DNA from: Streptantibioticus parmotrematis
Lineage (GTDB): Bacteria; Actinomycetota; Actinomycetes; Streptomycetales; Streptomycetaceae
Length of the DNA stretch: 64,000 nucleotides
Assembly: GCF_019890615.1 (NCBI RefSeq)
Contig: NZ_JAINVZ010000014.1
Span: 1 to 64,000 of the forward strand
Direction: 5' to 3'
Translations under genes and position numbers: made by a program
The notes under the pieces: generated by a model
What the model was told of the DNA's origin: nothing
Database searches by the model: none
The model's input: the letters and a program-made list of their open reading frames with translations, nothing else
Shown: positions 1 through 64,000 of the stretch, one piece after another
Layout of the letters: each line of letters starts with the position of its first letter
How positions within the stretch are numbered: position 1 is the first letter of the stretch

Positions 1-25
1 CCGCCGACGCCCACCTCGCCCACCC

Positions 26-1372
26 TCAAGAACCACCCCGTTCCCGCCCCAGCCGCAAAACCGTCACCCCCGCCTCCCGCACCCGTTCCCCCGTCCCCCG
101 CACGTCCCGCGGATCGACCTCGTGCGCGGTGCCCAGCAGCCGTACGTGGCCGTGGGCCGCCGCGCGCCGGGCCAACGACAGCAGTTCGCGGGTCTGCGCG
201 CGGTCCAGGCCCGCGTCGAGGCCGTCCGCCACGACCGTCATCGCGCGCAGCGCAGGCAACACCTCCGCCGCCTGGTCCATCTCCAGCACGCCCGGCCCGG
301 TCAGCAGCACCAACGCCAGCGCGAGGAAACGCAGTTCGCTGTCGCCGAGCCGGTCCAGCGGAGTGAGCCCCAGCGCACCGCGGTCGAGCGCCGCCAGAAC
401 GCCGTCGCCCCGGGCGCCCGCCGCGTCGCGCACCGCCTGCCGGGTCACCACCAGCCCCTCGACCGGTCCCCCGCACGCGGCCCTGGCCGCCTCGACCAGC
501 ATCGCGTGCCGGGTCCTGCACTCGCCCTTGGTGCGGTCCAGGACCGCCGAGAGGTTCTCGCAGCATCCGCGCAGCAACGTGTCGCCGACCCGCGCGGCCT
601 CGCGCATCCGCCACGGCCGCGGTTCCACCGGGAAGACCGCCCGCAGCGCGATCAGCACCTGTTCGGCCGCCGACAGCACCATCCGCTGGCCGTCCGTGGT
701 CCCCGCCACCCGCAGCGGCAGCAACGCGGTCGCCAGCCGGTCGTCGGGCAGCGGCGCGCGCGTCACCGGGACGTGCCCCGCGGTGTGCCAGGCGGCCTGC
801 ACCGTGCGCCGGGCCGGGTCGCGCAACGCGGTCGTGAGCAGCACCTTGCCGGAGGCCGTCAACCGCTCGCCCACCACGCGCAGTTCGGGTTCCGTCTGAA
901 CGGCCAGATCCAGCCGCACCGGCCCCGCGGGGCCGTCCACCACGCACCCCACGCGGAAGCCGCGCCGCCCCTGCGCGTCCGGCGGGCTCCCGGAGGGGAC
1001 GCAGGCCGCGGCGCCTCCGCGTACGGTACGGGCGACCGCCGCCGGCAGTTCCTCCCCGCAGGCCAGCGCGGCCAGGACGGCCAGCGCCTCCAGCACGCTC
1101 GACTTGCCGCTGCCCGCGCCTCCGGTCACGAGGGTGACGGGCCCGAGCGGGAAGACCGCTCCGCGGTGCGACTTGAACGCGGACAGGCGCAGTTCCACGA
1201 CCGCGGGCCGCGCCTCCGCCCCCGCCCCCGCCCCGTCAGGCCGCACGCCCCCCGCGAGAACCTCCTCCGCGACCGCCCCCTCAGGCAGTCCGCCCTCCGC
1301 AAAAGCGCCCTCCGCAGCAGCCCCCTCAGGCAATCCGACCTGGGTGAGAACCTCGGTAAGAACCTCGTCCAT
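26..1372 (-). CDS. P-loop ATPase (AAA_15/AAA_21-like), partner unknown
   Basis: 448 residues. Residues 1-56 are a low-complexity tail of EGA/AEG-type units. A RecF/SMC-like core follows: strand VELRLSAFKSHRGA, then Walker A TGGAGSGKS at 83-91. Near the C terminus are an ABC-signature-like segment (LGDSELRFLALAL) and a Walker B-like strand TVVADGLDAGLD followed by LLGTAH. The usual D-E pair of Walker B is not obvious, so hydrolysis could be weak. No nuclease or DNA-binding domain is visible, so the biological role is unknown. The gene diverges from the DUF1697 gene 80 bp away. The start given is the most upstream ATG; because of the repetitive tail, the true start could be internal. Confidence 0.7.
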   Translation of the reverse strand: MDEVLTEVLTQVGLPEGAAAEGAFAEGGLPEGAVAEEVLAGGVRPDGAGAGAEARPAVVELRLSAFKSHRGAVFPLGPVTLVTGGAGSGKSSVLEALAVLAALACGEELPAAVARTVRGGAAACVPSGSPPDAQGRRGFRVGCVVDGPAGPVRLDLAVQTEPELRVVGERLTASGKVLLTTALRDPARRTVQAAWHTAGHVPVTRAPLPDDRLATALLPLRVAGTTDGQRMVLSAAEQVLIALRAVFPVEPRPWRMREAARVGDTLLRGCCENLSAVLDRTKGECRTRHAMLVEAARAACGGPVEGLVVTRQAVRDAAGARGDGVLAALDRGALGLTPLDRLGDSELRFLALALVLLTGPGVLEMDQAAEVLPALRAMTVVADGLDAGLDRAQTRELLSLARRAAAHGHVRLLGTAHEVDPRDVRGTGERVREAGVTVLRLGRERGGS

Positions 1373-1452
1373 GACCGCGAACGTAGCCAGCCGCGTGGAC
1401 GCCGAACCGTTCCGTCCCCGGTGTCGTCCTTCGAAAGGGCTACCGTGGCCGG

Positions 1453-1992
1453 ATGACGACCTACGTGGCCCTCCTGCGCGGGATCAACCTCGGCGCCAAC
1501 AACCGCCTGCCGATGGCGCGGCTGCGCGAGATGCTCACCGCGATGGACGCCTCCGACGTGCGGACGTTGCTCCAGAGCGGCAACGCCGTGTTCGAGCACG
1601 TCGGCACCGATCCGGACGGGCTGGCCGCGGCGTTGACGTCACGGCTCGCCGACGAGGCCGGGCTCACCGTTCCCTGCGTCGTGCGCGAACTGGCCGATCT
1701 GCGCCGGGTGGTGCTGGGCAACCCGTTCGCCGGCACCGATTTCGACCCGGCGCAGCTGGTCGTCGTCTTCCTCTCCGCCCTGCCCGACACGAAGCGTTTG
1801 AACGAAATCGACCGGGACCGTTTCGCTCCTGATGAATTCAGCGTCGGAGAACGAGAGATCTACGTGCACTGCCCGACCGGACTCGCCCGTTCCAAACTGC
1901 CGATCGCCTTGTCGGACAAGCGACTCGGGGTCGTCGCGACCGCCCGCAACTGGAACACCGTCACCAAACTTGCCCTAATGGCGGACAATTAG
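1453..1992 (+). CDS. DUF1697 family protein
   Basis: 179 residues, the usual length for DUF1697. The N terminus TTYVALLRGINLGANNR carries the family hallmark (ALLRGINVG..), followed by the LLQSGNAVFE segment seen across the family. The C terminus ends in a basic, conserved-looking stretch (NWNTVTKL) typical of these proteins. No signal peptide or membrane segment. Biochemical function is not established for the family. The gene stands alone, diverging from the ATPase upstream, and is followed about 110 bp later by the lysozyme-like gene. Confidence 0.88.
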   Translation: MTTYVALLRGINLGANNRLPMARLREMLTAMDASDVRTLLQSGNAVFEHVGTDPDGLAAALTSRLADEAGLTVPCVVRELADLRRVVLGNPFAGTDFDPAQLVVVFLSALPDTKRLNEIDRDRFAPDEFSVGEREIYVHCPTGLARSKLPIALSDKRLGVVATARNWNTVTKLALMADN

Positions 1993-2104
1993 CCCTCCGG
2001 CGACGGACAATCGAAGCGGAGCGACGGTCTTTCCGGCGGTGTTCCCCGTCACCGCCGCCGTTCGCGAGCGCCGAGAGCGTCATGAGCGCCAAGGAGGTCC
2101 CCCC

Positions 2105-2932
2105 TTGCTGCAGGGCATCGACATCAGTTCCTATCAGTCGAGCGGCTATCCCACCTCTGGTCTGTCCTTCGTCTTCATCAAGGTCACCGAGGGTCTGTCA
2201 TACGTCAATCCGAAATGGAAAGCGCAGCGCACGACCGCCCGTGACGCGCATCTCGTGACCGGCTTCTACCACTACCCGCACATCGTCAACTCGCCCACCG
2301 CGGAGGCGGACCACTTCCTCGCGCAGCTCGACCTCGCGGCGGGTGACGTCGTCTGCCTCGACTGGGAGTGGTACGGGCAGAAGGTGAGCGACGCCAAGGC
2401 GCGCTACTACAAAGACGCATGGATCGCGCACGTGCGGTCTAAGGCCCCGGGCCACCGGGTGGTCCTCTACTGCGACCGTTCCAACTGGGTGACCGTGGAC
2501 ACCGATGCGAACTGCGGCGACGGCCTGTGGATCGCCGATTACACGACGCCGGGCAAGCCGCGTATCAAGCACCACTGGACGTTCCACCAGTACGCGGACT
2601 CGCCAGAGGACGAGAACGTGGCGAACTTCGCTTCCGTCGACGCGCTGCGCGCCTGGGCGCACGCCCCGCACGCCCCACACGCGGCGAGTGCGCCGGGCGC
2701 CCCCTCCGGCGGGGTCAACACGGCTCCGCCAAGCGGACCACCCGCACCCGCGTCCGGCAGCGCGCCACAGACGTCCTCCGGGGCGGTTCCTGGGCAGCAG
2801 TCCGCGGGCGGCCACGACATCGCGTCCGGGGCGGCCTCCGGGAGCCCGTCCCAGGCCACGGGCGGTGCCGGGGACGAGCGCCCGCCGGGGTCCGGCACGG
2901 ATGCCGGCGGCTATCCGAATCCCGGTTCGTAA
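2105..2932 (+). CDS. GH25 lysozyme-like muramidase with Pro/Ala/Gly-rich tail
   Basis: Glycoside hydrolase family 25 enzymes cleave the MurNAc-GlcNAc bond of peptidoglycan. Residues 1-190 form the domain: GIDISSYQ (D6) near the start, FIKVTEG, GFYHYPH, and the catalytic strand CLDWEW with D86 and E88. Residues about 195-275 are a disordered Pro/Ala/Gly/Ser tail. I chose the TTG at 2105 because AAGGAGG lies at 2091-2097, 7 nt upstream; an in-frame GTG at 2039 lacks such a site. With this start there is no signal peptide, so secretion would need a non-classical route, as for phage or tailocin-type endolysins. It sits just upstream of the chaplin gene, in a cell-surface context. Confidence 0.85.
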   Translation: MLQGIDISSYQSSGYPTSGLSFVFIKVTEGLSYVNPKWKAQRTTARDAHLVTGFYHYPHIVNSPTAEADHFLAQLDLAAGDVVCLDWEWYGQKVSDAKARYYKDAWIAHVRSKAPGHRVVLYCDRSNWVTVDTDANCGDGLWIADYTTPGKPRIKHHWTFHQYADSPEDENVANFASVDALRAWAHAPHAPHAASAPGAPSGGVNTAPPSGPPAPASGSAPQTSSGAVPGQQSAGGHDIASGAASGSPSQATGGAGDERPPGSGTDAGGYPNPGS

Positions 2933-3071
2933 AGCCGGAGTTCGACAGGCTACCGACTCGATTGAGTGAAATCCGTATGAGCCACGAATGACCCATAACT
3001 TCCGTGGCGCCGAGGCGTTTTCCCCGGTGCGGGCATGTGTCCCGCAAGCATTTCCGGAAGGCAGGAAACCC

Positions 3072-3791
3072 ATGAAACAGGTCGCCAGAAAGGGTCTGGT
3101 CACCGCGTTGGCCGCGGGTGGCGTGCTGGCCGCCGCCGGAGGCTACGCATACGCGGACTCGGGAGCGGCCGGCGTCGCCGCCGGATCCCCCGGGGTGCTG
3201 TCCGGCAACCTGGTGCAGCTCCCGGTGGACGTGCCCGTCAACGTGTGCGGCAACACCGTCAACGTGGTGGGACTGCTCAACCCGACCACGGGCAACGCGT
3301 GCGCCAACACCTCCCACGGCGGCGGCCACGCGCACCCGCTGCACTCGGGCGGTTCGGCCACGCAGCACGCGGGCGGGACCCACGGCGGCGCGGTCAACGG
3401 CGGTGGCGCCGGGGCCGAGGGCGCGGCCGAGGGCTCGCCGGGCGTCCTGTCCGGCAACGGGATCCAGCTGCCGATCGACCTGCCCGTCAACGTCAGCGGC
3501 AACTCGGTGAACGTCGTCGGCGTCGGCAACCCGGCCTTCGGCAACACCTCCGTCAACCACGAGGGCCACCCGCCCACGACCCACCCGTGCCCGCCGGCTC
3601 CCCACAAGCCGGCCGCGCCCAAGCCGGCCGCCCCGGTCCACCACTCCACCCCGCGGGCCGAAACCCCGGTCAGCGAGGCCATGCTGGCGCACACCGGCGC
3701 ACAGGGCGTGAGCGTCCTCGTCCCGGCCAGCGCGACCGCGCTGGTGGGCGGCTTCCTGCTGTACCGCAGGTTCCGCCCGGGCAGGGCCTGA
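3072..3791 (+). CDS. Long chaplin, two chaplin domains plus sortase signal
   Basis: Chaplins are amyloid-forming surface proteins that let aerial hyphae leave the water film. Long chaplins are wall-anchored by sortase. The 239 residues show a signal peptide (1-29, KQVARKG then AAAGGYAYA), chaplin domain 1 at about 39-79 with C59 and C77, a Gly/His-rich linker, chaplin domain 2 at about 122-162, a Pro/Lys linker, LAHTG at 205-209, a hydrophobic stretch and a basic tail (RRFRPGRA). Domain 2 has Ser at both Cys positions (142, 160). The ATG at 3072 follows GGAAGGCAGG. An upstream in-frame ATG at 2988 would add 28 residues before the signal peptide and is unlikely. A terminator follows at 3895. 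Confidence 0.93.
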   Translation: MKQVARKGLVTALAAGGVLAAAGGYAYADSGAAGVAAGSPGVLSGNLVQLPVDVPVNVCGNTVNVVGLLNPTTGNACANTSHGGGHAHPLHSGGSATQHAGGTHGGAVNGGGAGAEGAAEGSPGVLSGNGIQLPIDLPVNVSGNSVNVVGVGNPAFGNTSVNHEGHPPTTHPCPPAPHKPAAPKPAAPVHHSTPRAETPVSEAMLAHTGAQGVSVLVPASATALVGGFLLYRRFRPGRA

Positions 3792-3894
3792 CACCACGTC
3801 GGTCCGGTCCGCGTTCGACGTACTACCGGACCGGCTCACGGGTGCCCCGCCCCGGACCGAACCCCGCGTCCGGCAGCGGCAGCACGCCCACCCA

Positions 3895-3929
3895 CTGCGC
3901 CCCCGCCCATCCTCCTGGCGGGGGCGCAG
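3895..3929 (+). terminator. Hairpin terminator after the chaplin gene
   Basis: Perfect 13-bp arms CTGCGCCCCCGCC (3895-3907) and GGCGGGGGCGCAG (3917-3929) with a 9-nt loop. It lies between the chaplin gene (+) and the convergent XRE-like gene (-), so it may act on both strands. There is no long U-tract, as is common in high-GC actinomycetes. Confidence 0.75.
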
Positions 3930-4048
3930 TCCGTTCGCGGCCCGTGCCGCCCCTCCGGCCCCGGTCCACCACACCCTCGCCACGCCTCCTGTCTCAGACC
4001 GTTCAGCCCCCGCCACGCCCCCGGCCTCGACCCGTGCCGCCGCCCCCC

Positions 4049-4987
4049 TCAGTCCCACTCCCACCGGATCCCGTACATCCCCGCGTCCAGGTCGGACAGC
4101 GCGAGGTGGGCGCTGTTGCTGTTGCCGATCCACAGCGGGCCCAGGCTCTGCTCGGGTGTCCCGCGGCGCGGTGAGTAGAAGCCCGCGCACCGCGCGGGTA
4201 TCGCCTTCGCGTCGAATTCGACCTCCAGCACCAGCACGGCGGCCGGCCGGTAGAGCGAGTGGCGGGTGTAGTTCTGCGGGGGCCCTTGCGGGGTCGCGGT
4301 GTACGAGACGTATTCCACCGTCGCGGTGTCGCCGGTGTTGAGCATGCGGTCGAGGATGAACTCGGCGACGGAGTACCCGGTGCCCGGATCGGTGCGGACC
4401 CGGCCGAGGCGGGCCGCGTGCACCGCCTCGAAGCGCGTCGGGGAGCCGTCCGTGTGCGTGACCGCGATGATGCGGTCGACCCCGTCGGTCTCGGCCCGTA
4501 CGACCTTGCGTATCCGGGTCTCGCCCAGCGTGCGGTCCGTGGCGACGCGTTCCCGCAAGTGCGTGTAGACCGTGGAGACCGCCCAGAGCGAACGCGGTGC
4601 GTCCTTCTCCAGGCCGCTCAACGTGCGGTCGAGATCACTGGAGTCGGTCCACAGGGCGCCGGTCGGCAGCGGGGTGGACGGCGCCGACCAGCGGCCCCGG
4701 GAGCGACGCGGGCCGAGCAGGGTCATGAGGGTGTTGGGCGCGAGGTCGAGGATCTCCTCCAGTAAGCCGACCGCCCGGAGCGAGTCGGCGCGCTCCGGGC
4801 GGTTGCTGCCGCGTTGCCAGTAGCTCAGGGCGGCGGCGCTGACGCGTACACCTCGTTCGTCCAGTTTGCTGCTGATGCGGTTGAGGCTGAGTCCGCTGCG
4901 GTCGATGGCGGTGCGCAGCGCTTCGCTGAACGGGCCGGTGTGCAGGGCGCGTTCGATCTCGGACGGAGGTCGATGTCTCTCAGGCAT
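4049..4987 (-). CDS. XRE-like helix-turn-helix regulator with large C-terminal domain
   Basis: 312 residues. An N-terminal helix-turn-helix spans residues 17-60 (SEALRTAIDRSGLSLNRIS...VSAAALSYWQRG), similar to XRE/Cro folds. A C-terminal region of about 200 residues follows, rich in beta strands (TVEYVSYT, VLVLEVEFD, FYSPRRG); I do not recognise a named domain in it. No membrane segment or signal. It converges on the chaplin gene and is separated by about 560 bp of non-coding DNA from the small secreted peptide gene. A role in development or surface biology is only suggested by position. Confidence 0.7.
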   Translation of the reverse strand: MPERHRPPSEIERALHTGPFSEALRTAIDRSGLSLNRISSKLDERGVRVSAAALSYWQRGSNRPERADSLRAVGLLEEILDLAPNTLMTLLGPRRSRGRWSAPSTPLPTGALWTDSSDLDRTLSGLEKDAPRSLWAVSTVYTHLRERVATDRTLGETRIRKVVRAETDGVDRIIAVTHTDGSPTRFEAVHAARLGRVRTDPGTGYSVAEFILDRMLNTGDTATVEYVSYTATPQGPPQNYTRHSLYRPAAVLVLEVEFDAKAIPARCAGFYSPRRGTPEQSLGPLWIGNSNSAHLALSDLDAGMYGIRWEWD

Positions 4988-5265
4988 GGGGGGGCGCGCT
5001 TCCTGATGCTCGTTCGGTCATGTGACGTGGCGATATGGGGAGGGTTGTCGCGGGATCCGGAACACGGGAGTGGGGGCGCGATCCGTATACAGGGGAAGGG
5101 CTGGACCGGAAAGACGGTCGGCGAAGTGGGGCTAGATGGTGGTGCCGTCGCCATATAGCTGTCAAGTCTCACAACTGAACGGAAAGTCAGTGGGGTTTGC
5201 GGAACCCGGCTGCCCCGGTGAACCGACGTTCCCTTCAAGGGAGTCGAATGCCCTGGTGAGAGGCC

Positions 5266-5296
5266 TTGACCGGGTTCTCAGGGACGAGGCTACATT
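5266..5296 (+). promoter_or_regulatory. Candidate promoter
   Basis: TTGACC (5266-5271), a 19-nt spacer, then TACATT (5291-5296). The spacer is at the long end for a housekeeping sigma factor. It would drive the repeats and the small secreted peptide gene downstream. Confidence 0.35.
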
Positions 5297-5372
5297 CTCT
5301 CGCAGCCGACCGGGACGACATCGGGAGCAGGGGTTCCGGGGACTCGGGTACGTCCCGGTCGGCCTCCCCTTC

Positions 5373-5426
5373 AACGCTCTGTCGAATGTCAACGCCCTGT
5401 CGAATGTCAACGGTTTGTCGAATTCG
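5373..5426. repeat. Three tandem 18-bp direct repeats
   Basis: Units begin at 5373, 5391 and 5409. The first two, AACGCTCTGTCGAATGTC and AACGCCCTGTCGAATGTC, differ by one base; the third, AACGGTTTGTCGAATTCG, has drifted. They lie between the candidate promoter and the gene at 5550, where a leader-bound or DNA-bound regulator could act. Confidence 0.8.
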
Positions 5427-5549
5427 GAGGAACGGGGTCGGCGGTCCGGAATGCGCTGACGGTCTTCCGACGGCGTTCGCAACGATTTCCCGTCCGACGC
5501 CCGCGCGCAGCACTCACGACCGCCTCCCCCTTCACGAAGGGATTCCCCC

Positions 5550-5711
5550 ATGCACACAACCGTTGTCGCCCTCAGCGGCACGGCTGCCCTCGGGCTGATG
5601 TCGGCCGTCGGCGTGGAGGTCGCACTCGACAGCAGGGGCGACGGCACCACCAAGTCGTACGCGGAGATCGCCCCGCAGCGCTCGTGGATCAAGAAGACGG
5701 CAGGCGTCTGA
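5550..5711 (+). CDS. Small putative secreted peptide (53 aa)
   Basis: 53 codons from an ATG preceded by ACGAAGGG (5534-5541). The N terminus MHTTVVALSGTAALGLMSA is hydrophobic and could be an export signal or single membrane helix. The remainder is short and polar (DSRGDGTTKSYAEIAP, ending IKKTAGV). No family is recognised. The next gene, a secreted acid phosphatase, starts 67 bp downstream on the same strand and may be co-transcribed. The reading frame could be fortuitous, but the ribosome binding site and actinomycete codon bias favour a real gene. Confidence 0.5.
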   Translation: MHTTVVALSGTAALGLMSAVGVEVALDSRGDGTTKSYAEIAPQRSWIKKTAGV

Positions 5712-5778
5712 CCGCCTCCGCCCATTCCGCGTACACCGCCCGGGCGTTCTCCGTCCACCCTCCATCGAAGGAGCATCG

Positions 5779-6630
5779 TTGAGAACACGGCTGATATCGG
5801 CCACGTCCACCACCGCCAGGATGGCCCTCGCCGCGGCGCTGAGCGCGGTACTGGCCGGCGCGGGAGTCGCCGCCGCGGCCACCGGCGGCACGCAGAACGG
5901 CCCCACGGCCACCACTGCCGCGGTCGCACCCGCCCCCACCCCGCCGCCCGACTACAAGCGCGTCGGCTCGGAGCCGCGCAACCTCGACCAGCTCAAGGCG
6001 CAGATCAACGCCTACTACAACGGCTACACCGACGCCTCCGGCCACCACCACATCGGCCCGCACAGCCAGTGGGCGGCCGACGTCGCCACCCAGATCGGCA
6101 AGGCCAAGGCGTACCTCGAAGAACGCCTCGCCCATCACGCCCCGCGCGTCCCGGCGATCATGCTGGACATCGACGACACGTCCATCTCCACCTACCCCGT
6201 CAACGCCGACTACGACTTCGGCGGCGGCGCGGACGCGAGCGCGGCGGACGCGCAGGCCGACGCGGACAACACCTACCCGGTCGTCCAGCCCACGTTGGAC
6301 CTCGCCACGTGGGCGCACGCGCACGGCGTGAAGGTCGTCTTCATCACCGGCAGGCACGACAACCTCACCACGGTCACCCGCAACCAGCTCACCGGCCTGG
6401 GCTTCCCCATCGACGGCCTCTACCTGCGCCCGAAGAGCGACCCGCCGCCCTACCTGCCGTGCGGCACCTCTTGCACCGCGGAGCCGTTCAAGTCCAACAC
6501 CCGCAAGTACCTGGAGCAGAGCCAGGGTTACGACTTCATCGAGGCGATCGGCGACCAGGTGAGCGACTACGCGGGCGGCTACGACGACCGCGGCTTCAAG
6601 CTCCCGAACCCCATGTACAACATCCCCTGA
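5779..6630 (+). CDS. Secreted HAD-family acid phosphatase (class B/IIIB-like)
   Basis: 283 residues. It hydrolyses phosphomonoesters outside the cell, by family. A signal peptide covers about 1-34 (MRTRLIS..., AAALSAVLAGAGVAAA). A Pro/Thr linker precedes the HAD core: motif I AIMLDIDDTSIST with nucleophile D130 and D132, motif II VVFITGRHDN near 195, and motif III/IV EAIGDQVSDYAGG near 256. The TTG start at 5779 has GAAGGAG 6-7 nt upstream. The sedolisin gene follows 64 bp later on the same strand, so the two may form an extracellular hydrolase operon with the small peptide upstream. Confidence 0.85.
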   Translation: MRTRLISATSTTARMALAAALSAVLAGAGVAAAATGGTQNGPTATTAAVAPAPTPPPDYKRVGSEPRNLDQLKAQINAYYNGYTDASGHHHIGPHSQWAADVATQIGKAKAYLEERLAHHAPRVPAIMLDIDDTSISTYPVNADYDFGGGADASAADAQADADNTYPVVQPTLDLATWAHAHGVKVVFITGRHDNLTTVTRNQLTGLGFPIDGLYLRPKSDPPPYLPCGTSCTAEPFKSNTRKYLEQSQGYDFIEAIGDQVSDYAGGYDDRGFKLPNPMYNIP

Positions 6631-6694
6631 CGCCCCGTCAGTCGGTCCGGCACGGGCCCCCTCCCCCTCACCACCCTCACTCCAAGGAATTCGC

Positions 6695-7960
6695 ATGCCC
6701 AAGCACACCCTCAAGCGCCACAGAACCCTCATAGCCGCCGTGAGTTCCGGCGCCCTCGCCGTCACCGCGCTCGCGGTGGCCGGAACAGCCGGCGCCGCAC
6801 CGGCCACCGCCACCGCGCACACCGCCACCACCTCCCACCCCGCCTGGCGTCAGCTCTGCGGAGCGCCCAGCACGACCGTCGCCTCCTGCGACGTCCTCCA
6901 GGTGACGAACCCCGTCGAGCACGTCTCGGCGTTCGGCGTGAGTCCCCATGCCACGCCTTCCGGTTACGGGTCGGGTGATCTCCAGAGCGCTTACGGGCTG
7001 CCCGCGAACGGCGGTTCCGGCCAGACGATCGCCGTGATCGACGCCTACGACGACCCGGACGCCGCGAGCAACCTGGCCACGTACCGCAAGCAGTACGGCC
7101 TGCCCGCCTGCACCGCGTCCAACGGCTGCTTCAAGGAGGTCAACTCCTCCGGCAAGTCCAGCCCGTTGCCCTCGAAGGCGAGCGCGAACCAGGGCGCGGA
7201 GGACTCCCTCGACCTGGACCTGGTCTCCGCCGTCGCTCCGGACGCGAAGATCCTGTTCGTCGAGGCGAGCAAGGGCGGGGTGTCCGACATGGGCGCGGCC
7301 GTGAACGAGGCCGTCGAGCTGGGCGCCAAGTTCGTGTCCAACAGCTACATATGGAAGGAGAGTTCGTCCGATCCCACCTATGACAAGGACTACTACGACC
7401 ACCCCGGGGTCGCGGTGGTCGCGGGCAGCGGCGACTGGGACTACTCGTGGGGTGTCGGCTACCCCTCCTCCTCCCCGTACGTGGTCTCGGTGGGCGGCAC
7501 CTCGCTGGTCAAGTCGTCGAACACCCGGGGCTGGAACGAGACGGTGTGGAACACCAAGTCCGGTGAGGGCACCGGCTCGGGCTGCTCGGCGTACGAGCCG
7601 AAGCCGTCGTGGCAGAAGGACACCGGCTGCTCGAAGCGCATGACCGCGGACGTCGCGGCGGTGGCCGACCCCGGGCACGGTGTCGCGGTCTACGACAGCT
7701 ACCAGGAGAAGGGCTGGGGCGTGTACGGCGGCACCAGCGCGGCCACTCCGGTCATCGCCGGCGTCTACGCCGACGCGGGCACCCCGGCGTCCGGCTCGAA
7801 CCCGGCGTCCTTCCCGTACGCGGACCCGGGCGCGCTCAACGACGTGACCAGCGGTGACAACGGCAGTTGCTCGCCCGCGTACTTCTGCACGGCGGAGAAG
7901 GGCTACGACGGCCCGACCGGCCTCGGCACCCCGAACGGCACGGCCGCCTTCCACGACTGA
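6695..7960 (+). CDS. Secreted sedolisin-type (S53) serine-carboxyl peptidase
   Basis: 421 residues with a signal peptide (1-35, ending AGTAGAAPA). The catalytic set is visible: E169 and D173 (E-x3-D in AEDSLDLDLVSAVAPDA), oxyanion D247 in SGDWDYSW, and S348 in YGGTSAATP. The C-terminal calcium-site region DVTSGDNGSC...GLGTPNG is also of family type. Sedolisins normally carry a prodomain of roughly 170-200 residues; only about 60 residues separate the signal from the catalytic domain here. Four Cys in an insert (GSGCSAYEP, DTGCSKR) and at the C terminus (NGSC, YFCTA) may form disulfides. It follows the acid phosphatase gene. Confidence 0.87.
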   Translation: MPKHTLKRHRTLIAAVSSGALAVTALAVAGTAGAAPATATAHTATTSHPAWRQLCGAPSTTVASCDVLQVTNPVEHVSAFGVSPHATPSGYGSGDLQSAYGLPANGGSGQTIAVIDAYDDPDAASNLATYRKQYGLPACTASNGCFKEVNSSGKSSPLPSKASANQGAEDSLDLDLVSAVAPDAKILFVEASKGGVSDMGAAVNEAVELGAKFVSNSYIWKESSSDPTYDKDYYDHPGVAVVAGSGDWDYSWGVGYPSSSPYVVSVGGTSLVKSSNTRGWNETVWNTKSGEGTGSGCSAYEPKPSWQKDTGCSKRMTADVAAVADPGHGVAVYDSYQEKGWGVYGGTSAATPVIAGVYADAGTPASGSNPASFPYADPGALNDVTSGDNGSCSPAYFCTAEKGYDGPTGLGTPNGTAAFHD

Positions 7961-8146
7961 GCCAAACACCGCCGGTAGTAGAAGAGTTGGGGCACACAGC
8001 CCTCCGAAGTCAGCCGTGCCCCGCGCCCCGTTCCCTCACCGGCGCCGGGGCACGGCTCTCCGCCGTAACCGGTCGCGCCGATCGCGGGTCGGCGGGACAC
8101 TGCCACCAAGCGGCTTACGTGTAGGGCCACTTGAGAGAATCCCGAC

Positions 8147-9181
8147 TCACGGCTCCATCAAACGCCAGACGGTCAGCGCGAGGCGGGCCCTCATCAATCC
8201 GTCCGGCGCGGTGAGTTCGACGCCCAGCGCCCTGCCGATCTGGTCGAGGCGCCGGGCGACGCTGCTGTGGTGGAGGTGGAGCAGATCCGCCGCTCGGCGC
8301 TGGGAGCCGGTGGCGCAGTAGGCGTCCAGGGTCTCCAGGTCGTCCGGGTCACCGGCCACCCGCGCCATCGCGGCCACGTCGGCGTTGTCCCGTACGGCGT
8401 CGGCCGGGAGTTGGGCGAGCAGTGCCACCGCGCCCAGATCCGTGTGATGGACGACCCGGTCACGCGGGGTCGTGAAGCGCAGGGCGATGCGAGCCTGTCG
8501 CCACGACCGGTCGGGGCTGTCCGCGACGCCGATGCCCGCCCGCACGTCCGCCAGGACGCCGGCCGGGTCGAGTCCGGCGGCCAGGACGACGCCCACGTCG
8601 GCGAGGGGTGCCGCCTTCATCGGCCGGGTGGGGCGAAGGGCGTTCGCGACCCGGTCCAGCGGGCGGTCGGAGCGCACGGCGGCGACCCACACGGGCGCTC
8701 CGGCGGCGAAGCCCAGCAGTCGCAACGCCCGGGACCGAGCCGCCTCGTCGGTGTCGGGACTGATCGCCAGCTCCACCAGGGCGGGGTCGGCCATGGTGGT
8801 ACGGGCCGGACCGTACCGTTCGACAACCGATGCGGCGGCGATGGCGAGCCGGTCCAGCAGGAGTTCGTCGAGCGGACCGGGCGCGGAGGCGCGTTCCAGC
8901 CACACCGAGCCGATCTCCTCCTCGTCAAGAGTGACCGGCCTGCTGGTGGACGCGGGCCGCGCCGGGGCGGGCGCCGAACCGCCGTCGGGAGCCATGCGGA
9001 TCGCCGGGCCGGCGCCGTGCAGGCGGATGCCGACCACGCATTCGGCGAGAGCCGCCGACGCGCGGGCGAGCGCCGGGAGGTCGACACGGCGGCTGATCAG
9101 CGTGTCGTAGAACATGACGACACGCAGGGCGCCCTCCGCCCGCGCGTCCAGTCGTGACAGGCGCTCGACCAGTGCCTCCAT
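8147..9181 (-). CDS. PucR/CdaR-type transcriptional regulator
   Basis: 344 residues. The C-terminal helix-turn-helix (about 285-335: YCATGSQRRAADLLHLHHSSVARRLDQI) is the PucR C-terminal HTH type, and the preceding region resembles the GGDEF-like CdaR module. No metabolite-binding residue can be named from sequence. It diverges from the HSL-type hydrolase gene at 9355 with 173 bp between them, and it probably controls that gene and itself. Confidence 0.85.
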   Translation of the reverse strand: MEALVERLSRLDARAEGALRVVMFYDTLISRRVDLPALARASAALAECVVGIRLHGAGPAIRMAPDGGSAPAPARPASTSRPVTLDEEEIGSVWLERASAPGPLDELLLDRLAIAAASVVERYGPARTTMADPALVELAISPDTDEAARSRALRLLGFAAGAPVWVAAVRSDRPLDRVANALRPTRPMKAAPLADVGVVLAAGLDPAGVLADVRAGIGVADSPDRSWRQARIALRFTTPRDRVVHHTDLGAVALLAQLPADAVRDNADVAAMARVAGDPDDLETLDAYCATGSQRRAADLLHLHHSSVARRLDQIGRALGVELTAPDGLMRARLALTVWRLMEP

Positions 9182-9354
9182 GGCATGAGGATACGCGCGC
9201 CGGACCCCGGAGCCTCGCGCCGGACCGCCGGAGCCTGCGCCGGAGCGGCGAGCGGCGAGCGGCGGAGCGGATGCGCCGACCGGTGCGCGCGGTGGCCGGA
9301 AGGCGCGCCGGATGGCGGCTGATCTCGGGGGCGGCCGCGGTGAGGATGGTGGTC

Positions 9355-10251
9355 ATGGACCCGGAACTCGAAGCATTCATCCCCCTCTTCCCGCCCGCCG
9401 ACCTGTCCGATCCGGTCACCGCGCGCGGCCGCCTCGCCGAGCTGGCCGCGTCCGCGCCCGTGCCGGACACCGGTGCGATGACGATCGAGGACCACACGCT
9501 CCCCGGCGATCCGCCCGTACCGGTGCGGGTCTACCGGCCGCACCATCCTCGGGGGGCCGTCGTGTGGCTGCACGGCGGCGGATTCGTCATGGGCGACCTG
9601 GACACCGAACAGCCGTGGGCGACGAGAATCGCCGACGGCGCGGGGGTGGTGGCGATCTCGGTCGGCTACCGGCTCGCTCCCGAGCACCGTTTCCCGGCAG
9701 CCCTGGACGACGCCTACGCCGCGCTGACCTGGGCCGCCGCCCACGCCGTCGAGCTGGGGGCCGACCCGGAGCGGATCGCGGTGGGCGGGCACAGCGCGGG
9801 CGCCGGCCTCGCGGCGGCGGTGGCGTTGCGGTCGCGTGACGAGAACGGTCCCCGCATCCGCTTCCAGCTGCTCAACCAGCCGGAACTGGACGACCGCCAG
9901 GAGACGTGGTCGGCGCGGCGGTTCACCGACACCCCGTGGATGACGCGGGACAAGCTGGCCGCGACCTGGCGTCACTACCTCGGGGGCGACCCCGGTACGC
10001 CGTACGCGGCTCCCGCGCGGGCCGCGGATTTGTCCGGGCTTCCGCCCGCGTACGTCGCCACCGCGGAGTTCGACCCGCTACGCGACGAGGGCATCGGGTA
10101 CGCGTTGCGGTTGCTCCAGGCGGGCGTCTCCGTCGAACTGCACCAGTGGCCGGGCACGTTCCACGGCTCCCAGGCGATCGTGTCGGCGGAGGTGTCGCAG
10201 CGTCAGATCGCCGAACTGGCAGCCGCGTTGCGCCGCGCGATGACCGACTGA
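9355..10251 (+). CDS. Alpha/beta hydrolase of the HSL family (esterase/lipase)
   Basis: 298 residues. It carries the hormone-sensitive-lipase signature WLHGGGFVMGD (oxyanion hole), nucleophile elbow GGHSAGAG, acid in EFDPLRDEG and catalytic His in GTFHGS, with YRLAPEHRFPA between, all in family order. No signal peptide, so it acts in the cytoplasm, probably on short acyl esters. The ATG at 9355 has GAGG 9 nt upstream; ATG 9346 and GTG 9349 nearby are possible alternatives. It diverges from the PucR regulator. Confidence 0.88.
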   Translation: MDPELEAFIPLFPPADLSDPVTARGRLAELAASAPVPDTGAMTIEDHTLPGDPPVPVRVYRPHHPRGAVVWLHGGGFVMGDLDTEQPWATRIADGAGVVAISVGYRLAPEHRFPAALDDAYAALTWAAAHAVELGADPERIAVGGHSAGAGLAAAVALRSRDENGPRIRFQLLNQPELDDRQETWSARRFTDTPWMTRDKLAATWRHYLGGDPGTPYAAPARAADLSGLPPAYVATAEFDPLRDEGIGYALRLLQAGVSVELHQWPGTFHGSQAIVSAEVSQRQIAELAAALRRAMTD

Positions 10252-10359
10252 AGCCGCGGCGGCCGTCGCGACCTCCCTGAAGCGCGTTCCCCTCTCTCCA
10301 CGCCCGATGTCACCTCCCGCCACATCCGGTCTCACCACATCCGAGGAAGGACCTCAGTC

Positions 10360-10755
10360 ATGACGAGCATCTCCCCCGTCGACCTCTTCGCCTCTTTCGT
10401 GCGTCTGGACGGCGACGGACGGGCCCACGCCGAACCTCGGGAGTTCGATCCCTCTCGCGACGGCTGGCAGTTGATGACCTTCCACGCGGAGACCGACGCC
10501 GACGTGCACGCCGACCGCTGGGAAGCACACGCCGACGCCGACGAGGTGGTGTCCTGCCTGACCGGCGGCATCCGGCTGCACGTCCGCCCGGCATCGGAGG
10601 CGGAGTCCCAGCACGAGGAAGTGAGAGTTCCCGCCGGCAGCGCGGTCATCGTGCCGCGTGGACGTTGGCACCGCATCGAACTGGACGCCCCCAGCGACAT
10701 CATGTCCCTCGTCGTCGCCCACGGCACCCGAGTGGAGCGGCTGCCAGGCGTCTGA
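10360..10755 (+). CDS. Small cupin-fold protein
   Basis: 131 residues. A single cupin barrel is suggested by EAHADADEVVSCLTGGIRLHV and VPAGSAVIVPRGRWHRIEL, which match cupin motifs 1 and 2. In motif 1 the metal ligands are reduced (H-x-D-x-D-E) and motif 2 keeps the His in RWHRIE. The ATG has GAGGAAGG 10 nt upstream. It converges on the AraC-type regulator, whose C-terminal codons end 3 bp away. Substrate unknown; a cytosolic enzyme or small-ligand binder is likely. Confidence 0.8.
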   Translation: MTSISPVDLFASFVRLDGDGRAHAEPREFDPSRDGWQLMTFHAETDADVHADRWEAHADADEVVSCLTGGIRLHVRPASEAESQHEEVRVPAGSAVIVPRGRWHRIELDAPSDIMSLVVAHGTRVERLPGV

Positions 10756-10758
10756 CGG

Positions 10759-11637
10759 TCATCCGCCCCCCGTCGTCCGCCAGGCGCTCGGGGTCGTGCC
10801 GGTCCGGCGGCGGAAGAACGTGGTGAAGTTCGCGGCGTCACGGAAGCCGAGGCGCCGCGCGCACCCGGCGACCGGCAGATCCGTGTGGCCGAGCAGGCGC
10901 TTGGCCTCCAACAGGACGCGCTGGTCGAGGAGTTCCTTCGCGCCCAGGCCGGTGGCGGCACGTGTGGCGCGGGTCAGGGTGCGCCGGTCGTAGCCGAGGG
11001 CCGCGGCGTATCCCGCCACGTCGTGCCGTTCGGCGAACCCCTCCTCGACGGCCGCACGATATCGGAGGAACACCTGCCGGTCCCCCTCGGCGCCGTTCAC
11101 GGAAGCGCTCGCGGAGCCGGGCGACACCCGCAGGACCAGCGCGGCCAGCAGATGTGCGAGCAGCGGTGGCGAGGCCGTGCCGGGCGACGCCACCGCCGCC
11201 GCGTGTTCACCGCGCAGGTGGTCCGCCGCGACGAGCGCCAACGGCCATACGTCAGCGGACAGTTGCCAGCAGGCGGGACCGAAGACGTCCGCCGCCGACC
11301 GCGCCGCGGAACCCTCGGGAGGCAGGAAGTCGTGGCGGAAGAGGATCAGGGGGCCGTCGACGCGTTCGACGTCGCTCCAGCGGTGCACCACGCCCGGCCG
11401 GATCCACGCCACGCTTCCCACCCGCAGCGGATACCGCACGAAGTCCGCCACGTGTCCGCCCGTCCCGGACGCGACCAGGCCGAGGACGTGGAAGTCCGGG
11501 CGCTGCGATTCCGTGCGGCGGCCCGCGCCGTCCATCCTCCGCAGCCGCTCGAAGCTCAGGACCTCGACGCCGAAGGGCGCCCCGAGGGCGGGGACGTACC
11601 GCACCTGCCGCACGTCCGCGGTGTGACCGTTTTCCAC
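10759..11637 (-). CDS. AraC-family transcriptional regulator
   Basis: 292 residues. The N-terminal half is an AraC-type cupin ligand domain (VRYPLRVGSVAWIRPGVVHRW). The C-terminal half holds two helix-turn-helices (VAGYAAALGYDRRTLTR and VAGCARRLGFRDAANFTTFFRRRTGTTPS), the second being the AraC signature. It diverges from the alpha/beta hydrolase at 11787 (149 bp between starts) and probably regulates it. Confidence 0.9.
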   Translation of the reverse strand: MENGHTADVRQVRYVPALGAPFGVEVLSFERLRRMDGAGRRTESQRPDFHVLGLVASGTGGHVADFVRYPLRVGSVAWIRPGVVHRWSDVERVDGPLILFRHDFLPPEGSAARSAADVFGPACWQLSADVWPLALVAADHLRGEHAAAVASPGTASPPLLAHLLAALVLRVSPGSASASVNGAEGDRQVFLRYRAAVEEGFAERHDVAGYAAALGYDRRTLTRATRAATGLGAKELLDQRVLLEAKRLLGHTDLPVAGCARRLGFRDAANFTTFFRRRTGTTPSAWRTTGGG

Positions 11638-11786
11638 AAGGACGCCGCCTCTTTCGACCAGAGCTCACCAACGGCACGAAGGTAGCGTCGAAGGCGTGCT
11701 CGCAGGTAAAGCAGCACGTCATCCAGCTGATACGCGACGGACACCCGGCAGCCAGAGGCCACCCGCCGCCGACTCCCGGAGGAACG

Positions 11787-12659
11787 ATGTCAACGGAAAC
11801 CACAAGGACGGTCCCGGTGCGGGGCGGCTTCCTCGACGTACGGACGAGGGGCGGACTCGGTGGCACGGGACCGGGCGGACCCGGTCCGGCGGCACCGGCG
11901 GACACCGGCGCGCCCACCCTCGTCTTCCTCCACTACTGGGGCGGCTCGGCGGCCACGTGGGACGCCGTGGTGGAACGACTGCCCGCCACCCGCCGCACGG
12001 TCCGTTACGACCAGCGCGGTTGGGGCGCCGCCCGCGAACTGCCCGGCCCGCACGACCTCGACGCGCTCGCCGACGACCTCGCCGCCGTCGTCACGGCCCT
12101 GGGGACGCGGCGGTACGTGCTCGTCGGGCACTCCATGGGCGGGAAGGTCGCCCAACTCCTCGCAGCGCGGCGCCCGTCGGGCCTCGCGGGCCTGGTGCTG
12201 GTGGCCCCGGCGCCGCCCGAACCGCCCGCGCACGTGACCGAGGAGTACCGGCAGGCGCTCGCGCACGCCTACGACTCCGCGCAGGACGTCGGCACCCCCC
12301 TGGACCACGTCCTCACCGCCGCCCCGCTGCCCGAGCCCGTCCGGGCCGGCGTCGTACGCGACAGCCTGGCCGCCGGCACGCAGGCACGACGGGAGTGGCC
12401 CCTGCGGGGCATCGCGCGGAACGTCACGGACGCGGCGCGGCGGATCGACGTACCGGTGACGGTGCTGGCGGGCGAGCGCGACCAGGTCGAGCCGCCGCAC
12501 GTACTGCGCGATCACCTGCTGCCGTACATCCCGCACGCGCGCCTCGACGTCGTGCCCGGCGCGGGCCACCTGCTGCCGCTGGAGGCCCCCGACGCGGTGG
12601 CCGCGTCGCTGCGGGTCCTCACCGGCGAACGGGCCGAGGTCGGCGAGGTCGGCGCCTGA
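11787..12659 (+). CDS. Alpha/beta hydrolase (haloperoxidase/epoxide-hydrolase type fold)
   Basis: 290 residues. Family features in order: FLHYWGGSAATWD (oxyanion region), YDQRGWG, nucleophile elbow LVGHSMGGKVAQ, acid in LAGERDQVEPP and catalytic His in GAGHLLPLEAP. There is no signal peptide. The start ATG has CGGAGGAA (11778-11784) upstream. The divergent AraC-type gene is the likely regulator. The natural substrate cannot be read from sequence; perhydrolase, esterase and lactonase activities all occur in this superfamily. Confidence 0.87.
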   Translation: MSTETTRTVPVRGGFLDVRTRGGLGGTGPGGPGPAAPADTGAPTLVFLHYWGGSAATWDAVVERLPATRRTVRYDQRGWGAARELPGPHDLDALADDLAAVVTALGTRRYVLVGHSMGGKVAQLLAARRPSGLAGLVLVAPAPPEPPAHVTEEYRQALAHAYDSAQDVGTPLDHVLTAAPLPEPVRAGVVRDSLAAGTQARREWPLRGIARNVTDAARRIDVPVTVLAGERDQVEPPHVLRDHLLPYIPHARLDVVPGAGHLLPLEAPDAVAASLRVLTGERAEVGEVGA

Positions 12660-12683
12660 GCATGCGCGTGCACCGGGCGGACC

Positions 12684-13523
12684 TCACAGCCGCGTCGCGA
12701 CCCGGACCAGATCGGCGACCGCGCGCAGGCGGCTGCCCGCGGGCCAGGCGATCACCGTGGTCACCGGCGGTGCGTCGGGGACCGGGACGGCGGTGAGGTC
12801 GCGGCGCAGGTCGGTGGCCGCGGACTCGGGCATGACCACGGTGGTGCGGCCGAGCGCGATCAACTGGAAGAGCTGCGTCATGTTCCGCACCTCGGCGCCC
12901 GGCCCCTCCGGGTACGCGCCGTCCGGACCGGGGAAGCGCGCCAGGGGGAGGTCCGGCAGCGCGGTGACCTCGGCCATCCGCAGCCGGGGGCGGGCGGCGA
13001 GCGCGTGCGAGGCGGGCAGGATCGCGACCTGCCCCTCGGTGCGCAGGATCTCGGTGTCGAGTCCGGCCGCCGAGTCGAACGGCAGGTGCAGCAGGGCCAC
13101 GTCGGCCTGCCCGCTCTCCAGCAACGGCCGCTGCTGGAGCGCCTCGCAGAGCAGCAGGTCGACGGTGACCGCGCCCGGTTCCGTTCCGTAGGCGTCGAGG
13201 AGTTTGGCCAGTAGCTCGCCACCGGTGCCGCTCTTGACCGCGAGGACCAGGCGGGGGTGCTTGCGCGCGGCCTGCTGGGTGCGGCGTTCGGCGGCGGTCA
13301 CCGCGCCGAGGATCGCGCGTGCCTCGGACAGCAGCACGGCACCGGCGTCGGTGAGCGTGACCTTGCGGCTGGTGCGTTCCAGCAACGTGACACCGAGCTG
13401 CCGTTCGAGGCGCGCGACGGCACGGGACAGCGGCGGCTGGGCGATCTCCAGTCGCTGCGCGGCCCTGCCGAAGTGCAGTTCCTCCGCGACGGCGACGAAG
13501 TACCGCAGCTCGCGTATCTCCAT
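12684..13523 (-). CDS. LysR-family transcriptional regulator
   Basis: 279 residues from ATG 13523. N-terminal winged HTH MEIRELRYFVAVAEELHFGRA...PPLSRAVARLERQLG is diagnostic, followed by the periplasmic-binding-like effector domain. It diverges from the SDR gene at 13693. The 169-bp interval carries GCGTTCACGG twice (13525-13534 and 13551-13560), a possible binding site near its own start. A longer frame upstream of 13523 has no LysR-like sequence, so the start is placed here. Confidence 0.93.
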   Translation of the reverse strand: MEIRELRYFVAVAEELHFGRAAQRLEIAQPPLSRAVARLERQLGVTLLERTSRKVTLTDAGAVLLSEARAILGAVTAAERRTQQAARKHPRLVLAVKSGTGGELLAKLLDAYGTEPGAVTVDLLLCEALQQRPLLESGQADVALLHLPFDSAAGLDTEILRTEGQVAILPASHALAARPRLRMAEVTALPDLPLARFPGPDGAYPEGPGAEVRNMTQLFQLIALGRTTVVMPESAATDLRRDLTAVPVPDAPPVTTVIAWPAGSRLRAVADLVRVATRL

Positions 13524-13692
13524 GCGTTCACGGTAATCCCGGCGTGCGAAGCGTTCACGGTCGTGGCCGCGGCGCACGACCGGCCCCCGCGCACGCCCCG
13601 CGTCCTTGCGCGTCCGATCCATGTCGCGCGGGCATCGCCGCGTTACCGAGATGGTGTTGGTGCCCGGCCCGGCCGCGGCCATGCTCGGTGTC

Positions 13693-14418
13693 ATGAGCGA
13701 GAAGACGACCGCGCTGGTCACCGGCGCGAACAAGGGCATCGGGTACGAGATCGCGGCGGCGCTGGGCACGTTGGGCTGGAGCGTCGGCGTCGGCGCCCGG
13801 GACGAGCGACGCGGTGCGGACGCCGTCGCGAAGCTGCGCGCGGCGGGCGCCGACGCGTTCGTCGTGCCGTTGGACGTCACGGACGACGGGAGCGTCGCCG
13901 ACGCCGCGCGGCTGGTCGAGGAGCGAGCCGGACGGCTCGACGTCCTCGTCAACAACGCGGGCACGGCGGCCGGTTGGCCCGACGCGCCCACGAGCATGGA
14001 CCTGGACACCGTGCGCCGGGTGGTGGAGACCAACGTCTTCGGCGCCATCCGCGTCACCAACGCGATGCTGCCGCTGCTGCGCCGCTCGGCGCACCCCCGC
14101 GTCGTCAACCAGTCCAGCCACGTCGGCTCCCTGACCCTCCAGACCGCGCCCGGCGCCGACTTCGGAGGGATCAGCGGGGGTTACGCGCCGACGAAGACAT
14201 ACCTCAACGCCGTCACCGTGCAGTACGCCAAGGAGCTGGCCGGCACCGGCATCCTGGTGAACAACGCCTGCCCGGGCTACGTGGCCACCGACCTGAACGG
14301 CTTCAGCGGTACGAGCACGCCCGCGCAGGGAGCGGCGATCGCCGTCCGGCTGGCGACGCTGCCGGACGACGGGCCCACGGGCGGCCTGTTCGACGACGAG
14401 GGGGTCGTGCCGTGGTGA
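13693..14418 (+). CDS. SDR-family NAD(P)-dependent oxidoreductase (carbonyl-reductase-like)
   Basis: 241 residues, classical SDR size. Cofactor motif TGANKGIG near residue 10, NNAG near 86, catalytic Ser in NQSSHVGS, and Y-x3-K in GYAPTKTY. The C terminus GGLFDDEGVVPW resembles carbonyl reductases that take the whole C terminus close to the substrate pocket. The 3' end is repeated downstream (see 14405-14490). The divergent LysR gene is the probable regulator. Substrate unknown. Confidence 0.92.
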   Translation: MSEKTTALVTGANKGIGYEIAAALGTLGWSVGVGARDERRGADAVAKLRAAGADAFVVPLDVTDDGSVADAARLVEERAGRLDVLVNNAGTAAGWPDAPTSMDLDTVRRVVETNVFGAIRVTNAMLPLLRRSAHPRVVNQSSHVGSLTLQTAPGADFGGISGGYAPTKTYLNAVTVQYAKELAGTGILVNNACPGYVATDLNGFSGTSTPAQGAAIAVRLATLPDDGPTGGLFDDEGVVPW

Positions 14419-14490
14419 CCGCGACGCGGAACCACATCGTGCCGTGGTGACCGCGGCAGCGGAATCGCACCGTTCCGTGGTGACCCCGCC
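14405..14490. repeat. Tandem 32-33-bp repeats of the SDR gene 3' end
   Basis: TCGTGCCGTGGTGACCGCG occurs at 14405-14423 and 14437-14455, and CCGTGGTGACC again at 14475-14485, giving a period of 32-33 bp. The first copy contains the SDR stop codon, so the array is a tandem duplication of the end of that gene reaching into the space before the convergent SDR. Confidence 0.8.
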
Positions 14491-14511
14491 GCAGCCGTCC
14501 GTCGTCGCGTC

Positions 14512-15234
14512 CTACCACGGGACCGTCTCGCCGTTGCGGTCCAGGAAGCGCAGTCCTGGGATGCCCGCCTGGGCTTCGAGGACGTCGACCACGGCCGGCA
14601 TGCTGTCCTCCGGGGCGAGGGGCGCGTCGGGTCCGCCCAGCGCGGTGCGGTTGTGGCCGGGGTCGATGAGCAGCTTGGTGCGGCCGTCGTCGGCGCGGCG
14701 GGTGGCGTAGCTGCGCATCAGCTGGTTGAGGGCGGCCTTGCTGGCCTTGTAGAGCTCGTAGCCGTCCTCGGTGTTGCGCGTGATGCTGCCCTGCTCCGAC
14801 GACATGACCGCGACGGTGCCACCGGGTGCGACGAGTCCGTCCAGCGTCTCGACGGCGCGCAGCGGGCTCAGCGCGTTGGTGACCATGACCTCGGTGAACA
14901 TCTCGGTCGGCACCTCGCCGATGGGCAGGTCGCCGCGGTCTATCGCGGCGTTGACGAAGAGCAGGTCGAGCCGGTGGCCCTCCAGGCGGTCGCGCAGGGC
15001 GGCCAGTTGCGCGGGGCTCGTCATCTCCAGGGACTCGACGGTCAGCCGCCCGTCCAAGGCGTCGGCGAACGCCTCCAGCTCGCTGCCCTCGCGGCGTGTC
15101 GTGGCGATGACGCGGTGGCCGCGGCGGAGGAGTTCGAGGACGAGCACGAGGCCGAGTCCTCTGGAGGCCCCGATGACGAGCGCGAGGCGGTCGGAGGCGG
15201 CGGGTGTGCCGGAGGCGGCGGAAGCGGTGCTCAC
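14512..15234 (-). CDS. SDR-family oxidoreductase
   Basis: 240 residues from GTG 15234, which has GAAGGAG about 7 nt upstream; a frame open further upstream is not supported. Cofactor motif GASRGLG, VNAAIDRG at the NNAG position, catalytic Ser in MSSEQGSI and Y-x3-K in LYKASKAAL. Like its convergent neighbour it ends in VPW. It diverges from the TetR gene at 15385, and the 150-bp interval holds three 13-bp repeats, so TetR control is likely. Confidence 0.9.
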   Translation of the reverse strand: MSTASAASGTPAASDRLALVIGASRGLGLVLVLELLRRGHRVIATTRREGSELEAFADALDGRLTVESLEMTSPAQLAALRDRLEGHRLDLLFVNAAIDRGDLPIGEVPTEMFTEVMVTNALSPLRAVETLDGLVAPGGTVAVMSSEQGSITRNTEDGYELYKASKAALNQLMRSYATRRADDGRTKLLIDPGHNRTALGGPDAPLAPEDSMPAVVDVLEAQAGIPGLRFLDRNGETVPW

Positions 15235-15304
15235 GGGTTTCTCCTTCACGGTGCGAGGTCCCGGGTCACCGTCCACGCGGTGCGGGTTCCTCGTTTGTCA
15301 GGAC

Positions 15305-15343
15305 GCTGTGCCTGGACGGTGTGTCTAGACGGTGCGTCTCGAC
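15305..15343. promoter_or_regulatory. Three 13-bp direct repeats, candidate TetR operator
   Basis: Units GCTGTGCCTGGAC (15305-15317), GGTGTGTCTAGAC (15318-15330) and GGTGCGTCTCGAC (15331-15343) are exactly in phase. The middle unit contains the palindrome GTCTAGAC. The array lies between the divergent SDR and TetR genes, 42 bp before the TetR start. Confidence 0.6.
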
Positions 15344-15384
15344 AAGGTTAGATCACGGCACGCCCTCCCGGTATCGTGTTTCGC

Positions 15385-15990
15385 ATGTCTGCCGCCGCCA
15401 CCACTTCCCAGCCCCGCAGGCCGCGCTCCGGCAACCGGCGCGACGAGGCCGCGCGTCTGGCCGTGCTGCACGCCGCGGACGACCTGCTGGTCGAGCACGG
15501 TTTCGGCGCGCTGACCGTCGAGGCGATCGCGCGCCGCGCGGGCGTCGCGAAGCAGACGATCTACCGCTGGTGGCCGTCGAAGGTCGAGATCCTGCTCGAC
15601 ACGCTCATCGAGGACAGCGCCAAGCGGATCCCCGTTCCGGCGGACGAGCCCACGGCGGAGAGCGTGCGCGGTTACCTGCGCGGATTCGCCCGGTTCCTCA
15701 CCCGCGACCCGGCGGGCAAGGTCCTGCTCGCGCTGCTCGCCGAGGCGCAGCACGACCCCGACACGGCCAGGAGTCTCCACGAGCGCTGTCTCGCGCCGCG
15801 CCGCGCGCGGGAACGCGCGATGCTCACCGGCGCGACCGACGCGGGCGAGATCGCGCCGACGCTCGGCCCCGACGCCACGATGGACGCCCTGCTCGGCCCG
15901 ATCGTCTACCGCGCGCTGACCGGCGCAAGCATCCCGCGCGGCCTGGTGGACACCCTCGTGGACGCGCTGCTCAGGCCACGAGCGAACTGA
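15385..15990 (+). CDS. TetR-family transcriptional regulator
   Basis: 201 residues. N-terminal HTH: LTVEAIARRAGVAKQTIYRWWPSK, the TetR hallmark; the rest is a helical ligand domain of the TetR_C type. The ATG at 15385 is preferred to a GTG 9 nt upstream, which would add only three residues. It diverges from the SDR at 15234 and likely represses it through the 13-bp repeats in between. Confidence 0.92.
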   Translation: MSAAATTSQPRRPRSGNRRDEAARLAVLHAADDLLVEHGFGALTVEAIARRAGVAKQTIYRWWPSKVEILLDTLIEDSAKRIPVPADEPTAESVRGYLRGFARFLTRDPAGKVLLALLAEAQHDPDTARSLHERCLAPRRARERAMLTGATDAGEIAPTLGPDATMDALLGPIVYRALTGASIPRGLVDTLVDALLRPRAN

Positions 15991-16037
15991 CGCGTCCGGA
16001 CCGCCGATCCGCCCGCGTCAGGCGTTCCGGGTGGCGC

Positions 16038-16340
16038 TCACGCCGTCATGGCCCGCTCGCCGCCCTCCTCCGCGCCCGTCCCCTCGCCACCGTCGGCGTC
16101 CTGCGCGCAAGCCGTCGCGAGGGCGTCCAGGGAGACGTTCAGCGCGTGGGCCAGGGCCGCCACGGTGAAGAAGGCCGGGGTCGGGGCCCGGCCCGTTTCG
16201 ATCTTGCGGAGGGTCTCCGCGGACACCCCGGCCGCCGCCGCCACGTCGACCATGCTGCGGTCGCCCCGGGCCTGGCGGATCAGGGCGCCGAAGCGCTCTC
16301 CGCGTCGCCGCTCCTGCGGGCTCAAAGGAACTCTCACCAT
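16038..16340 (-). CDS. Small XRE-family DNA-binding protein
   Basis: 100 residues. The HTH_3 domain fills residues 12-72 (FGALIRQARGDRSMVDVAAAAGVSAETLRKIETGRAPTP...). The C terminus is short and acidic. The ATG at 16340 opens against the divergent methionine aminopeptidase gene; the 75-bp interval contains the palindrome ATACCGGTAT, a natural operator for a dimeric XRE protein. It is likely a local repressor of that gene and of itself. Confidence 0.87.
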   Translation of the reverse strand: MVRVPLSPQERRRGERFGALIRQARGDRSMVDVAAAAGVSAETLRKIETGRAPTPAFFTVAALAHALNVSLDALATACAQDADGGEGTGAEEGGERAMTA

Positions 16341-16353
16341 GACCGTGATACTA

Positions 16354-16363
16354 ATACCGGTAT
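16354..16363. promoter_or_regulatory. Palindrome ATACCGGTAT, candidate XRE operator
   Basis: A perfect 10-bp palindrome inside an AT-richer patch (CTAATACCGGTATAAGTATT), lying 14 bp from the XRE start and 53 bp from the aminopeptidase start. It is well placed to cover both promoters. Confidence 0.5.
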
Positions 16364-16415
16364 AAGTATTGGCGACAGCGGCCCGCACGGCCGCGCGCGG
16401 CGAGGAGTCACGCCC

Positions 16416-17183
16416 ATGGTGGAGATCAAGACCGACACGGCACTGGAGGCGATGCGCGAAGCCGGGCGGGTCGTGGCCCACGCGCTCGCGGCGGCCCGCG
16501 CGGCGGCGGCCGTGGGGGTCCGTCTGCGTGAGCTCGACGCGGCCGCCCGGGCCGTCCTGGACGAGGCCGGCGCACGCTCGCCGTTCCTGGGCTACCGGCC
16601 CTCCTTCGCGCCGACCCCCTTCCCGGGCGTGGTCTGCGTCTCGGTCAACGACGCCGTCGCGCACGGCATCCCGGACGACTACCGCCTGCGCGACGGCGAC
16701 CTCGTCAGCGTCGACTGCGGGGCCGAACTCGACGGCTGGACCGGCGACGCCGCGATCAGCTTCGTCGTGGGCACCCCGCGCCCCGCCGACCTCGAACTCA
16801 TCACCGCCACCCAGCAGGCCCTCGACGCGGGCATCGCCGCCGCCACCGTCGGCCACCGCGTCGGCGACATCTCCCACGCCATCGACACCGTCGCCCGCGA
16901 GGCGGCCTGCGGCATGCCGTCCGACTTCGGCGGCCACGGCATCGGCCGCCGGATGCACGAGGACCCCCACGTCCCCAACCGCGGCCGCCCCGGCCGTGGC
17001 TTCCCCCTGCGCCACGGCCTCGCCCTCGCCATCGAGCCGATGCTCATGGCCGGAGGACGCGACAAGTACCGTACGGACGGCGACGGTTGGACCCTGCGCA
17101 CGATCGACGGCAGCCGGGCCGCCCACATCGAGCACACCATCGCCGTCACCGCCGACGGCCCCCGCGTCCTCACGCTGCCCTGA
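16416..17183 (+). CDS. map: Type I methionine aminopeptidase, accessory copy
   Basis: 255 residues. It removes the initiator methionine from nascent proteins. All metal and active-site residues are in place: H83 (VAHGI), D100 and D111 (VDCG...TGDAA), H174 (GGHGIGRRMHEDPH), E207 (AIEPML) and E239 (HIEHT). There is no N-terminal zinc-finger extension. RBS GAGGAG precedes the ATG. It is next to a dedicated divergent XRE regulator rather than ribosomal genes, which suggests it is a second, regulated copy beside a housekeeping map elsewhere. Confidence 0.92.
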   Translation: MVEIKTDTALEAMREAGRVVAHALAAARAAAAVGVRLRELDAAARAVLDEAGARSPFLGYRPSFAPTPFPGVVCVSVNDAVAHGIPDDYRLRDGDLVSVDCGAELDGWTGDAAISFVVGTPRPADLELITATQQALDAGIAAATVGHRVGDISHAIDTVAREAACGMPSDFGGHGIGRRMHEDPHVPNRGRPGRGFPLRHGLALAIEPMLMAGGRDKYRTDGDGWTLRTIDGSRAAHIEHTIAVTADGPRVLTLP

Positions 17184-17219
17184 TCCGCGACAGCACGCCG
17201 ACCGCCTCGCACCGACCGC

Positions 17220-18086
17220 CTACGCGTCCCGGCGCCGGTCCCGCACCTCCGGCCCGGGCCGCATACCGGCCGAGGTGTACGTGGCGACCGCGCCGACGTT
17301 CGCGCTCCGGGTGCACACGATCACGCTGGAGGACCCCATCTCCCGCAGCGCGGCCGCCCCCGCGACCGTGATCGCCACGCCGAAGCCCAGACCGCGGTGG
17401 TCCCGGTGCACCCCCATCGGCTCGATCAGCCCGGGCCTGCCCGGACCGGCCGACCACACCGTCACCGCCGCCACCGCGTCACCCCGGTCGTCGTACGCGA
17501 GCAGGCACCGGGCGTCGGCGTACGACGACCCGGCCGCCATCGCCCGCCACCGCTCAGGCGTGAACGTCGACCGGTCGAACGCCGCACGCTGCACGGCGGC
17601 CCGCGCCTCGGCCCGCTCCGGTCCGACGACCTCGATCCGCACGCCCGGGTCCCCGACCGGTTCCCTCAGGTCACGGCGCAACGGTGTCCACGGTTCGTCG
17701 GGCCGCCAGCCCGCCTCCGTCAGCAGGTCCTGCACCAGGGAGCCGGTCGGCGCCTCGACGTACACCTGGCCCTCGCCCAGCACACCGCGCCCGGGGTCGG
17801 CGACGTCCTCGGCCATCCGCCGGGCCAGTTCCTCGTCGCGCCGGACGTCCGGTGCGACCGTCACCCGCAACAGCGCGGCCCCGTCCAGCAGTCCCACGGC
17901 GACGATCCGCCCGTCCCGGCTCCAGGTCCGCACGGCGGTGCCCGTCGCCTCGGCGCCGAACCGCAGGAACCAGCCCAGGTCCCCGGGATGCAGCTGCATC
18001 GGCGCCCCGTCGTCCTGCCACTCACGCAGCGCGCCCACGGCCGCGTCCAACCCGCCGACTCCCGGTGTGCCCAGCACGATCGCCAT
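17220..18086 (-). CDS. GNAT-family N-acetyltransferase (tandem domains)
   Basis: 288 residues from the ATG at 18086; in-frame ATGs at 18104 and 18122 are possible. The C-terminal half is a clear GNAT fold (AAVTVWSAGPGRPGLIEPMGVHRDHRGLGFGVAITVAG), with the acetyl-CoA loop HRDHRGLGFG. The N-terminal half (LHPGDLGWFLRFGAEATGTAVRTWSRDGRIVAVGLL) looks like a degenerate second GNAT domain. Substrate unknown. It converges on the aminopeptidase gene. Confidence 0.85.
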   Translation of the reverse strand: MAIVLGTPGVGGLDAAVGALREWQDDGAPMQLHPGDLGWFLRFGAEATGTAVRTWSRDGRIVAVGLLDGAALLRVTVAPDVRRDEELARRMAEDVADPGRGVLGEGQVYVEAPTGSLVQDLLTEAGWRPDEPWTPLRRDLREPVGDPGVRIEVVGPERAEARAAVQRAAFDRSTFTPERWRAMAAGSSYADARCLLAYDDRGDAVAAVTVWSAGPGRPGLIEPMGVHRDHRGLGFGVAITVAGAAALREMGSSSVIVCTRSANVGAVATYTSAGMRPGPEVRDRRRDA

Positions 18087-18182
18087 GCCCCGATCGCACA
18101 CCATCCCGCGGACCCGGCGCATCCGGTTTTCGGCGGCCGGGCCCCGCCGTGGGCACGCGGCCCTCGGGCGAGCGGTGGTGGT

Positions 18183-19409
18183 TCAGGCGGCTGGGCGCAG
18201 CGTCTCGTCGAGCCAGTCGGCGATGCGGGCGATGGCCAGCCGCTGGGCGCCCACGTGGCAGTGGGCGTCCGCGCCGAGTTCGTCGCCGAAGGCGAGCAGG
18301 GTGCTGCCGGGAGTGTGGTCGTGGAGTGTCCCGGGCTGGCCGGTGAAGAACAGGTCGCCCTGCGCCTCGCAGACCAGCGTGGGCGCCTTGATCCGCTCGG
18401 CGATGCCGTCGCCGAGGTGGTAGTCGAGCATCGCGGCCAGCACCTGGCGCGGGGTGTCGACACCGAAGACCCAGGCACCGTGGGACAGCGCCCAGCGCAT
18501 CACCGGGGAGTCGGCGGCGGCTCGCTCCAGCTGGACGTCCACCTCGGGGGCGTTCTCGGTCCGCAGCAGGGCGGCCTTGTCCTCGCGGGTGGCGCCGGGG
18601 ATGTCGGCGATGAAGTTCTCGGCGATGTCGTAGACGCCGTCGACGGACACGACGGCGCTGAGGCGGTGCTCGAACGCCGCCGCGCGCGGGGCGAGTTGGC
18701 CGCCCATGCTCAGCCCGATCAGGGCGAGCCCCTCGGGATCGACGTCGTCACGGGTGAGGACGAAGTCGATGGCGGCGCCGACGACGGTCTCCCAGTCGGG
18801 GCGGAAGACCAGGTTCTCCCGGTGCATGGGTCCCGGCTGGCCGGGGCCGTCGAAGGCGAGCACGTGGTAGCCGCGTTCGACGAGCCCGGGGACGCCGAAG
18901 AAGTGGCACTCCTCGGCCGTGCCGTCGAAGCCGTTGTGGATGAGCACCACCGGGTGGGGGCGGCCCCGGCCGTCGTCGGCGGCTTCGTACCAGTAGCCGG
19001 GCAGGGTGGTGTTCTCGAACGGGATCTCCACCGGCGTCACCGGGCGCTCGGACAGCGCGACCGCGGACCTGAAGGCCGCCACGCTCGCCTCGTAGACGTG
19101 GTCGATCCGCGGGTCGGCGGGGTTCCCGTGCAGGAAGAACTCCGCGGAGCGGTAGTAGTTCGAGGCGCGCAGCCAGGCGTCGCGGGCGGAGACGGGGTGC
19201 CTCCCCCGCTCGGCCTCGCGGGCCACGTCGGCGACGCGGTCGGCGGTGAGCAGCCACTCGTCGTACCAGCTGTCGAAGTCACCCTCGCGGATGCGCTGCG
19301 CGGTGGTGAGCACCTCGCCGAAGTCGGCGCCGCCGTAGGCGATGTGACCGAAGGACCTGAGGGTCTCGTACCAGAACGACGGGTTGTTGCCGAAGAGCAC
19401 AGGGCGCAT
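18183..19409 (-). CDS. FrsA/DUF1100-like alpha/beta hydrolase
   Basis: 408 residues. A helical N-terminal cap domain (about 1-130) precedes the hydrolase fold: VLIHNGFDGTAEE, FDGPGQPGP, nucleophile elbow IGLSMGGQLAPR, acid in CEAQGDLFF and His in DAHCHVGAQ. The cap plus this elbow is the FrsA / dihydropseudooxynicotine-hydrolase group, which cleaves C-C or ester bonds in small molecules. It diverges from a TetR regulator across 95 bp containing repeated TTTCG(T/C)(A/G)TTAAG sequences. Confidence 0.85.
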   Translation of the reverse strand: MRPVLFGNNPSFWYETLRSFGHIAYGGADFGEVLTTAQRIREGDFDSWYDEWLLTADRVADVAREAERGRHPVSARDAWLRASNYYRSAEFFLHGNPADPRIDHVYEASVAAFRSAVALSERPVTPVEIPFENTTLPGYWYEAADDGRGRPHPVVLIHNGFDGTAEECHFFGVPGLVERGYHVLAFDGPGQPGPMHRENLVFRPDWETVVGAAIDFVLTRDDVDPEGLALIGLSMGGQLAPRAAAFEHRLSAVVSVDGVYDIAENFIADIPGATREDKAALLRTENAPEVDVQLERAAADSPVMRWALSHGAWVFGVDTPRQVLAAMLDYHLGDGIAERIKAPTLVCEAQGDLFFTGQPGTLHDHTPGSTLLAFGDELGADAHCHVGAQRLAIARIADWLDETLRPAA

Positions 19410-19425
19410 GACCGGCCTCCTAAGG

Positions 19426-19496
19426 CGAAAGTTTTCGTATTAAGCGAGCCCAACGTACATCACCTCCGAGCTAAAGGTGAACCCTTTCGCGTTAAG
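19426..19496. promoter_or_regulatory. Candidate TetR operators in a divergent promoter
   Basis: TTTCGTATTAAG (19433-19444) and TTTCGCGTTAAG (19485-19496) are direct repeats 52 bp apart. The first overlaps an inverted repeat CGAAA-GT-TTTCG (19426-19437). The second ends 8 bp before the TetR start codon, so that transcript would be nearly leaderless. The interval drives both the FrsA-like and TetR genes. Confidence 0.55.
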
Positions 19497-19504
19497 ATGG
19501 CCGC

Positions 19505-20086
19505 ATGACCGACCAGCCGACTCCCCGCCGCCCGGGCGGACGGACCGCACGGGTGCGTACGGACGTGCACCGGGCCGTCGAGGAACTCGCCCGCGCACAC
19601 CCCCTGTCGGAGCTGACCCTCGCGCAGGTGGCCGACCGCTCCGGGGTGCACCTGGGCACCCTCTACCGCCGCTGGAAGACGCTGGACGGCCTGCTCCTCG
19701 ACGTCGTCAACGAGCGGCTGAGCGCGCCGATGCCCGACACCGGATCCCTGCGGGAGGACCTGGAGCGTTACGCGCGCCGGGCCGCCGACGATCTCGCCGG
19801 CCCCGTCGGCACGATGCTGGTGCAGACCCTCGTCGCCATCCGGCGGGAGGACGACGGGGGCGGACTGGACAAGCTGCCGCCTGCTCTGGCCCGGCGATTC
19901 GACGACCTGGAGGCGGTACTCGACCGTGCGGCCGCCCGGGGGGAGGACGTTCCCAGCGTGCAGGAGGTCTTCGAGGTCGTCCTCGCCCCGCTGTACGCCG
20001 CCGTGCTGTTCGGCATCGGTCCCAGTGGCCCGGCCGCCGCGGGACCCCTCGTCGAGCGCCTCACGCGGCTCGTCGGCACCGCCTGA
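19505..20086 (+). CDS. TetR-family transcriptional regulator
   Basis: 193 residues. HTH LTLAQVADRSGVHLGTLYRRWKTL is diagnostic, and the C terminus is a TetR_C_11-like helical domain. It is divergent from the FrsA-like hydrolase gene, whose inducer or product it probably senses. No recognisable Shine-Dalgarno lies before the ATG; the AT-rich sequence directly upstream suggests the start site is very close to the promoter. Confidence 0.92.
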   Translation: MTDQPTPRRPGGRTARVRTDVHRAVEELARAHPLSELTLAQVADRSGVHLGTLYRRWKTLDGLLLDVVNERLSAPMPDTGSLREDLERYARRAADDLAGPVGTMLVQTLVAIRREDDGGGLDKLPPALARRFDDLEAVLDRAAARGEDVPSVQEVFEVVLAPLYAAVLFGIGPSGPAAAGPLVERLTRLVGTA

Positions 20087-20185
20087 ACGGGTCGCGCGGT
20101 GGCGGGGCTTGGCACGCGTACGGCGCGGCACGCACACTTGCCCCATCACACAGGCTTCGGGTGATTCGCCGAACAGGGGGAAACT

Positions 20186-20974
20186 GTGAGCAGATCCCAC
20201 GCGGTGCCGACGGCACGGGTGCTGCGGCTCGCCGAGGACCGCGGATTCGGGCAGCCCGTCACCACCGTGGCCGTCCAGCCCTTCAAGGTCCCTGAGGTCG
20301 TGGGCGGTTGCCTCACCCTCCTACTGGTCGTTCCCGGCCTGGTGCTGAGCCTGCCGTTACCCTGGCCCGCGACCGCACACCTGGTGGGTTACGGTCTGCT
20401 CGCGGCCGTCCCGTTGGTCGTGCTGGTCACCTGGTGGTGCGGCCGCCGGGCGGAACGGCCGTTCGCGCCCGCACTGCACTGCTTCCACGAGGGGTTGATC
20501 CTCGACACCCAGGACGACGTCGAGGTGTTCGCCTGGCACGAGGTGCTCGTCTACGACTGGACGACCACCTCCCAGAGCAACCAGCCGTCCAAGACCCGTC
20601 ATCTGAAGCTGAGGACCCGCGAGGGACGGGAGATCCGCGATCTGACCTACGCACGTCAAGCGGAGGTCATTTCGCAGCTGGCCGACACGGCCGAAGCACC
20701 CCGCGCGCGGGAGCAGTTGGAGAACAGCGGTTCGGTCACGTTCGGCGACTACGTTCTCTCCACGGCGGGACTGACGGTCGACGGCACCTTCCACCCGTGG
20801 TCACATCTGCGGCGCCCGCACTCCCGCTTCCTTCCCCAGCCCCGCCCGCTGGAGATCCGCACCGGACCCGGCCACTGGAAGCGCCTGTGGATCGACGGCT
20901 CCACGACGCCGTACGGAGCCGTTCTGCTGGACCTCGTGGGCCGGTGCGTGGACGATCACAGCGTGATCCAGTAG
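20186..20974 (+). CDS. Two-helix membrane protein with PH-like cytoplasmic region, unknown function
   Basis: 262 residues from GTG 20186. Two adjacent membrane helices at about 36-58 (GGCLTLLLVVPGLVLSL) and 64-84 (AHLVGYGLLAAVPLVVLVTWW), then a soluble region of about 175 residues with alternating beta strands (EGLILDTQDDVEVFAWHEVLVYDW, HLKLRTREGREI). This layout resembles actinobacterial DUF6585-like proteins, but I do not recognise it with certainty. It stands alone, with no obvious operon partner. Confidence 0.72.
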   Translation: MSRSHAVPTARVLRLAEDRGFGQPVTTVAVQPFKVPEVVGGCLTLLLVVPGLVLSLPLPWPATAHLVGYGLLAAVPLVVLVTWWCGRRAERPFAPALHCFHEGLILDTQDDVEVFAWHEVLVYDWTTTSQSNQPSKTRHLKLRTREGREIRDLTYARQAEVISQLADTAEAPRAREQLENSGSVTFGDYVLSTAGLTVDGTFHPWSHLRRPHSRFLPQPRPLEIRTGPGHWKRLWIDGSTTPYGAVLLDLVGRCVDDHSVIQ

Positions 20975-21096
20975 TGCCGACGCGGCGGCTTCCGCTGACG
21001 CGGCGGGCGCCCCGTCCGCCCAGGTAGCAGACCGCTGAGCAGCGAGATACGTTGACAGGAGAGCGGCCACAAGAGATCCGCAGGCGACAGGCAGCC

Positions 21097-22518
21097 ATGA
21101 ACGACGACCAGCGTCCGTCCGGTGACCGGACCCGCCATCTCACTCCACAGGAGCGGATCGCCCGGGGCAAGGCCGCGCGGTCCGTCGCGCCGCGCTCCGG
21201 GCACGCCGAGTTCCGGCCCACTCCGGAGCGCCCAGACCCCCTGGATGTCATCCGCGCCCAGTCGGCGAAGAGGCTGCCGGAGCTGGTGCCGATCCGCTAC
21301 GGCCGGATGAGCGAGTCGCCGTTCCGCTTCTACCGGGGAGCGGCCGCGATCATGGCGGCCGACCTCGCCGGGACGCCGCGCACCGGCATCACCACGCAGT
21401 TGTGCGGCGACGCGCACTGCCTGAACTTCCGGCTGCTGGCCTCGCCGGAACGGCACCTGATGTTCGACATCAACGACTTCGACGAGACGCTGCCCGGGCC
21501 GTGGGAATGGGACGTCAAACGCCTGTCGGCGAGCCTGGTCATCGCGGGCCGCGCCAACGGCTTCTCCGCGAAGGACCGGGCCTGCGTGGTCGCCGCCGCC
21601 GTACGGGCCTACCGCCAACGCATGCGCGCGCTGGCCGAGTTGGGCGATCTCGACGTCTGGTACACACACCTCGACGCGGACGAGTTGCAGGAGCAGTTCG
21701 CCTCCGTGCTCAGCGCCGACGACTCCGACCGGTGGCGGCGCACCCGGGAAGCGGCCCGCGCCCGCGACACCCTTCAGGCCTTCGACAAGCTCACCCGCGT
21801 CGTCGACGGACGACGCCAGATCGCCCCCGATCCGCCGCTGCTCACGCGCCTGGCGGACCTGCTCCCCGAGGCCCCGCGCGAGGCGCTGGAGCAGGCCCTC
21901 GGCAGCCTGGTCGAACGCTACAGCCACACTCTCCAGTCGGACCGCCGCCACCTCCTGGAGGGCTACCGGTACGCCGACGCGGCCCGCAAGGTCGTCGGCG
22001 TGGGCAGTGTGGGAACGCGGTGCTGGATCATCCTGATGCTCGGCAAGGACGCCGAGGACCCGCTGTTCCTCCAGGCCAAGGAGGCGGACGAGTCGGTGCT
22101 CGCGCCCTACACCGGTGCCCGGCCCTTCGCCACGCAGGGCGAACGGGTGGTGGCGGGCCAGCGGCTCATGCAGGCCACCAGCGACATCTTCCTCGGATGG
22201 GAACGCGTCCACGGCATCGACGGGCGCCTGCGGGACTTCTACATACGGCAGTTGCGGGACTGGAAGGGCGTCCTGGCGACCGAGACCATGTCGCCGAGGC
22301 GGATGGAACTCTTCGGCCGCGCGTGCGGCGCCACCCTGGCCCGCGCCCACGCCCGGTCCGGCGACCGCGTCGCCATCGCGGCCTACCTGGGCGGCGGCGA
22401 CGTCTTCGACCGCGCGCTGACGACGTTCGCCGAGCTGTACGCGGACCAGAACGAGAAGGACCACCAGGCACTGCTCGACTCGATCAGGGCCGGACGGGTC
22501 CCCGCCGAAGCCGCATGA
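21097..22518 (+). CDS. DUF2252 family protein
   Basis: 473 residues. Matches DUF2252 throughout: ARGKAARSVAPRSGHAEF, then MSESPFRFYRGAAAIMAADLA, QLCGDAHCLNFRLL, FDINDFDETLPGPWEWDVKRLSASL and VGVGSVGTRCWIILM. The GD-x-H-x-x-N and D-x-N-D-F-D segments resemble aminoglycoside-phosphotransferase/kinase-like folds, but no activity is established. Start: ATG 21097 is chosen; an in-frame TTG at 21052 would add 15 residues unlike the family. No membrane segments. Confidence 0.85.
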   Translation: MNDDQRPSGDRTRHLTPQERIARGKAARSVAPRSGHAEFRPTPERPDPLDVIRAQSAKRLPELVPIRYGRMSESPFRFYRGAAAIMAADLAGTPRTGITTQLCGDAHCLNFRLLASPERHLMFDINDFDETLPGPWEWDVKRLSASLVIAGRANGFSAKDRACVVAAAVRAYRQRMRALAELGDLDVWYTHLDADELQEQFASVLSADDSDRWRRTREAARARDTLQAFDKLTRVVDGRRQIAPDPPLLTRLADLLPEAPREALEQALGSLVERYSHTLQSDRRHLLEGYRYADAARKVVGVGSVGTRCWIILMLGKDAEDPLFLQAKEADESVLAPYTGARPFATQGERVVAGQRLMQATSDIFLGWERVHGIDGRLRDFYIRQLRDWKGVLATETMSPRRMELFGRACGATLARAHARSGDRVAIAAYLGGGDVFDRALTTFAELYADQNEKDHQALLDSIRAGRVPAEAA

Positions 22519-22649
22519 CCGCGGGGCGCCGCACGACCGCCGAACGGGGACGACCACCCGGTCCCGCGGGGTCCCGGCGGCGGCCCTGGCACGGCTCGTT
22601 GGGGGGCCGGCTGGCAACCGGCGGTGACGCGCGCAGGACTGCGGCCGCG

Positions 22650-23831
22650 TCAGTGGCGCGCCGGAGAGGTGTGCTCGCACAGGGCCGTGGTCACGGCGGT
22701 CCGAACGTCGGTGTCCTGCGCGGCGGTTCCGCCGGGGTCGAGGTTGACCATCACGGTCGCCTGCCGCCCGTCCGGCGTCACGCCGGTCATCGTCTCGAAG
22801 CCCGGGATGCCGCCGTCGTGCCCCCAGAACCGGCCGCCGCACGGCAGCGGGTCGCTCTCCAGGCCCAGCCCGTACGCGCTCCCGGAGGCGTCCCCGGTCG
22901 GGACCGTGGTCTCCATCGCCCGTAGCTCGGCGGGCGGCAGCAGCCTTCCCCGCAGGAGCGCGCCGAGGAACCGGTTCATGTCCGCACCGCTGGAGATCAT
23001 GGCTCCGGAGGCGTAGGCGACCGACGGGTTGAACTCGCTCACGTCGATCCGGTCGGAAGCCGTCGGCTCCGCGTACCCGTGCGGGTGCGGGCCGGGGATG
23101 GCGGACGCGTCCACGGGCACGGAGGTGTCGTGCAGACCGAGCGGCTCGATGACGCGCCGGTCGATCTCCTCGCCGTACGGGTGCCCGGTCACGGCCTCGA
23201 TGAGCAGTCCGGCGAGCACGTAGTCGGTGTTCGAGTAGCTCCACCCGGTCCCGGGCGCGAACACGGGAGGATGCGCCAGCGCGAGTTTCACGAGGTCGAG
23301 CGGGCTGTAGTGCGCCAGCGGTTGGGACAGGACCGTCTGAAGGCTGAGGTAGTCCAGGTAGTCGGGCAGGCCACTGGTGTGCTGGAGCAGTTGCCGCACC
23401 GTGATGTCGCGCCCGTCGTTCCCGTTGCCCCGCACCACACCGGGCAGGTACCGCTCGATCGGCGCGTCGAGTACGACCGTGTGCTCGGCGACGAGCTGAA
23501 GCACCACCGTGGCGACGTACATCTTCGTCATGCTGCCGATCCGGAACCTGCTGCCGTCCGCCATCGGCGCACCGGTGGCGACATCCGCCACGCCACTGGT
23601 CAGCACCGTCGTCCCGCCGTGCCCGTCGCTGACCTCGGCCAGCGCTCCCGGCGCCCCGTCAACGGTGGTCAGCCGCCGCAGGATCCCGCTCACGCCGCCG
23701 TACGGCACGGTCGCCTTCGCGGTGACGCTCGACGGGCCTCCTCCGGCCGCGAACGCGGCGGGCGCGACGCCACCCGTGCCCACCGCGAGCGCCACCACGG
23801 CGGCGCACCCGGCGATCCTGCGTCGACACAT
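22650..23831 (-). CDS. Secreted serine hydrolase (class C beta-lactamase / D-Ala-D-Ala carboxypeptidase type)
   Basis: 393 residues. Signal peptide 1-28 (RRRIAGCAAVVALAVGTGGVAPAAFA). Family motifs: S-x-x-K in RIGSMTKMYVA, Y-S-N in GWSYSNTDYVLAG, and a C-terminal H-x-G in WGHDGGIPGF replacing KTG. These place it with Streptomyces R61-type DD-peptidases and related esterases. ATG 23831 has GAGGGGGAG upstream. It would act outside the cell on peptidoglycan or D-amino-acid substrates. Confidence 0.88.
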   Translation of the reverse strand: MCRRRIAGCAAVVALAVGTGGVAPAAFAAGGGPSSVTAKATVPYGGVSGILRRLTTVDGAPGALAEVSDGHGGTTVLTSGVADVATGAPMADGSRFRIGSMTKMYVATVVLQLVAEHTVVLDAPIERYLPGVVRGNGNDGRDITVRQLLQHTSGLPDYLDYLSLQTVLSQPLAHYSPLDLVKLALAHPPVFAPGTGWSYSNTDYVLAGLLIEAVTGHPYGEEIDRRVIEPLGLHDTSVPVDASAIPGPHPHGYAEPTASDRIDVSEFNPSVAYASGAMISSGADMNRFLGALLRGRLLPPAELRAMETTVPTGDASGSAYGLGLESDPLPCGGRFWGHDGGIPGFETMTGVTPDGRQATVMVNLDPGGTAAQDTDVRTAVTTALCEHTSPARH

Positions 23832-24283
23832 GGGAATCTCCCCCTCGGTTCTCCGGATTCCGCACCTCGACCGGGCGCGGGGAACCACAGACGGGCGCGG
23901 TGTCGCACGTCGGACGGGCTGTGTGCTTGCTTGCCGCCCCTGGCACCTCACAGTGTTTCCGCACCCTCCGGCCCCGGCCCATGGGGCTCTCCCCCGTATG
24001 CACAGGGGGGTTGTCCGGCCTGAACGGGCCGCGGGCCCCCGAAAACGGCCGACCGCCGCACGACCTTCGTGGACACGGCCGTTGGTCCCGTTCACGCGCC
24101 GGTGCGGAGCCAACGTCCGCTCGTTGCATACGAAACCACCCCGGCGTCGGCGGCCTCGTCCGGCCCCGGAGGCGAGGCCGCCCTCGTCGTGGTGTCATCG
24201 AAGAAGAGCCACCGTGCGAATCATCTGGACATCACGCGGCAGCGCTCCGAAGCCGCGGGCCGCGTATCACGGAAGGAATCATC
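23832..24283. other. Divergent 450-bp intergenic region
   Basis: No gene is convincing here. It carries the promoters of the serine hydrolase (left) and the CBS protein (right) and contains a DosR-like box, GGCCGTTGGTCCC, listed separately. Confidence 0.6.
24077..24089. promoter_or_regulatory. DosR/OsdR-like half box
   Basis: GGCCGTTGGTCCC reads GGGACCAACGGCC on the other strand, resembling the GGGAC(C/T)..(A/T)..GNCC core of DosR-type sites. It lies 195 bp before an Hrp1-like CBS gene, a family under DosR control in mycobacteria. The distance is long and only one clear box is visible. Confidence 0.3.
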
Positions 24284-24718
24284 ATGGCCGGCAGTCTGCG
24301 AGCCCGGGACATCATGACCGGCGGCGTGCAATGCGTCGGCGCTCACCAGTCGTTGCAGGACGCGGCGCGGATGATGCGTGATCTCAAGGTCGGCGCACTG
24401 CCCATCTGCGGCGACGACAACAAGCTGACCGGCATGATCACCGACCGCGACATCGTCATCAGGTGCTGCGCGGAGGGCATCGACCCGGCGGCGGTGCAGG
24501 CGGGCTCCTTGCAGGGCGATCTCCAGTGGATCGACGCCGACGCGGACGCGGGCGAGGCCCTCCACACGATGGAGCAGCACCGGATCAAGCGGCTCCCGGT
24601 GATCGACGTCAAGGGCGGCCACCAGCTGGTCGGCGTGATCACGGAGGCCAACCTGGCCAAGAACCTCACGGACGCGCAGATCGCGGAATTCGCCAGCCAC
24701 GTCTACGCCGGAGCGTGA
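24284..24718 (+). CDS. Tandem CBS-domain protein, Hrp1-like
   Basis: 144 residues made almost entirely of two CBS motifs: ARDIMTGGVQCVGAHQSLQDAARMM...GALPICGDDNKLTGMITDRDIVIR, then DADADAGEALHTMEQHRIKRLPVID...LVGVITEANLAKNL. Length and sequence pattern (GALPICGDD, TDRDIVI, TEA-x-LA) follow mycobacterial Hrp1 (Rv2626c), a hypoxia-response protein. It probably binds an adenine nucleotide as a dimer; partners are unknown. The start is supported by GGAAGGAA 9 nt upstream. Non-coding repeats follow. Confidence 0.88.
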   Translation: MAGSLRARDIMTGGVQCVGAHQSLQDAARMMRDLKVGALPICGDDNKLTGMITDRDIVIRCCAEGIDPAAVQAGSLQGDLQWIDADADAGEALHTMEQHRIKRLPVIDVKGGHQLVGVITEANLAKNLTDAQIAEFASHVYAGA

Positions 24719-24827
24719 GGTCGGCCCTCTCGGGCCCTTCGGCCGGGTGGGGCGGCGGAGGTCGGCGTGCCCGGCCCTCCCATCAACTTGGTTTCTGGGG
24801 GCGGCGGATGAGGGCTGGCTGGTTGGA

Positions 24828-24888
24828 CGGTCGGTCGGTCGGTTGGTTAGTTGGTTGGCTGGCGGGCTGGCGGGCTGGCGGGCTGGAT
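24828..24888. repeat. Low-complexity GGTC/GGTT/GGCGGGCT repeat tract
   Basis: Short tandem GGTCGGTCGGTC, then GGTTGGTTAG, then three copies of GGCGGGCT. It lies downstream of the CBS gene and looks like replication slippage rather than a coding or regulatory element. Confidence 0.7.
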
Positions 24889-24972
24889 CAGCGGTCGGGA
24901 TGACGGCGTGGTACGAGGTCGTCGTGGTCGGGCTGGTTGGTTGGGGGTCCCTCGTCGCTGCGTGGGGTGCGG

Positions 24973-25228
24973 AGTGTTACGTCTGCGCCGCTTCGCGGCT
25001 TGAGGGGCAGGAGGGGAGGGGCTCCAGCGCTGCGCGCCCCGCACGACAACCGATCGCTTCGCGCCCGGCCCCGACCTGACCGGGGACAAGTGAGCACCGT
25101 GGACGAGACAGGTACGAAGTGTCACGTCTGCGCTGCTTCGCAGCTTGAGGGGCAGGAGGGGAGGGCTCCAGCGCTGCGCGCCCCGCTCGACGGCCGATCG
25201 CTTCGCGCCCGGCTCAGCCTGACCGGGG
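24973..25228 (+). repeat. Two direct copies of repeat A (about 111-113 bp each)
   Basis: Copies at 24973-25085 and 25118-25228 share AGTGT(T/C)ACGTCTGCG, (C/T)TTGAGGGGCAGGAGGGGAGG, GCTCCAGCGCTGCGCGCCCC, GATCGCTTCGCGCCCGGC and CTGACCGGGG, about 145 bp apart. Their first 45 bp are the reverse complement of the ends of repeat B (25410-25455 and 25775-25815), so A and B are the inverted arms of one element. No coding function is visible. Confidence 0.8.
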
Positions 25229-25233
25229 TCCAG

Positions 25234-25461
25234 GGTTCCTGGTCTGCGGATTGATTGTCACCCCGTTGTCAGCGACAAGGGTTTTTGTCAACCAGGCATG
25301 CCGAAAAAGCTTGCCACCGGCAACGGGGTGACAAGCGTTTCCCAGACTGCCCTGCCGGTCGCGCAGCGGACGGCCTTCAGCGCAGCGCGCAGCGCCTAGC
25401 CCCCCGCCCTCCTGCCCCTCAAGCCGCGCAGCGGCGCAGACGTAACACTCCGCAACCCCAA
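25234..25461. repeat. Repeat B, copy 1 (MITE-like, inverted-repeat core)
   Basis: 228 bp, about 88-90% identical by eye to 25597-25824. It contains inverted arms TTGTCACCCCGTTG (25256-25269) and CAACGGGGTGACAA about 65 bp later (25321-25334), and ends with the inverted copy of the start of repeat A. Stop-free stretches inside are not gene-like. Interpreted as a non-autonomous mobile or palindromic element. Confidence 0.75.
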
Positions 25462-25479
25462 CCGGCGACCTTGAAGACA

Positions 25480-25560
25480 TACGGGAGTTGACTGCCTCCA
25501 CAGGACCACGAACGAACGCCACGAAGCGACAGGGGGGACCCTGGGGATCCCTGCTGTGCT
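25480..25560 (-). pseudogene. Remnant of a DUF397 gene 3' end
   Basis: Read on the minus strand, this encodes SRDPQGPPCRFVAFVRGPVE, matching RDSKDPHGPALLFPSASWRS of the intact DUF397 protein next door. At the DNA level CACGAACGAACGCCACGA is shared exactly with 25884-25901. It has no start and lies between the two copies of repeat B, as expected if a unit made of the gene end plus the repeat was duplicated. Confidence 0.7.
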
Positions 25561-25596
25561 CGACGGCCGTTCGCGTCGCGCCCGTCCGGGGTCACA

Positions 25597-25824
25597 AGGT
25601 TCTTGGTCTGCGGATTGATTGTCACCCCGTTGTCAGCGACAAGGGTTTTCGTCAACCAGGCGTGCCAAAAAAGCTTGCCACCGGCAACGGGGTGACAAAC
25701 GTTTTTCAGGACTACCTGCCGGTCGCGCAGCGGACGGCCCTCAGCGCAGCGCGCAGCGCGTTAGCCCCCCGCCCTTCCGCCCCCTCAAGCCGCGAAGCGG
25801 CGCAGACGTGACACTTCGCACCCC
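25597..25824. repeat. Repeat B, copy 2
   Basis: Second copy of the 228-bp element, 363 bp from copy 1. It has the same TTGTCACCCCGTTG / CAACGGGGTGACAA inverted core and an end (GGCGCAGACGTGACACT) complementary to repeat A. It begins after a short vestige of repeat A (25555-25590) and ends 20 bp from the stop codon of the DUF397 gene. Confidence 0.75.
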
Positions 25825-25843
25825 GGGCCCACACGGGACAGCC

Positions 25844-26041
25844 TCAACCGCCGACCCCGGAAGGGAGTTGGCCACTCTTCACCGCGCTCACGAACGAACG
25901 CCACGAGGCGGAAGGGAAGAGCAGCGCGGGCCCGTGCGGGTCCTTGCTGTCCCGTACGGGAACGAGATCGGCCAGGTCGTCGCGGACCTCCACGCACTCG
26001 CCACCGTCAGAGTTGCTGTAGCTGCTCTTACGCCACGTCAT
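25844..26041 (-). CDS. DUF397 family protein (second of two)
   Basis: 65 residues filling one DUF397 domain: MTWRKSSYSNSDGGECVEV then PVRDSKDPHGPALLFP and a C-terminal W-x-x-FV. DUF397 proteins are small partners of XRE/DUF5753 regulators in Streptomyces. Its ATG overlaps the stop of the upstream DUF397 gene by four bases (ATGA at 26038-26041), so translation is coupled. A degraded copy of its 3' end occurs at 25480-25560. Confidence 0.9.
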   Translation of the reverse strand: MTWRKSSYSNSDGGECVEVRDDLADLVPVRDSKDPHGPALLFPSASWRSFVSAVKSGQLPSGVGG

Positions 26042-26247
26042 GCGCTGAATTGCCCATCCTTGACGGCCGCGACGAAGGCAGACCAGGCGGTGGAAGGGAA
26101 GATGAGGGCGGGGCCGTGCGGGTCCTTGCTGTCGCGGACAGGAACGACGCCAACGAACTCGTCGGACACCTCGACGCACGCGCCGCCGTCCTGGTTGCTG
26201 TAGCTGCTCTTACGCCAGGTGGCCGCGTTCAGGTCGATGGTTCGCAC
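26038..26247 (-). CDS. DUF397 family protein (first of two)
   Basis: 69 residues: ATWRKSSYSNQDGGACVEV, VPVRDSKDPHGPALIFP, W-x-AFVAAVK, all standard DUF397. It starts 19 bp inside the end of the XRE/DUF5753 gene and overlaps the second DUF397 gene by four bases, so the three form one tightly coupled unit. It is about 65-70% identical by eye to its neighbour, pointing to a local tandem duplication. Confidence 0.92.
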   Translation of the reverse strand: MRTIDLNAATWRKSSYSNQDGGACVEVSDEFVGVVPVRDSKDPHGPALIFPSTAWSAFVAAVKDGQFSA

Positions 26248-27071
26248 GGTACTTCCTCCAACATCTGCAGGATGAACTTCCGCGTCCTAGCGGGCGAAAG
26301 CGCCAGGTCACGCACCGCATCGTACGCCTGCTGCAGGCGCAGAACTGGCGAAGTTTCCTCGATGAGTTCGCCTCGGTAGCCGTTCTCGGTGTAGGCCACA
26401 GTACGGCCATCCGGCAGCAGCAGGTACCACATGTCGGCGCCCATCAGACCGTGCAAGCCAGCGTCCTGCGGCAGCACATGAATGGTGAGATCCTGCCGGT
26501 CCGACATTTCCAGGAGGTATTCGAGCTGGACCTGCCATTCAGCCGCATCCTGCAACGGCGTGCGCAGAACAGCCTCGGCCAGAATCGTCCTGAAGGTGGG
26601 CGCGTCATCACCCAGCAGCAGCTCACGTCGGCTCATTCGCGCCTCGACCTGCTGGGTCAGCTCCTTCCCCCTCAACCCACCTGCTTCCAGAACCTCCCGC
26701 GCGTACCCCGGCGTCTGAAGCAAGCCGGGCAAGACACTCACGGCGAAGTGCCACAGGCTCACCGCCTCCGCTTCCAGCGCCATGTACCGCCGATACCGCT
26801 CGCGGAACTGCGTGTGGTCCCCCGCCGCCAGTTCCCACAGCGCCAGCAGCAACCCCGGCGTCCCGTAGTAATGATCGAGCGCCTGGACGACCTCGGGGCC
26901 GCCCAGCGTCTCCCCCTTCTCCATCTTGCCGAACAACGACCAGTCCCAGCCGAGGCGTTCGCCGAGTTTGCGGAGGGTGTCGCCGCGTTGGGTGCGCAGT
27001 AAGCGCAGTTCCTCCGCGAAGCGCTGCCGTGGTTCCTGGCTGCGGCCGGTGATGATGCGTCGTTGGGGCAT
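26229..27071 (-). CDS. XRE-family regulator with DUF5753 domain
   Basis: 280 residues. The HTH at 15-75 (RFAEELRLLRTQRGDTLRKLGERLGWDWSLFGKMEKG) is followed by DUF5753 (about 100-270: LPGLLQTPGYAREVL, VEARMSRRELL, QDLTIHVLPQDAG, YTENGYRGELIEE). Such regulators pair with DUF397 proteins and often modulate development or secondary metabolism (the WhiJ-type arrangement). The following two genes overlap and are DUF397 proteins. Start ATG 27071. Confidence 0.93.
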   Translation of the reverse strand: MPQRRIITGRSQEPRQRFAEELRLLRTQRGDTLRKLGERLGWDWSLFGKMEKGETLGGPEVVQALDHYYGTPGLLLALWELAAGDHTQFRERYRRYMALEAEAVSLWHFAVSVLPGLLQTPGYAREVLEAGGLRGKELTQQVEARMSRRELLLGDDAPTFRTILAEAVLRTPLQDAAEWQVQLEYLLEMSDRQDLTIHVLPQDAGLHGLMGADMWYLLLPDGRTVAYTENGYRGELIEETSPVLRLQQAYDAVRDLALSPARTRKFILQMLEEVPCEPST

Positions 27072-27277
27072 GGCGGTGCGCTCCCGTCCGTCGTGGGGCG
27101 GAGGGCCGTTGTGGAAGGTGTGGAACCACCCCGGAGCGGCGGAGAACCAGAGCCCGCCGTGGCGTGGAAAGACCTTGTTCGGCCACATCCTGGTGACACC
27201 CGGACTACGCACGGTAATCCACGTGGGGCGTGCGGGGCCATCGAACAGAGCGGGTCGAGGAAGGGAGCGCGGGGCGC

Positions 27278-27550
27278 ATGGTGGAGCAGAGGGCGGACGG
27301 GGCGGGCGCACGGAGGGCGGGGGCCCGCGCGGGGGTCGCACGGGCGCGGATCAGGGAGGCGGTCGAGGCGAAGGAGGCGCTGGCGGAGGCGTTGCGGGGG
27401 GCGGGGATCTCGTTGCCGGCGTTGGGGGTGCGGACGCCGTCGTCGGTGGAGGAGGACCGCGCGCGGTACGCGTTGGTGCACTTGGGGGTGTGTGCGGCGC
27501 CGGTGGCGCGGGCGCTGGCGGAGGTCATCGCGAAGGGGGTGCGGGCGTGA
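27278..27550 (+). CDS. Small conserved-type helical protein next to the XRE/DUF397 cluster
   Basis: 90 residues, predicted mostly helical (ARARIREAVEAKEALAEALRGAGISLPALG, then YALVHLGVCAAPVARALAEVI). No domain is recognised. It has GAGGAAGGG upstream of its ATG and overlaps the next gene by four bases (GTGA at 27547-27550). It diverges from the XRE/DUF5753 regulator 206 bp away; genes of this kind commonly sit opposite XRE/DUF397 units, so a functional link is plausible but unproven. Confidence 0.7.
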   Translation: MVEQRADGAGARRAGARAGVARARIREAVEAKEALAEALRGAGISLPALGVRTPSSVEEDRARYALVHLGVCAAPVARALAEVIAKGVRA

Positions 27551-27888
27551 TCGCGGTGGGTACGGTGGCGTGGGACGCGGCGCGGGAGCGGGTGGGGGTG
27601 GTGATGGCGTGTGAGGGTCCGTACGTTCAACTGAGGCCGTTGGGTGGCGGGTTGGAGTGGGACGCGCGGCCGGAGTCGGTGCGGGAGGCGACGCAGGGGG
27701 AGGTGCTGAGCGCGCGGGTGGCGGAGGCGAACACGCGGGGGCGGCGGCACGGCCGCAGTGACCACGGGCCGCGCCCGTCGGCGGAAGGTACGTCACCACC
27801 CAACACGAACCAACAATTTCACGCCACGAATGAAGCGCCATCGGCAACAAACAGCACAAATGTTGACGCGTTCCACCAGGGCGCGTAG
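27547..27888 (+). CDS. Small hypothetical protein coupled to the gene at 27278
   Basis: 113 residues from GTG 27547. The first 65 residues are ordered (VGTVAWDAARERVGVVMACEG, VQLRPLGGGLEWDARPESV) and look like a small beta-rich fold; the C-terminal 45 are disordered and Asn/Ser/His-rich. The GTGA overlap implies translational coupling with the upstream gene. Lower GC and unusual composition near the C terminus coincide with the promoter of the arabinofuranosidase gene, so the last codons may be poorly conserved. Confidence 0.6.
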   Translation: MIAVGTVAWDAARERVGVVMACEGPYVQLRPLGGGLEWDARPESVREATQGEVLSARVAEANTRGRRHGRSDHGPRPSAEGTSPPNTNQQFHATNEAPSATNSTNVDAFHQGA

Positions 27889-27891
27889 CGT
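27863..27891 (+). promoter_or_regulatory. Candidate promoter for the arabinofuranosidase gene
   Basis: TTGACG (27863-27868), exactly 17 nt, then TAGCGT (27886-27891), in an AT-richer patch. It overlaps the last codons of the upstream gene and lies 95 bp before the GH54 start. Confidence 0.5.
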
Positions 27892-27986
27892 CCTGGGCAC
27901 TCGAAGCGAAGTGCGATCCCCCCACGCGTCAAGTCCCCCGTCACATCACCGACTTGGGGTCCCTCCTGCCCCCACAGGAGCACAGC

Positions 27987-29513
27987 ATGAGCCGTAAGAA
28001 CTTCTTCACCGCGTCAGCCGTGGCGCCGGGCGCGGCCGGGGCGGCGTCCCGTATCCGTACGTCGCCGCCGTACCGGAAGGTGTTGCTGTCCGGTCTGGCG
28101 ACCCTCGCACTCGTGATCGCCGCCCTGATCGCCCTGCCGGGAGTCTCCCGCGCCACGACATCGTTGCCGTGCGACCTCTACGCCTCCGGTGGCACGCCGT
28201 GCGCGGCGGCGCACAGTACGGTGCGCGCGTTGTTCGCCTCGTACGACGGGCCGTTGTACCAAGTCACGCGGGCCTCCGACGGCAGCAGCACGAACATCGG
28301 GCTGCTGTCGCCGGGCGGTTACGCGAACGCGGCCGCGCAGGACTCGTTCTGCGCGAACACCACGTGCCGCATCACGAGGATCTACGACCAGACCTCCCAC
28401 CACAACGACCTCACCCCGGGCCCGTCCGGCACCTCCGGCATGGGCGCGGACCGGGGCGCGGACGCGAGTGAGATCGCGGTGACGGTGGGCGGGCACAAGG
28501 CGTACGGCGTGTGGATCTCGCCGGGCGTCGGGTACCGGTACACGGGCGTGGCGGCCGGTGTCGCGGTGAACGGGCAGCCGGAAGGCGCGTACATGGTGGC
28601 GAGCGGCACGCACGTGGGTTCGGCGTGCTGCTTCGACTACGGCAACGCCGAGTCCACGCCGGCGGACACCGGCAACGGCCACATGGACGCGGTGTCGATC
28701 GCGACGACGTGCTACTTCTCGCCGTGCACCGGCTCGGGCCCGTGGGTCGAGGCGGACATGGAGAACGGCATGTTCCAGGGCGACAACGGCTCCAACACCG
28801 CCAACAAGGGCAACAACACCCCTTACGTCACGGCCATGGTGAAGGACAACGGGCAGACGACGTACGCGATCAAGGGGGGTGACGCGGCGTCGGGCGGGTT
28901 GTCGACCTGGTGGAACGGCTCGTTGCCGACCCGCGGGGGCTACATGCCGATGCACCAGGAGGGCGGCATCATCCTGGGCACCGGCGGCGACAACAGCAAC
29001 TGGAACATGGGCACGTTCTTCGAGGGCGTGATGGTCTCCGGCTATCCGTCCGACGCCACGGAGAACGCGGTGCAGGCCAACATCGTCTCGGTCGGCTACA
29101 ACGGCGAGACCAACGTGCCCAACGGCGCGAACAAGCCCATCACCGGTCCCGGCGGCCAGTGCGTGGACGTCATCGGCGACGACACCGGCACCGACGGCGC
29201 GGCCGTCGACCTGTGGAACTGCCAGTCGTACGCCGAGGACCAGTACTGGACGCACAACGCGGACGACTCGCTGAGCACGATCGGCCGCTGCCTGGACATC
29301 GACGGTGACGGCACGGCGGGCGGCACGCAGGTCGAGTTGTGGGACTGCAACGGCGTCGGCGGCCAGAAGTGGGTCCAGCACTCCGACGGCACTCTCTACA
29401 ACCCCCAGTCGGGCCGCTGCCTGGACGCCACCGGCAACGCGACGGCCAACGGCACGAGGCTCCAGATCGCGGACTGTGACGGGTCCTCGGGCGAGCAGTT
29501 CCATCTGGGGTGA
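27987..29513 (+). CDS. Secreted GH54-type alpha-L-arabinofuranosidase with C-terminal ricin domain
   Basis: 508 residues. An N-terminal hydrophobic segment (about 33-55: LLSGLATLALVIAALIALPG) serves as export signal after a basic leader. The catalytic region, about 57-380, matches the arabinofuranosidase B type: LPCDLYASGGTPCAAAHST, RITRIYDQTSHHNDL, CCFDYGNAES, MENGMFQGD, NMGTFFEGVMV. Instead of the usual CBM42, the C terminus (about 385-508) is a ricin-type beta-trefoil with three repeats ending in QxW-like sites (DQYW, GQKW, GEQF). It would release arabinose from plant arabinans or arabinoxylans. RBS CAGGAG precedes ATG 27987. Confidence 0.9.
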   Translation: MSRKNFFTASAVAPGAAGAASRIRTSPPYRKVLLSGLATLALVIAALIALPGVSRATTSLPCDLYASGGTPCAAAHSTVRALFASYDGPLYQVTRASDGSSTNIGLLSPGGYANAAAQDSFCANTTCRITRIYDQTSHHNDLTPGPSGTSGMGADRGADASEIAVTVGGHKAYGVWISPGVGYRYTGVAAGVAVNGQPEGAYMVASGTHVGSACCFDYGNAESTPADTGNGHMDAVSIATTCYFSPCTGSGPWVEADMENGMFQGDNGSNTANKGNNTPYVTAMVKDNGQTTYAIKGGDAASGGLSTWWNGSLPTRGGYMPMHQEGGIILGTGGDNSNWNMGTFFEGVMVSGYPSDATENAVQANIVSVGYNGETNVPNGANKPITGPGGQCVDVIGDDTGTDGAAVDLWNCQSYAEDQYWTHNADDSLSTIGRCLDIDGDGTAGGTQVELWDCNGVGGQKWVQHSDGTLYNPQSGRCLDATGNATANGTRLQIADCDGSSGEQFHLG

Positions 29514-29533
29514 ACCAACCGTCACGAGCGGGA

Positions 29534-29569
29534 GGCGAGGGAGGCACCGGTCGCGGTGCCTCCCTCGCC
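29534..29569 (+). terminator. Terminator after the GH54 gene
   Basis: Perfect 16-bp arms GGCGAGGGAGGCACCG (29534-29549) and CGGTGCCTCCCTCGCC (29554-29569) with a 4-nt loop, 20 bp past the stop codon. Confidence 0.85.
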
Positions 29570-29806
29570 GCGTTCGCGGGCACGCGGGGCGTCAGCAACT
29601 GGTTGACGGCATGGGCCCGTTCTGGCGTGCGAGGACGTCGCCCGGCGAGGGCGTGAACAGGACGACCCGGAGCGGGGACTATGCCCCGTTTGATGCCGTA
29701 TCGGAGAGGACAGGACGCCGCCGCCCACCCGTAACGGCGACCTGGCGGCGGGAGTTGACGGAACGGCGTGAACCCGTCGCACGCTGGCGATTTGACCAGC
29801 GACTGA

Positions 29807-29835
29807 TTGTCCTTTGACTTCCCCTTGGGTATTCT
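29807..29835 (+). promoter_or_regulatory. Candidate promoter for the isocitrate-lyase-family gene
   Basis: TTGTCC (29807-29812), 17-nt spacer, TATTCT (29830-29835), in the most AT-rich part of a 500-bp intergenic region. It would give a leader of about 180 nt. TTAGCACTC further on (29857-29865) resembles half of a CIRCE element but has no partner half. Confidence 0.4.
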
Positions 29836-30022
29836 GTCACTTGCTGTCACCGAGATTAGCACTCGGTAGCGGCCTGAAGGTAGTTGGGTGTAAAAGATCC
29901 GAGGGCGCGCGCCGTGCGGCGCCGCCCTCGGGGTCCAGTCGTGACGTGTCATCACCTCACCGTCGTCCGGCGCTGGCAGGCAAGCGGACGACGGACCCAC
30001 GACCAGCATCTGGAGGATAAGC

Positions 30023-30916
30023 GTGAACCACCCCGACCGGCTACGGCACGCGATAGGCGAACCCGGCACGACGCCCCTGATCGGCGTCTTCGACATGTTC
30101 TCCGCGTCCCTCGCGGCCCAGCACTACGACGGGATGTTCATCTCCGGGTTCGGCTTCGCCGCCTCCCACTACGGGCTCCCCGACATCGGCTTCATCGCCT
30201 GGCCCGACATCGTGCACTTCGTGCAGCGGCTGCGGCTCGCGTTCCCGCGCCAGCACCTGCTGGTCGACATCGACGACGGCTACGTCGACCCGGAGACCGC
30301 GTGCCACGTCGTCCAGCACCTGGAGGCCGCCGGCGCCTCCGGGGTGATCCTGGAGGACCAGGCGCGGCCCCGGCGCTGCGGCCACGTGGACGGCAAGCGG
30401 GTGCTGCCGCTCGACCAGTACCTGGAGAAGCTGGGCATGGTGCTCGACGCCCGGCGCGACCTGGTCGTCGTCGCCCGCACCGACGCGACGGAGGAGGCGG
30501 AGATCCTGCGCCGTGCGCAGGCCCTGGCCGCCACCGACGCGGACGTCGTCCTGGTCGACGGTGTGCGCAGCGTGGAGTGGATCCGCAAGGTCCGCGACGC
30601 GATCGGCGACAAGCCGCTGCTGTTCAACCAGATCGCGGGCGGCAAATCCCCCCGGCTCTCGCTCACCGAACTGGCCGACCTCGGCGTCGACGTGGCGATC
30701 TACAGCACCCCGTGCCTGTTCGCCGCGCACTCGGCGATCGACGACGCGCTGACCCGGCTCAAGCACGCGGACGGCAGGTTGCCGGAACACACCGCCCGCA
30801 GCGTGGGCGTCGCGGAGTCGCAGGCGTTGCTGGAGCGGAACATCAGCCGCCACCACGCGGTGCCCTCGCTGCCGCCTCAACTCCCTTCTCCGCCCGAGCC
30901 GGTGGGCGTGGGGTGA
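30023..30916 (+). CDS. Isocitrate lyase / PEP mutase family protein (methylisocitrate-lyase-like)
   Basis: 297 residues, TIM-barrel enzyme of the ICL/PEPM superfamily, Mg-dependent C-C bond cleavage. Signatures: LIGVFDMFSASLAAQ, LLVDIDDGY (metal Asp cluster), ILEDQARPRRCGH (the K(K/R)CGH catalytic Cys loop), VVARTDA, and LFNQIAGGKSP. The CGH loop points to a lyase rather than a PEP mutase (EDK-x3-K-x-NS is absent). Start GTG 30023 follows TGGAGGATAAGC. The substrate (methylisocitrate, a 2-hydroxy diacid or oxaloacetate) cannot be told. It stands alone and converges on an ArsR-like gene. Confidence 0.85.
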   Translation: MNHPDRLRHAIGEPGTTPLIGVFDMFSASLAAQHYDGMFISGFGFAASHYGLPDIGFIAWPDIVHFVQRLRLAFPRQHLLVDIDDGYVDPETACHVVQHLEAAGASGVILEDQARPRRCGHVDGKRVLPLDQYLEKLGMVLDARRDLVVVARTDATEEAEILRRAQALAATDADVVLVDGVRSVEWIRKVRDAIGDKPLLFNQIAGGKSPRLSLTELADLGVDVAIYSTPCLFAAHSAIDDALTRLKHADGRLPEHTARSVGVAESQALLERNISRHHAVPSLPPQLPSPPEPVGVG

Positions 30917-30920
30917 GGGC

Positions 30921-31964
30921 CTAGCGATCGGGAGGCGGGGGCACGGCGCCTCCGCCTCCCGACGGAGCCGTCCCCCGTGCCAGCGCCTCCCCCGTCTCCG
31001 TGCGGCGGTACACGACGCGGCGGCCCACGCGGGTGCCGGCCACCAGGTCCGCGTCCCTCAGCACCGCGAGGTGGCCGCCGACCGTGCCGAGGGAGACACC
31101 GAGTTCCGCGGCGAGTTCACTGCTCGTGGCCGGGCGCTCCAGGCTGCGCAGGATCGCCGCCCGGCCCGCTCCGAGGAGCCGGGCCAACGCCCTTTCCCGG
31201 ACTCCGGGTTCGGGCGTCACGGCCGCCTCCCCCGTGCCCCGCGCCGGGTACACCAGCGCGTACGGCTCCCCCGGCGCCGAGCACAGCCACGTTCCGCCGC
31301 GCGAGCTGGTGTACGGCACGAAGAGCATGCCGTCCGGTCCGACCACCCGGTCGTGCCCCGGTCGGCTGCTGAAGCGGATCGCGTCCGCGCCGACCCACGC
31401 GCTGTGCCGGCTCATCCGGTCCAGCGCCCTCGGCCACCCGTACGCGGCGAGCAGGCCCGCGCGGTACGTCACGTCGCGTTCGAGCGCGGCACGGCGGCGC
31501 GGCCAGTCCTCGGCCACGTACGCGTCCCACACGTGCCGGAACAACTCCGCTGTCCGCGCACCCCAGTTCCGGCCGGTGAACCAGCGGGCCAGGTCGTGCC
31601 GTTCCCGCGGCTCCCAACTCGCCTCCACCGCACGGCGCATGTCCTGCCCGATCACCTCGTCGGATACCGCGGCCATCCGCGCCAGCTCGTCCTCGATCCG
31701 GGTGCGCATGCCTCCGGTGGGCGGCAACGTGATGTGTCCGGGCACGTACTTCGTCGCGCCGACGAGGCCGACCAGCCCGGCGGCGAAGGGGTCCGCGTCC
31801 AGCACGGCGCGGAAGGCGGGGCGGTGGCGGTCGCGCCAGGGGGTCAGCCAGGGGTCGGCGGACGGCCGTGTGAGCGTGATGACGGCGCCCATCGTCTCGG
31901 CGAGCGGGGAGAGCGCGAAACGGGAGCGGGACAGGGCGAGGGAGTCGAGGCGCAGGAGGACCAC
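30921..31964 (-). CDS. ArsR-like winged-helix regulator with large N-terminal domain
   Basis: 347 residues. The C-terminal 90 residues are an ArsR-type winged helix (AILRSLERPATSSELAAELGVSLGTVGGHLAVLRDADLVAGTRVGRRVVYRRTETG). The N-terminal 240 residues resemble the helical DUF5937-type region common to Streptomyces ArsR-like proteins. No metal-binding Cys pair is seen in the recognition helix, so it is probably not a metal sensor. It diverges from an MFS exporter gene that it may regulate. Its stop lies within a terminator-like hairpin. Confidence 0.82.
   Translation of the reverse strand: MVLLRLDSLALSRSRFALSPLAETMGAVITLTRPSADPWLTPWRDRHRPAFRAVLDADPFAAGLVGLVGATKYVPGHITLPPTGGMRTRIEDELARMAAVSDEVIGQDMRRAVEASWEPRERHDLARWFTGRNWGARTAELFRHVWDAYVAEDWPRRRAALERDVTYRAGLLAAYGWPRALDRMSRHSAWVGADAIRFSSRPGHDRVVGPDGMLFVPYTSSRGGTWLCSAPGEPYALVYPARGTGEAAVTPEPGVRERALARLLGAGRAAILRSLERPATSSELAAELGVSLGTVGGHLAVLRDADLVAGTRVGRRVVYRRTETGEALARGTAPSGGGGAVPPPPDR
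30930..30960. terminator. Bidirectional hairpin between convergent genes
   Basis: Arms GGGAGGCGGGGGC (30930-30942) and GCCTCCGCCTCCC (30948-30960), one mismatch, 5-nt loop. It overlaps the last codons of the ArsR-like gene and follows the lyase gene stop by 14 bp. Confidence 0.55.
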
Positions 31965-32144
31965 CTGGCGGTTCTACCGCACCGGCGGGCGTACGGCGGC
32001 CTTCGCGGCTTCCGCGGCTCTCGGCGAGCGGCGGGTGGCGGGTGGCGGGTGGCGGGCGCGGAGTTCCGGGGAGCGGCGGACTCGGGCTTGCGGCGAGCGC
32101 GGAGTTTCGGCGAGCGGCGAAACGTTGGCGTGGGGCCGCGGGTC

Positions 32145-33404
32145 GTGGCGAGACTCTGGCGGGTGCTCCCACCGACCCCTCCCCCCTCCCCTTCCGGCTT
32201 CCGCTGGTTCTTCACCGCGCAGACCGTCTCGCTGCTGGGCAGTTCGATGGCGCCGGTGGCGCTGGCGTTCGCCGTGCTCGGCGCGTCCGGACGGGCCGGC
32301 GACCTGGGCGTGGTGCTGGCCGCGCGCACGTTGCCGTTGCTGGGCTTCATGCTGATCGGCGGCGCGGTCGCCGACCGGCTGCCCCGGCGCCTCGTCCTGG
32401 TGACCGCCAACCTGGGCTCCGCGCTCACCCAGGGGGCGGTGGCCGCGCTGCTGCTGTCCGGACGGTACGCGCTGGGTCCCGTGGCCGCGCTGAGCTTCCT
32501 TAACGGGCTGCTGGGCGCGTTCACCTCGCCCGCGCTGCGCGGCCTGCTGCCCGAGCTGGTCCCCAGGGACCGGCTGCGGCGCGCCAACGCCCTGCTCGGC
32601 TCGGTGAAGAACGGCACGAAGGTGCTCGGTCCCAGCGTCTCCGGTGTGCTGGTGGTCGCGGCGGGCGGCGGTACGGCGATCGCGCTGGACGCGGTGAGCT
32701 TCCTGCTGGCGGCGGTATGCCTGACGCGGCTGCCCGTCACGTCCCACGGCGGGAGCGCGGCGCCGGGGCGCTACCACCTCGTACACGAACTGCGGGAGGG
32801 CTGGAACACGTTCCGCGGTACGCCGTGGGTGTGGCCGGTGACGCTCGCGTTCTGCGGCGTGAACCTGGTGAGCACCGGCACCTGGCAGATCCTCGGTCCG
32901 CAGCTCACCACCCGCATGGGATCGGCGGCGACGTGGGGGCTGGTGCTCAGCGTGCGCGGCGCGGGCATGCTGCTGACCAGCGGCCTGCTGTACCGGCTGG
33001 CGGTGCGGCGCTTCCTGCTCGTCGGCCAGCTCTCGTGCCTGCTGGGCGGGTTGCCCCTACTGGCGCTCGGCACCAGGGTCGCGGTGCCGTGGCTGGTGGG
33101 CGCCGCGCTCGTGGCGGGCATGGGAACGTCGGTGATGGTGACCGCCTGGGACACCAGCCTCCAGGAACACATCGCGCCGGGCGTGCTGTCGCGGGTCGCG
33201 GCCTACGACGACCTGCTGTCGTACGTGGCGATCCCGGTGGGCCAGTTGTCGATGGGCCCGCTGACGAAGGCCTTCGGCCCGTACGCGGTCGCGACGACGG
33301 CGGGCCTGCTCTACGCGCTGCTGACGACGCTGCCGCTGCTGGTCCCGGCGGTACGGAGGCTGCCGCACGGGGCGCGGGCGGAGGCGGCGGCGGTGGCGGC
33401 TTGA
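32145..33404 (+). CDS. MFS transporter (drug/siderophore exporter type)
   Basis: 419 residues with about 12 membrane helices. MFS hallmark loop GGAVADRLPRRLVL between helices 2 and 3, first helix WFFTAQTVSLLGSSMAPVALAF, and a PALRGLLPELVP segment typical of the MFS_3 (EntS-like) group. Start: GTG 32145 is an estimate; GTG 32163 is also possible. The upstream 150 bp holds tandem GGTGGCGG units. A terminator follows at 33447. It probably exports a small molecule, with the divergent ArsR-like protein as candidate regulator. Confidence 0.85.
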   Translation: MARLWRVLPPTPPPSPSGFRWFFTAQTVSLLGSSMAPVALAFAVLGASGRAGDLGVVLAARTLPLLGFMLIGGAVADRLPRRLVLVTANLGSALTQGAVAALLLSGRYALGPVAALSFLNGLLGAFTSPALRGLLPELVPRDRLRRANALLGSVKNGTKVLGPSVSGVLVVAAGGGTAIALDAVSFLLAAVCLTRLPVTSHGGSAAPGRYHLVHELREGWNTFRGTPWVWPVTLAFCGVNLVSTGTWQILGPQLTTRMGSAATWGLVLSVRGAGMLLTSGLLYRLAVRRFLLVGQLSCLLGGLPLLALGTRVAVPWLVGAALVAGMGTSVMVTAWDTSLQEHIAPGVLSRVAAYDDLLSYVAIPVGQLSMGPLTKAFGPYAVATTAGLLYALLTTLPLLVPAVRRLPHGARAEAAAVAA

Positions 33405-33446
33405 GGGGGCGGGCGCGTGCGCGGCCCGGAAGGCGGTTCCGGGGGC

Positions 33447-33488
33447 CGCGGCCGTGGACGGTGATCCTGCGGGCCGTCCACGGCCGCG
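33447..33488. terminator. Bidirectional terminator between MFS and secreted-protein genes
   Basis: 15-bp perfect arms CGCGGCCGTGGACGG (33447-33461) and CCGTCCACGGCCGCG (33474-33488), 12-nt loop, between convergent genes. Confidence 0.8.
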
Positions 33489-33496
33489 CCGACGGT

Positions 33497-33919
33497 TCAG
33501 CTGACGCGGACCGTCACCACGTTGGAGGTGTGCAGGTGCACGGGGTGCTGGTCGTGCGCGTTACGCAGGCCGTACAGCACCGCGCGGAACTCCAGGTTGC
33601 CGCGGCGCGCGGACGTGCCGTGCGCGGTGACGTGCGCGTCACCCTTGACCGCGGCGCTGCAGTTCTCCTGGTGCCATCCCTCGCCGAAGCCGTTCTCCTC
33701 CAGGCACAGCTGGTGCAGGAAGCCGGCGCTGTCGTCGTCGCCCTGGGCCGTGATCGTGATGGTCTTGCCGACGTGCGCCGTGTGCGGCGCCGTGATGTCC
33801 GCACCGCCCTTGGCGAACGCGGGCGCGGCGGCCAGCGTCAGCGACGCCAGGCCCAGCGCGCCGATCACGGCCGCCCGGCCGCCGCGCGTCCTCAGCCCGG
33901 TCTTCTTCGTCCTGGTCAT
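33497..33919 (-). CDS. Small secreted protein of unknown function
   Basis: 140 residues. Signal peptide 1-36 (KKTGLRTRGGRAAVIGALGLASLTLAAAPAFA). The mature part is about 104 residues, beta-rich (AHVGKTITITAQGDDD), with two Cys (HQLCLEEN, QENCSAAV) that could form a disulfide, and ends SNVVTVRVS. It resembles small immunoglobulin-like exported proteins, but no family is recognised. RBS GGAGGAC precedes ATG 33919. Confidence 0.75.
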   Translation of the reverse strand: MTRTKKTGLRTRGGRAAVIGALGLASLTLAAAPAFAKGGADITAPHTAHVGKTITITAQGDDDSAGFLHQLCLEENGFGEGWHQENCSAAVKGDAHVTAHGTSARRGNLEFRAVLYGLRNAHDQHPVHLHTSNVVTVRVS

Positions 33920-34186
33920 GGACTGTCCTCCCCGCGGAGATCCCACCTCGTGGGTCCCGCCCCTTCGCGAAGGCGCCCCGTGCGCCTCACTGATCACTCA
34001 CACGGGCTGACGGCCCCCGCGGGTTCCGCTTCGCCCGACGCCGTTACGGAACCCGGACAAACCTGGCGGTGGACGCTCGCGCGCCTCGCGGCCACGGATC
34101 GGGCGGCAGGTCGGCCACGCGGCAGGCCGCGCATCGGCCACACGCCAGGCCGCGCATCGGCCACGCTTCGGAACTGCGGCCGTGCG

Positions 34187-34504
34187 TCAGGCCGTCGCGG
34201 CCGGCGACAGCAGCTGCCCCAGGCGGTGGCGCTGCTGCCGCGTCAGCCCGCCCACCCTGCGGCGCTCCGCGATGCCGAACTCCCGCATCACCTGCGTGGC
34301 GTGGATCGCGTCGACCCACGGCAGCGCCTCGATCACCTCGCGCACACGCAGCACCTGGATCGCCGCGTCCTCGTCCTCCAGGACCTCGGCGAAGGGCCGT
34401 CCGGCGGCCAGTTGGGCGAGTACTCGCTCGCAGTCGACGGACTCGGCCCGGGCGCCGTACCGACCTGAACGCGAGAACCTACGCAGAACGTACCGGTCCA
34501 CCAT
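34187..34504 (-). CDS. Actinobacterial IHF-like (mIHF) paralogue
   Basis: 105 residues. The C-terminal 50 match the DNA-binding region of actinobacterial integration host factor: VIEALPWVDAIHATQVMREFGIAERRRVGGLTRQQ parallels LPGVGKVRAKQIMERLGISESRRVRGLG of the housekeeping protein, including a GI(A/S)E(R/S)RRV core. The N-terminal 50 residues do not resemble housekeeping IHF, and the helix-hairpin GVGK is replaced by WVDA. It is therefore a divergent paralogue that may have altered DNA contacts. It stands alone on the minus strand. Confidence 0.8.
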   Translation of the reverse strand: MVDRYVLRRFSRSGRYGARAESVDCERVLAQLAAGRPFAEVLEDEDAAIQVLRVREVIEALPWVDAIHATQVMREFGIAERRRVGGLTRQQRHRLGQLLSPAATA

Positions 34505-34608
34505 GGCCTCCCAGCGAAAAAACCTGATGCACCATCATGCCCATTGACGGGTATACGACGCCTGGCGGCACACCGGAATTCGCGAACGTCAACCCCGGAA
34601 AGCGGGGC

Positions 34609-34662
34609 GGCGGGGCGGGCATTGGAGGTGCGAGTCCCCGCGGGGATTCGGCCCGCCCCGCC
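34609..34662. other. Nested double hairpin
   Basis: Outer arms GGCGGGGCGGGC (34609-34620) and GCCCGCCCCGCC (34651-34662) are perfect 12-bp complements. Inside, GAGTCCCC (34632-34639) pairs with GGGGATTC (34642-34649) with one G-T pair. It lies in a 330-bp gene-free stretch (34505-34837) between the IHF-like gene and the terminator of the gene at 34838. It could be a terminator or a structured RNA element. Confidence 0.45.
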
Positions 34663-34770
34663 AGGGATTCCCCTACCCGGCCCTCGGCACCGTTAATTCA
34701 CCCACCGCGGAACGCGGGGCTGCCGGAGCCGCCGAAACACCGGAACGCCAGGGCGCCGGAACGCCGCGAT

Positions 34771-34819
34771 GACCGGCCGGGAGCGCCACCCACGATTCGG
34801 GTGACGCTCCCGGCCGGTC
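34771..34819 (-). terminator. Terminator for the small membrane-protein gene
   Basis: Arms GACCGGCCGGGAGCGCCACC and GGTGACGCTCCCGGCCGGTC (one mismatch), 9-nt loop. It lies 19 bp beyond the stop codon of the gene at 34838-35005. Confidence 0.85.
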
Positions 34820-34837
34820 CAGGGACCTGATCTCAGA

Positions 34838-35005
34838 TCACCATCGGTACCAGCGGCTGCGGCCGGCGCCTTCGCCACTGCGGACCAGGAAGCCCAGCAG
34901 CCAGAGCACCAACACCACCACCGCGACCCACCACAGCACCTTCAACGCGAAACCCGCACCGAAGAGAATCAGGGCAAGCAACAGAACGACAAGCAAGGGA
35001 CCCAT
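34838..35005 (-). CDS. Lmo0937-like small hydrophobic membrane protein (DUF5670 type)
   Basis: 55 residues with a hydrophobic core of two closely spaced helices (GPLLVVLLLALILFGAGFAL and LWWVAVVVLVLWLLGFLV) and a short Arg/Ser/Tyr tail, as in the Lmo0937/DUF5670 group. I chose ATG 35005 because GGAGG lies 9 nt upstream; a second in-frame ATG 6 nt earlier is too close to it. It diverges from the csbD-like gene; both families are linked to stress responses elsewhere. Confidence 0.85.
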   Translation of the reverse strand: MGPLLVVLLLALILFGAGFALKVLWWVAVVVLVLWLLGFLVRSGEGAGRSRWYRW

Positions 35006-35133
35006 TTTCATCCACCTCCACCACGGCCAGTGCCCGGCGTCCATAAGATCATTCCTCCGATTCCCCGGGTTTGAAGGGAGTTGATCCGGTGAGGCTTCCC
35101 GACAGCACAGACGAGCCCCCAAGGAGGCGCGGG

Positions 35134-35307
35134 ATGAGTGCCGAGCAGAAGGCCAAGGCGAAGGCCGAGCAGGCGACCGGAGCGGTCAAGAAGACCGTGG
35201 GCAAGACGGTCGGCAACGAGAGCATGCGGGCCGAGGGCGAGGCCGAGCAGACCAAGGGCGACGCCCGCGCCGCGAAGGAGAAGGGCAAGGACGCGTTGCG
35301 TCCGTAA
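35134..35307 (+). CDS. CsbD-family stress-response protein
   Basis: 57 residues, highly charged and Lys/Glu/Ala-rich: KAKAEQATGAVKKTVGKTVGNESMRAEGEAEQTKGD, matching the CsbD repeat. AAGGAGG (35121-35127) precedes ATG 35134 by 6 nt. In Bacillus csbD is sigma-B controlled. A strong terminator follows 33 bp after the stop. Function of the family is unknown. Confidence 0.92.
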   Translation: MSAEQKAKAKAEQATGAVKKTVGKTVGNESMRAEGEAEQTKGDARAAKEKGKDALRP

Positions 35308-35340
35308 CAGACCTCCCTGGGCGGGGAGATGGGGAAAGAG

Positions 35341-35369
35341 GTGGGGCGGCCCGATCCGGGCCGCCCCAC
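35341..35369 (+). terminator. Terminator after csbD
   Basis: Perfect 13-bp arms GTGGGGCGGCCCG and CGGGCCGCCCCAC with a 3-nt loop, followed by TTTGCC. Confidence 0.9.
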
Positions 35370-35534
35370 TTTGCCGTACCTGGCTTTGCCGTACCTGGAA
35401 CCTTGTCGCCCCGGAACGGTCATATCCGGAACGGTCGCACCCAGAATTGTCCGCCGGAGCCCGGCCGGGCCCGCCGTGCTCCGGGAGTACGCCGCTTCGC
35501 CGGGGCCGATCGTCGCTTCGCCGGGGCCGATCGT
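35370..35534. repeat. Cluster of three short tandem duplications
   Basis: TTTGCCGTACCTGG(C/A) at 35370 and 35385 (period 15); CCGGAACGGTC at 35411 and 35426 (period 15); CGCTTCGCCGGGGCCGATCGT (21 bp) at 35493 and 35514. All lie between csbD and the small Gly-rich protein gene. Confidence 0.85.
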
Positions 35535-35551
35535 CAAGGGGGAGAGATCCG

Positions 35552-35800
35552 GTGTCGAATCGTCGTGTCTACGGAATCGTGTTCTTCGCGGTGGTGGCCG
35601 TGCTGGTCCTCGTCTTCTCGCTGGACAGCGGCTCGGGACGGTCGAGTGACCCGGGCGGCGGGGTCTCCGTCTCCGGCGGTGCCCACGGCGGTGGAACGGA
35701 CCACGAGAACGGCGGAGGCGGCTCCGGCGAAGAGGGCGGGAGCGGCGAAGGTGGCGGGGGCGGAAGCGGTGAGGGCGGCGGAGGCGGGGGCGGCGAATAG
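35552..35800 (+). CDS. Membrane-anchored Gly/Ser/Glu-rich small protein
   Basis: 82 residues from GTG 35552, preceded by GGGGGAG. One membrane helix at 8-24 (GIVFFAVVAVLVLVFSL) right after a basic N terminus, then an extracellular Gly/Ser/Glu-rich tail with repeated GGGGSGE-like units. No domain is recognised. The region just upstream is full of short duplications. The tail composition is low complexity, but the positioned start and helix support a real gene. Confidence 0.6.
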   Translation: MSNRRVYGIVFFAVVAVLVLVFSLDSGSGRSSDPGGGVSVSGGAHGGGTDHENGGGGSGEEGGSGEGGGGGSGEGGGGGGGE

Positions 35801-35910
35801 CCGGAAACCCAGGGCTCGTTCCTCTCCCGCCCCGTCCCGCCCCGGCGGACACCTGACATGGGTGTCCGCCGGGGCGGCGAAAGCCTCAGGCCTCCCTGGA
35901 CACTCAGGTC

Positions 35911-36900
35911 TCAGGAGGCCGTGGTGGTGAACTGGCCGGTGCCGCTGCTGCTCGGGGCGATCCAGTCGCTCCAGTTCGTCACGTCGTAGTCGGCGTAGCC
36001 GTTGTTCGGCTTGGCGGCGGAACTCGTGGAGCCCGAGATGGTGACCGGGTCGCCCTCATTGGCGAAGTCGAAGAACCACTCCGCGTTGGGCTTCGACAGG
36101 TGGACGCAGCCGTGCGAGCCGGTGCCGTGGCCCGGTTCGGGGTCGCCGTCGGAGTAGTGCACGTACGTACCGGAGGTCGTCAGCTGCACGGCGAACGGGT
36201 AGTCCCCGTGGTAGTAGTTCGGGTCGCTCTTGCTGCACGCTATGTGGACGCTGCACGAATCCATGAGCACCTCGCGGGCCTTGCCGATCACCGCCATCGT
36301 CCCGTTCCACGAGGGGTACTGCGGGCTGCCGGCGTCGATCGGGAAGGTCTTCACCACGGTGCCGTTCTCGGACACCTTCATCAGGTGCTGGTCCGCGTAC
36401 ACGTGCACCTCGTCGTCCTTCCCGATGGTGAACGAGTGCACGTAGGAGTGGACCCCGTAGCGCCCGTTCCCGTCCCCCACCCCGGTGAGCTGGGCGTTGA
36501 GGGTGACCTTCGTCCCGGCCGGCCAGTACGCCTTGGGCCGGAAGTCCACCCGCGTGGAGTCGAACCAGTGCCACGCGCCGGTGACCGGGGTCGACGTGGT
36601 GAGCTTCAGGTGCTTCTCGATGTCCGCGCGCGCCGAGGCGGCCACCGGCTTGCTGAAGGTGACGGAGATCGGCATCGCCACCCCCACCGTCGTACCGTTC
36701 TGCGGCTCGATGGTGTTGAGCAGCATCTGCGGTCGCTGGGGCGTCGACGACGGGCTCGCGCTGCCGCTCGCCTTCGCCGTGGTCGAGGCGCCCGCCGCGC
36801 CGGACTTTGAGTCGGACGAGTTGCCCCCGCAGCCGCTCATGCCCAACGCCATGGCCCCTACCAGCGCAGCCACGCCAATGCCCTTGCTCATCCTGCTCAC
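35911..36900 (-). CDS. L,D-transpeptidase lipoprotein (YkuD family)
   Basis: 329 residues from GTG 36900. Lipoprotein signal with C24 in LGMSGCGG. Residues about 60-160 form an Ig-like domain (TVGVAMPISVTFSKPV, GAWHWFDSTRVDFRPKAYWPAGT) as in actinobacterial Ldt enzymes, then the YkuD domain: PIDAGSPQYPSWNGTMAV, VHYSDGD, and catalytic HGTGSHGCVHLS with H263 and C265. The usual R after the catalytic Cys (SHGCVR) is H here. It cross-links peptidoglycan stems 3-3 outside the membrane and can confer beta-lactam tolerance. Confidence 0.92.
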   Translation of the reverse strand: MSRMSKGIGVAALVGAMALGMSGCGGNSSDSKSGAAGASTTAKASGSASPSSTPQRPQMLLNTIEPQNGTTVGVAMPISVTFSKPVAASARADIEKHLKLTTSTPVTGAWHWFDSTRVDFRPKAYWPAGTKVTLNAQLTGVGDGNGRYGVHSYVHSFTIGKDDEVHVYADQHLMKVSENGTVVKTFPIDAGSPQYPSWNGTMAVIGKAREVLMDSCSVHIACSKSDPNYYHGDYPFAVQLTTSGTYVHYSDGDPEPGHGTGSHGCVHLSKPNAEWFFDFANEGDPVTISGSTSSAAKPNNGYADYDVTNWSDWIAPSSSGTGQFTTTAS

Positions 36901-37327
36901 GGTGATGCCCGCCCTATGATCGTTTCCCTACCCCGGCACCGAGCTAGACATCGTGCGGGGTCGCGTCAGTTCCCGCCCCGGCTGACCGATTGGGACGAGA
37001 CCCGCCCGGAAGTCTCTCGTACCCGGGCGGACGCCGGGGCGGGCCGCTCCGCCGTGGTCGCCGCCGCCCGCTCCGACGAGGGGCGCGGGGGTCGGCCCCG
37101 CTCCCCCGCCGGTTCGAGGGTCGCCGCGCACTCCACGAGGTGCGTTGTCGTTGTCAGAACCCGCTTTCCGGCTCTGCGGGGAGCTTTTCCCGTCGCCGGA
37201 GCGGCAAACGGGCATCAGGGCATCAGGGCATCAGGGCATCAGGGGAGCGTCGACCGCTCGCCGGGCACGCACCTCGGCGGGCACCACCCGGGGTACGTGA
37301 CCCCGAAGCACGTGACGGCACGGCCGT
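36901..37327. other. Gene-free 430-bp interval
   Basis: It holds the promoter of the L,D-transpeptidase gene and the 3' flank of the AraC gene. The only structure seen is four tandem 8-bp GCATCAGG units (37212-37243). Confidence 0.55.
37212..37243. repeat. Four tandem 8-bp repeats GCATCAGG
   Basis: Four exact copies in a row, 85 bp downstream of the AraC gene stop. They look like a slippage-prone microsatellite; no gene or obvious operator overlaps them. Confidence 0.8.
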
Positions 37328-38122
37328 TCAACCCGCGGGTCGCCTGCCGTGCCCGCGCGCCTCGGCCCGGTACTCGCCGGGCGTCCGGCCCATGGTGCGG
37401 GCGAACGTGTCGATGAAGGCGCTGGTGGTGACCCAGCCGCAGCGCTGCGCCGCCTCCGTGACGGTCGCGCCCTCGGCCAGCAGGACCATCGCGTGGAACA
37501 CCCTCGTGTTGGTCCGCCACTGGGGGTAGGTCATGCCGAACTCGGCCCGGAACAGCCGCGCCAGCGTGCGTTCCCCCACTCCCACGCGGCGCGCCAGCCA
37601 TGTCACGGTCCGTGGTCGGCTCAGGTCGTCGGTCACCACCTGACACGCCTGGGCGAGCCGGGGATCGTGGGGCGCCGGCAGGGTCAGGGGCTGGGCGTGG
37701 GCGCGGCGCAGCCGGTCGTTCAGAACGGCATGGATGCGCCGCGCCTCGGACGCGGGCAGCGCGGGATCGCTGCCCGCGATGAGGAGTTCGCGCAGCAACG
37801 TGTCGACGGCGACGACGGTGGGCGAGTCGACCGGCAGCGGGGCGCCGTCGGCCGGGAAGCCCAGGGTGTGGACGGAGGAGAGCCCGTACACGCGGTGCTC
37901 GTGCCAGGTGTTCGCGGGAATCCAGATGGCGCGGGCGCTGGAGGCGACCCAGGATCCCTGCCCGGTCCTGACCGCGATGACCCCGGTGCTGACGTAGACG
38001 AGCTGGTGGTACTCGTGACGGTGGCCGGAGATCACCGCGCCGGCCTCGTGGGCGTGGCTGCTGGCGATCGCGCGGAACGGGTGGCTGTTCTCCGACACGA
38101 GCGGATGGCTGTTCTCCGACAC
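37328..38122 (-). CDS. AraC-family transcriptional regulator
   Basis: 264 residues from GTG 38122. An N-terminal cupin (AGAVISGHRHEYHQLVYVSTGVIAV...WIPANTWHEHRV) and a C-terminal double HTH (VTWLARRVGVGERTLARLF, VTEAAQRCGWVTTSAFIDTFARTMGRTPGEYR). The first 16 codons are a 24-bp duplication, so two GTG starts (38122 and 38098) share the context GTGTCGGAGAACAGCCA. It diverges from the MFS gene at 38178, its likely target. Confidence 0.9.
   Translation of the reverse strand: MSENSHPLVSENSHPFRAIASSHAHEAGAVISGHRHEYHQLVYVSTGVIAVRTGQGSWVASSARAIWIPANTWHEHRVYGLSSVHTLGFPADGAPLPVDSPTVVAVDTLLRELLIAGSDPALPASEARRIHAVLNDRLRRAHAQPLTLPAPHDPRLAQACQVVTDDLSRPRTVTWLARRVGVGERTLARLFRAEFGMTYPQWRTNTRVFHAMVLLAEGATVTEAAQRCGWVTTSAFIDTFARTMGRTPGEYRAEARGHGRRPAG
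38075..38122 (-). repeat. 24-bp tandem duplication containing the AraC start codon
   Basis: GTGTCGGAGAACAGCCATCC (38122-38103) and GTGTCGGAGAACAGCCACCC (38098-38079) are in-frame repeats that encode SENSHPL and SENSHPF and give two alternative starts. Confidence 0.9.
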
Positions 38123-38177
38123 AATAAGGCAGATTATCGGAAGCGCGAGCGTGTCGACGCGTGACAGCGTGCTTCTC

Positions 38178-39461
38178 ATGAACGCAGCACGAAAACGCCC
38201 GGCGGCCCTGCGGCGGATCGCCCTCGACACCCGACCGCTGCGGATACCGGCCTACCGGCGCCTTCTGGCCGGGCAGGGAAGCTCGTACATCGGAACGATG
38301 CTGACCGGCGTCGCCGTCCCGGTCCAGATGTACTCGCTGTCCCATTCGTCGCTGTACGTGGGCCTGACGGGGATGGCCGGTTTCCTGCCGATCATCGCCT
38401 TCGGCCTGTACGGCGGGGCTGTCGCCGACCGGGTGGACCGGCGACTGCTCTACCTGTGGTCGTCGCTGGTGACCTGGGTGACGACGCTGGCCCTGCTCGG
38501 CCAGACGCTCCTGGACGTCCGATCCGAAGGGCTCATCCTCGCCCTGGTGGCCGTCCAGGCGGCGTCGTTCGCGGTGGCCTCCTCGGCGCGCGGCGCCATC
38601 ATCCCCGGCATCGTCCCGGCGGAACTGGTCGCCGCCGCCAACACGCTCAACTTCACGGCGGGCAACCTGGGCGAAGTGCTCGGGCCGCTGATCGCCGGCG
38701 CCCTCGTCGGCCTGCCGCACGGCTTCGCGTACGCCTACGGGGCCGACGCCCTGCTGTTCACCTTGTCGCTCTACTCGACCTTCCGACTGCCCTCCCTCAC
38801 GGCCGCCGGGCAGGACGCCTCCTGGCGGGGCGGGATGCGCTCGGTGCTCGACGGTCTGCGCTTCATCAGGACCAGCCCGGTGGTGATGATGTCCTTCGCG
38901 GTGGACATCGCCGCCATGGTGCTGGCGATGCCGCGCGCCCTCTTCCCCCAGGCGGTCGCGCTGCGTTTCCACGGCGGGATCGGCCTGCTGTACTCGTCCA
39001 TCGCCATCGGCTCGGTGGTGGCCGGGCTGTTCAGCGGATGGATCGGCAGGGTGCGGCGTCAGGGTGTCGCGCTCACCTGCGCGGTGGCCTGCTGGGCTGC
39101 CGCCATCGCCCTGGCGGGGCTGACCCGCGATCTGGCGACGGCCGTGGCGCTGCTGGCGCTGGCGGGTGCGGCGGATCTGGTCAGCGCGGTCTATCGGCAG
39201 ACGATCCTCCAGACCTACGCCCCCGACGAGATGCGCGGACGTATGCAAGGTGTGTTCACCGTGGTCGTGGCGGGTGGCCCGCGGCTCGGCGACCTGCGCG
39301 CCGGGGCGATGGCCGCCACCACGGGCCTCGGCCTGGCCTGGACGGGCAGCGCGACGCTGTGTCTCGTCCTCGTCCTGGTGACCGCTTCGTGCGTACGGCC
39401 CTTCTGGCACTACACCGTGCGGGAGCAGGACCACGAGGAGAAGGTGCCGGCGGCGGTGTGA
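38178..39461 (+). CDS. MFS transporter (EntS/MFS_3-like exporter)
   Basis: 427 residues with about 12 membrane helices. The loop LYGGAVADRVDRRLLYL after helix 2 is the MFS signature, and RGAIIPGIVPAELVAAANTLNFTAGNLGEVLGPLIAGALV is typical of MFS_3 exporters related to the enterobactin exporter EntS. A conserved PDEMRGRMQGVFTVV precedes the last helices. It is controlled, most likely, by the divergent AraC protein 55 bp away. A terminator lies 45 bp beyond the stop. Confidence 0.87.
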   Translation: MNAARKRPAALRRIALDTRPLRIPAYRRLLAGQGSSYIGTMLTGVAVPVQMYSLSHSSLYVGLTGMAGFLPIIAFGLYGGAVADRVDRRLLYLWSSLVTWVTTLALLGQTLLDVRSEGLILALVAVQAASFAVASSARGAIIPGIVPAELVAAANTLNFTAGNLGEVLGPLIAGALVGLPHGFAYAYGADALLFTLSLYSTFRLPSLTAAGQDASWRGGMRSVLDGLRFIRTSPVVMMSFAVDIAAMVLAMPRALFPQAVALRFHGGIGLLYSSIAIGSVVAGLFSGWIGRVRRQGVALTCAVACWAAAIALAGLTRDLATAVALLALAGAADLVSAVYRQTILQTYAPDEMRGRMQGVFTVVVAGGPRLGDLRAGAMAATTGLGLAWTGSATLCLVLVLVTASCVRPFWHYTVREQDHEEKVPAAV

Positions 39462-39893
39462 CCGGTGGCGAGAGACGCCGGGGCTTCGTGGCCCACCGGT
39501 CACGGGTGTGGGGTCCCGCCCTGGCAGGACCCCACACCCTCGGTCACGCGTCGGCAGCGGTAACGGCCGCGCCTCCGCCGTCGCGACGCCGGAGACATGC
39601 CCGACTCCTGCCGTGTGACCAGTGATTTCCCCGAGTTCACATGGTTGGCCAGGTGGTCACCTCGCTTTCCTCCCGAAGGGATGAGCATCTGCTGCCCATG
39701 GCGGCGGGGGGCATGTTCGGCCATCCGGCTGACACTGATGACGAAGCGGACATGAACTCACCCCGCCGTCGGGCGACATGCGCAACTCAGAGGTTTAAGG
39801 GGCGCGTTGAGGGGACGACGCAGAACGTGACACCTCGTTGGTTTTCCGGGCCCGTCCCAGGGGAGACGACGAAGCGAAAGGAAGTGATTCTCC
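39462..39893. other. Gene-free interval with terminator
   Basis: Beyond the terminator at 39506-39537 I see no gene; apparent frames here lack start sites and actinomycete third-position bias. It must hold the promoter of the small membrane protein gene. Confidence 0.5.
39506..39537 (+). terminator. Terminator after the MFS gene
   Basis: 11-bp perfect arms GTGTGGGGTCC and GGACCCCACAC with a 10-nt loop. Confidence 0.75.
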
Positions 39894-40109
39894 GTGGACA
39901 AGAGGATTCGCACGCTTTTCTTCTTGTGGTCGTTCTCCGGAATCCTGGCGGGTGCCGTTCTGGGTGCGGCGTCAGAAGGCGTGTTCGGTGCGCTGGTCGG
40001 TGCGGTGCTCGGCTTCGCAGCCGCTTCCGCCGTCGTCTTGTACTGGGGAGAACACGGCGGTGCCCGTCACCGCCGACGCACCCCTGCACACCGACCGCAC
40101 TTGAACTGA
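39894..40109 (+). CDS. Small two-helix membrane protein
   Basis: 71 residues from GTG 39894 with AAAGGAAG 9 nt upstream. Two hydrophobic stretches, FFLWSFSGILAGAVLGAA and GALVGAVLGFAAASAVVLYW, with repeated GxxxG/GAVLG motifs as in helix-packing or glycine-zipper proteins. The C terminus is basic (HRRRTPAHRPH). No family is assigned. A terminator-like hairpin follows at 40148. It marks the left edge of the decayed island. Confidence 0.7.
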   Translation: MDKRIRTLFFLWSFSGILAGAVLGAASEGVFGALVGAVLGFAAASAVVLYWGEHGGARHRRRTPAHRPHLN

Positions 40110-40147
40110 GCCGTACCGGCCCAGGCCGATCACGGGCATTCCCTGGG

Positions 40148-40194
40148 CCTTCCATGACTGCGCTGCCGGTGGCTGGCAGCGCGGTCATGGAAGG
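40148..40194 (+). terminator. Hairpin after the small membrane-protein gene
   Basis: 20-bp arms CCTTCCATGACTGCGCTGCC and GGCAGCGCGGTCATGGAAGG with one mismatch and a 7-nt loop. The strongest hairpin before the island. Confidence 0.75.
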
Positions 40195-40286
40195 TGAGAT
40201 GCCGCGGACCACGGTGGCCTGATTGGGCCCCGTCTTTCTGATGTCGCCGCGTGGCGAAACGTTGACGTGGGATCAGGCTGTCCGTT

Positions 40287-40923
40287 ACGCGGGATCAGGC
40301 TGTTCGTGCACGGCTTGAGCGTCCCCGCTGCGGTGAACGCGTTGGATATCGACGCGATGAGCGAGTCGAGGCGACGGGCGCGGCAGTGCCGATCGGCGGC
40401 CACAGCGCGGCGCAGTGCTCGTCCGTCTCCCTTTCGATGCGCTCGCGTGCAGCGCTCCCCGCGTCGGTGATCACAGCGTCGGAGTCGAGCCAACCGCGCC
40501 CGACGAGGGGGCCGTCGCCGCGTTCCACTCCTCCCACTCCTCGTCGTCCCACTGCTGGGTCGCTCGCGCGAGCGCTGTCGGGAGACGGCCGGTCGCAGTG
40601 TGCGGGACGAGGCAGTCGTACGGCCCGAGGCCGTTGTCAGCGAGTACGACGAGATGGGCATCGCCGCGCCACTCGCGTGCCACCGTGATCCGCTGCCACA
40701 GAGCGACAAGACGATCGGACGGAAGCGCGACCGAGGCGTTAGCGGCGGCGAGCACCTTGTCGGCGTAGTCGGCACCGGCGACGACCGGGTCGATCAGCGA
40801 GCGCGCCTCGGCGAGGTGGTCGTCCGTGAGATGTACGTTGACGCGCCGCATCGCCCGGCCGGCGGCCAAGAAGCGGGCGACCCGCCATCGTTCGGGCGGG
40901 GCGGCGTCCCACACGCCCGCCAT
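40287..40923 (-). pseudogene. SCO6745-family gene, 5'-truncated with frameshifts
   Basis: Three consecutive pieces in different minus-strand frames reconstruct the C-terminal two thirds of an SCO6745-type protein. First WDAAPPERWRVARFLAAG...ADYADKVLAAAN...LVPHTATGRLPTALARATQQWDDEEW (40923 to about 40507), then GWLDSDAVITDAGSAARERI...HCAALWPP (to about 40390), then RLDSLIASISNAFTAAGTL (to 40287). The N terminus is missing; the open start merges with a DUF262 fragment. Two frameshifts make it non-functional. Confidence 0.7.
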
Positions 40924-40928
40924 GCTTC

Positions 40929-41138
40929 CGTTCCGATCCGCCGCACCCCCACCTCGGCATCGGTCTCCCAGAACATCAGGGTGCCGATCGGGTAGCCCCG
41001 ATACATCGAGTCGAAGAGGTCGCGCGTCTTCGCCGCAGACCAGACGAACGGGCATTGAATATCGGGGAGTCCGATACGGCCGCCCTCGATGTCCTCGATC
41101 AGGTGCCGGAGCGTGTAATTCGCGTCGCGATACAGAGT
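40929..41138 (-). pseudogene. DUF262 (GmrSD-type) N-terminal fragment
   Basis: About 70 codons encoding YTLRHLIEDIEGG, RIGLPDIQCPFVW, AAKTRDLFDSMYRGYPIGTLMFW, the start of a DUF262 domain. These domains belong to GmrSD-type enzymes that cut modified DNA. The usual Q-R after IP/LP-D is Q-C, the upstream codons lack a proper start, and the sequence breaks off directly against the SCO6745-like fragment. It is a relic of a lost restriction-type gene. Confidence 0.75.
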
Positions 41139-41978
41139 GGGGAGGCACAGCCCAGAATTCCTGACGTCCGAAGGTGACTGGCCAACGGAACCAGTCAGAG
41201 CATGGAATGGCACCAGGTTTCTGCCACGCGGACACGCGCGCCGCATCGAAGGTCCCAAATTCTACTTAGCCGCCAGGGGGTACACGGCAGCGGGACCCCA
41301 ACTAGGTTGACTTTCAGGTGTCTAGGGCACACACCCGTGCGAACTGGAGCGCGCCTAACGGTGATGGGTCCGGAAGTTCAGAGTGATCCACAACCCTCCG
41401 TACATGGCGCATGTCAGGGTCTGACAGGGCACCCGTTCGTGCGGCAGACCCACCAACGCCGCTGCGCTGAGCAGATGAGGGAGCGAAACGAAGTCTCCAC
41501 ACGTTGTACCCGTCCCAGCCTCGAAAGCGCGTCGGGCAGGTTCGTCGGAAACGGTAGAAGGGCAGGTCAGCTACCCTTCACTACTGACTCTAGAACAGCA
41601 ACACACTCAACACACGGTGCCATCGGGAACGGTCCGCAAAACCCCATTTTAGGTGGTAATTAAGGACACATCCACCTGCCCGAAACCCCTTTGAGCGTCA
41701 AGCAGTTCCGCCTGGCCTAGCGCCTCAGGACCGGCTGACAGACCCCACCGTCGATCTCGACAGTCACAAAGGGCTGACCGTTGCACCGGACAGCCGCTTG
41801 AGCACTGCACGTAGTTGGGCGGACTCTTGATAGCTGCTTTCCCAGGCGGGTACGGCACCCTCACCCTCTGTACGCCCCCACCGCCAGACCAAACAGGGCA
41901 CATTCATCAGATTTGCGATCACCCCCATACGCATTCGCACCGGCAAGCCCAGCCGCCGGAAGTGCAGCCTCTCCCACT
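41139..41978. other. Gene-poor decayed stretch of the island
   Basis: About 840 bp with lower GC than the flanks and no coding sequence I can support on either strand. Short frames (for example 41202-41663 plus, 41649-41903 minus) have no family resemblance and weak codon bias. Confidence 0.6.
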
Positions 41979-42064
41979 GGCGCTCCGACACAGTTGATCC
42001 AGCTGCCGAGTCGTTCCTGGGTCAGCCCGGCCGGCCTGAGGGTGCGGCCGAAAACGTCTGGCGG
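41979..42064 (-). pseudogene. Possible helix-turn-helix gene relic
   Basis: Read on the minus strand the segment gives FGRTLRPAGLTQERLGSWIN, similar to the start of an XRE HTH (LRRAAGLTQEQLAEWI). No start, no continuing domain, and the frame is interrupted downstream. Kept at low confidence. Confidence 0.25.
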
Positions 42065-42097
42065 CGGACGTGCCTCGCCGCTCGCGATGAGCTGCCC

Positions 42098-45000
42098 CTA
42101 CGGCAGCCAGCGCGCCGCCTGTTCCCGGGTGATCCGGTCCGCGTCGACCCACCAGTGCCGGGCCTCCTTGTCCCACTGGGCCCTGAGCAGGCGCTTGGCC
42201 TCGTTCCTCTGCTCGTACGGGACGTCGAGGTACAGACGGCCGTCCCGTACCAGGCCCGGGTACACCTTATCGTCCTGCGCCTCGGCTCGCTGGGCAGGCA
42301 TCTCGGACCCTGGAGCGGCCTCTCTGGCGGGACGCCACAGTCCTCGTGCCGGGCGTTCCATGCGGGTGCGTTCCATCAGCCGCCGTACACGGTCGCAGGA
42401 GGCAGGGTCGGTGTAACGCATCATCAGGTCCGTCGGCCCGATGTTCGCGAGCAGGTTCTTCGAGCCGTGCCACAGGACCGTACCGTCCAGAATGAGAACC
42501 TTCTCGTGCATACGATCGCGGCACTCGACCCGGCAGCCGACGGCCTCCAGCTGCCCGACCAGCTCCCGGTGCCGCGCCACGCGGGAGGGTTCCTGTTGCT
42601 CCTCCGACGGGCGAGTGAAGACCGTGATCTGGAGCCCCTCAGCCGCCTTCGCACCGAGCATCCGGGCCCACCGGCGGACGGGAGGTGCGTCCATGAACGC
42701 CGAGTACAGCTCGATGCTGCGCTGTGCTCGCTCCACATCCCATGCCACCGCCTCCAAGACCTCGCTGTGCTCGAAGAATGCCGGTCGTGCCAGTTCCTCC
42801 TCCGACAGCCTGGCCAGCTGGTCCGCGTCGCGGATCGGGATCAGCTGGTCGGCGGAGATGGTCTGCGCGTGCGCCTCCAAATGGTCGACCATCGCCAGTG
42901 CCTCGCTGTGCGGGGCCAGATGCTTACGCAGGAAGGCAACGTCTGCCACGACGACCAGGTGATCCTGGGCCCGGCTGAGAGCGACGTTCAGGAGGCGGCA
43001 GGTCTGCGAGGACAATCCCGTTCCGCTGTAGAAGAAGCCGGGATCCTTGCCGGCGCCTGCGACAGTGTCGAGGAGCACGACGGGACGCTGGCTGCCCTGG
43101 AACCGGTGGACGGTGTCGACCAGGCCGTCGTAGTCCTCCCCGAACCGGTGGGCCAGGCTGTTCTTGAGGACTTTGACCTGCTCTCGGTACGGGGAGATGA
43201 CAGCGAGCCGGTCGGTCGCCCGTTCCCCCTCGGGGACCTCCTGCCACTTGCGTCCGGGCAGGACCCCCTCGTACTGGAGTCCTCGGACCAGCTCGTGGAT
43301 GACCGCGGCGTGGACGGCGTTCGTCATGTGAGGCTTGCGGCCGCCACCGGGGATTCGGCGGCCGGACGTGTCGATGAGGATCACCGGGGAGTCGATGAGC
43401 GGGGCGAACGGCAGGCGGCTGGTGTTCCCGCGCCCGGTCCTGAGCGGCGCGTCCGGATACGCCACTTCGTTGACCACCGCGCAGATCGGCTCCCGCATTC
43501 GGTACTGGGTGTCGAGCGCCACCAGGCGAGGATCCTGGCGCACCCGACCGGAAGGATCGACCAGTCCGGCGGAGTGGAATGCGTCCCGCGCGGTCCATTT
43601 GCGGGAGTGGGTGCGCTCCTCCTCGCTCGCCTCCCGGTCACCGTCGCCCTTGGTTACGGCGGGCAACTGTCGGAAGTCACCCGCCACGACCACCCGCTTG
43701 CGGGCGAGACCCGCAGCGAACCAGGCCGACGGCAGGTTGACCATCCCGGCCTCATCAATCACCACGACGTCGACTTCGTCAAGCAGTTTCCTCGACTGGA
43801 CCGCCTTGGCCACGGTCGCTCCGAGCACCCGGCAGTGGGAGCGAACCTCGTCCTGGATCTGCTTGCGTTTCCGTCCGAGTTCGTTAAGTCTCTCCTGAAG
43901 TGAGGCAGCGGACTCGGCGACAATCTGTCTGGGCGGGATCCCTACGACGGCGGCATAGGCTGCGGGGAGGGCTCGACGGGCCTCGGCCGCCTGCTTCTCA
44001 CCCGCCATGCGGCGCCGGGCCGCGCGCGCCACGTCCGCCCTGGCCCGCTTCGCCTCGTCCTCCTCGTGCGCCAAGGCGGACCAGAGGTCACTCAGTTTCG
44101 CCGTTCTGCGCTCCGCGAGGAATCCGGTCGGTGGCCCCACTTTCTCCATCTTCCGCCGCAGCTGCGCGGCCAGGGTGTCCGCGGCCGCGACCATCCTCGC
44201 CGCCGCGGCGTGGTCCTGGTCGGCCTCAGCCATCTCCTCTGTGCCGATGGCCAGGTCCGACTCCAGGCCCCGGATCCTGTCGTGCAGGGCCAGCGCCTCT
44301 CTCGCGCCCTTGAGCTGGTCGGTCGCCGTGCCGATCTTTCGGTCGATGTTCTCCACGAGCAGGGCGGCAATTCGGGCCGGGTCGACCTGGTCTCCGTAGC
44401 GGCTGAGCAGGGATGGCAGGAAGATGGTCCCTGCCCGCTGGACGATCCCCTCGGCGAAACCCTCCTCGTGCTCCAGCAGGGAGCACATCCGCTCAAGAGC
44501 CTGGTCCACCGCGACGTTCGTGGGGGCAAGAAAGAGGATCTTGAGTCCTTGGCGGAAACTGCCCTCGACGATGTGACCGACGACGTCCGTCTTCCCGGTG
44601 CCGGGCGGTCCCCACAGGAACAGCACCTCACTGGCGAGGGCCTGTGCGACGGCGTCGCGCTGACGTGGGTTCAGCTGGAGCCCCGCCCAGTTCGCCACCC
44701 ACTGCCCCGGGTTCTCAGCACGGCCGGTGCGCGGGGTCCCCCGGCCGATCAGCCAGCCCGCGTGGTCCGCGTCAACGGGGCTGTCCTGACCGCCGGCCGT
44801 GTCCAGGCGCTCGGCCAGCGCTGCCCAGTTCGCGGAGTCGTCCTTGCGGATCTGAACGTTCGCGGGCGCCGCCCCGAAATCGGCCTTCGTCACGAGCCTG
44901 ACGGTCCCGTCCGGAGCGCGAGTCGCCTCAGCCGGGTCCCACGCCTTCCGGGAACGTGACGGCCGGGCAAGAACCGAAACACCGTCCAGGCTGTCGTGCC

Positions 45001-45175
45001 AGGTGCGGCACTCGAAGAGATACTCGCGTGTCCCCTCAGATTGCGAGAGAAGCCGCCCCTTAGAAAGAGCGACCTTCATGGCGCCCTCGGCGTCGTTCCG
45101 GAGTTCGGCGAGGATTTCGGCGCGCACCGCCGTCAGAAGCTCCTCGACGGGATAAGGCCGCCCCGCCCCGGTCAT
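42098..45175 (-). CDS. SF1 (DNA2/NAM7-like) helicase-PLD nuclease-DUF5710 fusion, Mokosh type II-like
   Basis: 1025 residues. The UPF1/DNA2-type helicase core has Walker A WGPPGTGKTD at 189-196, an insert rich in coiled coil (about 280-460), Walker B VVVIDEAGMV (DEAG 474-477), motif III GDFRQLPAV, motif IV TQYRM, motif V VDTVHRFQGSQ and motif VI LNVALSRAQDH. Residues about 795-935 form a phospholipase-D-type nuclease with one H-x-K (MHEKVLILD, H890/K892) and GSKNLL, so it must dimerise to be active. Residues about 979-1025 are a DUF5710-like module (LYLDVPYEQRNEAKRLLRAQ). A helicase plus PLD in one chain is the Mokosh type II (MkoC) anti-phage arrangement. ATG 45175 has GGGGGAG 8 nt upstream; a GTG at 45181 is less likely. 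Confidence 0.85.
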   Translation of the reverse strand: MTGAGRPYPVEELLTAVRAEILAELRNDAEGAMKVALSKGRLLSQSEGTREYLFECRTWHDSLDGVSVLARPSRSRKAWDPAEATRAPDGTVRLVTKADFGAAPANVQIRKDDSANWAALAERLDTAGGQDSPVDADHAGWLIGRGTPRTGRAENPGQWVANWAGLQLNPRQRDAVAQALASEVLFLWGPPGTGKTDVVGHIVEGSFRQGLKILFLAPTNVAVDQALERMCSLLEHEEGFAEGIVQRAGTIFLPSLLSRYGDQVDPARIAALLVENIDRKIGTATDQLKGAREALALHDRIRGLESDLAIGTEEMAEADQDHAAAARMVAAADTLAAQLRRKMEKVGPPTGFLAERRTAKLSDLWSALAHEEDEAKRARADVARAARRRMAGEKQAAEARRALPAAYAAVVGIPPRQIVAESAASLQERLNELGRKRKQIQDEVRSHCRVLGATVAKAVQSRKLLDEVDVVVIDEAGMVNLPSAWFAAGLARKRVVVAGDFRQLPAVTKGDGDREASEEERTHSRKWTARDAFHSAGLVDPSGRVRQDPRLVALDTQYRMREPICAVVNEVAYPDAPLRTGRGNTSRLPFAPLIDSPVILIDTSGRRIPGGGRKPHMTNAVHAAVIHELVRGLQYEGVLPGRKWQEVPEGERATDRLAVISPYREQVKVLKNSLAHRFGEDYDGLVDTVHRFQGSQRPVVLLDTVAGAGKDPGFFYSGTGLSSQTCRLLNVALSRAQDHLVVVADVAFLRKHLAPHSEALAMVDHLEAHAQTISADQLIPIRDADQLARLSEEELARPAFFEHSEVLEAVAWDVERAQRSIELYSAFMDAPPVRRWARMLGAKAAEGLQITVFTRPSEEQQEPSRVARHRELVGQLEAVGCRVECRDRMHEKVLILDGTVLWHGSKNLLANIGPTDLMMRYTDPASCDRVRRLMERTRMERPARGLWRPAREAAPGSEMPAQRAEAQDDKVYPGLVRDGRLYLDVPYEQRNEAKRLLRAQWDKEARHWWVDADRITREQAARWLP

Positions 45176-45529
45176 GTACACCGCTCCCCCAACATCGCCC
45201 CACAGGTCCGAAGACTGTACGTGAGTCTGCCGCTGTCGAACGGTGCACTCGACGGCTATGGCCAGTCACTGACCTGTCGCTGGCCGGAATCATTCGTGAT
45301 CAGCCATACCGGTGGCTACTTCAGCAACCCTCGGCACCGTCAACCAACTACAACACCGCTGCCCAACAGCACGGGAACGCCATAGCCGCGTCTGGAATCC
45401 GCGGAAGCGGTGCGGGCCCGGCTCGCCCTCTTGCCGCACTGCAGGAGGCGGGGATCCCGAAGCCACAGGCAGTAGCAGACAGCACAAGCACAAGACTGTG
45501 ATACCGAGGCGTTGCGCCGGCACCGCTCC
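45176..45529. other. Gene-free stretch upstream of the helicase
   Basis: About 350 bp with no supported gene; it must contain the helicase promoter. Composition is less GC-biased than the core on the right. Confidence 0.5.
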
Positions 45530-45613
45530 TCAGATCAGATCGAGTAACGCAACGCACTCCACACAGTGGAGCCGCCCAAGTCCCGAAAGCAGGTCGAACA
45601 AGCTCAGGGGAAC
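45530..45613 (-). pseudogene. Relic of a second TrmA-family 3' end
   Basis: Minus-strand reading VPLSLFDLL...HCVECVALLDLI ends in a stop and matches the C terminus of the intact methyltransferase (VSLRAFDLFPMTHHVECVAVLE). It lies 15 bp beyond that gene's stop codon, in the same orientation, and has no upstream remainder. Interpreted as a displaced original gene end or a decayed paralogue at the island border. Confidence 0.65.
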
Positions 45614-45627
45614 TGCAAAATGGCAGA

Positions 45628-47001
45628 TCAGACGTCCTTGTTCACCGGCTCCAGCACCGCCACGCACTCCACATGATGCGTCATAGGAAACAAGTCGAAC
45701 GCCCTCAACGACACCGGGGCGTAGCCCTCGGACTCGAAGTACTTCAGGTCTCGGGCCAGGGCGGCCGGGTCGCAGGCTACGTACGCGATGCGCCTCGGGG
45801 TCAGGGACGCCAGGTGGCTGACCGTGGCGCGGCCCGCTCCGGAGCGGGGCGGGTCGAGGACGACGAGGTCGGCCTCCGTGATGCCCGTGCGGGGCAGCAC
45901 CTGTTCCACCTTGCCGTGTTCGATCCTCACCCGGTCGAGGTCGGCGAGGTTGTGCCGCGCGTCCTCCGCCGCGCGCTTGCCCGACTCGATGCCGAGGACC
46001 GCCCCGCGCTCCCCCACCCGTTCCGCCAGCGCGCCCGCGAACAGGCCCACACCGCAGTACAGGTCGAGCGCCGTCTCGCCGCGCCGTGGCGCGAGTCCGT
46101 CGAGCACCGCGCGGACCAGCAGGTCCGCCGCCTGCGGATGCACCTGCCAGAAGCCGCCCGCGCCGACCCGCCAGGTGCGGCCTGCCGCCCGTTCCCGTAC
46201 GAAACCGCGCCCGTGCACCCGGTGCACGCCGCCCTGGTCGTCCACCCGCAGGACGGAGACCGGCTTGTCCAGCTCGACCAGCGGCAGCCGACCGTCCGGC
46301 TTGGGCGTGATGACCACCTGGCGGTCGGACGAGCCCGTCGCCGCGATCGCCTCCACCGACTCCATGTCCGGCCAGTGCCGCCGCTCCACGCCCAGCTCCG
46401 CCACCTCCGGCGCGGCGATCAGGCAGCGGTCGATGACCTGCACCTCGTGCGAGCGGTGCTTGCGCAGCCCCGCGAAACCCTCGCCGTCGATCGCATACTG
46501 CACCCGCGTGCGCCACGCGGGGACCTTGCCGCGTTCCACCTTGTCGCCCGGCGCCGGCATCACCGTGCCGTCCCAGCCCGCCTCCTGCGGCGTCAGGCCC
46601 GCCAGGCGCTCCAACTGCTCGGTGATCACGGCGACCTTGAGCCTGCGCTGCGCACCGGGCGCCGCGTGCTGCCAGTCGCAACCGCCGCACGCGCCGGGGC
46701 CCGCGTACGGGCAGGGCGCCTCCACGCGGTCGTTCGACGCCTCGATCACCTCGACCGCGTCGGCCCGCAGGAACCGCGACTCCTCGTCGCCCTCGGTGAC
46801 CTGCGCGATCACCCGCTCACCCGGCAGCGCGTGCCGGACGAACAGCACCCGCCCCTCGTGCCGGGCGATGCAGTGCCCGCCGTGCGCGACCGGGCCGACC
46901 TCGACCTCGTAGCGCTCACCGACCAGCGAGGCGGCCGCCCCCGGGGCGTCCTGGTCCTTCGTACGGCTGGTACGAGGCGTCGTGCGGGTGCGGTGGTTCA
47001 C
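45628..47001 (-). CDS. TrmA/RlmD-family 5-methyluridine RNA methyltransferase
   Basis: 457 residues. N-terminal TRAM domain (about 29-85: GERYEVEVGPVAHGGHCIARHEGRVLFVRHALPGE), [4Fe-4S] cysteines C97, C105, C108 and C193, then a Rossmann methyltransferase: ALDLYCGVGLFAG (SAM motif I), VLDPPRSGAG, and YVACDP with nucleophile C410. E445 in HHVEC is the conserved base. It methylates U at C5 in tRNA or 23S rRNA using SAM. GTG start at 47001. Its 3' end borders the decayed island and is duplicated in part at 45530. Confidence 0.9.
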   Translation of the reverse strand: MNHRTRTTPRTSRTKDQDAPGAAASLVGERYEVEVGPVAHGGHCIARHEGRVLFVRHALPGERVIAQVTEGDEESRFLRADAVEVIEASNDRVEAPCPYAGPGACGGCDWQHAAPGAQRRLKVAVITEQLERLAGLTPQEAGWDGTVMPAPGDKVERGKVPAWRTRVQYAIDGEGFAGLRKHRSHEVQVIDRCLIAAPEVAELGVERRHWPDMESVEAIAATGSSDRQVVITPKPDGRLPLVELDKPVSVLRVDDQGGVHRVHGRGFVRERAAGRTWRVGAGGFWQVHPQAADLLVRAVLDGLAPRRGETALDLYCGVGLFAGALAERVGERGAVLGIESGKRAAEDARHNLADLDRVRIEHGKVEQVLPRTGITEADLVVLDPPRSGAGRATVSHLASLTPRRIAYVACDPAALARDLKYFESEGYAPVSLRAFDLFPMTHHVECVAVLEPVNKDV

Positions 47002-47056
47002 GTCGACCGGGGCTCCAGGTCAGCAGGGACAACAGCCGTCCAGTCTACGCGTACGG

Positions 47057-47105
47057 GACGAGCCCCCGTCCTGTGCCACTGAGGGGCACAGGACGGGGGC
47101 TCGTC
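47057..47105 (-). terminator. Terminator after the KimA-like gene
   Basis: 21-bp arms (47057-47077 and 47085-47105, e.g. CCCCCGTCCTGTGCC with GGCACAGGACGGGGG), 7-nt loop, perfect. It is 24 bp from the stop codon of the permease gene. Confidence 0.9.
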
Positions 47106-47128
47106 CGCCGGATGGAGATAGTGCGCCG

Positions 47129-49279
47129 CTACGAGTCCGAGCGCGTTCCCGCGACCGGCGTTCCGCCGTCGCCGGGCTTGTCGCCGGGGCCCGGCGTGCC
47201 GGTGCCGCCCTTGCCGGCGGGCGCGCCACCGGACGGCTTGCCCGCCGCTCCCGCGCGGGCCGCGGGGCGGATCTCGCCGCGGCGGACCGAACCGGGCGCG
47301 GTCCAGCCCTGGCCGCGCTTGTAGCGGTTGCGGGCGACCTCGCTGGAGTCCAGCTGCCACGGCACCGAGGTGACCATCACACCGGGGGTGAACAGCAGCC
47401 TGCCCTTGAGACGCAGCGCGCTCTGGTTGTGCAGCAGGTGCTCGTACCAGTGGCCGACCACGTACTCGGGGATGACGATGCTGACCACGTCGCGCGGGCT
47501 GGTGCGGCGCAGGCCGCGTACGTACTCGATGACCGGGCGGGTGATCTCGCGGTAGGGCGAGTCCAGGACCTTCAACGGCACGTCTATGCCCCGGCGTTCC
47601 CACTCCGCCTGGAGCGACTTGGTGTCGGCCGGGTCGACGTTGGTGGTGACCGCCTCGATCGAGTCGGAGCGGAACAGCTTCGCGTACGACAGCGCGCGCA
47701 TCGTCGGCTTGTGGATCTTGGAGACCAGCACGATGGTGTGCACCCGGGACGGCATGACCGTCTCCTCGGTCGGGTCCTCCGGCGCGGCCAGCTCGTCGGA
47801 GACCCGGTCGTAGTGGCGCCGGATGGCGGTCATCATCGCGAAGAACAGGCACATGCCCAGCACCGCGACCCAGGCGCCGTGGGTGAACTTCGTCAGCAGC
47901 ACGACGATCAGCACCAGGCCGGTCAGGAACGCGCCGAAGGTGTTGATGGCGCGCGAGCGCATCATGTGGCGGCGCTTGGCCTTGTCGGTCTCGGTGCGCA
48001 GGTGGCGGTTCCAGTGCCGCACCATGCCGGTCTGGCTGAGGGTGAAGGAGACGAAGACGCCGACGATGTACAGCTGGATCAGCCGCGAGGAGTCGGCCCC
48101 GTAGATGTAGACGAGCACGCAGGCGAAGATCGCCAGCAGCACGATGCCGTTGGAGAACGCCAGCCGGTCGCCGCGGGTGTGCAGCTGCCGGGGCAGGTAG
48201 CGGTCCTGCGCCAGGATCGAGCCGAGCACCGGGAAGCCGTTGTACGCGGTGTTCGCCGCGAGGAACAGCACCAGCGCGGTGACGGCGGCGAGGAAGACGA
48301 ACGGCGCCGAGCCCTTGCCGAAGACGGCGGCGGCGACCTGGGCGATCACCGGGTCCTGCACGTAGCCGCCGCCCACCGGCTTGCCGTTGGACAGCAGGTT
48401 GACGCCGGGGTTGTCGGCCATCTTCACGTGCGTGTTGAGCGCCAGCGCGATGATGCCGCAGAACATGGTGACCGCGAGGACGCCCATGATCAGCAGCGTG
48501 GCGGCGGCGTTCTTCGACTTGGGCTTGCGGAAGGCGGGCACGCCGTTGCTGATCGCCTCGACACCGGTCAGCGCGGCGCAGCCGGAGGAGAAGGCGCGCA
48601 GCAGCAGGAAGACCATCGCGAAGCCGGCGAGCCCGGTGTTGGTGGCGTGCACCGTGTAGTGCGCGGAGGGCGCGCTCATGTGATGACCGCCGGCGAGCCG
48701 GATGGCTCCCCATATGATCATGCAGTACACGCCGGCCACGAAGGCGTACGTCGGAATGGCGAAGATCGTGCCCGACTCCCGGACCCCGCGCAGGTTCATC
48801 ACCATCAGCAGGACGATCATCAGCAGGGCGACGAGCACCTTGTTCTGCTGCACGAACGGGATCGCCGACCCGAGGTTCTCCACCCCCGAGGCGATGGAGA
48901 CCGCCACGGTCATCACGTAGTCGACCATCAGCGCGCTGGCGACCGTCAGGCCCGCCCTGCGCCCGAGGTTGGTGGTCGCCACCTCGTAGTCGCCGCCGCC
49001 CGAGGGGTAGGCGTGCACGTTCTGGCGGTAGGAGGCGACGACGGTGAGCATCAGGACCACGACCGCCACCGCGATCCACGGGCTGAAGTGGTACGCGGTG
49101 ATGCCCGCCGCGGACAGGACGATCAGCACCTCGCCCGGCGCGTAGGCCACGGAGGAGAGCGGGTCGGACGAGAAGACGGGAAGCGCGAGCCGCTTGGGGA
49201 GGAGGGTCTCACCAAGCTTGTCGCTACGCAGCGCCCGGCCGATGAGGATCCGTTTCGGCAGGTCGGTCAGTTTGGACAC
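47129..49279 (-). CDS. APC-superfamily permease, KimA (YdaO)-like potassium transporter
   Basis: 716 residues. An N-terminal amphipathic stretch with the family hallmark LALPVFSSDPLSSVAYAPGEVL, then about 12 membrane helices (VASALMVDYVMTVAVSIASG, LTGVEAISNGVPAFRKP). A soluble C-terminal domain (about 500-660) contains IVLVSKIHKPTMRALSYA and VVGHWYEHLLHNQSALRLK, and a Gly/Pro-rich tail ends the protein. KimA homologues import K+ with protons and are blocked by c-di-AMP. Its position opposite the TrkA pair and near kdp supports a potassium role; amino-acid transport remains possible. Confidence 0.82.
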   Translation of the reverse strand: MSKLTDLPKRILIGRALRSDKLGETLLPKRLALPVFSSDPLSSVAYAPGEVLIVLSAAGITAYHFSPWIAVAVVVLMLTVVASYRQNVHAYPSGGGDYEVATTNLGRRAGLTVASALMVDYVMTVAVSIASGVENLGSAIPFVQQNKVLVALLMIVLLMVMNLRGVRESGTIFAIPTYAFVAGVYCMIIWGAIRLAGGHHMSAPSAHYTVHATNTGLAGFAMVFLLLRAFSSGCAALTGVEAISNGVPAFRKPKSKNAAATLLIMGVLAVTMFCGIIALALNTHVKMADNPGVNLLSNGKPVGGGYVQDPVIAQVAAAVFGKGSAPFVFLAAVTALVLFLAANTAYNGFPVLGSILAQDRYLPRQLHTRGDRLAFSNGIVLLAIFACVLVYIYGADSSRLIQLYIVGVFVSFTLSQTGMVRHWNRHLRTETDKAKRRHMMRSRAINTFGAFLTGLVLIVVLLTKFTHGAWVAVLGMCLFFAMMTAIRRHYDRVSDELAAPEDPTEETVMPSRVHTIVLVSKIHKPTMRALSYAKLFRSDSIEAVTTNVDPADTKSLQAEWERRGIDVPLKVLDSPYREITRPVIEYVRGLRRTSPRDVVSIVIPEYVVGHWYEHLLHNQSALRLKGRLLFTPGVMVTSVPWQLDSSEVARNRYKRGQGWTAPGSVRRGEIRPAARAGAAGKPSGGAPAGKGGTGTPGPGDKPGDGGTPVAGTRSDS

Positions 49280-49424
49280 CCCGCGATGTTAAGGGGTCGT
49301 CAAGATTGCCGACTACCCACCACCCCCACTCCGTACGAGCGTGTGTAGCTTTGGCCGCGGTCTGAGACGCTGTGAGTGCCTCGGACGGGACGGAACGAGC
49401 CGGGAATGAGCCGGAAGGACAGGC

Positions 49425-50093
49425 GTGCACGTCGTAATCATGGGCTGCGGGCGAGTGGGTTCCGCCCTCGCGCAGACCCTCGAACAGCAGGGTCATACGG
49501 TCGCCGTGGTCGACCAGGACCCGACGGCGTTCCGCCGTCTCGGGTCCGGGTTCGCCGGGCGCCGGGTGACCGGGGTCGGCTTCGACCAGGACACCTTGCG
49601 TGAGGCCGGCATCGAGGAGGCGGGCGCCTTCGCCGCGGTGAGCAGCGGCGACAACTCCAACATCATCGCCGCCCGGGTGGCGCGCGAGATGTTCGGCGTG
49701 GAGAACGTGGCGGCGCGGATCTACGACCCGCGGCGTGCCGAGGTCTACCAGCGCCTGGGCATCCCGACGGTCGCCACCGTGCGCTGGACCGCGGACCAGA
49801 TGCTGCGCCGGCTGCTGCCCTCGGGCTCCGAACCGCTGTGGCGCGACCCCAGCGGCGGGGTGCAGCTCGCCGAGGTGCCCACCTCCACCGCCTGGGTCGG
49901 TCAGCGGGTCAGCACGCTCCAGGAGGAGACGGGCGTGCGTGTGGCGTTTCTCACCCGGCTCGGTGAGGCGATGGTGCCGACCTCGGCGACCGTCCTCCAG
50001 GAAGGCGACCTGGTGCACGTGATCATGCGCACCGACGAGGTCGAGAAGGTGGAGGCCGCGTTCGCCGCGGGCCCCGAGGGGAGCAGGTCATGA
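49425..50093 (+). CDS. trkA: TrkA-family potassium uptake regulatory subunit (first)
   Basis: 222 residues from GTG 49425. RCK_N: MHVVIMGCGRVGSALAQTLEQQGHTVAVVDQDP (GxGxxG NAD-binding loop and D at the end of strand 2), then a C-terminal RCK_C domain (TSTAWVGQRVSTLQEETGVRVAFLTR). Such subunits form rings that gate Trk/Ktr-type or APC K+ transporters in response to nucleotides. Its stop overlaps the next gene's ATG (ATGA at 50090-50093). Confidence 0.93.
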   Translation: MHVVIMGCGRVGSALAQTLEQQGHTVAVVDQDPTAFRRLGSGFAGRRVTGVGFDQDTLREAGIEEAGAFAAVSSGDNSNIIAARVAREMFGVENVAARIYDPRRAEVYQRLGIPTVATVRWTADQMLRRLLPSGSEPLWRDPSGGVQLAEVPTSTAWVGQRVSTLQEETGVRVAFLTRLGEAMVPTSATVLQEGDLVHVIMRTDEVEKVEAAFAAGPEGSRS

Positions 50094-50770
50094 GGGTCGC
50101 GATCGCCGGCGCGGGCGCGGTGGGCCGTTCCATCGCGGGTGAGCTGCTGGAGAACGGGCACGAGGTGCTGCTCGTCGACAAGAACCCGTCGTCCATCTCG
50201 GTGGAGCGGGTACCGCAGGCCGAGTGGCTGCTGGCCGACGCCTGCGAGATCACCTCGCTCGACGAGGCGGCGCTCCAGCGCTGCAACGTGGTCATCGCCG
50301 CCACGGGTGACGACAAGGTCAACCTGGTGGTCTCGCTGCTCGCCAAGACGGAGTACGGCGTGCCGCGGGTCGTCGCGCGCGTCAACAACCCCAAGAACGA
50401 ATGGCTGTTCAACGAGGCCTGGGGCGTCGATGTCGCGGTCTCCACGCCGCGCCTGATGTCGGCTCTGGTGGAGGAAGCCGTCAGCGTCGGCGACCTGGTG
50501 CGGCTGCTGCGCTTCAGCCAGGGCGACGCCAACCTGGTCGAGCTGACCCTGCCGCCGGACGCGGCGCTGGTCGGCACCCGGGTCGGCGACGTGGAGTGGC
50601 CGGTGGACACCTCGCTGGTGACCATCATCCGCGGCCACCGGGTGCTCACTCCCGCGAAGGACGACGCGCTGGAGGCGGGCGACGAGCTGCTGTTCGTGGC
50701 GGCGCAGGCCCGCGAGGAGCAGCTGGAGGAACTGCTGTCGACCACCCGCGAGGACGCGGCGGGCGAGTAG
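50090..50770 (+). CDS. trkA: TrkA-family potassium uptake regulatory subunit (second)
   Basis: 226 residues. RCK_N MRVAIAGAGAVGRSIAGELLENGHEVLLVDKNP with GxGxxG, RCK_C LPPDAALVGTRVGDVEWPVDTSLVTIIRG. Translation is coupled to the first subunit by a 4-bp overlap, matching the CeoB/CeoC pair of actinobacteria. No integral Trk/Ktr channel gene lies nearby; the divergent KimA-like permease is the obvious candidate partner. Confidence 0.93.
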   Translation: MRVAIAGAGAVGRSIAGELLENGHEVLLVDKNPSSISVERVPQAEWLLADACEITSLDEAALQRCNVVIAATGDDKVNLVVSLLAKTEYGVPRVVARVNNPKNEWLFNEAWGVDVAVSTPRLMSALVEEAVSVGDLVRLLRFSQGDANLVELTLPPDAALVGTRVGDVEWPVDTSLVTIIRGHRVLTPAKDDALEAGDELLFVAAQAREEQLEELLSTTREDAAGE

Positions 50771-50786
50771 CGGTCCGGTACGCGCG

Positions 50787-50820
50787 AGGGCCCCGGGGCG
50801 AGCGATCGTCCCGGGGCCCT
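50787..50820 (+). terminator. Terminator after the TrkA pair
   Basis: 11-bp perfect arms AGGGCCCCGGG and CCCGGGGCCCT, 12-nt loop, 16 bp after the stop. Confidence 0.8.
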
Positions 50821-50886
50821 TCGTGTGTACGGGTCATCTGTGCGGGTCGTCTGTGCGGATGGTCCGCAGGAGAAGACGTGCGCTGG

Positions 50887-51630
50887 TCAGACGCGTTCGG
50901 CCGCCTCGGCTTCCGCTTCCGCCTTCTCCTGGGCCTCCATCTCCGCGATCACGTCGATCGGCGGCGGCGCCTTCGCCAGGAAGATCCAGGTCAGGTAGAC
51001 CGACAGCAGGAACGGCGGGATGCCCAGCGCCACCTTCACCCAGCCCAGCTGCGTCGCGTCGCCCCACCAGTACAGCGGGAAGAGGATCGCCGACTTGGCC
51101 AGCAGGATCAGCCCCCACGCCCAGGTGGAGCGGGTGTAGGCACGCAGGCGGCCCGGGTTGCGGGTGCGCCAGGAGAGGTTCTCCCGCAGGATCGGCCCGA
51201 GCAGCACGCCGATGAGCGGGTAGCGCACCAGCGCCGAGACGACGTAGGCGATCGCCAGGCCGAGGGTGTAGAGCATGCCGGGCAGGTAGAAGTTCTTGGC
51301 GTTGCCCGACAGCATCGCGAAGAACGCGCCGAAGGCGATGCCGAAGACGCCGCTGAAGGCGTGCTTGAGGGTCTGCTTGCGCACCACGCGGGCGATCGCC
51401 AGCACCAGGCTCAGGCCCAGGGCGGCGATGGCGGAGGTCGTGATGTCGTGCTTGAGGGTGAAGACGGCGACGAAGACGAGGCCGGGGACGGTGGTGTCCA
51501 CCATGCCCCACACCCCGCCGAAGGCCTCCAGCAGCGCCGCGTCGGCGGCCGCCCTGGATGCCGCGGCGTCGGCGGCGGCGCCCTCGGGCCCCGCCGTCAT
51601 GTCTTCGGTCCGCTGGTTGGTGGACGCCAC
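50887..51630 (-). CDS. DUF3159 multi-pass membrane protein
   Basis: 247 residues. The N terminus is soluble, then ALLEAFGGVWGMVDTTVPGLVFVAVFTLKH (family signature) starts a run of five or six membrane helices (IAALGLSLVLAIARVV, GVFGIAFGAFFAMLSG, TLGLAIAYVVSALVR). DUF3159 is an actinobacterial family of unknown function. It is immediately followed upstream by the OB-fold gene (3-bp gap), so the two are co-transcribed. Confidence 0.9.
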   Translation of the reverse strand: MASTNQRTEDMTAGPEGAAADAAASRAAADAALLEAFGGVWGMVDTTVPGLVFVAVFTLKHDITTSAIAALGLSLVLAIARVVRKQTLKHAFSGVFGIAFGAFFAMLSGNAKNFYLPGMLYTLGLAIAYVVSALVRYPLIGVLLGPILRENLSWRTRNPGRLRAYTRSTWAWGLILLAKSAILFPLYWWGDATQLGWVKVALGIPPFLLSVYLTWIFLAKAPPPIDVIAEMEAQEKAEAEAEAAERV

Positions 51631-51633
51631 CGG

Positions 51634-52032
51634 CTACTCCTGTCCGACGGGACGCAGCTCGTACTTGGGGTTGAACAGCACCGGGCGGCCGCGCTGGATG
51701 GCGACCCGGCCGGACGCGATGATCCGGCGACCCGGCTCTATCCCGGCGATGTTGCGCCGGCCGAGCCAGACCACGTCGAGGGGGGCCGTGCCGTCGAAGA
51801 GTTCCGCCTCCAGCGCCGGGACGCCGGCCCGCGGGCGCAGGGTGACGGTGCGCAGGGTGCCGGTCACGGTGACGACCGCGCGGTCCTGGCAGTCCTGTAT
51901 GCGGGTGCAGCCCACGGAGGCCGCGTCCTTGCGCAGCTCCTCCGAGTGCAGGTCCTCCTGGGAGGGGGTGAGGCGGTCGAAGATCCGCCTCAGTCGGCCG
52001 GCGGGGCGGTCCGAACGGGTGGCACCACTCAT
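51634..52032 (-). CDS. OB-fold nucleic-acid-binding domain protein
   Basis: 132 residues. The C-terminal 75 residues have the OB pattern of RecG/tRNA-anticodon type domains (AVVTVTGTLRTVTLRPRAGVPALEAELFDGTAPLDVVWLGRRNIAGIEPGRRIIASGRV). The N-terminal 45 residues are helical. The ATG at 52032 is well placed; the longer frame upstream is not family-like. It is co-transcribed with the DUF3159 gene. Partner and function are unknown. Confidence 0.85.
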   Translation of the reverse strand: MSGATRSDRPAGRLRRIFDRLTPSQEDLHSEELRKDAASVGCTRIQDCQDRAVVTVTGTLRTVTLRPRAGVPALEAELFDGTAPLDVVWLGRRNIAGIEPGRRIIASGRVAIQRGRPVLFNPKYELRPVGQE

Positions 52033-52151
52033 ACAGGCAGGGTACCGGTCACGGCCCGTCCGCCCACCCCGCTCGTCCACGGCCCCTCCCCGGAAACCGA
52101 ACGCGTGCGCCCGCACCGCACGACCGCGCTACCTCCGGACCGGGTACGCCG

Positions 52152-52907
52152 TCACTTCTCGAACCGGTACCCCATCCCTGGCTCCGTAATGAAGTGCCGG
52201 GGTCGTGCCGGGTCCGGTTCCAGCTTGCGGCGCAGCTGGGCCATGTAGACGCGCAGGTAGTTGGTCTCGGTGCCGTAGGCCGGGCCCCACACCTCCTGGA
52301 GCAGCTGCTTCTGGCTGACGAGTCGCCCGGTCGCGCGGACCAGGACCTCCAGCAGGTGCCACTCGGTGGGCGTCAGCCGCACGTCGGCCCCGTCGCGGTG
52401 CACCTTCTTGGCGGCCAGGTCCACGGTGAACGTCCCGGTCTCGACGAGCACCGCCTCGCCGTCCTCCCCGGTCGGGGCCGCCCTGCGGACCGCGGCGCGC
52501 AATCTGGCCAGCAGTTCGTCCATGCCGAACGGCTTGGTCACGTAGTCGTCGGCGCCCGCGTCCAGCGCCTCGACCTTCTCGTCGGAGGCCTGCCGGGCCG
52601 ACAGGACGATGATCGGCACCCGGGTCCAGCCGCGCAGCCCCTTGATCACCTCGGCGCCGTCCATGTCGGGCAGGCCGAGGTCGAGCACGACGACGTCGGG
52701 GTGGCGGGCGGCGGCGAGCCGCAGCGCGGTCGCGCCGTCGGGGGCGGCGTCGACCTCGTACTTGCGGGCCCGCAGGTTGATCACGAGGGCGCGGACGATC
52801 TGCGGCTCGTCGTCCACCACCAGGACCCTGACGGGGGTCCGCGCGGGTCCTGATGACGGCTGCGGCATGGATGCTGCCTTTCGGGTCGTGGGCGTGGCCT
52901 GCGTCAT
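52152..52907 (-). CDS. kdpE: KdpE response regulator
   Basis: 251 residues. Receiver domain (25-145) with VVDDEPQ, phospho-acceptor D76 (VVVLDLGLPDMDG), switch T/S in VLSARQ and K in TKPFGMDE. Then an OmpR-type winged helix (GADVRLTPTEWHLLEVL...YLRVYMAQLRRKLEPDP). It activates kdpFABC transcription under K+ limitation or osmotic stress. Its ATG overlaps the kdpD stop (ATGA at 52904-52907). Confidence 0.96.
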   Translation of the reverse strand: MTQATPTTRKAASMPQPSSGPARTPVRVLVVDDEPQIVRALVINLRARKYEVDAAPDGATALRLAAARHPDVVVLDLGLPDMDGAEVIKGLRGWTRVPIIVLSARQASDEKVEALDAGADDYVTKPFGMDELLARLRAAVRRAAPTGEDGEAVLVETGTFTVDLAAKKVHRDGADVRLTPTEWHLLEVLVRATGRLVSQKQLLQEVWGPAYGTETNYLRVYMAQLRRKLEPDPARPRHFITEPGMGYRFEK

Positions 52908-55453
52908 GAGGCGACCTCCGCGGCGGAGCCGGCCGCGCCGGAGGGCACGTCCGTGCGGGTCTCGGCGGCGCGCAGCGTGAGGACCATGGTCAGCCCGCCG
53001 CCCGGGGTGTCGTCGGCCACCAGCGTGCCGCCCATCGCCTCGGTGAAGCCGCGGGCCACGGCGAGTCCGAGGCCGACGCCGGCGCCGCGCGGGGCGTCGC
53101 CGTAGCGCTGGAACGGCTCGAAGATGCGGTCCTTGCCCGCTTCGGGCACGCCGGGCCCGCGGTCGGCGATGCGCACCTCGACCCGGCCGTGCAGCGCGCT
53201 GGCCGCGATCAGCACGCGGCGGTCGGCGGGGCTGTACTTCACGGCGTTCTCGACCACGTTGGCGACGACCCGCTCCAGCAGGCCGGGGTCGGCGTGGATC
53301 ATCGGCAGCGTCTCGGGGATGTCGAGGGCGACGGAGTCCGGCGGCACGCCGCCCAGCGCCATCGGCACGACCTCGTCCAGGTCGACGTCCTGCATGAGCG
53401 GGGCGACGGTGCCGGTCTGGAGGCGGGACATGTCCAGCAGGTTGCCGACGAGGTGGTCGAGCTTGTCGGCGCCGTCCTCGATGCCCTCCAGCAGGTCCGC
53501 CTCGTCCTGCGGCGACCAGGAGACGTCGTCGGCGCGCAGCGAGGAGACGGCGGCCTTGATGGCGGCGAGCGGGGTGCGCAGGTCGTGGGAGACGGCGGCG
53601 AGCAGGGCGGTGCGGATGCGATTGCCCTCGGCCAGCTCGCGGGCGCGTTCCGCCTCGCCCAGCAGCCGCTGCCGGTCGAGGATGACGGCGGCCTGCGCGG
53701 CGAAGGCGGACAGCAGGCGGCGGTCCTCGGCGGGCAGTACGCGTCCGGTGAGCGCCAGGGCCATGCGGTCGCCGGCCGGGACCTCGACGTCGGCGTCGTC
53801 GGGCCGGGCGCACGGCCGGGTGCCGACGCTGGCCGCGCAGGTCCAGGGGGTGAACTCCCCGTCGCGTTCCAGCAGGGTGACCGACTCCATGGCGAAGGTC
53901 TCGCGGACCCGTTCCAGCAGGGCCTCCAGCGACGACTCGCCGCGCAGCACGCTGCCGGCGAGCAGCGAGAGGATCTCCGCCTCGGCGCGCAGCCGGGCGG
54001 CCTGGTGGGTGCGGCGGGCGGCGAGGTCGACGACGGAGGCGACGGACACCGCGACGGCGAGGAAGACGGCGATGGCGACGATGTTGTGCGGGTCGGAGAT
54101 GGTCCAGCGGTGCAGCGGCGGCGCGAAGAAGTAGTTGAGCAGCAGCGATCCGACGGCCGCCGAGGCGAGCGCGGGGATCATGCCGCCGAGCAGCGCCGCC
54201 GCGACCGTCATGGTCAGCACCAGCAGCATGTCGTTGGCGAGGCCGAGACCCGGCAGCAGCTGGGTGAGCAGCAGGGTCAGCAGGGCCGGGCCGCCGCAGC
54301 CGACCAGCCAGCCCAGCAGGATGCGGGCGCGGCCGAGGCGGGCGCCGCGGGCGACCGGCAGGCCGCGTCCCTTGGCGGCCTCCTCGTGGGTGACGATGTG
54401 CACGTCGATGTCGCCGGACTCGCGGGCGACGGTGGCGCCGACGCCGGGGCCGAAGACGTACTGCCAGGCCTTGCGCCGGGAGCTGCCCAGCACGATCTGG
54501 GTGGCGTTGACGCCGCGGGCGAACTCCAGCAGCGCGGTCGGGATGTCGTCGCCCATGACGTGGTGGAACGAACCGCCGAGGTCCTCGACCAGGGTGCGCT
54601 GGACGGCGAGTTCCTTGGGCGAGCCGGCGGTCAGGCCGTCGCTGCGGGCCACGTAGACGGCGAGGATCTCGCTGCCGGAGCCCTTGGCGGCCATGCGGGC
54701 GGCACGGCGGATCAGGGTGGAGCCCTCGGGGCCGCCGGTGAGGCCGACGACGATGCGTTCGCGGGCCTGCCAGGTGGAGGAGATGCGGTGCTCGGCGCGG
54801 TACTGCTGGAGGTACTCGTCCACCCGGTCGGCGACCCACAGCAGCGCCAGTTCGCGCAGCGCGGTGAGGTTGCCGGGGCGGAAGTAGTTGGACAGCGCGG
54901 CGTCGACCTTGTCGGGGGTGTAGATGTTGCCGTGCGCCATGCGGCGGCGCAGCGCCTGCGGCGACATGTCGACCAGCTCGATCTGGTCGGCCCTGCGGAC
55001 CACCTCGTCGGGGACGGTCTCGCGCTGCCGGATGCCGGTGATCGACTCGACGACGTCGCCGAGTGACTCCAGGTGCTGGATGTTGACGGTGGAGACGACG
55101 TCGATGCCCGCCGCGAGCAGTTCCTCGACGTCCTGCCAGCGCTTGGCGTTGCGGCTGCCGGGGACGTTGGTGTGCGCGAGCTCGTCCACGAGGGCGACCT
55201 CGGGGGCGCGGGCCAGCACGGTGTCGACGTCCATCTCGGTGAACGTGGTGCCCCGGTACTCCAGCTCCTTGCGGGGCAGGACCTGGAGGCCGTGCAGCAT
55301 GACCTCGGTGCGCTGGCGGGAGTGGTGCTCGACGAGGCCCACGACGACGTCCGTGCCGCGCTCCAGCCTGCGGTGCGCCTCGGCGAGCATGGCGTAGGTC
55401 TTGCCGACGCCGGGCGCCGACCCGAGGTAGATGCGCAGTGTGCCGCGTGCCAT
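52904..55453 (-). CDS. kdpD: KdpD sensor histidine kinase
   Basis: 849 residues. N-terminal KdpD domain with Walker A GSAPGVGKT (11-19) and DELAHTN; a universal-stress-like module (about 230-370); four membrane helices (about 376-476, DUF4118); a GAF-like region; H-box AAVSHDLRTPL with H623; C-terminal HATPase (VVANVVENAVKY, DRGPGVPE, GVGLGLAV). It senses K+ and turgor and phosphorylates KdpE. It overlaps kdpE by four bases and follows kdpC after 146 bp. Confidence 0.96.
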   Translation of the reverse strand: MARGTLRIYLGSAPGVGKTYAMLAEAHRRLERGTDVVVGLVEHHSRQRTEVMLHGLQVLPRKELEYRGTTFTEMDVDTVLARAPEVALVDELAHTNVPGSRNAKRWQDVEELLAAGIDVVSTVNIQHLESLGDVVESITGIRQRETVPDEVVRRADQIELVDMSPQALRRRMAHGNIYTPDKVDAALSNYFRPGNLTALRELALLWVADRVDEYLQQYRAEHRISSTWQARERIVVGLTGGPEGSTLIRRAARMAAKGSGSEILAVYVARSDGLTAGSPKELAVQRTLVEDLGGSFHHVMGDDIPTALLEFARGVNATQIVLGSSRRKAWQYVFGPGVGATVARESGDIDVHIVTHEEAAKGRGLPVARGARLGRARILLGWLVGCGGPALLTLLLTQLLPGLGLANDMLLVLTMTVAAALLGGMIPALASAAVGSLLLNYFFAPPLHRWTISDPHNIVAIAVFLAVAVSVASVVDLAARRTHQAARLRAEAEILSLLAGSVLRGESSLEALLERVRETFAMESVTLLERDGEFTPWTCAASVGTRPCARPDDADVEVPAGDRMALALTGRVLPAEDRRLLSAFAAQAAVILDRQRLLGEAERARELAEGNRIRTALLAAVSHDLRTPLAAIKAAVSSLRADDVSWSPQDEADLLEGIEDGADKLDHLVGNLLDMSRLQTGTVAPLMQDVDLDEVVPMALGGVPPDSVALDIPETLPMIHADPGLLERVVANVVENAVKYSPADRRVLIAASALHGRVEVRIADRGPGVPEAGKDRIFEPFQRYGDAPRGAGVGLGLAVARGFTEAMGGTLVADDTPGGGLTMVLTLRAAETRTDVPSGAAGSAAEVAS

Positions 55454-55599
55454 GAGTCCATCTTCGTATGAACTGATCGGACATTACGGACGGCGGACGT
55501 CACCCGGAGCACGTATTGACGCGATCCTGATGCCGTCCGCCGTGTCGTAGGCCCTGTCGCGGACCGGTGGAAGCCCTGGTCAGCCCTCTTCGTCCGGCC

Positions 55600-56226
55600 T
55601 CAGCCCTTCAGCGCGTTCAGCGCGACGTTGAGCTGGAGGACGTTGACCGTCGGCTCGCCCATGAAGCCCAGCTGACGGCCGTCGGTGTGGGCGGCGACGA
55701 GGTGGGCGACCTCGGCCGGGCTCAGGTGCCGGGCCGCGGCGACCCGGTCGACCTGGATCTTCGCGTAGGCGGGCGAGATGTCCGGGTCGAGCCCGGAGCC
55801 GGAGGCGGTGACCGCGTCCGGCGGGACCTGCGAGGGCGCCACGTGGTTGAACGCGGCCACCTGCGCGCGGCGGGAGTCGATCAGCTTGGTCAGCGCGGGG
55901 TTGGTCGGGCCGAGGTTGGACGCGCCGGAGGCGCGGGTGTCGTAGCCGGTGCCCGCGGCGGACGGCCGGGGCTGGAACCACTGGGGGTCCGGGGTGCCCG
56001 GCTTGCCCGGCAGGTCGAAGCTCTGGCCGAGCAGCGCGGAGCCGACGACCCGGCCGTCCGCGCGCACGGGCGAGCCGTTGGCCCCGGAGTGGAACGCGGT
56101 CTGCGCCACGCCGAAGACGGCCAGCGGGTAGATCACGCCGGTGACCACCGTCAGCACCAGCAGCGCCCGGAAGGCCGCCCAGGTGACGCGCAGCGTGCCG
56201 CGCAGGGACTGCGAGGAGAGGGACAT
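55600..56226 (-). CDS. kdpC: KdpC potassium-transporting ATPase subunit
   Basis: 208 residues. One N-terminal membrane helix (LRVTWAAFRALLVLTVVTGVIYPL), then the periplasm-facing KdpC domain: VVGSALLGQSFDLPGKP, FQPRPSAAG-x-GYD, ASGSGLDPDISPA. It stabilises the complex and aids ATP binding by KdpB. It starts 7 bp after kdpB. Confidence 0.96.
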   Translation of the reverse strand: MSLSSQSLRGTLRVTWAAFRALLVLTVVTGVIYPLAVFGVAQTAFHSGANGSPVRADGRVVGSALLGQSFDLPGKPGTPDPQWFQPRPSAAGTGYDTRASGASNLGPTNPALTKLIDSRRAQVAAFNHVAPSQVPPDAVTASGSGLDPDISPAYAKIQVDRVAAARHLSPAEVAHLVAAHTDGRQLGFMGEPTVNVLQLNVALNALKG

Positions 56227-56233
56227 CGTTCGG

Positions 56234-58339
56234 TCACCGGATTCCGGGGATGAGGGTGATCAGCAGGTCGATCAGCTTGATGCCGAGGAACGGGGCGATC
56301 AGGCCGCCGACGCCGTAGATCGCGAGGTTGCGGCGGAGCATCCGGTCGGCGCTCATCGGGCGGTAGCGCACGCCGCGCAGCGCCAGCGGCACCAGGGCGA
56401 CGATGATCAGCGCGTTGAAGATGATCGCCGACAGGATCGCGGACTGCGGGCTGTGCAGGTGCATGACGTTGAGCTTGTCCAGCCCCGGGTAGGCCACCGC
56501 GAACATCGCGGGGATGATCGCGAAGTACTTGGCCACGTCGTTGGCGATCGAGAACGTGGTCAGCGCGCCCCGGGTGATCAGCAACTGCTTGCCGATCTCG
56601 ACGATCTCGATGAGCTTCGTCGGGTTGGAGTCCAGGTCGACCATGTTCCCGGCCTCCTTGGCGGCGGAGGTGCCGGTGTTCATCGCGACGCCGACGTCGG
56701 CCTGGGCCAGCGCGGGGGCGTCGTTGGTGCCGTCGCCGGTCATCGCGACCAGCTTGCCGCCCGCCTGCTCGCGCCGGATCAGCGCCATCTTGTCCTCGGG
56801 CGTGGCCTCGGCGAGGAAGTCGTCCACCCCGGCCTCGTCGGCGATGGCCTTGGCGGTGAGCGGGTTGTCACCGGTGATCATGACCGTGCGGATGCCCATC
56901 CTGCGCAGCTCGTCGAAGCGCTCGCGCATGCCCTCCTTGACCACGTCCTTGAGGTGGATCACGCCGAGCACCCGGGCACCGGAGGCGTCCTCGACGGCGA
57001 CCAGCAGCGGGGTGCCGCCGGCCTGCGATATCTCGTCGGTGAGCCGCTGGGCGTCGGCCGGGACGGTGCCGCCGCGCTCGTGGACCCAGGCCACCACCGA
57101 GCCGGTGGCGCCCTTGCGGACCTTGCGGCCGTCCACGTCGACGCCGGACATCCGGGTCTGCGCGGTGAACGGCACCCACTCGGCGCCGGCCAGTTCGCCC
57201 TGGTGGCGCTCGCGCAGGCCGAACTTCTCCTTGGCCAGCACGACCACCGAGCGGCCCTCGGGCGTCTCGTCGGCGAGCGACGACATCTGCGCGGCGTCGG
57301 CCAGTTCCGCCGCCGTGGTGCCGGGCACCGGCACGAACGCGGCGGCCTGGCGGTTGCCGAGGGTGATGGTGCCGGTCTTGTCCAGCAGCAGCGTGGAGAC
57401 GTCACCGGCGGCCTCGACCGCGCGGCCCGACATCGCCAGCACGTTGCGCTGCACCAGCCGGTCCATGCCCGCGATGCCGATCGCCGACAGCAGCGCGCCG
57501 ATGGTGGTCGGGATCAGGCAGACCAGCAGCGCGACCAGCACGATCATCGTCTGCTCGGCGTGCGCGTAGATCGCGAACGGCTGGAGGGTGACCACGGCCA
57601 GCAGGAAGACCACGGTCAGCGAGGCCAGCAGGATGTTCAGCGCGATCTCGTTGGGCGTCTTCTGCCGGGCGGCGCCCTCCACCAGGCCGATCATGCGGTC
57701 GATGAAGGTCTCGCCGGGCCGGGTGGTGATCTTCACGACGATGCGGTCGGACAGCACCTTGGTGCCGCCGGTCACCGCCGAGCGGTCACCGCCCGACTCC
57801 CGGATGACCGGGGCGGACTCGCCGGTGATCGCCGACTCGTCGACGCTGGCGACGCCCTCGACGACGTCGCCGTCGCCCGGGATGACGTCGCCCGCCTCGC
57901 AGACGACCAGGTCGCCGATGCGCAGGTCGGTGCCGGGGACCTGCTCCTCCGCGTCGCCGACGAGGCGGCGGGCGACGGTGTCCGTCTTCGCCTTGCGCAG
58001 GGTGTCCGCCTGCGCCTTGCCGCGGCCCTCGGCGACCGCCTCGGCGAGGTTGGCGAAGATCACGGTGAGCCACAGCCAGACGGCGATGGCCCAGCCGAAC
58101 CACTGGCCGGGAGTGTCGAAGGCGAAGACCGTGGTGAGGACCGAGCCGATCTCGACCACGAACATCACCGGGGACTTGACCATCACCCGGGGATCGAGCT
58201 TGCGCAGCGCGTCGGGCAGCGACCGCCACAGCTGGACGGGGTCGAACACCCCGGCGCCGACCCGGCCGGGCCCCTGGCCCTGGCCCGGGTTCCCGTCGCC
58301 TTGCGGGAGCTGGCTGCGTATCGGTGTCGCGGTTGTCAT
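56234..58339 (-). CDS. kdpB: KdpB P-type ATPase catalytic subunit
   Basis: 701 residues. P-type ATPase features: [17 protein letters not shown] (actuator TGES), [14 protein letters not shown] with the phosphorylated Asp, KGATGS (nucleotide binding) and [21 protein letters not shown]. It hydrolyses ATP to drive K+ import through KdpA. It overlaps kdpA by four bases (ATGA at 58336-58339). Confidence 0.97.
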
Positions 58340-59997
58340 GACAGCCCCTCGGCAATCGGTCCGAGCGCCAACGCGGGGAAGTACGTCAGGCCGGTGATGA
58401 TCAGGACCGCGCCCACCAGCAGTGCGGCGAACAGCGGCTTTTCGGTGCGCAGGGTGCCCGCGCCGACGGGCACCGGCTGCTGTTGGCCGAGCGAGCCGGC
58501 CAGCGCGAGGACGAACACCATGGGCAGGAAGCGCCCGAGCAGGGTCGCGATACCGGTCGTGGTGTTGAACCAGTCGGTGTTCGCGTTCAGCCCGGCGAAG
58601 GCGGATCCGTTGTTGTTGGCGGCCGAGGTGTACGCGTACAGCACCTCGGAGAAGCCGTGCGCGCCCGGGTTGAGCGCGGAGTGGACCGGCGTGGGCAGCG
58701 CCATCGCGATCGCGGTGAACACCAGCGCCACGGCAGGGGTGATGAGGATGTAGCAGGCCGCGAACTTGATCTCCCGGCCGCCGATCTTCTTGCCCAGGTA
58801 CTCCGGCGTGCGGCCGACCATCAGGCCCGCGATGAACACCGCGATGACGGCCATGATCAGCATGCCGTACAGGCCGGAACCGGTGCCGCCGGGCGCGATC
58901 TCGCCCAGCATCATGCTCAGCAGCGTCAGCCCGCCGCCGAACGCGGTGAACGAGGAGTGGAAGGCGTCCACCGCGCCGGTCGACGTCAGCGTCGTACTCG
59001 TGGCGAACAACGAGGACGAACCGACGCCGAAGCGCTGCTCCTTGCCCTCCATCGCGGCGTGCGCGGCCTGGAGCGCGGCGCCCGGGTGGGCGTACTCCGT
59101 CCAGGACATCAGCACCACGAAGCCCAGCCAGATGATGCCCATCGCGGCGAGGATCGCGTAGCCCTGCTTGATGCTGCCGACCATCCGGCCGAAGGTGCGG
59201 GTCAGCGAGAACGGGATCACCAGGATCAGGAAGATCTCGAAGAGGTTGGTGAACGCGCTCGGGTTCTCGAACGGATGGGCCGAGTTGGCGTTGAAGAAGC
59301 CGCCGCCGTTGGTGCCCAGTTCCTTGATGGACTCCTGCGAGGCGACGCCGCCGACCGGCATGCCCTGGTGGGCGCCGGACAAGGTGGTGACGTCGTGCCA
59401 GTTGCCGAAGTTCTCGATCGCGCCGCACGCGACCAGCACGATCGCGGCGAGGAACGCCAGCGGCAACAGGATGCGGACCGTGGTGCGCACCAGGTCGGCC
59501 CAGAAGTTGCCCAGTTCACCGGTGCGGGAGCGGGCGAAGCCGCGGACCAGCGCGATGGCGACGGCGATGCCGACCGCGGCGGACACGAAGTTCTGCACGG
59601 CCAGGCCGCCGGTCTGCACGACGTGGCCCATCGTCGACTCACCCGAGTACGACTGCCAGTTGGTGTTCGTGACGAACGACGCGGCGGTGTTGAACGCCTG
59701 CTGCGGGGTGACGGCCGCGAAGCCGAGCGAGCCGGGCAGGTGGTTCTGCACCCGCTGCAACAGGTAGAGGAAGAGCACGCTCACCAGCGAGAAGGCGAGC
59801 ACCCCGCGCAGGTAGGCGGGCCAGCGCATCTCGCGGTCCGGATCGGCACCGACGCAGCGGTAGATCCAGCGCTCGGCGCGCAGGTGCTCCTTGGACGAGT
59901 AGACGGCGGCCATGTAGTCGCCGAGCGGGCGGTACGCCAGGGCGAGCGCCACGATCAGCGCGAGGACCTGGAGGGCGTCTGCGGATATCGAGCTCAT
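58336..59997 (-). CDS. kdpA: KdpA potassium-translocating subunit
   Basis: 553 residues, typical length. About ten membrane helices with four selectivity-filter-like repeats (for example [59 protein letters not shown]). It binds and translocates K+ in the Kdp complex. It starts 8 bp past the kdpF stop. Confidence 0.97.
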
Positions 59998-60005
59998 GCC
60001 GGCGC

Positions 60006-60095
60006 TCAGAACCTCTCCGGGAAGAGGAGGGCCAGCACCAGGTAGCCCAGCAGTGCGACGGCCACGATCAGGCCGACGAGGTTCTCCACGCTCAC
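60006..60095 (-). CDS. kdpF: KdpF small membrane subunit
   Basis: 29 residues, [20 protein letters not shown] then LALLFPERF, a single helix ending in the family-typical P-E-(R/K)-F. It stabilises KdpABC. The GTG start overlaps the stop of a 27-codon upstream gene (GTGA at 60092-60095). Too short for ordinary gene callers. Confidence 0.93.
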
Positions 60096-60175
60096 AGCCT
60101 GGTCACCCCCTTCGCGACGAGGGCCACGAGCGCGAAGACCGCGAGCGTGGTGAGGACGAAGGCCACATCGGCCAT
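60092..60175 (-). CDS. 27-aa membrane microprotein at the head of the kdp operon
   Basis: [20 protein letters not shown] then AKGVTRL: one membrane helix with a basic C terminus. The ATG has GGAG 7 nt upstream, and the stop overlaps the kdpF start by four bases, so the two are translationally coupled. Not part of the classical KdpFABC set. It could be an additional small subunit or regulator of the complex. Confidence 0.8.
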
Positions 60176-60244
60176 CTCGTGCTCCTGGATGGGTCGGGTT
60201 TCGGACACCATCGAGTGAAGCCGCCGCCGCGCGTCCCGCCGCCC

Positions 60245-60285
60245 GCGTTGACGCCTCCCTGACGGCCGGAGACGCGGCGTTGACG
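60245..60285 (-). promoter_or_regulatory. Direct repeats upstream of the kdp operon, candidate KdpE sites
   Basis: GCGTTGACG occurs at 60245-60253 and 60277-60285, 32 bp apart (three helical turns; CGTCAACGC in the direction of transcription). They lie 70-110 bp before the first gene of the operon, where an OmpR-type activator would bind. Confidence 0.45.
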
Positions 60286-60330
60286 TGGCCCTTACGCGTC
60301 CGCCCCGAACGGCGCGCGAGCACGCGAAAA

Positions 60331-60372
60331 GGCCGGTGGCCGGAACCACGTTCGTGGTTCCGGCCACCGGCC
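60331..60372 (-). terminator. Strong terminator between DUF3710 and kdp
   Basis: 20-bp perfect arms (GGCCGGTGGCCGGAACCACG, 60331-60350; complement 60353-60372) with a 2-nt loop. It ends the thioesterase-dut-DUF3710 operon 40 bp past its last stop and insulates the kdp promoter. Confidence 0.93.
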
Positions 60373-60411
60373 TGAGAACTGAGTCGTACGGGGGCGTCGC
60401 CCCGAAGCCCG

Positions 60412-61197
60412 TTAGCGGACCTCGGTGATCTCCGGCCCCCGCCGCATCGGGTCGATGCCGTCGCTGAACTTGCCCGGGGCCTGCTGTTCCTGGGTCATGC
60501 CCTCGGGCATCATCTGCGCGTCGTCCGGCAGCTTGAGGACGACCGGGTCGCGCGGGGCCATCGGGGAGTCGCCCCGGGTGACCACGGTGTCGCGGAAGAT
60601 CTGCTCCAGCACGCCCGCGGCCTGCGGCTGCACCGCGCCCTGGCCGGAGATCACCCCGCGCAGGAACCAGCGCGGCCCGTCGCAGCCCACGAAGCGGACC
60701 AGCTGGACCCCGCTGGAGCCGTCCGGCAGCTGCACCGGCACCTGGGCGCGCAGCTCCCAGCCGAGCGGGCCCTCGACCTCGTCGATCACGCCGCCCTGCT
60801 GGGTGATCCCGGTGGCGATCTCGTCGCGCACCTCGCCCCAGATGCCTTCGGACTTCGGCGCGGCGAACGCCTGCAGCTGGATCGCGCTGTCGCGCAGCAC
60901 CACGGTCGCGGCGACGATCGCGTCACCGGCGACCTCGACCCGCAGCTCCATGCCCTCGACCCCGGGCACGTGCAGACCGCCGAGGTCCACACGGCCCTCG
61001 GCCGGGTCCTTCACCTCGCTGATGTCCCAGGGACCGTCGGGGCGCGGCGCGGGCGGGAGGTTGTAGCGGCGGGACTCGGTCCCGTCCGACTCGTCCGACG
61101 CTGCGTCGACGTCCTCAATCGTCTCGTCCGGGCCCGCGTCTTCGGCGAGCTCGTCGAGTGCGTCTTCGCGCTCCTTGCGACGACGGAACACGGTCAC
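60412..61197 (-). CDS. DUF3710 family protein
   Basis: 261 residues. An acidic N-terminal tail (EDALDELAEDAGPDETIEDVDAA) is followed by the DUF3710 core: DPAEGRVDLGGLHVPGVEGMELRVEVA, AIQLQAFAAPKSEGIWGEVRDEIATGI, WFLRGVISG. Actinobacterial family of unknown function, nearly always next to dut. Its GTG start overlaps the dut stop by four bases. Confidence 0.93.
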   Translation of the reverse strand: MTVFRRRKEREDALDELAEDAGPDETIEDVDAASDESDGTESRRYNLPPAPRPDGPWDISEVKDPAEGRVDLGGLHVPGVEGMELRVEVAGDAIVAATVVLRDSAIQLQAFAAPKSEGIWGEVRDEIATGITQQGGVIDEVEGPLGWELRAQVPVQLPDGSSGVQLVRFVGCDGPRWFLRGVISGQGAVQPQAAGVLEQIFRDTVVTRGDSPMAPRDPVVLKLPDDAQMMPEGMTQEQQAPGKFSDGIDPMRRGPEITEVR

Positions 61198-61724
61198 TGT
61201 CCTTCCCGGTCTGAGGCGACCGAAGCGTAGCCCTGCGTAGAACCGCTCGTACCGGCCGGCCGGCCGGTGACCGCGGCATGTCCCCCAGTGGAGCCGAAAC
61301 CCCCCGTGGCCCTGGCGGAACCGGGCAGTTCCGCGACCTCGTGGAAACGGACCTTCTCGACCTGCTGGACGACCAGCTGGGCGATCCGGTCGAACCGCTC
61401 GAACCGCACGCTCTCGCGCGGATCCAGGTTGACCACAATCACCTTGATCTCTCCACGGTACCCGGCATCGACCGTCCCGGGCGTATTCACCATCGAGACG
61501 CCGCAGCGGGCGGCGAGGCCGGAGCGCGGGTGCACGAACGCCGCGTAGCCGTCCGGCAGCGCGATGGAGATGCCGGTGGGCAGCACGGTGCGCTCCCCCG
61601 GCGCGAGGTCGGCGGCCTCGGTGGTCACCAGGTCGAGTCCGGCGTCGCCGGGGTGCCCGTAGGAGGGGATCGGCACCTCGGGGTCGACCCGGTGGATCAG
61701 GACGTCGAGCGGGGCACGGGTCAC
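61194..61724 (-). CDS. dut: dUTP diphosphatase
   Basis: 176 residues. The five dUTPase motifs are visible: GDAGLDL (I), HPRSGLA (II), GTVDAGYRGEIKV (III), RFDRIAQLVV (IV) and ATGGFGSTG (V, here with extra C-terminal residues). It hydrolyses dUTP to dUMP, keeping uracil out of DNA and feeding dTMP synthesis. The GTG start overlaps the thioesterase stop, and its stop overlaps the DUF3710 start, so all three genes are coupled. Confidence 0.97.
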   Translation of the reverse strand: MTRAPLDVLIHRVDPEVPIPSYGHPGDAGLDLVTTEAADLAPGERTVLPTGISIALPDGYAAFVHPRSGLAARCGVSMVNTPGTVDAGYRGEIKVIVVNLDPRESVRFERFDRIAQLVVQQVEKVRFHEVAELPGSARATGGFGSTGGHAAVTGRPAGTSGSTQGYASVASDREGQ

Positions 61725-62326
61725 GGGTTCACCTCGAAGGCGCGGGCCACCTTGACCTGGTCGGGGTCGGCGAGGGCGGCCTTGATCTCGTCGGGGCGGC
61801 CGTTCTTGGTGAAGTGCTCCAGCTTGACCTCGACGAACACCGCGTCGGCGCGCACCGCGACCGGCCCGTCGGGGCTGCCGATGCGGCCCTCGGCGGTGCA
61901 GTAGGCCTTGCGGCCCGCGACGGCCGTGCAGCGGGCCGCGAGGTGGAGCGTGGTGCCGACCGGGACCGGGCGTACGAAGTCGGTCTCCAGGCGGCCGGTG
62001 ACGGCGATGATGCGCAGCAGCCAGTTGAGCGAGCCGAGCGTCTCGTCCAGCGCGGTGGCCAGCACGCCGCCGTGCGCGAGTCCCGGGGCACCCTGGTGGG
62101 CGGGCTGCACGGTGAACTCGGCGGTGACGGTGACGCCTTCCCCGGCGCGGGCCGCGAGGTGCAGGCCGTGCGGCTGGGTCTCGCCGCACCCGAAACACTG
62201 GTCGTAGTGCGCGCCGAGCAGCGTGCCCGGTGCGGGGGCCTCGGGATGACGCACGGGTGGGGCGGCGTCGGGGGGCGGCGTCAACGCCGGGCGTCCGGTG
62301 CCGCCGGATGCGGTAGCTCCACTCAC
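61721..62326 (-). CDS. PaaI-type hotdog-fold thioesterase
   Basis: 201 residues from GTG 62326. Core of about 130 residues: CFGCGETQPHGLHL (CFGCG-x-N/H pattern), GAPGLAHGGVLATALDETLGSL (catalytic loop HGG...DE) and ADAVFVEVKLEHF. It presumably hydrolyses acyl-CoA thioesters. It is the first gene of the coupled operon with dut and DUF3710. The extended N terminus (about 45 residues, Pro-rich) is outside the fold. Confidence 0.87.
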   Translation of the reverse strand: MSGATASGGTGRPALTPPPDAAPPVRHPEAPAPGTLLGAHYDQCFGCGETQPHGLHLAARAGEGVTVTAEFTVQPAHQGAPGLAHGGVLATALDETLGSLNWLLRIIAVTGRLETDFVRPVPVGTTLHLAARCTAVAGRKAYCTAEGRIGSPDGPVAVRADAVFVEVKLEHFTKNGRPDEIKAALADPDQVKVARAFEVNP

Positions 62327-62443
62327 GGCCCGAACCCTACCCTCCTGGGGATGCCCAACCCTTACCGTCCGTTCAGGGGATCGATTCCGGAGCGGCAGGC
62401 GTTGCCATCGCGGATCCTCGAACCGCCCGACCGGAGCGCGCCC

Positions 62444-63325
62444 ATGAGCCCACAGTCCGTCGTCGTCACCGGTGCCAGCGGCACCACCGGGCAGGCCATC
62501 ACCCTCGAACTGGCGCACGCCGGTTTCGACGTGATCGCCACCACCCGCACCGAGGAGAAGGCCGCGGCGCTGCGGCAGCGGGTCGCCGACACGGGTGCCT
62601 CGGTGCGCACCGTGCTGCTGGACGTGGCCGACCCGGTCTCCGCGGTGCGGGCGTTCACCGAGATCGCGACGTGGACGGACGGCGGGCCGTGGGCGGTCGT
62701 CAACAACGCGGGCTTCCCGCAGCCCGGGGCCGTCGAGGACGTCGACGACGAGCAGGTGCGGCGGCAGCTGGAGACCAACCTGGTGGCCCCGGCGCGGATC
62801 GCGCGGCTGGTGCTGCCGGCGATGCGCGAGCGGCGCGACGGCCGGATCGTCAACGTCTCGTCGGTGGCCGGGCGGGTGTCGATGCCGATGCTCGGCTGGT
62901 ACTGCGCGAGCGAACGGGCGCTGGAGACGGTCACCGACGCGCTGCGGATGGAGTCGGCGCCGTTCGGCGTGAAGGTGTCGCTGGTCGAGCCGGGGTCGTA
63001 CGGGTCGCTGCTGCGGCGCGGTTGCGCCCGGCTGCTGCCGGAGCTGCGGGGGTCCGCCTACCGGGCGCAGTACTCCGCGGTCGGCGAGGCCGCGCGGCGG
63101 TGCTCACGGCAGGCGGGGCCGCGTCCGGTGGCCCGTGCGGTGCTGCGGGCGCTCTCCGCCGCCCGGCCGATGCCGCGTTACCTGGTGGGCGGCGGCGCCC
63201 GGTCGACGGCCGCGCTGGACGCGGTGGCGCCGACGGTGGCGTCGGACTGGGCCAAGCAGCTGCTGACCGGGCTGCGCGAGGCACCGCCCCGGGTGGCCCG
63301 GGCGATGCGGCTGCCGACGCCCTGA
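62444..63325 (+). CDS. SDR-family protein lacking the catalytic lysine
   Basis: 293 residues. Cofactor loop TGASGTTG at 9-16, NNAG at 87-90, catalytic-position Ser in VNVSSVAG (S140). The active-site Y153-x3-K is YCASE: Glu157 replaces Lys. It resembles SDRs with 3-oxoacyl- or retinol-dehydrogenase-like extensions at the C terminus. The start ATG 62444 has GGAG 8 nt upstream; an in-frame ATG at 62351 would add 31 residues. It diverges from the thioesterase gene. Reduced or altered activity is expected. Confidence 0.85.
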   Translation: MSPQSVVVTGASGTTGQAITLELAHAGFDVIATTRTEEKAAALRQRVADTGASVRTVLLDVADPVSAVRAFTEIATWTDGGPWAVVNNAGFPQPGAVEDVDDEQVRRQLETNLVAPARIARLVLPAMRERRDGRIVNVSSVAGRVSMPMLGWYCASERALETVTDALRMESAPFGVKVSLVEPGSYGSLLRRGCARLLPELRGSAYRAQYSAVGEAARRCSRQAGPRPVARAVLRALSAARPMPRYLVGGGARSTAALDAVAPTVASDWAKQLLTGLREAPPRVARAMRLPTP

Positions 63326-63391
63326 CGGGCCTCCACCGGAGGGTACGGCCCCGGACCGGGCGGCACAGGATGGCGTGCCAAGCTTGGAGCC

Positions 63392-63853
63392 ATGGTTTCC
63401 TCGCAGCCTTACGACGAACGCCTCACCGTGCCCGGCTACTGGTGGGCGATGGCCGTGCTGTCGGGCTTCGGGTGCGCGCTGGTGGCCCTGCCGTTCGGCA
63501 CGCTGCCGATCCTGGGCACGCTGGCGGGCTCGGTCGCCGTCTTCGGCGTGGTGCTCAGCTCGTACGGCTCCGAGCGCATCCGGGTCGTGCAGGGCTCGCT
63601 GGTCGCGGGCGACGCGAAGATCCCGCTGACGGCGCTGGGCGAGGCGGTCGTGCTGGACAAGTCCGAGGCGCAGGCCTGGCGCACCTACAAGGCGGACACC
63701 CGGGCGTTCATGCTGCTGCGCTCGTACGTGCCGACCGCGCTGAAGGTCGAGGTCGTCGATCCGCAGGACCCGACCCCGTACCTGTACCTGTCGACCCGCT
63801 CCCCCGAGCGGCTGGCGGCGGCGCTGGGCCGCGCGGCGGTCAAGGCGGCCTAG
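63392..63853 (+). CDS. DUF3093 membrane protein
   Basis: 153 residues. Two close membrane helices (YWWAMAVLSGFGCALVALPFG and LGTLAGSVAVFGVVLSSYG) then a soluble domain with IRVVQGSLVAGDAKIPLTALG and RAFMLLRSYVPTALKVEVVDPQDPTPYLYLSTRSP, the DUF3093 signature. Actinobacterial family of unknown function. Confidence 0.93.
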   Translation: MVSSQPYDERLTVPGYWWAMAVLSGFGCALVALPFGTLPILGTLAGSVAVFGVVLSSYGSERIRVVQGSLVAGDAKIPLTALGEAVVLDKSEAQAWRTYKADTRAFMLLRSYVPTALKVEVVDPQDPTPYLYLSTRSPERLAAALGRAAVKAA

Positions 63854-63887
63854 CGCCCGTGCGCGGGGCCGACAGGGCCTCGGGCGG

Positions 63888-64000
63888 TCAGGCGGAGGGC
63901 GGCAGCGCGTCCCAGGGGACGCGGCGGGTGCGCAGGTCCTCGCGGACCCGGCGGGCCAGCCGTCTGGTGTCGCGCCGGTTGAGGGCGGCGCCGACGCCGG
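63888..64000 (-). CDS. C-terminal fragment of a gene running off the window
   Basis: The last 36 codons and TGA stop of a minus-strand gene: NRRDTRRLARRVREDLRTRR then VPWDALPPSA. Basic, helical, family not recognised. It converges on the DUF3093 gene. Too little is present to assign. Confidence 0.4.
   Translation of the reverse strand, partial: GVGAALNRRDTRRLARRVREDLRTRRVPWDALPPSA

What the first reader, a model, noticed from the sequence alone, without database searches (positions are those of the whole stretch)
42098..45175. Single-protein helicase-PLD-DUF5710 fusion: a Mokosh type II-like defence candidate
The 1025-residue protein keeps every SF1 helicase motif (GPPGTGKT, DEAG, TQYRM, VHRFQGSQ, ALSRAQDH) and a C-terminal PLD site (H-x-K, GSKN). 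A COG1112-type helicase plus a PLD nuclease in one chain defines Mokosh type II (MkoC). Here a DUF5710-like module follows the nuclease, and I know of no role for it in that system. It is intact while its neighbours are decayed, which fits active selection in a defence island.
Basis: partly seen in the sequence, partly recalled or inferred. Interest (0 to 1): 0.8.

Follow-up and report, generated by a model that had tools for sequence, protein, structure and literature searches.

The report
Stand-alone helicase–nuclease defence gene candidate
A soil bacterium carries a single mobile gene that joins a DNA/RNA-unwinding motor, a nuclease and a small extra domain, probably to destroy invading virus or plasmid nucleic acid; it resembles a known antiviral protein but appears to belong to a separate, unnamed lineage.

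Summary
Window 42101-45175, minus strand, encodes an intact 1025-residue protein: UPF1/IGHMBP2-type SF1 helicase with a long helical insertion, one PLD domain with a complete HxK(x4)D...GSxN site, and a C-terminal DUF5710, conserved in 14 of 14 aligned rows. The gene is patchy (13 of 121 Streptomycetaceae genomes), moves alone, is under purifying selection, and 5 of 15 other loci have uninterrupted defence-type genes nearby (DruE, DISARM, type IV restriction, SNF2).

The Mokosh II label is half right. Two end-to-end MkoC matches score 1031-1244 bits; this protein scores 147, its best stretch covering 40% of the model. Helicase trees place it away from MkoC (AU p 0.0005, 0.0001; long branches, two MkoC rows). 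It works like MkoC; membership is not met.

New: all 9 DUF5710 matches in 61 Streptomycetaceae genomes are this protein's C-terminus, and five deeper relatives carry a homologous but inactivated PLD; four of these end in zinc ribbons instead of DUF5710 (two by profile, two by eye). I infer an autonomous helicase-nuclease whose C-terminal module grips the substrate. Defence activity and substrate are untested; structure prediction mostly failed.

The parts
42098..45175 (-). whole gene: helicase-PLD-DUF5710 protein, 1025 aa plus stop
   Evidence: translation, Pfam, 14-row alignment
45176..45307 (-). conserved upstream segment, presumably promoter and ribosome-binding site; edge of the DNA shared with other Streptomyces loci
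   Evidence: blastn shared segment ends at 45307 in L003 and L006, 45303 in L004 and 45271 in L005; alignment; function inferred
44696..45175 (-). residues 1-160, N-terminal domain of unknown fold
   Evidence: mean pairwise identity 0.50 in 12 rows; best PDB match E 0.4
44390..44698 (-). residues 160-262, RecA1 with Walker A GPPGTGKT
   Evidence: AAA_11/AAA_30; identity 0.75
43856..44389 (-). residues 263-440, long helical, probably coiled-coil insertion
   Evidence: helices 266-346, 354-410, 416-460, pLDDT blocks mostly 73-84; fast-evolving, identity 0.36; much shorter in 4 of 5 pseudo-PLD relatives
43526..43855 (-). residues 441-550, RecA1 continued, DEAG
   Evidence: Pfam AAA_11
42866..43525 (-). 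residues 551-770, RecA2 with QYRM, VHRFQGSQ and LSRAQDH
   Evidence: Pfam AAA_12
42356..42808 (-). residues 790-940, PLD nuclease domain
   Evidence: PLDc_2 in 14 of 14 rows; hhalign 96.8% to MkoC PLD; MitoPLD match E 0.0012
42455..42508 (-). residues 890-907, HxK(x4)D...GSxN active-site segment
   Evidence: invariant catalytic positions, 14 of 14 rows
42260..42355 (-). residues 941-972, variable linker
   Evidence: identity 0.28
42101..42259 (-). residues 973-1025, DUF5710
   Evidence: 53 bits; the one confident part of the C-terminal model, pLDDT blocks 79-86
42045..42097 (-). downstream edge of the DNA segment shared with L003
   Evidence: blastn

Best explanation
A stand-alone, horizontally moving, single-protein defence enzyme that works like Mokosh type II but belongs to a separate helicase lineage. 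Shown by sequence: an SF1 UPF1/IGHMBP2-like motor with all motifs, a long helical insertion, one intact PLD site, and a C-terminal DUF5710. Inferred mechanism: the motor loads on exposed single-stranded DNA or RNA of an invader (replication or transfer intermediates) and translocates; the helical insertion holds protomers together; since one chain has only one HKD half-site, two chains pair to make one metal-independent PLD endonuclease site, as in the single-HKD nucleases Nuc and Zucchini/MitoPLD (recalled knowledge); DUF5710 grips the nucleic acid at the place where relatives carry zinc ribbons. ATP-driven loading releases the nuclease, which cuts the invader or kills the infected cell.
For: Architecture and invariant catalytic residues. 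Purifying selection: dN/dS 0.13-0.21 over the whole gene in 7 of 7 pairs computed, PLD 0.04-0.15. Patchy: 13 of 121 Streptomycetaceae genomes, own included, 12 of the 13 without internal stop; 9 of 246 in the class at a looser threshold, deeper relatives included. Mobile: L003 shares only 42045-45307 (90.7%); in L004/L005, at the same site beside trmA, the gene is 93/86% identical while the genes on the trmA side are 74-83%; a same-genus genome with 94-96% identity on the trmA side has no match to 37290-45615. No neighbour gene is shared by more than 3 of 16 loci. Defence-type neighbours in 5 of 15 non-window loci: DruE+NsnA+NsnB (L003), DruE (L025), type IV enzyme (L026), DrmA/B/C (L027), SNF2 DrmD-like (L020), against none of these kinds among the 25 shown of 31 models matched by 120 genes of 12 arbitrary loci of the same genomes. 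C-terminal slot: zinc ribbons in relatives. DUF5710 on plasmid primase/replication proteins.
Against: No phage or plasmid challenge exists. I could assign no defence gene to the window's own flanks, and 10 of 15 non-window loci showed none that I counted. The full-length model failed (pLDDT 41) and the C-terminal model is poor over the PLD, so PLD geometry, dimerisation and the role of the helical insertion are unproven. Nuclease target (DNA or RNA) is unknown. In 50,697 phage and 72,556 plasmid records no place covers 80% of the protein. The neighbour control is small, its table was cut at 25 of 31 models and the flank table at 25 of 98.
Confidence: 0.6

Rival explanations
1. It is a divergent Mokosh type II (MkoC) that gained a DUF5710 tail.
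For: Same order and one chain; BLAST collinear through the PLD; PLD profiles match at 96.8%; 14 of 14 rows hit the MkoC model and 7 of 14 hit MkoB; of 17 matches to the MkoC model at E<=1e-30 in 61 genomes, only the five from this family reach past profile position 980 of 1136.
Against: 147 bits against 1031-1244 for end-to-end MkoC matches; the best stretch leaves profile positions 1-660 unmatched (a second stretch that passed was not shown); helicase tree and AU p 0.000475 and 0.000102; nearest helicases in the trees have a pseudo-PLD, not an MkoC-like one.
Confidence: 0.15
2. It is a nucleic-acid repair or RNA-surveillance helicase-nuclease (IGHMBP2/DNA2-like) that moves between genomes for other reasons.
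For: Best solved relatives are SMUBP-2, DNA2 and UPF1; DUF5710 occurs on replication proteins.
Against: Absent from 108 of 121 Streptomycetaceae genomes at E<=1e-60, broken or truncated in several, defence-type neighbours; a core repair gene would be stable in place.
Confidence: 0.15
3. It is an anti-plasmid or anti-conjugation factor rather than an anti-phage one: DUF5710, otherwise known on plasmid primase (TraC-like) and Rep_3 proteins, aims it at plasmid lagging-strand or transfer intermediates.
For: DUF5710 context: 14 Rep proteins with Rep_3 and DUF5710 on Acinetobacter pittii plasmids (PMC11233732 passages); TraC/primase and zincin-like proteins on plasmids.
Against: No functional data; DUF5710 function itself unknown; the neighbours found are anti-phage or restriction systems.
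Confidence: 0.1

Closest known systems
Mokosh type II (MkoC)
   Same: single chain, COG1112/UPF1-like helicase N-terminal to one PLD domain with HxK(x4)D and GSxN; detectable PLD homology
   Different: only 147 bits, best stretch 661-1118 of 1136; separate helicase branch; no DUF5710 match at E<=0.01 in the two MkoC proteins examined
Mokosh type I (MkoA + MkoB)
   Same: helicase core scores 207 bits on an MkoA model; 7 of 14 rows hit MkoB
   Different: one gene not two, no kinase domain; two kinase-free relatives with a pseudo-PLD (L052, L053) score 189-191 bits on the same MkoA model, so that score does not single out Mokosh; hhalign to five putative MkoB proteins 0.2%
Pseudo-PLD relatives (unnamed; L094, L096, L097, Aulosira L052, Cytobacillus L053)
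   Same: same helicase clade and a homologous C-terminal PLD-fold domain (hhalign 98.2%)
   Different: HxK lost; zinc ribbons instead of DUF5710 in four (L094 and L097 by profile, L096 and L052 by eye), nothing after the domain in L053; short helical insertion in 4 of 5
CoCoNuT CnuH helicase with PLD effector (type III-C)
   Same: UPF1-like helicase with a large helical insertion, working with a PLD effector (PMC11090510 passages)
   Different: there the effector is a wHTH protein with two PLD domains and the system includes McrB/C-like genes; no neighbour is shared by more than 3 of 16 loci here
Hachiman HamAB
   Same: sensor helicase restraining a nuclease effector (abstract of PMC12278908 in a listing), the regulatory logic proposed here
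   Different: two genes; other helicase and nuclease families (recalled)

Membership tests
Mokosh type II (MkoC) | helicase N-terminal and PLD C-terminal in one gene | tested here: met
   definition from PMC11672841 passage
Mokosh type II (MkoC) | full-length match to the MkoC profile at a level comparable with end-to-end MkoC proteins | tested here: not met
   147 bits, best stretch 661-1118 of 1136, against 1244 (5-1135) and 1031 (1-1127); PADLOC's own acceptance threshold was not available
Mokosh type II (MkoC) | helicase groups with MkoC in a tree | tested here: not met
   AU p 0.000475, 0.000102; only two MkoC rows and long-branch warnings
Mokosh type II (MkoC) | intact PLD catalytic motif | tested here: met
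   14 of 14 rows
Mokosh type II (MkoC) | anti-phage activity | not testable with these tools
   needs phage challenge
Mokosh type I (MkoA/MkoB) | two genes, MkoA with kinase domain plus a separate PLD gene | tested here: not met
   single chain, no kinase family among the Pfam hits, no neighbour shared by more than 3 of 16 loci
SF1 UPF1/IGHMBP2-like helicases | AAA_11 + AAA_12 with SF1 motifs | tested here: met
NCBIfam TIGR00376 IGHMBP2 family helicase | score over curated cut-off 348.9 | tested here: not met
   124.1 bits
PLD nuclease superfamily | HKD motif and PLD profile | tested here: met
   profile match in 14 of 14 rows at E<=0.01; P0001 itself 26.1 bits, 0.9 below the Pfam cut-off
PLD nuclease superfamily | PLD fold in a predicted structure | tested here: inconclusive
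   C-terminal model pLDDT 49.5 with the PLD region mostly under 60; PLD3, Tdp1 and PLD chains appear at Z 3.6-4.4 among unrelated folds
DUF5710 (PF18974) | score over gathering cut-off | tested here: met
   53 bits against 26.5
CoCoNuT type III | association with CnuB/CnuC McrBC-like genes | tested here: inconclusive
   no neighbour gene is shared by more than 3 of 16 loci, but neighbours were not searched with McrB/C profiles one by one

The most novel reading that the evidence does not exclude
An unnamed defence family in which the same UPF1-like motor carries a PLD-fold domain that exists in two states, catalytic and dead, with an exchangeable C-terminal nucleic-acid grip (DUF5710 in the catalytic branch, zinc ribbons in much of the dead branch). 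The helicase-PLD design would then have arisen, or been kept, independently of MkoC, and DUF5710, taken from plasmid replication proteins, would be the targeting module that directs the nuclease to replication or transfer intermediates. It sometimes travels beside YprA-type DruE helicases, with which it may act as a second layer.
Probability: 0.3. Interest if true: 0.7.

Novelty: new variant of a known kind. Interest (0 to 1): 0.5.

Why it matters
If right, actinomycetes have a one-gene helicase-nuclease defence that the PADLOC models used here catch only as a weak MkoA/MkoC match and would misfile or drop. Its pseudo-PLD relatives offer a natural catalytic-dead comparison, and DUF5710, a domain of unknown function, gets a testable role as the substrate-binding part of a nuclease.

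Tried and rejected
Structure. Full-length AlphaFold2 with three close rows failed (mean pLDDT 41; only the helical insertion near 80). The C-terminal 256 residues gave pLDDT 49.5, confident only over DUF5710. Foldseek gave no match at E<=0.001, best rows MITD1 at E 0.068-0.12; VIA-align gave middling Z (best 5.5), with PLD3, Tdp1, PPK1 and PLD chains among unrelated folds, rows spanning residues 20-153 of the model; I draw no fold claim from these. DUF5710 profile against the PDB: best rows are WD-repeat proteins at E 0.05 and weaker, taken as chance. N-terminal profile: best E 0.4. A match of residues 773-818 to type III antifreeze proteins (E 3.4e-5, made of two stretches of i-Evalue 3 and 0.23) is probably chance.

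Viral collection.

Mokosh I. The high MkoA score (207 bits) was first taken as a sign of Mokosh I; set aside because L052 and L053, kinase-free and with a pseudo-PLD, score 189-191 bits on it. hhalign of the PLD against five putative MkoB proteins gave nothing, against 7 of 14 hmmscan hits to MkoB: unresolved.

Neighbours. 97 flank genes were scanned: picked by hand from 106 called within 5.5 kb plus some genes over 1000 aa that the list had left out. Of 20 of these scanned singly, chosen as likely candidates, 10 had matches at the limits used; I did not count the weak matches in L022 (LmuB/mad3, E 3e-17) and L030 (PDC-S41, E 2e-18). The other 77 were seen only in the cut summary table. Of 16 control loci fetched, 12 (one per genome) were scanned. 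My gene calling is a simple GC-frame caller and missed genes, for example in L021.

Tree rows dropped: MkoA fragment L055 (no Walker A) and near-duplicate MkoC L073; in the second tree five long or redundant rows and five family rows; the third used 23 chosen rows. Of 12 further loci with MkoC-model matches fetched (11 Streptomycetaceae, 1 from the class), a first regex search found none usable and a core profile found 6.

Literature: searches. None of the titles and abstract starts listed described a helicase-PLD-DUF5710 protein; most subscription papers are not held, and the original Mokosh paper (recalled: Millman et al. 2022) did not appear in my listings, so absence from print is not claimed. 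PMC11233732, PMC10952713, PMC11090510, PMC11672841, PMC12458937, PMC12278908: passages only.
Full report
What is there. The gene lies on the minus strand at 42098-45175 and encodes 1025 residues without interruption. Pfam finds the two SF1 helicase halves, a PLD-like domain slightly under its cut-off and DUF5710 well over it. In an alignment of 14 rows (this protein and 13 relatives, 54-92% identical to it) the PLD residues H890, K892, D897, G904, S905 and N907 are invariant, and DUF5710 is matched in 14 of 14. Solved relatives of the motor are SMUBP-2/IGHMBP2, DNA2 and UPF1. The best PLD relative of solved structure, apart from a probable chance match to antifreeze proteins, is mitochondrial cardiolipin hydrolase (MitoPLD/Zucchini), E 0.0012. 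Between the Walker A region and DEAG lies a fast-evolving helical insertion (residues 263-440), reminiscent of the helical insertion described for CnuH helicases (PMC11090510 passage).

Selection and mobility. Whole-gene dN/dS is 0.13-0.21 in seven pairs; over the PLD 0.04-0.15, over DUF5710 0.09-0.53 with few sites. The gene occurs in 13 of 121 sampled Streptomycetaceae genomes, own included, 6 of 17 genera, in 2 of 149 genomes of a phylum sample, own included, and 9 of 246 genomes of a class sample match at a looser threshold. Streptomyces sp. Ncost-T10-10d (L003) shares only window 42045-45307, at 90.7%, out of window 30001-60000; in S. iconiensis (L004) and S. scopuliridis (L005) the gene lies at the same place beside a TrmA-like methyltransferase gene (name from my reading), with the gene 93% and 86% identical and the genes on the trmA side 74-83%; the other side is not shared. 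A same-genus genome (G001) matches at 94-96% on the trmA side and 83-94% on the far side but has no match over 80 bases to window 37290-45615. Broken copies occur: an IS with a 5-bp target duplication (read by eye) ends the L004 reading frame after residue 985, at the start of DUF5710; only the first 103 codons were found in S. hygroscopicus (L006); the G007 copy is interrupted and has an internal stop; G272 has five stops.

Neighbourhood. Across 16 loci no neighbour gene is shared by more than 3 loci; the largest sets are those of the trmA site (window, L004, L005) and one set in L023, L024 and L030. Uninterrupted defence-type genes lie near 5 of the 15 non-window loci. L003: a 2274-aa DruE-type helicase, divergent, about 200 bp away, and NsnA/NsnB. 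L025: a 2108-aa DruE-type protein, divergent. L026: a type IV methyl-directed restriction enzyme (1311 bits), convergent. L027: DrmA, DrmB and DrmC on the same strand, with one unassigned 388-aa ORF between them and the gene. L020: an SNF2 helicase scoring 268 bits on DrmD and also on BREX and Dpd models. L005 and L004 keep fragments similar to the L003 druE beside the gene. As a control, 120 genes from 12 arbitrary loci of the same genomes matched 31 models at 1e-15; the 25 shown are kinase-type cross-matches, mad3, a TAP-like protein and MkoA, against 98 models for 97 flank genes, 25 shown. The flank genes were hand-picked and some large genes added, so this is suggestive, not a formal enrichment. 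I could assign no defence gene to the window's own flanks, and the own genome has no match to the DruE model.

Is it Mokosh? Mokosh II is described as one gene with the RNA helicase N-terminal and the PLD nuclease C-terminal (PMC11672841 passage), which this matches. As a yardstick I took two plasmid proteins that the MkoC model covers end to end: 1244 bits (Agrobacterium, L049) and 1031 bits (Nitratidesulfovibrio, L051). P0001 reaches 147 bits, best stretch at positions 661-1118 of 1136. The similarity does run on through the PLD, and of 17 matches to the model at E<=1e-30 in 61 genomes only the five from this family reach past profile position 980, so the resemblance is more than a generic helicase. 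But in three helicase-core trees the family sits apart from MkoC; holding both together is rejected at p 0.000475 and 0.000102, and holding family, pseudo-PLD relatives and MkoC together at p 0.011. The trees carry long-branch and composition warnings and only two MkoC rows. I therefore file it as working like MkoC, membership not met.

The wider lineage. The class search found two further full-length DUF5710 members (L091, L092) and more distant proteins. Three of these, read to their end (L094, L096, L097; L095 is cut by the stretch), have the same helicase, then a PLD-fold domain whose HxK is replaced, then zinc-binding ends: topoisomerase zinc ribbon at 30.4 bits in L094 (under the cut-off of 32) and 32.3 in L097 (over it), and CxxC pairs seen by eye in L096. 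Aulosira L052, from a plasmid record, has a similar end by eye; Cytobacillus L053, likewise from a plasmid record, stops after the degenerate domain. The degenerate domains together match the active PLD profile at 98.2% probability. All 9 DUF5710 matches in 61 Streptomycetaceae genomes are this protein's C-terminus (places compared). Elsewhere DUF5710 sits on plasmid primase/TraC and Rep_3 proteins. I read DUF5710 as the nucleic-acid grip of the catalytic branch; this is inference from position and company. Whether the active PLD is ancestral and was lost in the relatives, or the reverse, is not resolved.

Mechanism and limits. Steps shown: domains, catalytic residues, selection, mobility, patchiness, defence-type genes near a third of the other loci. 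Steps inferred: loading on single strands, dimer-made PLD site, ATP-gated cutting, DUF5710 as grip, anti-phage or anti-plasmid role. Structure prediction did not help beyond a confident small DUF5710 domain. The bench tests named under next steps would decide.

Noticed in passing
L025:1988-8314 (minus strand): A 2108-aa DruE-type helicase that appears by eye to begin with a Ser/Thr protein kinase domain; it shares 31-36% identity with the L003 DruE in two helicase segments.
   Followed up: partly
L094, L096, L097, L052, L053 (C-terminal ends): Helicases of the same clade with an inactivated PLD-fold domain, four of five with C-terminal zinc ribbons; possibly a separate, non-cutting branch of the family.
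   Followed up: partly
window 37290-45615, beside the TrmA-like gene 45628-47001: Variable region: not matched in a same-genus genome; in the window and two other Streptomyces loci (L004, L005) the helicase-PLD gene sits at the same place, so this may be an insertion hotspot.
   Followed up: partly
L005:13298-14893 and L021:11716-13347: Two loci that do not share the trmA site have a related gene about 200 bp from the helicase-PLD gene; not identified.
   Followed up: no
window 40185-41258: Overlapping reading frames on the minus strand that look by eye like a decayed DUF262-type gene; not checked with a profile.
   Followed up: no
L055:1-6410 (Pseudomonas aeruginosa plasmid): A Mokosh I-like locus whose helicase region is annotated in pieces, so possibly broken.
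   Followed up: no
L049:4021-13329 (Agrobacterium pAt): A gene that the MkoC model covers end to end is followed by two hypothetical genes and a His-Xaa-Ser radical-SAM cluster.
   Followed up: no
window 42722-42859 (residues 773-818 of the protein): Weak profile match to type III antifreeze proteins, just before the PLD; probably chance.
   Followed up: no
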